This document shows positions 1-21,015 of a DNA stretch of 21,015 nucleotides, in pieces; within the stretch, counting starts at the first letter, position 1; each line of letters starts with the position of its first letter. Below the pieces are notes generated by a model. It saw only the letters and a list, made by a program, of their open reading frames with translations, searched no databases and was not told where the DNA came from. The DNA comes from a virus. The stretch covers positions 1 through 21,015 of the IMG/VR virus record IMGVR_UViG_3300009376_000104; one strand, written 5' to 3'. The translations under genes and the position numbers were made by a program.

Positions 1-1361
1 CATCTACCTACACCCAAGACCGGGGGTAAGCCTCTCTCTGCATTCCTTATAACGAATGAGTCTCTTGGTCTTAACCCAAAGTCCGTGACATGATCTACAA
101 ACCATTTAGTCTGCATGGCAGAGGCATGGTCAGCATACCTTAAACCAATAGCTACATTAGGATCGGTATGAAAGAACCTTTTCTCATAAGGTATATCAGC
201 AGGGTTCGCATAGGCTGTACCACCAAGCCTCTCAGCCTTCCTCATATTAATATCGTCTAGGCTTTCAAGTTGGTCGGCTTCCCTTCCTGACCTGAAGGTG
301 TGTCTACCAAAATATAAAAGAGGATCTTCGCCTGTGGGTGACAACCCATCAGGTATAAAATCATCGGCAGCTTTACCCGCTTCAATAAGATCACGCCCAG
401 CAGGAGTATCAAACCGTGGGAAGTAGTGCCTCATTATCAGACCCCTAACAAATATACCTGCTGCTTGCTCTTCTTTTAAGAAGCCGGTAAGAGTTTTCTC
501 CCACTCGTCTGCGTATCTTAGCCCATCCTCTCCTAAAACCGCAACAGTTCTTGCTTTAAGAGCAGCTTCGTCTGCCGGAGTAAAACCAGTTAGGATAGGA
601 TATGGTCTATTAGTAGGATTGTCTAAGGCTGGCCTGTCTAACCAATTTCTAAATGCACTATGAACTTCTTCTTCGCTTCGACCACTGGACTTGATCTTCT
701 CATCCATCCATGTCTTCATCTTCGGAAGTTCTTTAGCTAGTTTCTTTTCTACCTTCTCTCTTTGCTTGGCCGCACTTTGAGCTAGGCTTTTGATTTCCCT
801 TTCTCTACCCAAAGGAATGTTCAAGGCTCTCGCAAAGTCTTTAACCTTATCGTGATCCTTAATAGTCTGCATCCATCGGGCTACTTGAGGCGGTGTTGCT
901 GATCTTGCTCCCTTAGCTACACCATATATAGTCTTACCTATAAGACCACCTGCATATGTAACTGGGTCAGTAGCTACGTCACCTGCGAATCCTACTATAC
1001 CACGATACCATCCCGGCAAGGAAGGGTCAAGAAAGTCTTGGGTTCTAATCTCTTCTTCACCAAGCAATCCTCGCATGAAGCCAGTGCCAAACCCCTCATT
1101 CGGTGTAGTATCTATACCACCAAGGGCTTGATGTATATCTCCACCAAGCTCTGTTTCTTTTAGTCCTACCTTTAATGCTTGGGCTGGCCTTTCTATTTTG
1201 GCAAGCATACCCATGAAGCCCCCACCTTTCGCTGGAGCCTTCTCTGGTTTAAGACTAACCTCTAATCTTTTCTTTTGCTCATCTGCTGGTAAGGCAAGAA
1301 ATTCATCAGTAACATTAGCATTGTAGGTTTGCCCTTCGTAATCAAATCTTACACTAGGCAT
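1..1361 (-). CDS. Putative internal virion / DNA-ejection protein, 3' end off window
   Basis: This is an open minus-strand frame from an ATG at 1361 to the left edge, with 453 complete codons and no stop, so the C-terminus is missing. The start is supported by a GGAGAG Shine-Dalgarno sequence about 5 bases upstream and by an 8-base overlap with the preceding gene. The protein begins MPSVRFDYEGQTY. A Gly/Ala-rich stretch with hydrophobic character (around WYRGIVGFAGDVATDPVTYA) comes next, followed by a charged, probably helical or coiled-coil segment at roughly residues 180-235. Further on is an MRHYFPRFDTPAGRDLI segment. I recognise no enzymatic motif. Size, alternating amphipathic/helical composition and position at the end of the structural operon fit the large internal or ejection proteins of short-tailed phages. 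A large polyvalent-type protein is an alternative. That it is a gene is near certain; its function is inferred from position. Confidence 0.8.
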   Translation of the reverse strand, partial: MPSVRFDYEGQTYNANVTDEFLALPADEQKKRLEVSLKPEKAPAKGGGFMGMLAKIERPAQALKVGLKETELGGDIHQALGGIDTTPNEGFGTGFMRGLLGEEEIRTQDFLDPSLPGWYRGIVGFAGDVATDPVTYAGGLIGKTIYGVAKGARSATPPQVARWMQTIKDHDKVKDFARALNIPLGREREIKSLAQSAAKQREKVEKKLAKELPKMKTWMDEKIKSSGRSEEEVHSAFRNWLDRPALDNPTNRPYPILTGFTPADEAALKARTVAVLGEDGLRYADEWEKTLTGFLKEEQAAGIFVRGLIMRHYFPRFDTPAGRDLIEAGKAADDFIPDGLSPTGEDPLLYFGRHTFRSGREADQLESLDDINMRKAERLGGTAYANPADIPYEKRFFHTDPNVAIGLRYADHASAMQTKWFVDHVTDFGLRPRDSFVIRNAERGLPPVLGVGR

Positions 1362-2463
1362 CAATTCTCTCCAAGTTCTGTACACCTGCAGCTAGACCTG
1401 ACCCCCCTACAAGCTCTGCTATTATTTCTCTAGCCTTCTTCAAACGTATACTATGATCTGTCTGGAATGGAGCCTTCTTCAGTCTTCCAGTACCCCAAGC
1501 AGCAACAAGTTCAGCAGCAGCGCCATCAAGATCACCGTACTGTGCTATCTCCATGATCTTATTCCATATGCGTTCTTCTTTAGTCTTACCTTCTTCCATG
1601 CCTAGTTGATGACCAGACAACACCGATGCTTGCTCTGGACCAACTAAAGGAGTTAATCTTTCGTAGGCTTCTCTTGCATTCTTAGGCATGTCACCTTCCT
1701 TATATACAGCCCTAACTACATCAGCAAAGTGTTTGCTTTCGTTATATGCCTTGCTTTGTTCGAGGATTGCCATGCCTCTGTCAAAAAATTTATCTGTTTT
1801 TGCACCTGCTGCAGCCAGTCCAAATCCATATTTAAGCATCCTACTAAGCTCTTCTTTACCTTGCTCTGCTAATAATTCTTGCTGGTCAGCAAAGTTAAGT
1901 ATATCTGTCGGTGCGCCCCAAGGTTCTTCAGGAGCATACGCTTCGCTAATCTGAGCCTCTGGGCTACCACCGCCCATCAATTGACGGGCTAATGGGTATA
2001 CCCCTCCAACGGTACCAGCGCCAACGATGGCGCTTCTTATAGGCTTTGCTCTTATTACTCCAGCAGGTATATTTTTAGTTGAATAAAATGGGGCCTCTCT
2101 ACCAATTGGGGAGTATCTTAGATTTTGACCGCTAGGATATTGTATTATTGGCCTTCCTGCTCTATCCAATCCATGCTTAACACCCTCCCTGCTTAGAGTA
2201 TAAGGCACACCGCTTCCGGGCGCAGCCCCCTTATAAACACCAATGCCTTCCGCCTTCTTTCTCCACCCTCTTCCACCCATCAGTCCTTGCCTAGCTCTCA
2301 TCAGCCAAGGGATAGCCTTGGTCCCAATTTGAGCGCCTTTAGCTGCTGCGCTAATAGCAGCTCCACCCGGTATAAGACTGGTCCCTGCTAAAGCAAGATT
2401 AAAATATAATCTTCTTTTTTCTTCAGGTGTCATTCCTTTCGTTGATGCTGGTAAAGCAGCCAT
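1354..2463 (-). CDS. Putative internal virion protein (369 aa)
   Basis: This is an unrecognised 369-residue protein. Residues about 20-45 form a hydrophobic Ala/Gly-rich stretch after a charged MTPEEKRR segment. A second small-residue hydrophobic stretch lies near residue 145 (IVGAGTVGGVYPLA). The C-terminal half is charged and probably helical. Hydrophobic, Ala/Gly-rich segments in a non-secreted virion-operon protein are typical of phage ejection proteins that insert into the host envelope, so that role is inferred. The start ATG overlaps the TAA of the upstream gene (TAATG), and its stop overlaps the start of the downstream gene by 8 bases, so the three genes are probably translationally coupled. 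Confidence 0.8.
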   Translation of the reverse strand: MAALPASTKGMTPEEKRRLYFNLALAGTSLIPGGAAISAAAKGAQIGTKAIPWLMRARQGLMGGRGWRKKAEGIGVYKGAAPGSGVPYTLSREGVKHGLDRAGRPIIQYPSGQNLRYSPIGREAPFYSTKNIPAGVIRAKPIRSAIVGAGTVGGVYPLARQLMGGGSPEAQISEAYAPEEPWGAPTDILNFADQQELLAEQGKEELSRMLKYGFGLAAAGAKTDKFFDRGMAILEQSKAYNESKHFADVVRAVYKEGDMPKNAREAYERLTPLVGPEQASVLSGHQLGMEEGKTKEERIWNKIMEIAQYGDLDGAAAELVAAWGTGRLKKAPFQTDHSIRLKKAREIIAELVGGSGLAAGVQNLERIDA

Positions 2464-3383
2464 TAGTATTTCCTCACTGGTGAGTATGGGTCACCCTGAA
2501 ACATTCTAAACCTTCTGTCTCTGTTATCTCTTATTCTGTCGTCTATGCCTTTCATATAGTCTATTGTTCCACCCATCTTTTTTATAAGATTGCCTATGTT
2601 TAAAATGGTAGAAGGATCTTGAATCCACCTTCTCGTACGAGGATGTTGTGGAAGTGTTAGATTCAAATCTCCACCCCATGTTTCACGATCACCGCTCATC
2701 ATATTATTTGTTACTGGTATATCAGCGCCTCTTGGTACTGCTCTATAGTGAGGGCGCTTTATAACCGAAGGTCGTATAGCAGCCTGTGCTTCTGGTGTAG
2801 CAGCTCTCATCTCATAGATGTCTGGATTATAAGTTCTGTGCCTCATTGCGTCTAGCCAAGCATTTAGCGGTACGGGAGTTCGCGGTTGTCTCGCATAACC
2901 ACTAGCCATTTCTCTGATTGACTGAGGGGGTCGTCTAACAGGGCCAATAGTGTCACCATAAGCGTCTACATTCTGTCCACCTGTTGCCTGTACTTGAGCT
3001 ATTGCAGCCTGTGCTTCTGGTGATAGAGCGCCTGTTGCTGAAACAGTTGGCCGTTGACCAATACCACCAGCCTGAATATCTAACCTGTCTACTAGCTGCC
3101 CTTCTCTACCATCCAGACCTTGGGATCGAATAAAACTGCTATCTGGTTCTTCTTTTTGAAACCTAGCATTATCAACCCACTCTTTTGTCATGGTAAGGTC
3201 GCCCATTTTTTGCACCAGTTTATTCTTAACTTCTGGCTGTCTTACCATTAGCCGTTGTCCACCCGGCTTATCAGCATAGCCACTCCATGCTTGACTAGCA
3301 GCTACTCTAGGTCTTGCATCAAATATAGCTTTCCTTCTTAATGAATCTTCTTGTTGTTTCTTTAACCAATCTAATGCGTTCAT
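2463..3383 (-). CDS. Hypothetical virion-associated protein (306 aa)
   Basis: No family was recognised. I place the start at the ATG at 3383, giving MNALDWLKKQQEDS, because this ATG forms an ATGA overlap with the stop of the upstream gene and has a GGTGGAT sequence just before it. An in-frame ATG 33 bases further upstream (3416) would add 11 residues and sits inside the upstream gene. The protein is rich in Arg, Gln, Pro and Gly, with Ala/Gln repeats (SPEAQAAIAQVQA near residue 120 and TPEAQAAIRPS near 195) and a basic C-terminal tail (DDRIRDNRDRRFRMF). Low-complexity, basic character and position among putative internal virion genes suggest a structural or ejection-associated protein. This is inference only. 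Confidence 0.75.
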   Translation of the reverse strand: MNALDWLKKQQEDSLRRKAIFDARPRVAASQAWSGYADKPGGQRLMVRQPEVKNKLVQKMGDLTMTKEWVDNARFQKEEPDSSFIRSQGLDGREGQLVDRLDIQAGGIGQRPTVSATGALSPEAQAAIAQVQATGGQNVDAYGDTIGPVRRPPQSIREMASGYARQPRTPVPLNAWLDAMRHRTYNPDIYEMRAATPEAQAAIRPSVIKRPHYRAVPRGADIPVTNNMMSGDRETWGGDLNLTLPQHPRTRRWIQDPSTILNIGNLIKKMGGTIDYMKGIDDRIRDNRDRRFRMFQGDPYSPVRKY

Positions 3384-3844
3384 GTTATCCACCAATAAGG
3401 TTTCTGTTGTTCCCAAGGTCTAAACTGACCCATCATGCTAGGCCATTGTCTTTGTCCGCCACCAGCTACTACCGCTGGAGCCTGACCTATATCCTCGCCT
3501 CTCATGCTTTCCATAAGAGACAAAAGGTAGGCTTGCTCCATAAGATCCATCTCTTTTTTCTCTTTTTCCTTTGGTGTTCCGCCTAAATAAGCAGGAACAT
3601 CTTTTCTATCTATACCTAAGATCTTTGCAGTGCCACCCTGTGATGTGATATCACGAGTAGGAAGACCACCAGCATCCTCTTCCCAGGCTCTAGCTTGATC
3701 TTCAGCAGCAAGTCTTGCCTCTACCCTTTCCTGAAGTTCTGCAGCTTCTTTTTCTCTATGCCAATCCTCTGAAATCCAAGGAATATTTTGTCTATCAATC
3801 CATTCGTTCCATGACTGGGGAAAAATACTTGGTCCTAGTATCAT
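3380..3844 (-). CDS. Hypothetical charged protein (154 aa)
   Basis: No family was recognised. The N-terminus is Trp-rich (SWNEWIDRQNIPWISEDWHRE). A strongly charged Glu/Arg/Ala helix follows at residues about 28-55 and is likely coiled-coil. After a lysine/glutamate-rich segment, a helical MEQAYLLSLMESM stretch precedes a Pro/Gln/Trp-rich tail. The ATG at 3844 has a strong AGGAGG Shine-Dalgarno 5 bases upstream. Its TGA overlaps the next ATG (ATGA). It lies within the putative internal virion gene series and may be a small virion component or assembly factor. Confidence 0.72.
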   Translation of the reverse strand: MILGPSIFPQSWNEWIDRQNIPWISEDWHREKEAAELQERVEARLAAEDQARAWEEDAGGLPTRDITSQGGTAKILGIDRKDVPAYLGGTPKEKEKKEMDLMEQAYLLSLMESMRGEDIGQAPAVVAGGGQRQWPSMMGQFRPWEQQKPYWWIT

Positions 3845-3849
3845 AATAG

Positions 3850-3855
3850 CCTCCT
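3850..3855 (-). promoter_or_regulatory. Strong Shine-Dalgarno AGGAGG for the gene starting at 3844
   Basis: On the minus strand, AGGAGG lies 5 bases before the ATG at 3844 and overlaps the stop codon of the upstream gene (TAG at 3854-3856). It is one of the two best ribosome binding sites in the window and fixes this start. Confidence 0.7.
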
Positions 3856-4882
3856 ACATTCCCATGATTGCTTTAGTTAATAAGGTTGACATTACTGCGT
3901 CACCCATATTTGTACCACCTGGACCTCTGGCTGTAGTCATGCCACCGTAATCACCATGAACACCAGCAAGGTATGACTGCAATTCTTGCTGTGGAAGCTG
4001 TGACTCATACTCGTATCTAGCAATATCTCTATTAAGAGCAGCCTGTTGCATGGCTCTCTGTTCTGCACCTAACTGTGCTGCCTGACCATACACATTAAAT
4101 GGCGCACTAAGCATTCCTGGGTATAAACCTAATGCAGATTGCGCCCCCTGTAATCCTTGTAAACCATAACCCATACCAAACTGTTGTGCGCCTATACCCA
4201 TCTGGGCTGCTGGCATACGACCTGCTTGTGCCTGTTGATAAGCACCACCATATAATCCTGCTAAATTCTGGGCTAATGCTTTCTGTCCTGCGCTGGCTAC
4301 GTTTGCTGCAAATATATCACCCCTAGATCCACCGCCAGGTTGGTAAGAGATAAGACCTTGCCTTACATTCTGTAAACCTTCAGCCACTTGGTCTTCAAAC
4401 TGTTGTCTATAAGCATCAGCCATCATTCCAAAATGACCACTGTCATAGTCTACATCCCCTCTAAGCATCTGAGAATATTGGTCACCTTCAAACGGTAAAA
4501 CACCTGCGTACCCTGATGGGCCACCGCCCCACTCTCCTGCCAGACGCCCTACTCCCATAGCACCTGTAGTATAAGGTAGAATATCATCTAAATAAGAAGC
4601 CTCAGATGCACCCATTAAGTTACCGGCTCTCTCTCCCATACCGTAATCAAGCGCTCTTGCCATTGCATCATGCTGACTAGGATCAAACCCAACAAGACCA
4701 GGGGCTATCTGGTTTATAGCTTGTGCGCCTTCGCTCATAGTCCCGGGTGCGCCATAAAAACTAGGACCAAATAGACCTTGAGTGTAAAAGTCCTCTACCC
4801 TTCCCATTCCTGCTTTAAGGTAGTCTTGTTGTGGCCCCCAAGGGTCAGTACGGGTATAAGTTGTTTGTGTTCCACCTGCCAT
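3854..4882 (-). CDS. Gly/Ala/Gln-rich putative internal virion protein (342 aa)
   Basis: This 342-residue protein has very high Gly, Ala, Gln, Met and Tyr content and no charged catalytic motifs. The N-terminal half contains DPWGPQQDYLKAGMGRVEDFY. The central part is helical with alternating Gly/Ala/Gln, including the short repeats GMGYGLQGLQGAQSALGLY near residue 235. A helical Gln-rich segment (AEQRAMQQAALNRDIARYEYE) follows, and a short hydrophobic C-terminus. Similar Gly/Ala/Gln-rich proteins stand before the large ejection proteins in many short-tailed phages, where they are thought to be internal or DNA-injection proteins. That assignment is inferred from composition and position. The ATG at 4882 is preceded by GGAGAAAG. 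Confidence 0.78.
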   Translation of the reverse strand: MAGGTQTTYTRTDPWGPQQDYLKAGMGRVEDFYTQGLFGPSFYGAPGTMSEGAQAINQIAPGLVGFDPSQHDAMARALDYGMGERAGNLMGASEASYLDDILPYTTGAMGVGRLAGEWGGGPSGYAGVLPFEGDQYSQMLRGDVDYDSGHFGMMADAYRQQFEDQVAEGLQNVRQGLISYQPGGGSRGDIFAANVASAGQKALAQNLAGLYGGAYQQAQAGRMPAAQMGIGAQQFGMGYGLQGLQGAQSALGLYPGMLSAPFNVYGQAAQLGAEQRAMQQAALNRDIARYEYESQLPQQELQSYLAGVHGDYGGMTTARGPGGTNMGDAVMSTLLTKAIMGM

Positions 4883-4900
4883 AATCTTTCTCCGTTATAA

Positions 4901-5449
4901 CTATCTTAGGTTAAACCAGTCTTCGTCCTTAACCTGCTCTGTAGGAATCTGGGTTCGACCTACTAAAATCTGGTATAGACTCTTTCCTTCCTTGTCCTCT
5001 CTTAGATCATAAGGATCTGCAATGGCAGAATAATGTGGGTACAAGTTAGGATTAGTTGTGTATCTAGGCCAATTTACCTGTGTCCACCCAATGTTAGAAG
5101 GATTGATATCTGGTTGAACATTTGTAGGCAAATACCTATTGATCGTTTCCCCCGGTGGATTACCCCAATAATAGATAGGATAAACAAATGTATGACCTTC
5201 ATCTGGTAAATCTAAATTAGGATTATCAGGATCGATTATTGGGTCGCCACCAGTATTTACATTTATAGAGGGTAAGCCACTTTTATCACTAATAAGTCTA
5301 TAAGTAGGGTTGATTATGCGCGATGAACGTCCATACATTTGTTGTGATGGAGCCATCCAATTAACATCAGGAGGGGTCCATTCTAATAGACTGTCTCCAT
5401 GAGCATAATAGTCGCTCGGGCTCATTCCTATTGGTACTCTTCTAGCCAT
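4901..5449 (-). CDS. Hypothetical Pro/Asn/Tyr-rich protein (182 aa)
   Basis: No family was recognised. The protein starts MARRVPIGMSPSDYYAHGD and is rich in Pro, Asn, Asp, Tyr and Trp throughout, with little predicted helix. This suggests an extended or beta-rich structural polypeptide. There is no signal peptide or membrane segment. Its ATG overlaps the TAA of the GNAT-like gene (TAATG), so it is probably co-translated with it. It lies between tail genes and putative internal virion genes and is presumably a virion or assembly protein, but nothing specific can be claimed. Confidence 0.7.
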   Translation of the reverse strand: MARRVPIGMSPSDYYAHGDSLLEWTPPDVNWMAPSQQMYGRSSRIINPTYRLISDKSGLPSINVNTGGDPIIDPDNPNLDLPDEGHTFVYPIYYWGNPPGETINRYLPTNVQPDINPSNIGWTQVNWPRYTTNPNLYPHYSAIADPYDLREDKEGKSLYQILVGRTQIPTEQVKDEDWFNLR

Positions 5450-6000
5450 TATTGAATCCTCTGTTTTAATTCTTTAGTTATAACCATGTATGAATGATTC
5501 CAATCTTTTAGTTTTCTTGCCATACCCTTTCTGGTCCATGCCTCTAATGCAGAGCAACCAGTTCTTAAAGCAAACCCTTCTACCATATCTAAAAACATAT
5601 ACCATTTATCTAAACCACTACCGTCTTTTCCGCCAAGAGTAATAACTCTTAACACTCTCTTTCTTGGGTAGGATATAACCTGTGTTATCATTGCTGCAAT
5701 TGTCTCACCATATTCCATAGCTACCCACAACTGCATCGCTCCATTAATTAACTGCTCATACACATCACTGGAAATAATCTCACCTTCAGAATGTTTTAAA
5801 GCAACCTTAATTAACGGTTCACACTCTTCCCATATAAAGTCAACATCTTCATCGCTTACTAATACAACCTTAACCGAGCTTGATCCAAGATCCTGGACTT
5901 CCTTTTTTGAAGTAGTAGATTCCTTCTCCCCCTCCAGGGTTCCAGTTTGTCCCATCGGCGTATCTAACGTCACCTTCTCTTGGTCTTTGCGGTTCGGCAT
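5449..6000 (-). CDS. GNAT-like (N-acetyltransferase fold) phage protein (183 aa)
   Basis: From about residue 43 (VKVVLVSDEDVDFIWEECEP) the protein looks like the GNAT-like proteins found in podovirus structural operons. A helical N-terminal part comes first, then a central strand pair (LWVAMEYGETIAAMITQVISYP and RVLRVITLGG), and a C-terminal EAWTRKGMARKLKDW segment. The usual acetyl-CoA pyrophosphate loop (R/Q-x-x-G-x-G/A) is not clear; RKGMARKL is the closest stretch. The catalytic status is therefore uncertain. With the ATG at 6000 the first 42 residues overlap the 3' end of the upstream gene by 131 bases and are low-complexity. The only other in-frame ATG before the GNAT-like part is at 5955. 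An AGAGAG sequence 5 bases before 6000 weakly favours the longer form. Its virion role, if any, is unknown. Confidence 0.7.
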   Translation of the reverse strand: MPNRKDQEKVTLDTPMGQTGTLEGEKESTTSKKEVQDLGSSSVKVVLVSDEDVDFIWEECEPLIKVALKHSEGEIISSDVYEQLINGAMQLWVAMEYGETIAAMITQVISYPRKRVLRVITLGGKDGSGLDKWYMFLDMVEGFALRTGCSALEAWTRKGMARKLKDWNHSYMVITKELKQRIQ

Positions 6001-6160
6001 GAGTTCTCTCTAATCTAAATGTTGCTTGATTGTATATGATATCACCTAATCTCTGAAGCTCATTAATAAGATAGATGCCTAGATCTTCTTTATCTAATGG
6101 TAATGGGCCTGGTGTATAATGCGTGACAGACTTTACCACCCTGTCTGAATATGTTCCCAT
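5870..6160 (-). CDS. Small conserved phage protein (96 aa)
   Basis: This 96-residue protein has an N-terminal helix-prone half (DLGIYLINELQRLGDIIYN) and a C-terminal half with RYADGTNWNPGGGEGIYYF, ending in SWIKLG. Short proteins of this form are common in the tail region of marine phages. Their function is not established to my knowledge. The C-terminal glycine- and aromatic-rich segment suggests a small beta structure such as a tail or fibre attachment piece (inference). Its ATG overlaps the stop of the 537-residue tail protein (TGATG), and its last 131 bases are shared with the GNAT-like gene in another frame. Confidence 0.75.
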   Translation of the reverse strand: MGTYSDRVVKSVTHYTPGPLPLDKEDLGIYLINELQRLGDIIYNQATFRLERTHAEPQRPREGDVRYADGTNWNPGGGEGIYYFKKGSPGSWIKLG

Positions 6161-7773
6161 CAGTAAGCCCTGATTCCTCTGTCCCCAGCATTCTTAATAT
6201 CCAATGTATAGCCATCTAGCCTCCAAGTCTGATCTCCTGTTGATTCAAACTTGACACCTATATACTTTCCTGTTACATTACATGAAACTTTGGACTGTGT
6301 TGCAGGGTTAAAAGTTGTTGGCCCCTGCCAGGTTATAGCCTCCTCTGTAGACATCTGATGACCTACATATACATTAACAGTAGAGTCGGTAGATGCTGAC
6401 ATCATAGGATATACAGCCGTTACCCTCTTAACCATGCTCTGATTAGGTTGGCCTTGAGCATCCAGAATTAATCCAGTCCTTTGTATATAGCTGGTCATAT
6501 TAGATGTATCGGCTTTATTACCTGCATTGTCTCTATATATTTTAGTATTAGTTGGAGAAGCCATGCTTAAACTCTTACCAGCTAAGTTAAAGTAAGATGT
6601 AGCTACCGATTCATTCCAGTTTAACGTATCCGTAGCCCATGTGGATGTTGCTGAGTTCCATGAACCCGGAGCTAGAGGATTACCCTCTGTACCAAATTCA
6701 ATGAAACCAACGTTAGGAAGGTCACGTATAGTAAAAGTATTATTAGACCAATTCCAAACAAGAGCTTTATCACACTGGGCATTAGTAACATTAGCTGATG
6801 ATACATAACAGGCCCACATTTCTGTCTTATTGTAGTCAGCCGTAACAAAGCATTTCTCAAATTCGTCCCCATTAATATCGGTAAATATAAAGTCTCTCAT
6901 CTTATGAGGAAGGATAGATGTAAGTCTGTCACCAGTATTAATGTACATATCACCATAGGCCATTACAAAGTGACCACCATCAAACTCCCTTATACAGTTC
7001 TTAGCTAATGCGCCAACATTAGGTGAGAGCTGCACAAATGAAAAGATAAAAGGATTACCTACATAACTCATCTTATAGGTGGAGTATTGTTTATAAATCA
7101 TAAAGTCACCACGTAAGGGCAACCCATCAACTATAATACCTTTACTGTCTTCTAACGCATACTCGCCAGCATCTACGGTAGCCAGAGTCTCGTCCCATGA
7201 TCCAGGCACCGTTTGCGTTGCTGCTGCCGTAGACCACTTAACAAGACTGTTGTATGGTACTGTTGACTTCGTAACATTCAAAGCAACCAAGAAAGATTTA
7301 AATGCTCTTAATGATTTACACTCTGTGCTTGCAGGCCAGTTAGTAAGATCTGCCATCTTGGTGGTAACAGAAGGAACACCGGCTGTTAATGCCCAGAACT
7401 GAGGATCATCATACCCATTGGTCATCACCAGTATACCACCTAATACTGTAGCTGTCCAGTTCTCTCTAGCAGTAGCATTATAGTCTCCACTGGCTCTGGT
7501 GATATCAGTCCATGTCGTACCATTATGAACATATATCTTAGCTAATCCGCCTACTATCCAGTAGTTAGCACCACCTATTTCTAGGTTAGTAATAAAGTAC
7601 GGAGCTATAGGACAGGATTCCATGACCTCTAAGTAGCCTGGACTCTTCTGTATTGCATTATGCTCTGCCCTTATGTTATTACCTTCTGTCCACGCATTAG
7701 GCGGCAGTTGCCAAGCATTAATATCCTTGACAATACCATGTTCGCCTACATTATTTACAGGAACTAGACTCAT
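6160..7773 (-). CDS. Tail nozzle-like / stabilisation structural protein (537 aa)
   Basis: This 537-residue beta-rich protein starts MSLVPVNNVGEHGIVKDINAWQLPPNAWTEGNNIR. That opening is typical of the large tail tubular or nozzle proteins of short-tailed phages, where the 'LP...W....N.R' segment precedes a beta-propeller-like body. The rest has repeated Trp/Gly/Asn strands (GANYWIVGGLAKIYVHNG, MIYKQYSTYKMSYVG, HFVMAYGDMYINTGDR). The C-terminus, ending RLDGYTLDIKNAGDRGIRAY, resembles a terminal beta-sandwich. No enzymatic motif is seen. It probably forms part of the tail knob below the head-tail adaptor. Assignment to T7 gp12-, P22 gp10- or SU10-nozzle-type families needs a structure or profile comparison. 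Its TGA-end overlaps the next ATG (TGATG), and its own ATG overlaps the preceding stop (ATGA). Confidence 0.82.
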   Translation of the reverse strand: MSLVPVNNVGEHGIVKDINAWQLPPNAWTEGNNIRAEHNAIQKSPGYLEVMESCPIAPYFITNLEIGGANYWIVGGLAKIYVHNGTTWTDITRASGDYNATARENWTATVLGGILVMTNGYDDPQFWALTAGVPSVTTKMADLTNWPASTECKSLRAFKSFLVALNVTKSTVPYNSLVKWSTAAATQTVPGSWDETLATVDAGEYALEDSKGIIVDGLPLRGDFMIYKQYSTYKMSYVGNPFIFSFVQLSPNVGALAKNCIREFDGGHFVMAYGDMYINTGDRLTSILPHKMRDFIFTDINGDEFEKCFVTADYNKTEMWACYVSSANVTNAQCDKALVWNWSNNTFTIRDLPNVGFIEFGTEGNPLAPGSWNSATSTWATDTLNWNESVATSYFNLAGKSLSMASPTNTKIYRDNAGNKADTSNMTSYIQRTGLILDAQGQPNQSMVKRVTAVYPMMSASTDSTVNVYVGHQMSTEEAITWQGPTTFNPATQSKVSCNVTGKYIGVKFESTGDQTWRLDGYTLDIKNAGDRGIRAY

Positions 7774-8309
7774 GCTTTAGGATACCAACCTTTAATCTCA
7801 TTAACCTTGGTAACCCAAGCATCAAGACCGTTCTCTGTAATGTACTCTATTTGGGACGCTGGAGTTCCATAAGCACTTAACCTTTTGTCTTCCCATCCAA
7901 ACTCCACCGTTGTCCATACAATTTCCCAAGTGTCCCCCACCTTTACTATACCGTTTCTTTCATGCGTCCTGACCACAACACCATGCTCATCCTTTAGCGC
8001 ATCATCTGAAGGAGGATTAGGGTTTGTAAAGTCGCTATCAACTAACTCACTTTCTTCTTTTGCCTGATTTTCGTACTTTTCAGTCCAAGACCCGTTATCT
8101 AAAACGGGGCCAACTTGTACCGCCTTATACCCTGCCGTTGGATTTGGGGAAGCCTTTGACACAGATACTATATGATACTGTGATTTCAGTGTTTCATTTT
8201 GAAACACGCTAGATGAAAAGCAAGTTGAAGGATAATCCTTCTTTAAGTCTCCCATACCATAAGGCCATTGTACTACACTACCGTCTATTACTTTTGCATA
8301 CGTTGTCAT
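7770..8309 (-). CDS. Putative tail-fibre-associated protein (179 aa)
   Basis: The protein starts MTTYAKVIDGSVVQWPYGMGDLKKDYPSTCF, a 'YAKVIDG.VVQWPY...L..D.P.T.F' pattern seen in phage tail proteins that accompany fibre genes. The C-terminus (DKRLSAYGTPASQIEYITEN followed by GLDAWVTKVNEIKGWYP) resembles the ends of tail-fibre assembly or attachment proteins. The middle, about residues 80-125, is charged and probably flexible. It may be a fibre chaperone or a small structural tail protein. The family pattern is recalled from memory, so confidence in the role is moderate. It overlaps both neighbours by 4 bases (ATGA). Confidence 0.78.
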   Translation of the reverse strand: MTTYAKVIDGSVVQWPYGMGDLKKDYPSTCFSSSVFQNETLKSQYHIVSVSKASPNPTAGYKAVQVGPVLDNGSWTEKYENQAKEESELVDSDFTNPNPPSDDALKDEHGVVVRTHERNGIVKVGDTWEIVWTTVEFGWEDKRLSAYGTPASQIEYITENGLDAWVTKVNEIKGWYPKA

Positions 8310-9328
8310 TTGTTAGCTCCAAGTGTTTGCGAAGAGAACATTGCCATTGAGTACCTTGTCCCCCCTTCTGTTTGTATTGCTGTTGCCTCATGTAAAACCC
8401 AAGATGGAAAAATAATACATTGATTATGTTTGGTTTCTATTTCAATGTTATACTCAGGAAAAATAAATTTACTTCCAGATATACCTCCCTTTAAAAATGT
8501 AGTAACAGAAGAAAAACTAGACACATCCCTGTGAGCCTTATACCCTTGAGAGTCTGTATACCTATTTATAAAGGTGCTATCTAAATTACAAAGAGCGTAA
8601 TGAATATTAGCTGGGTGAGATGAGCAAAATAATTCTACCACCTCTTCAGACCATAGCTTCCTATTATATTTTAGTATAGAAGAATAATCTCTATTAGCAT
8701 AAACATTATCCAAAGTCAACCCATCGCCATTTAATAGTCCTTCAGCCCCATCTTTAAGCCTAATATCTTTAACTGACTTTAAATTCATTATATAATCTAA
8801 ATGAATCAGTTCATTATTGATGTCATTTAACTCATCTTCTGAAAATAAATTATCAATGACAACATATCCAAAATCTTTTACTCTATTTGATGACGCTTCT
8901 AAGTTACTAGACAAAAATTTGCTCCCATTTTCACCGCCTATATTCCACCTTGGTAATGTAGTTTTTTCTATACCAACCTTACTGCAAACGAAATCAAAAT
9001 CTTCCTGTAAATTCTCATATCTTCCAACAAAATCAACAATAGTATTCTTATCTTTACCGCATACAAAGTCCATATCGCTAGGTTTTCGTACAAAAGCAAA
9101 AGAAAAATAATCATCTGGAAAATCTGTATCTCTTACTGGGGTGTGCATCTCGTATCCACAATGAACTGCATCAGGCCAAGCATAACCACCAATTCCTGCT
9201 GAACCTCCAAAGTATTCAGGTTGACCTTTATAGCCCCTACAATACTTCGCTAATACAGATGTGATACTACTTCCTGCTGTGCTTGGAACATGATGGAAAA
9301 CAAATTTATGAGTATCACTAACTAGCAC
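8306..9328 (-). CDS. Shortened sulfotransferase-like domain fused to 2OG-Fe(II) oxygenase (340 aa)
   Basis: Two domains are visible. Residues 8-120 resemble Sulfotransfer_2-type enzymes. KFVFHHVPSTAGSSI (8-22) matches the 5'-phosphosulfate-binding loop usually written H-x-P-K-x-A-G-x-S/T. FAFVRKPSD (78-85) matches the 3'-phosphate-binding segment, and DFVGRYENLQEDFDFVCSKVGI (99-120) matches the domain's late part. Ser16 stands where the family has its PAPS-binding lysine. Only about 15 residues separate the second and third blocks, where usual enzymes have many more, so the centre seems deleted and sulfotransfer activity is doubtful. Residues about 150-340 form a 2OG-Fe(II) dioxygenase with H266-R-D268, distal H313 and R325. 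The start is GTG at 9328, chosen for a GGAG sequence 5 bases upstream. The substrate is unknown. Confidence 0.8.
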   Translation of the reverse strand: MLVSDTHKFVFHHVPSTAGSSITSVLAKYCRGYKGQPEYFGGSAGIGGYAWPDAVHCGYEMHTPVRDTDFPDDYFSFAFVRKPSDMDFVCGKDKNTIVDFVGRYENLQEDFDFVCSKVGIEKTTLPRWNIGGENGSKFLSSNLEASSNRVKDFGYVVIDNLFSEDELNDINNELIHLDYIMNLKSVKDIRLKDGAEGLLNGDGLTLDNVYANRDYSSILKYNRKLWSEEVVELFCSSHPANIHYALCNLDSTFINRYTDSQGYKAHRDVSSFSSVTTFLKGGISGSKFIFPEYNIEIETKHNQCIIFPSWVLHEATAIQTEGGTRYSMAMFSSQTLGANK

Positions 9329-9333
9329 CTTGA

Positions 9334-9337
9334 CTCC
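9334..9337 (-). promoter_or_regulatory. Shine-Dalgarno GGAG supporting a GTG start at 9328
   Basis: GGAG lies 5 bases before the GTG at 9328, just after the stop of the upstream oxygenase gene. With no in-frame ATG before the KFVFHHVPSTAG motif, it supports GTG initiation, the only non-ATG start I assign in the window. Confidence 0.55.
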
Positions 9338-9340
9338 GTT

Positions 9341-9904
9341 TCATGCAAAATTATACCACCCTGTTAAAATCATCTTTTCTTCATCGCAGGGTTCACCCTT
9401 ATGAGTGAATGTCCAATCCGCAGGCCACATAACAACCTTTCCCTTTTCAGATTTGCAAGTATACTCTTGGTGTAAGAATTCTGTTCCACCGCCTTTTTCT
9501 ATTGTATGGCAATACATCAGCCAAACCAAAACTCTGCTTGTAGCTGGTTCCGCGCCAGAAGTCCTTTCAGAATGCCATTTTAAAAAACCTTCTCCCGGCT
9601 TGTAATACTGGATGTTAAAAGGAACCATATTAAATCTAGCAAGATCATTTAACTTGGGGTAAACTTTTACATAATCATCCAATACAGTCTGAAGCTCGAC
9701 ACATAACCCTTTAGATAACTCAGACTCATACTCATCAACAATTTGCAGTTCTGTACTTTTTTTTACACTTTCGTCGGGATACGAACCTGTATTATTTGCA
9801 ACCATCCCCCTTACATGTTTTGAAGGGTTATTGAAGAAATGTTCTATATATTTGTCAGCAATACTAATATCTTTAATAAATTGCTCGTGTATAAATTGTG
9901 GCAT
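9341..9904 (-). CDS. 2OG-Fe(II) oxygenase, HxE variant (187 aa)
   Basis: This is a single-domain 2-oxoglutarate/Fe(II)-dependent oxygenase of the prolyl-4-hydroxylase-like superfamily. NIQYYKPGEGFLKWHSE (98-113) carries the iron ligands H111 and E113, so the usual HxD is HxE here. RVLVWLMYC (124-132) and the KGGGTEF turn (137-143) follow. GKVVMWPADWTFTHKGEP gives the distal ligand H168, and K177 is placed to bind the 2-oxoglutarate carboxylate. All required parts are present, so it is probably active. Its ATG overlaps the stop of the glycine-rich tail gene (TAATG), which ties its expression to that protein. A role in modifying a virion protein, DNA or host molecule cannot be told apart from sequence. 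Confidence 0.88.
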   Translation of the reverse strand: MPQFIHEQFIKDISIADKYIEHFFNNPSKHVRGMVANNTGSYPDESVKKSTELQIVDEYESELSKGLCVELQTVLDDYVKVYPKLNDLARFNMVPFNIQYYKPGEGFLKWHSERTSGAEPATSRVLVWLMYCHTIEKGGGTEFLHQEYTCKSEKGKVVMWPADWTFTHKGEPCDEEKMILTGWYNFA

Positions 9905-11085
9905 TATGTAGATATTTGGGCTTGTACAACTGATCCGTTACCTCCATCTCCGCCTGTTGCATTTGGGGCGCTACCAGCAGTACCGCCATTTGCTGTTACT
10001 GTTCCACTATTAGAGTATGTACCACCATGAAGGAGCATTAACACCCCGCCTCCAGATGCTCCACCAGACGCTCCTTGCTGACACGCACTGTTTGTAGTAC
10101 CAGAACTACCACCTAAAGCGGTAATTGATCCACCACTAGCAATTGTTAGATCCCCTTTAACAATAAGCCATAATATACCACCAACTATGCTTTGTGCTGC
10201 CCCAGCATTATCTCCGCCAGAGCTTCCCGCAGGGTTTCCAGCGCCACCAGAGGCAGAATAACAGTTTTGCCAGTTCCTACTCCCACCGCCTCCAGCCCCA
10301 CCATAATCTGCTACAGCACCAACAGAAAGATTGTATCCTGGAGAAGAGCTAATTCTAAGTGCGGTAGAGCCTCCTCCAGCACCTCCAGAGAATGTCCCAG
10401 CTAACCCTCCAGCAGACCCAGAGATTTGCCCTCCAGAATTTCCTGAATGAAAATTATAGCCTCCAGTTGCTCCACCGCCACATTGACCAGAAGAAGCTGT
10501 TGTGGTTCCATTCCCCCCATCAGTTCCTTGGCTATTGTAAAAGGTATTGGAAGTATTACCAGCTATATTATGAACACTTCCGCCAGATGCCCCTGCTTTT
10601 AAAATCTGAAAAATTGTTCCATCTCCACTTATCTCAGCTTGGTTGGCGACAGCAGTAACAGCGGCATTTCCGCATCCTGCAAAATCAGCGGCAGATAAGG
10701 TTTGTGATCCACTTGCTGTAAACAATGGTAACCTTAATCCGTTTGCATTAACAGCTGCAGAGTCAGAACCTCCTGTGTTTGTTGGATCTGCAAGCGCGCC
10801 GATTCTAGCATTTAATGTTCCACTAATGGAACAGTCTCCCTTTACATATATCAACATCCCTCTACAGGGCTGATCTGTTGTAATGGTGTGTCCTGCTCCT
10901 ATAGTCAAACTAGTGTAGTTCTTAACAACCATATCACCATCATAAGAACCTGACTTGTTTAAAACTGTATAAGTAACATCACCTGATGTAGTTAATGCGC
11001 CATCGGAACCATCACCAAAGTAATTACCCCCTCCTGCTGCACTACCCATCGCAAGAAGGGCTGCTTTATTTGCTCCTAGAGACAT
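9904..11085 (-). CDS. Glycine-rich tail tip / putative adhesin protein (393 aa)
   Basis: The N-terminal 100 residues (MSLGANKAALLAMGSAAGGG, then GDGSDGALTTSGDVTYTVLN and LTIGAGHTITTDQPCRGMLIYVKG) form a beta-structured segment. This type is known in marine phage tail proteins. The remaining two thirds are dominated by Gly, Ser, Ala, Thr and Asn, with many GGAGGG and GGSSG runs. Such composition is found in phage receptor-binding adhesins that fold as packed polyglycine helices, so a tip or adhesin role is a reasonable inference. I chose the ATG at 11085 because AGGGGGTGA precedes it directly. The frame is open to an ATG at 11130, but that would overlap the tail fibre gene by 37 bases and has no ribosome binding site. 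Confidence 0.85.
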   Translation of the reverse strand: MSLGANKAALLAMGSAAGGGNYFGDGSDGALTTSGDVTYTVLNKSGSYDGDMVVKNYTSLTIGAGHTITTDQPCRGMLIYVKGDCSISGTLNARIGALADPTNTGGSDSAAVNANGLRLPLFTASGSQTLSAADFAGCGNAAVTAVANQAEISGDGTIFQILKAGASGGSVHNIAGNTSNTFYNSQGTDGGNGTTTASSGQCGGGATGGYNFHSGNSGGQISGSAGGLAGTFSGGAGGGSTALRISSSPGYNLSVGAVADYGGAGGGGSRNWQNCYSASGGAGNPAGSSGGDNAGAAQSIVGGILWLIVKGDLTIASGGSITALGGSSGTTNSACQQGASGGASGGGVLMLLHGGTYSNSGTVTANGGTAGSAPNATGGDGGNGSVVQAQIST

Positions 11086-11086
11086 A

Positions 11087-11095
11087 TCACCCCCT
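11087..11095 (-). promoter_or_regulatory. Shine-Dalgarno AGGGGGTGA that decides the adhesin start
   Basis: The purine-rich AGGGGGTGA starts inside the stop codon of the tail fibre gene (TAG at 11094-11096) and ends one base before the ATG at 11085. It selects this ATG over the in-frame one 45 bases upstream. Confidence 0.6.
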
Positions 11096-12047
11096 ACGCC
11101 ATCGCTATGCCAGCAGCAAACCCATACCACTGAGTGCCACCGTCAAATGTAGTAAATGTTAATATATCGACTCCTGATGCTGTTACAGTAGGAGCAGTTC
11201 CACCGGGCCACTTAACTGCATTACCACCGCCACCATGTGCGCCAGAAATAAACGAAGGAGTCCCCGCACCTAAGTTAGTGCCTATAAGTGTTAAAGAGTT
11301 CGAATTAGATGCAAGAGCATTTGTTAATCCAATATTAAATGTACCAGATGTTATTGTGAGAGACTGAACATTTCCATCCTCTAAATCAATATCAAAGGCT
11401 GCTGATTTAGAACCCAAAGCATTTACCGCTTCAGAGTAGTCTTTCATCTTAGGCTTGGTGGCTAATTGATCTCCGAATACTAACTCTCCAGTCATTGTTC
11501 CGCCAGCCAAAGGTAGAGCAGCAATATCTGATAAAACCTCAGAAGCGCTTCTTCCCTCTACCGCTGTACCGTCAATCCTTAAAAAGTCATTATCAACAAC
11601 ACCAGCAGCAAACTGTGCCACATCATATTGTGATATACCTTGAGCCACGGCCAGTTCTGTAGTATCAATTTCTAAGCCGCCATTAGCCTTTAGATCTGTG
11701 CTGAATGTTGTACCCGTTAGGTCTAAGCCATCACCCGCTGTATATGTAGTTCCTGCTGCAGTCTGCCATGAAGACGTTCCGTCTCCATCCTCTCTAAGAA
11801 ACTTTGTACCACCTGTTTCCCCCGTGGATAATACCGCAGTACCCTCAACATCAAGTGTTGTTTTCCCATCTAACAAGTTAAGCTCAGCCGCAGTTGTGGT
11901 TACTGCCGCCGCACCTAACGTAGTAAACTGTGACTGTAATACTGATTTAATTAACCTAAGATGATCGTCACCTTGTGACACAGGATCGCTAGATGTTGGA
12001 TTCGTATCAACTAGTTGGCTAATATATGTTGCTGTTTCTAATGCCAT
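11094..12047 (-). CDS. Tail fibre protein (317 aa)
   Basis: The N-terminus (ISQLVDTNPTSSDPVSQGDD followed by HLRLIKSVLQSQF) is the anchoring segment typical of phage tail fibres: a 'NPT..DPV..GDDH.RLIKS.L' pattern. The middle is a Thr/Asp/Gly-rich repetitive shaft (LNLLDGKTTLDVEGTAVLS, LREDGDGTSSWQ, LPLAGGTMTGELVFGD). The last 60 residues (GGGGNAVKWPGGTAPTVT and DILTFTTFDGGTQWYGF) match a common C-terminal fibre ending. It is probably trimeric. A good ribosome binding site (AAGGGGAT) lies 5 bases before the ATG. The gene stands between the adaptor and the glycine-rich adhesin, which may sit at its tip. Confidence 0.88.
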   Translation of the reverse strand: MALETATYISQLVDTNPTSSDPVSQGDDHLRLIKSVLQSQFTTLGAAAVTTTAAELNLLDGKTTLDVEGTAVLSTGETGGTKFLREDGDGTSSWQTAAGTTYTAGDGLDLTGTTFSTDLKANGGLEIDTTELAVAQGISQYDVAQFAAGVVDNDFLRIDGTAVEGRSASEVLSDIAALPLAGGTMTGELVFGDQLATKPKMKDYSEAVNALGSKSAAFDIDLEDGNVQSLTITSGTFNIGLTNALASNSNSLTLIGTNLGAGTPSFISGAHGGGGNAVKWPGGTAPTVTASGVDILTFTTFDGGTQWYGFAAGIAMA

Positions 12048-12058
12048 GATTAATCCCC

Positions 12059-12685
12059 TTAAAAGTAGCCACTCGTGTTCATTACTCTTAGCTCAGAACC
12101 AGAGTGACGATCTTTGTCATCCTGAACTTGTAAATCGTTTACAGCTTGTCTGTAAGCTGTAGCCCATAACTGCACTCTTGCGTCATTCTGCAAGAAAGGC
12201 TCTGCCTCTAATAAAGCTCCATATAAATATATATCGGGATTATATGTAAGCATGCTATTAGTTGTGGCGGCAGGAGTTAATGCAGGTATTCGTTTATAAT
12301 AAAGCATAGAATAACCGTCAGCAGTTGCAGGTGACGGTCCGAGTCTGAAGTTCTCACCAATGATGGTGAATGCTTCTGGGGTTCCACCAGTAGATCCAGC
12401 CCATATCCTATTCATTATCTCTGGCGTAACATAAGCTAATGGAACTATAGGGTCAAGAGTCAAATGAAATGTTCTTGCCTGTATGTAATCTGTGGGTAAC
12501 GCATAATCTCTAGTTCCCGCAACCAGTGTGCCGGTAGCTGTAGTCTCCATAAGCCTAAGACGCAAGTTACGATTGATTCTCGCTTCCGCCAAGTCTATGA
12601 ACTCTTGTATTCTGTCTGTTAAGTCGCTCCTATTTAACCAGTTGGCGACAGCAGTCTGAAGTTCTGCATAAGTTCCTATAGCCAT
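12059..12685 (-). CDS. Head-to-tail adaptor protein (208 aa)
   Basis: The protein starts GTYAELQTAVANWLNRSDLTDRI, followed by EFIDLAEARINRNLRLRLME. This is the N-terminal helical pattern of short-tailed-phage adaptor proteins (gp6/SU10-adaptor-like) that bind below the portal. A beta segment follows (GTRDYALPTDYIQARTFHL), as does a FTIIGENFRLGPSPA stretch. The C-terminal half has helices with a YLYGALLEAEPFLQNDARV segment and ends in a short charged tail. Length and order agree with the family. The ATG overlaps the TAA of the upstream paralogue gene (TAATG). Confidence 0.85.
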   Translation of the reverse strand: MAIGTYAELQTAVANWLNRSDLTDRIQEFIDLAEARINRNLRLRLMETTATGTLVAGTRDYALPTDYIQARTFHLTLDPIVPLAYVTPEIMNRIWAGSTGGTPEAFTIIGENFRLGPSPATADGYSMLYYKRIPALTPAATTNSMLTYNPDIYLYGALLEAEPFLQNDARVQLWATAYRQAVNDLQVQDDKDRHSGSELRVMNTSGYF

Positions 12686-13041
12686 TATATTGTCATCTCC
12701 GCAATGTATACTGTTCCAGCGGCAGATACCTGTAAAGCGGATACTTTCTGTCCTGAACTAATGCGCCAATAAGTAGGCCAGTCTTTCTCTTGGTAACCTT
12801 CCCCAACAGCCTCGTATTCCTTCCATGAGTTTGTTTGTGCCGACCATGCACCAACCACATCACTCCAAGGTGTAGTATCTACCTCTCCACCAAACGCAAG
12901 AAAAGCGTCCTCTGTAGCTGTTATCATTACAGCACTTATACCAGAGCCAACCGCCTCTGCCATTTCGGTAGAGGTTGTAGTGGTAGTTATAGAATGTAGC
13001 TTATTAGCTAATCTATAAGTATCTGGCTTATCAATTCTCAT
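12685..13041 (-). CDS. Small structural-type protein, paralogue A (118 aa)
   Basis: This is a beta-rich protein of unknown function. Its N-terminal YRLANKLHSITTTTTSTEMA, middle GISAVMITATEDAFLAFGG and C-terminal KDWPTYWRISSGQKVSALQV then VYIAEMT line up over the whole length with the gene directly upstream (13038-13328). An insertion of about 20 residues around positions 55-75 accounts for its greater length. This is a tandem duplication. A place between capsid and adaptor genes suggests a head decoration or head-completion role (inference). Confidence 0.75.
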   Translation of the reverse strand: MRIDKPDTYRLANKLHSITTTTTSTEMAEAVGSGISAVMITATEDAFLAFGGEVDTTPWSDVVGAWSAQTNSWKEYEAVGEGYQEKDWPTYWRISSGQKVSALQVSAAGTVYIAEMTI

Positions 13042-13328
13042 CTGGTTAATTCTGTTATATAAACAACTGAATCACTACTGCCAGCTCTTAACCCAGAAAT
13101 CCTATCTCCAGGGCTAACACGTATGTAATGAGGCCAATCCTTAATAAAGTAACCACATGAACCAGCGGTAGCGGCGCTTCCATGCTCGTCAATTTTAATA
13201 AACACAGGTTCACTGGCATTTATTATAATAGCGTAGCATTGTGCAGAGACAGCATCACCCAGTGTTACTGAGGTTGACAGCGCTGTAAACGTATAATTAA
13301 AATTGTTTAATCTGTATAAGTCTCCCAT
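13038..13328 (-). CDS. Small structural-type protein, paralogue B (96 aa)
   Basis: This is the shorter copy of the tandem pair. YRLNNFNYTFTALSTSVTLG, CYAIIINASEPVFIKI and KDWPHYIRVSPGDRISGLRA then VVYITELT match the corresponding parts of the next gene. The fold is probably a small beta-sandwich, and its function is unknown. AGGGGTAA lies upstream of the ATG at 13328. The stop overlaps the start of paralogue A by 4 bases (ATGA), so the two are co-translated and may be made in similar amounts. Confidence 0.75.
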   Translation of the reverse strand: MGDLYRLNNFNYTFTALSTSVTLGDAVSAQCYAIIINASEPVFIKIDEHGSAATAGSCGYFIKDWPHYIRVSPGDRISGLRAGSSDSVVYITELTR

Positions 13329-13339
13329 CTTATTTACCC

Positions 13340-13669
13340 CTATAGTTTGGTTGGTGCAGTCCTAAAATATTTGTTATCAGGATCGTTTAAATATTTAGCC
13401 AGTAACTTTGGATCTTTATCAATTGCTCCATTGGTTTCATTCTTCCATTGCTCATAGACATTAAAAGGAATAGAAGCTACCTTATGCCAGTCTCCCCTTT
13501 TACCCAAGCTAAGTTTATCACCATATAAGTTATACTCTTTTTTATTCTGTTCTATTGTAGGTTCGGCATCCTGGTAAGTAGTTATAGATATCTCACCATC
13601 AGGTTCTTCAATCCATTCCTGATGTCTATAAGGCATTACATCCAACAGCTCTCCACTTCTTCTTTTCAT
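13340..13669 (-). CDS. Conserved hypothetical phage protein (109 aa)
   Basis: The protein starts MKRRSGELLDVMPYRHQEWI. A middle GDKLSLGKRGDWHKVASIPF segment follows, and the end is KYLNDPDNKYFRTAPTKL. The pattern 'W.KVASIP...YEQW...NG' followed by 'LNDPD.KYFRTAP' recurs, as I recall it, in many podoviruses of this gene order, near the adaptor gene. The role is not known to me. It may be a head completion or capsid-associated factor. Its ATG overlaps the TGA of the 52-residue gene upstream (ATGA). Confidence 0.75.
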   Translation of the reverse strand: MKRRSGELLDVMPYRHQEWIEEPDGEISITTYQDAEPTIEQNKKEYNLYGDKLSLGKRGDWHKVASIPFNVYEQWKNETNGAIDKDPKLLAKYLNDPDNKYFRTAPTKL

Positions 13670-13824
13670 CCTACTAAGAACCCCTTGCCGCCTATAGCTT
13701 TAGTCTGATCGTTAGACCATTCCTTTAAATGCTCTTCAGCAGTCTTTTGCTTTGGTTTGCTTGGAGCCTTTTCTTTCTTAGCACCAAACGCTTTTCTTAA
13801 CTTACTTTCGATTCTCTGAACCAT
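13666..13824 (-). CDS. Small basic peptide (52 aa)
   Basis: This frame is below the usual length cut-off. It starts at the ATG at 13824 with MVQRIESKLRKAFGAKKEKA and continues with a Lys/Pro-rich part and HLKEWSNDQTKAIGGKGFLV. It overlaps the 3' end of the prolyl-4-hydroxylase-like gene by 28 bases in another frame and ends in an ATGA overlap with the next gene. The ribosome binding site is weak (GGGTGATG). Without it a gap of 127 bases would break an otherwise gapless operon, which supports it. The function is unknown. Confidence 0.65.
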   Translation of the reverse strand: MVQRIESKLRKAFGAKKEKAPSKPKQKTAEEHLKEWSNDQTKAIGGKGFLVG

Positions 13825-14354
13825 AGTGTCATCACCCATTTTTCACCTTCATGTGGCGGCATTCCTTGATGCAATGATAATTCATGCGCCTTATTATTCT
13901 CATCAACATTACCAAACATTAATAACCTACCACCAATGGGGCCGATCATTAAATTTAACTTTGGAAATGCAGTGGACCCACCAACAACGTTGTTTAAATA
14001 AACCAAACAAGTTAATAGTCTTTGTCCACCGTTCTCAAGATGTACTCCATCTAGTGCATCATAATGAGGTTTATATTCCTGGTCATCAGTATAGCGCAAA
14101 ACATTAATAGGTTCTGCCCTTTCCAATGGTATAGCTGCTATATCTGCAACCCTTTGACACACCTCTGGAAAGTCAGAGTGAGCTACCCAAGTACCGTGAG
14201 AAGTCCTATCTTTATCTGGAACTAAGCCTTTATCTGTTGCTACTGTACTTCTTTCTAGTTTATCTCTTGAATGCTCAATTACTTGACTGCACTCTTCAGG
14301 AGAGATCACACCATCTACCACCGCAATGGTAGGAGTCTTTACATACACAAACAT
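13797..14354 (-). CDS. Prolyl-4-hydroxylase-type 2OG-Fe(II) oxygenase (185 aa)
   Basis: This is the clearest prolyl 4-hydroxylase-like domain in the window. After an N-terminal IAVVDGVISPEECSQVIEH, the core shows YKPHYDAL with H97 and D99 as iron ligands. LLTCLVYLNNVVGGSTAFP (113-131) is the classic strand plus GG-S-T-x-F-P turn. LSLHQGMPPHEGEKWVMTLW gives distal H162 and K172 for the 2-oxoglutarate carboxylate. The length is that of a minimal catalytic domain. It is cytosolic, with no signal peptide. All catalytic residues are present. The substrate may be a prolyl or other residue in a virion or host protein, but this cannot be read from the sequence. AAGGGG lies upstream of the ATG. Confidence 0.9.
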   Translation of the reverse strand: MFVYVKTPTIAVVDGVISPEECSQVIEHSRDKLERSTVATDKGLVPDKDRTSHGTWVAHSDFPEVCQRVADIAAIPLERAEPINVLRYTDDQEYKPHYDALDGVHLENGGQRLLTCLVYLNNVVGGSTAFPKLNLMIGPIGGRLLMFGNVDENNKAHELSLHQGMPPHEGEKWVMTLWFRESKVS

Positions 14355-14363
14355 CGCTACCCC

Positions 14364-14531
14364 TTATTTAAATGGATCTTCTACCTTGTGTTTAGGACTA
14401 TTGCCGGGAGATTTATACCCAGACTTACCTGTATCAAGGCTCTTAATGGCCTTCACTAAACTTTCATCACCGCCTCTATGGACGGGAGAGTATAAAGTAA
14501 TTGGACCCTCTACTGATTTTTTCTTGCTCAT
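14364..14531 (-). CDS. Small basic peptide (55 aa)
   Basis: This is an unlisted short frame with ATG at 14531 (MSKKKSVEGPITLYSPVHRG), rich in Lys, Ser, Gly and Pro, ending KHKVEDPFK. Its ATG overlaps the stop of the 56-residue gene (TAATG), and an AAAGG sequence lies just upstream. It fills the space before the prolyl-hydroxylase-like gene. No fold is predicted by eye; it may be a small DNA- or protein-binding virion peptide. The function is unknown. Confidence 0.62.
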   Translation of the reverse strand: MSKKKSVEGPITLYSPVHRGGDESLVKAIKSLDTGKSGYKSPGNSPKHKVEDPFK

Positions 14532-14701
14532 TAGCCTTTCTCTTTTTGATTGTCTTGGCCCTTGACGGTGCCGCCAGTACCTAGTTTAGAAATGATACCT
14601 GTAATACCGCCATAAGCATCCCCTTTACTTTTAAAAGATTTGTCAGCAGCTACACCCTGTGGGTTATCTGACCACTTCTCTGTTCCCTTTTTATAAGCCA
14701 T
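14531..14701 (-). CDS. Small conserved Gly/Lys-rich peptide (56 aa)
   Basis: This is an unlisted short frame starting MAYKKGTEKWSDNPQGVAAD, followed by KSFKSKGDAYGGITGIISKL and a Gly/Lys/Gln-rich tail. It has the best ribosome binding site of the window (AAGGAGG, 5 bases before the ATG), which makes expression likely. The AYGGITGI segment could be a short amphipathic helix or turn; the rest is probably disordered. It is coupled to the next peptide gene by TAATG. The function is unknown. Confidence 0.7.
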   Translation of the reverse strand: MAYKKGTEKWSDNPQGVAADKSFKSKGDAYGGITGIISKLGTGGTVKGQDNQKEKG

Positions 14702-14703
14702 AA

Positions 14704-15222
14704 CTACCTCCTTACGTAATGTAAAAATACTTGGGCTAATCTACTGCCCTCAAATTTATCCCTCCAATGAGGACTTTCGGTTCCTTTATAAACAAGGCCA
14801 TCACCTGCTTCTAATTTAACTTTATGCACAGTATCTGTCTCTAAATAGATGGGCCAAATATCTTCATTAGGTTCACGCATTAAAGTTAAGGTAACACTAA
14901 ACTCACAACTATGTCTATCAATATGTTTTTTTAATTCATCACCATTCTTATAAACTCTAAGATAAGAATAAGTAGGAATTAAATCTACACCAGTATGCTT
15001 TTCCATATCAGACGATAGGTAGCACATTAAATTTTTCATGGCTAAGTCATCATGCCAAGCAGGAGTGTTAGGTATCTGGTCGTCTACAAATCCGTGAGTC
15101 TCTTTTGTTGGTATGGCATCAGGAAGTGTCGCTTTGTTATAGGCATATACGCCAAGAAAATCCAACAGTTCACCAGTTAATAACTCCCTTACAATTTTAA
15201 ACTTAGTAGGCCCAAGAGACAT
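14704..15222 (-). CDS. 2OG-Fe(II) oxygenase (172 aa)
   Basis: This is a small 2-oxoglutarate/Fe(II) oxygenase domain. YSYLRVYKNGDELKKHIDRH (85-104) contains iron ligands H100 and D102. FSVTLTLMRE (108-117) is the following strand, and DGLVYKGTESPHWRDKFEGS then R161 supplies distal H152 and the 2-oxoglutarate-binding arginine. The N-terminal half (MSLGPTKFKIVRELLTGELL) is the usual helix that precedes the core. All catalytic positions are filled. It overlaps the upstream oxygenase gene by 20 bases. A GG-turn as in prolyl hydroxylases is lacking, so its substrate probably differs. Confidence 0.87.
   Translation of the reverse strand: MSLGPTKFKIVRELLTGELLDFLGVYAYNKATLPDAIPTKETHGFVDDQIPNTPAWHDDLAMKNLMCYLSSDMEKHTGVDLIPTYSYLRVYKNGDELKKHIDRHSCEFSVTLTLMREPNEDIWPIYLETDTVHKVKLEAGDGLVYKGTESPHWRDKFEGSRLAQVFLHYVRR
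14707..14713 (-). promoter_or_regulatory. Near-consensus Shine-Dalgarno AAGGAGG for the 56-aa gene
   Basis: On the minus strand AAGGAGG lies 5 bases before the ATG at 14701, inside the last codons of the upstream oxygenase gene. It is the strongest ribosome binding site in the window and is the main reason to accept the short gene that follows. Confidence 0.75.
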
Positions 15223-15826
15223 ATGAATATCTTGCTCCTTTGGTTACAGGCTCTACCCTATGCGGATACATGAAGTTAGAAGGGAATATAATAACATCTC
15301 CTTTTTCAAAAGGAATGATTTGATCTCCCCACATCACAAACTTACCACCCTCAAAGTCTTCATTTAGTTGTCCTACAATGGACAACATTGGAATCCCTTT
15401 TACATTTCCATCAAACAGCGAATTAATATGGTCACAGTGTTCAGCCATCTGATGAGACTCCGCATACTTCAAAAACTTTACCACTGAATAACCGTTCCAT
15501 CCATCAAACCATTTGTAGCCAAAACTTCTTACATACTCTGTTAATACTTTAGATATACCATTTATAATCACATTATTAATATGAGCATGATTCTTATTCC
15601 AATTAGGACTTTTAAACCCTACAAATTCTGGTTCTGCATCTCCAGAGGGTTTAGACTTAACCTCTCTTTGCCAACCAAAGCCATGTTCAGGATCATTTAT
15701 TTCATATCCAGTAAAGTCGTGATTCTCCCACTGACTTTTCTTTAATGTTTCTAAAGCGTACTCACAAAAATCTACACTTAAAAAACGTTTCTTGTGAAAT
15801 AAATAATCTTTTATATTTTCTTTCAT
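15203..15826 (-). CDS. 2OG-Fe(II) oxygenase (207 aa)
   Basis: This is the first gene after the capsid gene. The N-terminal LFHKKRFLSVDFCEYALETL is the lead helix of this superfamily. SVVKFLKYAESHQMAEHCDH (114-133) carries iron ligands H130 and D132. LSIVGQLNEDFEGGKFVMWG (148-167) is the strand with the GG turn, and GDVIIFPSNFMYPHRVEP gives distal H189, with R199 ten residues later. All catalytic residues are present, so it is probably an active hydroxylase. No Shine-Dalgarno sequence precedes the ATG; a GC-rich hairpin ends 5 bases before it. Initiation may therefore depend on structure or run-through from the capsid gene. Confidence 0.9.
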   Translation of the reverse strand: MKENIKDYLFHKKRFLSVDFCEYALETLKKSQWENHDFTGYEINDPEHGFGWQREVKSKPSGDAEPEFVGFKSPNWNKNHAHINNVIINGISKVLTEYVRSFGYKWFDGWNGYSVVKFLKYAESHQMAEHCDHINSLFDGNVKGIPMLSIVGQLNEDFEGGKFVMWGDQIIPFEKGDVIIFPSNFMYPHRVEPVTKGARYSYVSWAY

Positions 15827-15831
15827 AGATA

Positions 15832-15855
15832 AGTGGGGGCTTTTACACCCCCACT
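15832..15855 (-). terminator. GC-rich hairpin after the capsid gene (weak or attenuating terminator)
   Basis: AGTGGGGG and CCCCCACT form a perfect 8-bp stem with an 8-base loop, 7 bases after the capsid stop. On the transcribed (minus) strand the downstream arm is followed by TTATCTATG rather than a run of T. The hairpin therefore lacks the tail of a strong intrinsic terminator. It may reduce transcription or protect the capsid mRNA 3' end, and it may also affect initiation of the next gene, whose ATG lies 5 bases after the stem. Confidence 0.5.
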
Positions 15856-15862
15856 CTTACAC

Positions 15863-16846
15863 CTATACGTCAGCCAAGAAACCGTTAGCCGCTTGGTTCT
15901 TAGACATAAGACCGTACTCAGCCAGAATCATCTGTTTTATACTGTCCCCAGTCTTTGCTAGACTTTCGGTCATAAACGGTCGCAAGTATGCGACAGCCCA
16001 GAAGTCAAAGTCTATAAACCAGCAGTCTCGCGCTCTCTGGAACCGATCTGGAATTATTTTAAAAGTTCCAAAGTCGGAAACATAAACGTCAACAGATGCC
16101 ACAACATGAGCAGGTGCAGACTTATCTGCCGCTGTTCTTAGTTCTGACACTGTTTGGGTTAACGCCGAAATTACCTGCTTATTGGAAGAACCAACAAGAA
16201 TGGTGTCTGGAGTTCCACCGCTATCAAAGCATTCTTTGATTACGGTCTTCATTCCAGCTTCGGTTAATGTACCCGTTGATGTAGCATCACTAGCAGTATC
16301 CGTACCATTACCGCTAGAAGCAGAGCCTAGCCCCGGTGGGGAAGGTGCGCCTCCAAGAGTATGGTAATTGGTAGCTACCCATGCGCCTAGACCTGCTGTC
16401 GTTCTAGCAGTCGCAGGACCGGGGCTTGGGCCAGCACCAGCGGATTGTGCTACGTTATCCATCAACATCTTTTCCATATCACGCTTCATTTCTTTGGCGC
16501 GTTTCGCTAACTGATACGCTTGGGAAGATTTACGCCCAGCAAAATTAACGGCCTCGGCTGTCCCACTCGTCTGGACGGCTTTAACCGATATCTGGGTATA
16601 ATTCCCTACCCTTGTGGGTTCGCTTACAGCGGTAGAAGTTGGATCATCACCTTCAGTGGAGCGATTAGCCGCCGCCGCTGTTAGTGAGTCCGTCTGCCAC
16701 TCAAAGTAAGTATTCTCAGCAGTCTCTCGACCACAACCACTTAGGAACGGTGTCTCAGTTGGCGAAATATTATAGATGATATTACTAAGGTCTTCCCTGA
16801 TACCTATGGCACCATAGGTTTCCCTAGTATTCGTCGGAATAGCCAT
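15863..16846 (-). CDS. Major capsid protein, SU10-like (327 aa)
   Basis: The start MAIPTNTRETYGAIGIREDL, followed by SNIIYNISPTETPFLS, is typical of the DUF5309/SU10-type major head protein family. The family places the N-arm before an 'I..I.P.ETPF...' motif. LAKRAKEMKRDMEKMLMDNV (113-132) is the long spine-like helix. A Gly/Ser/Thr/Pro-rich stretch at about 136-195 is followed by LTEAGMKTVIKECFDSGGTP and the end part (RARDCWFIDFDFWAVAYLRP, ESLAKTGDSIKQMILAEYGL). It assembles the icosahedral head around the scaffold encoded upstream. A GGAG lies 7 bases before the ATG. HK97-fold assignment is from family knowledge. Confidence 0.93.
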   Translation of the reverse strand: MAIPTNTRETYGAIGIREDLSNIIYNISPTETPFLSGCGRETAENTYFEWQTDSLTAAAANRSTEGDDPTSTAVSEPTRVGNYTQISVKAVQTSGTAEAVNFAGRKSSQAYQLAKRAKEMKRDMEKMLMDNVAQSAGAGPSPGPATARTTAGLGAWVATNYHTLGGAPSPPGLGSASSGNGTDTASDATSTGTLTEAGMKTVIKECFDSGGTPDTILVGSSNKQVISALTQTVSELRTAADKSAPAHVVASVDVYVSDFGTFKIIPDRFQRARDCWFIDFDFWAVAYLRPFMTESLAKTGDSIKQMILAEYGLMSKNQAANGFLADV

Positions 16847-16860
16847 AACATTTCTCCAAT

Positions 16861-17940
16861 TTAAAGTTCAACAAAATCCTCAAACAATCCTACTGCATCA
16901 TTTACATGACCTGATTGCTGAAGCCGTTTCATTTTCTTTTGACGCACGACTTTATTGCTAGCAGACTTCTCAATGCCTTTACCACTTTTAACAACCTTCA
17001 CTTTCTTTTTAACTTTCTTGGTTTTAAGATTCTTTTCTTTATTCTGTCCTTCTTCCCAAGCCATTGCTTGCATAAGAATAAGAATAGAGCGATGGTCAAA
17101 CAGTTGTTTAACCTCTTCATCATTAAAACCTTTAGCGTTAGCAAAGTTACGCAATCTTCCAGCAATAGCTTTTTGCTGTTCAGGAACTCCCCATGCCGGT
17201 ATTAGTTTTACTAGCTTGTTGTATTCCTCTTGCGCCCATTGATTAAATTGGTATTGTTGCTCTTGAGCTTGTTTTTGATTTTCTTCAACATAAGTCTGTT
17301 GTAGGTTTTGTATATGAGATTGAGCTTCACGATATTCATCACGTTTAGTAAGGTACTCTTCCTTATCTTCCGCTTTCAATCGCTCCCAATCTATTTTTTC
17401 ATATTCTTGTAACGATGCAAGATTTAACTGTGCTGCATTCGCTAAAGAACTGATATACTCTTGTCGCGCTTGTTGAGTCTTAGCAACCTCTTCCTGGTAA
17501 AACTGTCCAGCTTCATCAAGTTGCCTTCGGTACTCACTTAGCTCTTGCGTCTTTTTTGTATAATCCTGTTGTCGAGAATACCCCTTTAAGAGTTCTTCTT
17601 CAGTAACCTCAACCTCTTCACCATTAATCTTAACAGTGTAAAGTCCAGGTGTGTCGTCCTCCTCTTCAGTGATTTCTTCTTCGACTTCGGATTCTTCTGA
17701 GTCCTCCTCCTCTGCCTGTAATTCCTCATCAGATTCTTCTTCAGAAGCTTCTAATGGTTCCTCTTCGACTTCGGTTGATTCTTCAACGTCCTCTACTTCT
17801 TCAGACGTTTCGGCCTCTTTCTTTTTCGGTGTATCCTCTTCAGGAACCGCTAAAGATAGAAACGCTTCTTGTGCTTCCCTAATACTTCCTTGGGGAAGAG
17901 TTGGTACTGCTGGTTGCGGGGCTTCTTGCGTATCCGCCAT
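16861..17940 (-). CDS. Capsid scaffolding protein (359 aa)
   Basis: This is a prohead assembly scaffold. Residues about 30-100 are extremely acidic with long runs of Glu/Asp/Ser. After a short GLYTVKINGEEVEVTEEELL segment, residues 125-300 are a Gln/Glu/Lys-rich coiled coil (QELSEYRRQLDEAGQFYQEE, QNLQQTYVEENQKQAQEQQY). The C-terminus is strongly basic (KTKKVKKKVKVVKSGKG) and ends in a helix-turn-helix-like MKRLQQSGHVNDAVGLFEDF. That ending resembles the coat-binding tail of scaffold proteins. The acidic start, coiled-coil middle and basic coat-binding end, placed just before the capsid gene, support the call strongly. AAGGAG lies 8 bases before the ATG. Confidence 0.9.
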   Translation of the reverse strand: MADTQEAPQPAVPTLPQGSIREAQEAFLSLAVPEEDTPKKKEAETSEEVEDVEESTEVEEEPLEASEEESDEELQAEEEDSEESEVEEEITEEEDDTPGLYTVKINGEEVEVTEEELLKGYSRQQDYTKKTQELSEYRRQLDEAGQFYQEEVAKTQQARQEYISSLANAAQLNLASLQEYEKIDWERLKAEDKEEYLTKRDEYREAQSHIQNLQQTYVEENQKQAQEQQYQFNQWAQEEYNKLVKLIPAWGVPEQQKAIAGRLRNFANAKGFNDEEVKQLFDHRSILILMQAMAWEEGQNKEKNLKTKKVKKKVKVVKSGKGIEKSASNKVVRQKKMKRLQQSGHVNDAVGLFEDFVEL

Positions 17941-17956
17941 AATCTTTACTCCTTGT

Positions 17957-18205
17957 TCAAATAAATGGATGTTGCTCTTTTAGAACTTTGTTCATGTGTC
18001 CAGTTTCTACGATGGACTTTATATGAGCATTGATTCTATCAAGCAGTCTCATTGCAAGCCAGATTGATTCTCTGGCCTCAACTTCTGTAGAACCGCTGAC
18101 ATTCCAGCGATTCATTAAATCTTCTTTTATTGCATCAAAGGCTTCATTAAATAATGGATCATTTAAAAGTGACTTTGCCCTTCCTTCTCTTTCTTCTGGT
18201 GTCAT
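17957..18205 (-). CDS. Small conserved protein between portal and scaffold (82 aa)
   Basis: This helical, charged protein (MTPEEREGRAKSLLNDPLFN, then EAFDAIKEDLMNRWNVSGS and REAIWLAMR-like RESIWLAMRLLDRINAHIKS) is found, as far as I recall, in the same slot in many podoviruses. The function is unknown. It may assist portal or scaffold assembly. Its ATG overlaps the portal stop (ATGA). Confidence 0.82.
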   Translation of the reverse strand: MTPEEREGRAKSLLNDPLFNEAFDAIKEDLMNRWNVSGSTEVEARESIWLAMRLLDRINAHIKSIVETGHMNKVLKEQHPFI

Positions 18206-20181
18206 GTGGCTCCTATAGCTACGGCTCGTTTCTGTTCTCTTTCTAAGTCAATCTCTTGCTGTTTTAAACTGGAGTCAACTTGTAACTTCTCATATTCCTG
18301 CTGAATCTTCTGGGCCTTTAACTGAAGCTCACCAGCTTTAATCTCTAGCTCTTGCCTCTTGACTTGAGCCTCCATTAGATCGGCTTGCTCTTTAGGCGAG
18401 GGCTGCTCCTGCTGAGGCGGTATAGTTGCTGGGTTAGTTAAGAAGTCATCAACATTCTGGAATCCCATTGCCTTAACCAATGATGCTCCAAGGTTATACA
18501 TATTCTGTTCGCTAACAATTCTTAACCCGCCTTTCATTGCCTCTCCTGCGAACTGAAGCATCCTTGAAAGATGAGCCATCTGTTGATCTTTGTTTCCTTG
18601 ACCTAACGCGACAGATACCGTACAATCAAACTTATCATTCCATACATCAGGACGAACAGGAACCCATTGGTTACGTAACATAATAACTCTCTCGTGATCC
18701 TGATTCTTCATAAGCAATTCATAGATGGTTGTCATCAAATCTTTAACACCAGTCTCAGCAAAGTTTCTAGCAATTAACTCAACCCTGCTTTGCGCTGCGC
18801 CCATGACTGCATTAACAGCCGTAGCAGTTGTGTGAGATGTTAAAGCATTCTCATTCAGACCTTGTGACATCCTCGATACACCAGCTCTTGATTCTCTAAC
18901 TCCATCCAGGTATTCTAACATCTGGAAGGAATAAGGTTCTAATGCTGGGGTAGCTAAAGGTGTAACTGCGTTTGGAGACTTAACTCTAACCACACCGCCT
19001 GGTCGTTGGGTAAGAAGGTCATCTAGGTTGGCCTGACCCTCTAAAATTGCATAGCGCCCAAAGTTCTGGTTATACATGTTGTCCATGAGGTTTCGCATTA
19101 ATGTCGATTTCATGAGCTGCAGATCCATTACTAGATCAGCTATAGACAACCCAAAGAACTTATGTGGAATCTTTATCGGAGTAATAGAAACAAAGGGTAC
19201 TGAATCAATCTCTTCATTCTCAAGAATGGTTGATCCAACAACGCAAACCTTTCTTAATTCAGTTATCCCATCACCATCATGGTCTACTTTAAGAAAGCAC
19301 TCATGTAACCAATAGTTTCTTAAACCCTCGTCACCATAGTCCTCGCCTCCCCAACCTTCCCAATATCGGGCAGACTTATCAAACGCATAACGTTCTAATC
19401 TTTCGGCAGAGAACTGAGTCATATCTTCATCGCCAGCACCTAGCTCATCTGGATCTAAGTCTGAATCAGGATACATCTCTCTTAACTCGGATAAAGTTTT
19501 TTCTACCCTATGACAAATAAATCTAGCATTCTGAATATCCTTTGATTCTCTGGATATAAGGAACTCAGACGGTGGAACATTCTCTATTCTTACTCTACCA
19601 GATCTTCTCTGGCGGCTGATGATTACATCATGGTAAGCAACAACCCCCATCATCTCATCTTCTTCTACATATTCTTCATGGTGAATCTCTTCGACCTCAG
19701 GATTGCCCACAAGAACTTGATACTCCATCTCATCAAGATGAGTATACTCTTCTCGCTGTGGTTCATCGTAATCATCCCACCATACTTTGACTATACCATT
19801 CTTACTTAATAAAGCATCCGTAAACCACGAGTAAAGAATTTCCCAACCTGGATTGTCTTTAGTGAATACATAGTTTACGTAGTCGGTAGCTTGTTCAGCC
19901 ATCTGTACGTCTTCTGGACCATGAGGTGTGAACTTAACCATCTCATCACCTGAAGCGAAGACTCTCATTAAGGAAGGTTTAATCCATTCCACAGTATCCT
20001 GCACAGTAGAGTCTACATACTGTGATCTACCCTCAACCTCATTACCAAAAGGAAGGCCATAGTAATATTCCATAGCCGCCTCTCTCTGTTGAGAGATTGT
20101 GTCACCCATATACCCAAGTGAGTCTGTAATCTCCCCTCGTATTCTAGTAATTAGTTCGTCATCTGATCTATCGTGTGCCAT
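18202..20181 (-). CDS. Portal protein (659 aa)
   Basis: This is the dodecameric portal through which DNA enters the head. The N-terminal part includes SQYVDSTVQDTVEWIKPSLM then RVFASGDEMVKF, a motif common to portals of SU10- and epsilon15-type short-tailed phages. Trp-rich AWILYSWF-type segments follow (NPGWEILYSWFTDALLSKNG), then a mixed alpha/beta region (SDDELITRIRGEITDSLGYM at the N-terminus, FFGLSIADLVMDLQLMKSTL around 345). The end (residues about 595-655) is a Gln/Glu/Lys-rich helix, probably a barrel or coiled coil inside the head. Length is normal for portals with such a barrel. Its ATG overlaps the terminase stop (TAATG). Confidence 0.9.
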   Translation of the reverse strand: MAHDRSDDELITRIRGEITDSLGYMGDTISQQREAAMEYYYGLPFGNEVEGRSQYVDSTVQDTVEWIKPSLMRVFASGDEMVKFTPHGPEDVQMAEQATDYVNYVFTKDNPGWEILYSWFTDALLSKNGIVKVWWDDYDEPQREEYTHLDEMEYQVLVGNPEVEEIHHEEYVEEDEMMGVVAYHDVIISRQRRSGRVRIENVPPSEFLISRESKDIQNARFICHRVEKTLSELREMYPDSDLDPDELGAGDEDMTQFSAERLERYAFDKSARYWEGWGGEDYGDEGLRNYWLHECFLKVDHDGDGITELRKVCVVGSTILENEEIDSVPFVSITPIKIPHKFFGLSIADLVMDLQLMKSTLMRNLMDNMYNQNFGRYAILEGQANLDDLLTQRPGGVVRVKSPNAVTPLATPALEPYSFQMLEYLDGVRESRAGVSRMSQGLNENALTSHTTATAVNAVMGAAQSRVELIARNFAETGVKDLMTTIYELLMKNQDHERVIMLRNQWVPVRPDVWNDKFDCTVSVALGQGNKDQQMAHLSRMLQFAGEAMKGGLRIVSEQNMYNLGASLVKAMGFQNVDDFLTNPATIPPQQEQPSPKEQADLMEAQVKRQELEIKAGELQLKAQKIQQEYEKLQVDSSLKQQEIDLEREQKRAVAIGAT

Positions 20182-21015
20182 TAAACTATTCCGTAATTCC
20201 CATAATTAACTTCCTGCGTCCATGCTGGATCTTTACCAGAAACAGCAAACCGCTGTGATTGAAATGCGTATCGTGTTGCAGACATAAGATCATCCCTTAT
20301 GGGAACCACCTTATTAAATTTTCTATGATACATCCTAAACTCTTCAAACCAGTCTGTAAGGGTAGAGAATACTTTGAACTTATTCCCTTCTATAGCTTGA
20401 AGCATTGCCATCAACCCTTCCTCAATAGAGTTGGAGCCTTTATTAACCCCCAATGCTGGGGGATTAGAAAAATGTTCTAATAAAAAGTTACAACCTAAGT
20501 TTCTATACTGGTCAGCCAAGCCCGGATTTCCCATGCTATCCCTGCGATTGCCGTCATGCGGGTAGGCTATGGGTATAAAATGCGGTCTTGTCTTGATGTT
20601 CTCTGAATGTACTGAAGGGCTGGCTTTAGAGGCTCTATAGCAGTCATATACGTAAAATATGTCCTCATCTCGGTCAATTGCACACCAAACTACAGCCGTT
20701 GGATGGTCCCAACCGAAGTCTATTGCCGCTATTCTAGGCCAATGATCCTCGATATGCACCGGATCTGTTACAACTTGCTCTTCCCCAAGGGGGAATACAA
20801 GCCCAGAACCTATGGATGGCCTGCCATATCGTCTCATTTCCCTCTCATGTGGGGAATAAGAGGATAGAATCTGTTGCATAACGTCTTCATTAAGGTGTCC
20901 GTTCTCACCATTCATGCTCTTAACTGACTCGGATGCGTCATCCCATGTCGCATTTACTAATGATTGCCCCTTTTGTAGCCTATTTATGAAGGATGCTACT
21001 GTCTCAGTCATCCCG
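20181..21015 (-). CDS. terL: Terminase large subunit, C-terminal nuclease part (5' end off window)
   Basis: The visible 276 residues plus an open frame to the right edge are the C-terminal part of a T7/Terminase_6C-type large terminase. The RNase H-like nuclease domain is clear: RIAAIDFGWDHPTAVVW with D98, AYPHDG with D153, and PIRDDLMSATRYAF with D240/D241. SYSPHEREMRRYGRPSIGSG (52-70) links ATPase and nuclease parts. The ATG at 21011 is not taken as the true start. The codon before it is open, and the ATPase half with the Walker motifs, needed for function, should lie to the right of the window. The protein packages DNA through the portal encoded next. Confidence 0.93.
   Translation of the reverse strand, partial: GMTETVASFINRLQKGQSLVNATWDDASESVKSMNGENGHLNEDVMQQILSSYSPHEREMRRYGRPSIGSGLVFPLGEEQVVTDPVHIEDHWPRIAAIDFGWDHPTAVVWCAIDRDEDIFYVYDCYRASKASPSVHSENIKTRPHFIPIAYPHDGNRRDSMGNPGLADQYRNLGCNFLLEHFSNPPALGVNKGSNSIEEGLMAMLQAIEGNKFKVFSTLTDWFEEFRMYHRKFNKVVPIRDDLMSATRYAFQSQRFAVSGKDPAWTQEVNYGNYGIV

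Follow-up and report, generated by a model that had tools for sequence, protein, structure and literature searches.

What do five 2OG-Fe(II) oxygenases act on when their genes lie among those for capsid, fibre and adhesin proteins? Enzymes of this type are among the commonest auxiliary genes of marine phages. In the literature searched, they are treated as host-metabolism genes and no substrates are given for them. The window, a stretch of 21,015 nucleotides, is from a small tailed marine phage, and a sequence-only reading of it had proposed five such domains in one late operon (Table 1).

Table 1. Oxygenase genes of the window, their neighbours and the proline-rich stretches of the capsid protein
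Feature	Position	Strand	Basis
Major capsid protein (MCP), 327 aa, proposed OX3 substrate	15863..16846	-	phrog_1328 E=5e-93
First proline-rich stretch of the loop, AGAGPSPGPATAR (MCP residues 136-148)	16403..16441	-	sequence
MCP residues 165-175 GGAPSPPGLGS	16322..16354	-	sequence; Pro171 codon 16336-16334
OX1, 2OG-Fe(II) oxygenase, 207 aa, immediately behind MCP	15203..15826	-	PF13640 E=2e-11
OX2, 2OG-Fe(II) oxygenase, phrog_2954 family, 172 aa	14704..15222	-	phrog_2954 E=2e-44
Small ORF between OX2 and OX3, 56 aa	14531..14701	-	ORF list
Small ORF (55 aa) immediately preceding OX3	14364..14531	-	ORF list
OX3, 185 aa, prolyl 4-hydroxylase proposed to act on the capsid	13797..14354	-	PF13640 E=2.5e-14
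57-aa ORF overlapping OX3 end	13666..13839	-	ORF list
Tail fibre-like protein	11094..12047	-	phrog_6465 E=1e-10
Gly-rich adhesin-like ORF beside OX4	9904..11130	-	ORF; no PHROG match
OX4, 2OG-Fe(II) oxygenase, 187 aa, directly after Gly-rich adhesin-like ORF	9341..9904	-	PF13640 E=1.5e-10
OX5, 340 aa, N-terminal sulfotransferase-like domain and C-terminal 2OG-Fe(II) oxygenase	8306..9328	-	Pfam

An ORF check of the window recovered all five frames on the minus strand, exactly where that reading had placed them. A Pfam search matched PF13640 to OX1, OX3, OX4 and the C-terminal half of OX5, and the double-stranded beta-helix fold of these four is assigned through this profile; OX2 has no Pfam match, and its fold was obtained by structure prediction and Foldseek. 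The Fe(II) ligands H-x-D/E ... H, whose absence would have spoken against the assignment, are present in all five, conserved in the homologue sets of OX1 to OX4 and in the nearest relative of OX5 (H266/D268/H313). The basic residue that binds the C5-carboxylate of 2OG is conserved as R199 in OX1, K172 in OX3 and K177 in OX4, and OX5 has R325; in OX2 this part of the reading holds less well, the canonical R161 being an arginine in only 32 of 61 homologues and R154 being the invariant one. The wide divergence of the five sequences and their placement in the late operon are both supported. Comparison of the OX2 and OX1 profiles gave nothing useful, and that of OX2 and OX3 gave E=1e-4 at a probability of 57%. 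Purifying selection acts on OX1 to OX3, with dN/dS of about 0.05-0.2 in the cases that allowed its calculation, and the three are retained behind the MCP gene in most of about 40 clade contigs. Judged by these comparisons and one fold prediction, all five frames are genuine and conserved, encode distinct oxygenases with the 2OG-Fe(II) fold and lie amid a virion-protein operon.

Homologues of OX1 share H130, D132 and H189 (62/62) and R199 (59/62), and the protein matches PKHD-type PiuC structures weakly (E=1.5e-4). The OX2 frame shares 20 nt with OX1; the structure predicted confidently for OX2 (pLDDT 94.5) has a prolyl hydroxylase-like fold, with the prolyl 4-hydroxylase of Pseudomonas putida (4j25, E=1.3e-8) and PHD2 as best PDB matches in Foldseek, and H100, D102, H152 and R154 occur in 61/61 homologues. 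PHROGs labels the family of OX2, phrog_2954, "ferrochelatase". This identity was rejected for OX2: the top Foldseek matches listed are 2OG oxygenases, H-x-D...H is invariant, and neither 30 OX2 members nor the like-labelled genes of HTVC033P and S-SM1 match the Pfam ferrochelatase family. The label thus appears to be wrong for phrog_2954 and phrog_3531 of marine phages. Since phrog_2954 "ferrochelatase" genes serve as evidence of viral haem and iron metabolism (PMC9599517) and "ferrochelatase" genes are reported as metabolic genes enriched by season (PMC11561400), this implies that the genes cited there are misnamed oxygenases.

In OX4, H111-x-E/D113, H168 and K177 are found in 14/14 homologues. 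The PF13640 match of OX5 (residues 254-331) reached about E=1.4e-5 and 26.4 bits, just below the cut-off of 27, and 29.1 bits, above it, in a further search. Residues 2-84 of OX5 match Sulfotransfer_2 (E=4e-8) over positions 4-91 of 252; a C-terminal piece is recognized via phrog_3347 and the middle is missing, so that the domain is incomplete. The counterpart of OX5 in contig L027 consists of two overlapping ORFs. Both genes are present in few relatives, and OX4 and OX5 are probably exchangeable accessory enzymes that go with the fibre/adhesin cassette.

OX3 is, by homology, a prolyl 4-hydroxylase (P4H). It aligns with 3itq across residues 6-181 (E=3e-31), with the Chlamydomonas P4H (E=5e-27), with human C-P4H (E=3e-15) and with the prolyl 4-hydroxylase 5c5t (E=5e-11). 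Entries 3itq/5hv0 are the Bacillus anthracis and 2jig/3gze the Chlamydomonas enzymes; 5c5t is that of chlorovirus PBCV-1. The Bacillus anthracis and Chlamydomonas enzymes are the closest solved relatives by sequence and have the same catalytic residues, but they are cellular, whereas OX3 is phage-borne and capsid-linked. The PBCV-1 enzyme is, like OX3, a small virus-encoded P4H, and it hydroxylates proline peptides sequence-specifically (PMC7019647); PBCV-1, however, is an algal giant virus, whereas the OX3 gene keeps a constant place after that of the capsid protein and varies together with a loop of this protein. Within the OX3 homologues, H97, D99 and H162 are found in 79/79 and the 2OG-binding K172 in 78/78. 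An OX3-only scan of neighbourhoods across IMG/VR yielded 50 OX3 genes whose upstream sequence is 2.6 kb or longer, and in all 50 the MCP gene lies directly upstream. The P4H genes of Erwinia phage Y3 and Microcystis phages are not close to annotated capsid genes.

The MCP is of the HK97 fold by sequence and by Foldseek match to the capsid proteins of Pa223 (E=4e-29) and SU10 (E=1e-21). Its proline-rich insertion appears to connect the spine helix to the A-domain helix that follows, in a loop modelled with modest confidence only. Among all window proteins, the MCP alone has two [SAT]PxP stretches, a few others having one when [SAT]PxP or PP was sought; a Gly-X-Y repeat, as in a collagen-like substrate, was not noticed in any of them.

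Do the loop prolines follow the enzyme? In 187 related contigs, 108 with and 79 without OX3 (69 representatives), the loop has 2.15 SP motifs with OX3 vs. 0.51 without, and 0.91 vs. 0.03 PxP/PP motifs. In the rest of the MCP the numbers of prolines, 8.4 and 9.1, do not differ significantly. PF13640 was absent anywhere in 36 OX3-negative records. The PGLS p-values overstate the case, because only the six OX3 changes traced on a loop-free MCP tree are independent, and the motifs were first noticed on part of the data later used for testing. About 30 OX3-negative contigs (L194-L217, L348-L370, L068/L069/L073) retain a GSPAAG loop; Ser-Pro alone therefore does not need OX3 and was dropped as a signal. 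Exceptions with OX3 are L276-type contigs, with ADPVVG, and L053, with SPAAAA; between L286-L299 and the L149 group the contrast is blurred.

Losses of OX3 were compared as well, and one almost identical pair stands out. Compared to L027 and L026, the contigs L029 and L030 have a 525-nt deletion that covers OX3. That they are simply too short was rejected, as the DNA shows a true deletion: the relative of the 55-aa ORF before OX3 remains intact, and the start codon and ribosome site of the relative of the 57-aa ORF behind it survive. Over the 1,926 codons that can be compared, five amino acids differ; the two changes that fall in the MCP, A163S and P166S, convert the loop GGAASPPGLGS into GGASSPSGLGS. 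The proline lost, Pro171 in the MCP of the window, is kept by 33/33 OX3-positive members of the clade, even with 88 of 327 sites variable. Being identical, L029 and L030 count as one event; they end 195 nt past the deletion, and OX3 could be elsewhere in their genome. All four MCP base differences between L027 and L029 fall within 16 nt, which suggests a recombination patch. In a second loss (L065/L066/L074/L075), the P4H domain is gone and a tail-like ORF is left; here, the ASPVVG...GSPAPGPDG of OX3-positive relatives has become QATVVG...GSVGPDG in L065.

We therefore lean toward a model in which OX3 hydroxylates prolines in a capsid loop of the phage's own MCP, and OX3 probably evolved to modify this loop. 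In our model, OX3 would come from the block of genes that follows the capsid gene and would act on one or more Ser-Pro or Pro-Pro-Gly prolines of the MCP insertion, as linkage and co-variation suggest. After loss of OX3, these prolines would no longer serve a purpose and would be replaced. A stiffer or better-packed capsid loop is a likely benefit, but this we only infer. The sequence-only reading had considered hydroxylation of virion proteins possible, and specific support was found for OX3 alone, in the co-variation with the MCP loop; for its other suggestion, action on host surface or DNA late in infection, nothing was found in favour of either. For OX1 and OX2, which would come from the same block, virion proteins are likewise the probable targets, again at a late stage. 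A tie of these two to the first MCP loop (GPSPGP) was rejected because L033, L035 and L042 carry both without GPSPGP.

Alternatively, the enzymes may act late on host molecules, such as translation factors (EF-Tu, for instance), small metabolites or surface sugars; the position in the late operon would then serve expression timing only, and the co-inheritance of OX3 and loop would be chance. Indeed, the best fold matches of OX2 include a structure of a bacterial P4H with EF-Tu (P. putida, 4iw3), influences on the 2OG and nitrogen metabolism of the host have been proposed for cyanophages (PMC9602691), and the GSPAAG loops occur without the enzyme. The tie of OX3 to the MCP gene in all 50 cases, loop prolines that follow OX3 while those elsewhere in the MCP do not, and a near-isogenic pair (L027/L029) that differs in exactly OX3 and loop prolines make this unlikely. 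Less probable still is that OX3 and loop were swapped jointly by recombination as a capsid cassette, the co-variation reflecting co-transfer and not an enzyme-substrate relation. Phage capsid modules do recombine, and the 16-nt cluster looks patch-like; however, roughly 470 nt of MCP from the loop to the gene end are identical in the same pair, so that no single tract visibly spans loop and deletion, and OX3 losses in different clades strip prolines from different motifs. That the five are interchangeable accessory genes, drawn from a pool shared by marine phages and doing nothing specific for the virion, is very improbable: OX4 and OX5 are restricted to few relatives, OX1 and OX2 are each absent from some, OX1 is displaced in L040 and cyanophages have up to 24 such genes (PMC9602691), but OX1 to OX3 are kept behind the MCP gene under the purifying selection described above.

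Five real oxygenase genes are not as unusual as first thought, since S-SCSM1 has 24 (PMC9602691), S-SZBM1 nine (PMC9146016) and HTVC023P-type pelagiphages eight non-orthologous types (PMC9599517). In the deposited records of HTVC033P and S-SM1, oxygenase arrays already lie beside fibre or structural genes. All these marine phage arrays comprise several divergent 2OG oxygenases, often near fibre or structural genes and paired with the phrog_2954 family, but publications present them as genes of metabolism or DNA repair and name no substrates, whereas OX3 has a candidate capsid substrate. Many such genes per marine phage are thus already known, and the link of OX3 to the MCP is the new part: neither a prolyl hydroxylase that is encoded beside the capsid gene and co-varies with the MCP nor any phage report of hydroxyproline or prolyl hydroxylase in capsids was found in the literature searched.

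In sum, whether a widespread group of marine phages has hydroxyproline-bearing capsids, made by a dedicated capsid-linked P4H co-evolved with a proline loop of the MCP, is evenly balanced on the sequence comparisons presented here. If true, some marine-phage 2OG oxygenases would be virion-maturation enzymes, and the hydroxylated phage shell would come with the first defined substrate for such an enzyme. The role of viral prolyl hydroxylases, an old question in chloroviruses (PMC7019647), would become testable with one peptide. With the MCP loop as the probable partner of OX3, these puzzling enzymes of marine phages would gain a concrete target that can be tested.

The main genes of the window, an IMG/VR viral fragment of 21,015 bases, all lie on the minus strand. 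From the large terminase gene they run through portal, scaffold and major capsid protein (MCP) to OX1 and OX2, then two small ORFs and OX3; small virion genes follow, then a tail fibre-like gene and a Gly-rich ORF, and OX4, OX5 and further tail genes come last. The closest annotated MCPs (~40-46% identity) are those of uncultured spring viruses, Sinorhizobium phage phiM5 and Pelagibacter phage HTVC106P. The five 2OG-Fe(II) oxygenase genes (OX1-OX5) recognized by the sequence-only reading were confirmed, four by a Pfam search (borderline for OX5 in one search, above cut-off in another) and OX2 by fold model and ligands. Their metal ligands are conserved in all families, but the expected basic residue of OX2 is not. 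Five in one phage is not without precedent, a caveat to the sequence-only reading: the counts are 24 in S-SCSM1 (PMC9602691) and nine in S-SZBM1 (PMC9146016), and eight oxygenase types, with adjoining "ferrochelatases", occur in HTVC023P-type pelagiphages (PMC9599517). HTVC033P has three oxygenases almost consecutively in the structural region and S-SM1 an oxygenase array behind a fibre gene.

Genes discussed; positions refer to the window unless a related contig (L number) is named
Feature	Position	Strand	Remark
MCP	15863-16846	-	327 aa
OX1	15203-15826	-	PF13640
OX2	14704-15222	-	phrog_2954; no match in Pfam search
OX3	13797-14354	-	PF13640
OX4	9341-9904	-	PF13640
OX5	8306-9328	-	PF13640; shortened sulfotransferase-like domain fused to 2OG domain
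Small late genes	7770-8309, 5449-6000		Conserved; weak PHROG matches of unknown function
L027 OX5 parts	11113-12109		Sulfotransferase-like and 2OG parts as separate overlapping ORFs
L040 OX1 relative	9936-11148		Beside another 2OG-like ORF
L117 fusion	around 9878-11098		OX2-like and OX1-like domains
L128 "ferrochelatase"	12001-12645		phrog_2954
L129 "ferrochelatase"	11899-13015		phrog_2954
L129 "denV"	8514-9002		S-SM1 SSM1_054; inside 2OG oxygenase array
L027 MCP	4545-5513
L029 MCP	5103-6071

OX1, OX2 and OX3 are under purifying selection and follow the MCP in most clade contigs; in more distant clades, OX3 alone of the set is retained. OX4 and OX5 are rare among relatives and adjoin fibre/adhesin genes, and a role there is a guess from position. 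In L040, an OX1 relative is found in the fibre region and not behind the MCP: genes of this kind move within the operon.

The AlphaFold model of OX2 (pLDDT 94.5) resembles Pseudomonas putida prolyl 4-hydroxylase (P4H), PHD2 and other 2OG oxygenases. Among 61 homologues, H100, D102, H152 and R154 are invariant, but R161, the expected basic residue, is not. The name "ferrochelatase" for phrog_2954 is thus unsupported, and no Pfam ferrochelatase match was found for this family; the pelagiphage and cyanophage genes that bear this name look like 2OG-Fe(II) oxygenases with a wrong label. They are treated as metabolic in PMC9599517 and PMC11561400, and published AMG analyses rest on this label. The denV/endonuclease V label in L129, for which no Pfam match was found, may also be wrong, since OX3 and OX5 of the window match an identically named PHROG. 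Four contigs (L117, L119, L124 and L125) encode an OX2-like and an OX1-like domain in a single protein (cf. phrog_3531), and OX1 directly precedes OX2 in 43 of 57 testable cases; therefore, the two probably act together as a working pair.

Judged from its sequence, OX3 is a prolyl 4-hydroxylase. Residues 6-181 align with the P4H of Bacillus anthracis (E=3e-31), and further alignments were obtained with P4Hs of Chlamydomonas and human and with the P4H 5c5t; H97, D99, H162 and K172 are invariant in homologues. A scan that used only OX3 as query placed the MCP just before OX3 in each of the 50 copies whose upstream sequence was long enough to show it. A PF13640 gene was found in none of 36 OX3-negative records searched, most of which are fragments.

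The MCP carries an insertion after the spine helix that contains AGAGPSPGPATAR and GGAPSPPGLGS. Of 187 contigs that carry an MCP, 108 have OX3 and 79 lack it; at 95% identity they are covered by 69 representatives. On a tree of the MCP from which the loop was left out, OX3 changes six times. With OX3, the loop has 2.15 SP motifs, 0.91 PxP/PP motifs and 4.4 prolines in total, versus 0.51, 0.03 and 2.3 without it, whereas prolines outside the loop do not track OX3 (8.4 versus 9.1, p=0.13; PGLS p=0.4). The PGLS p-values for the loop motifs (<1e-6) overstate the case, because there are only ~6 independent changes and the motifs were first noticed on part of the same data. Counter-examples are GSPAAG, retained in ~30 contigs without OX3, and a few OX3-positive contigs with weak motifs (ADPVVG, SPAAAA); in L286-L299, the contrast is blurred.

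L029/L030 are nearly identical to L027/L026 but lack 525 nt spanning OX3, which leaves a ribosome-binding-like AGGTGA before the next ORF. Only five amino-acid changes separate the pairs in 1,926 shared codons (terminase 2, portal 0, scaffold 1, MCP 2), and both MCP changes, A163S and P166S, turn GGAASPPGLGS into GGASSPSGLGS where OX3 is deleted. The L027 and L029 MCP genes differ by four bases, all within 16 nt at the proline loop, a cluster like a patch of local recombination or rewriting. P166 (window Pro171) stands before Gly, where collagen-type prolyl 4-hydroxylases prefer to act. This residue is Pro in 33/33 OX3-bearing contigs of the clade, in which SPPGLGS is invariant while 88 of 327 MCP sites vary. 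A second loss was read by eye in L065, L066, L074 and L075, where the P4H domain is absent behind the MCP: ASPVVG...GSPAPGPDG of OX3-bearing relatives is replaced by QATVVG (L065), LATPLG (L066) or a gapped variant, followed by GSVGPDG. A small stand-alone ORF resembling a P4H C-terminal tail persists downstream of the MCP in these four. L010, L021, L032 and L041, too short to show OX3, were left out of the loss count.

The suggestion that virion proteins are hydroxylated thus gains from the co-variation of OX3 with the loop prolines; judged by gene position only, it is plausible that OX1 and OX2 too act late and on the virion. That OX3 hydroxylates the MCP loop is, on these comparisons, the most likely reading, held with somewhat better than even confidence. 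Such chemistry may stiffen the loop, support capsid stability in seawater or provide a base for further modification.
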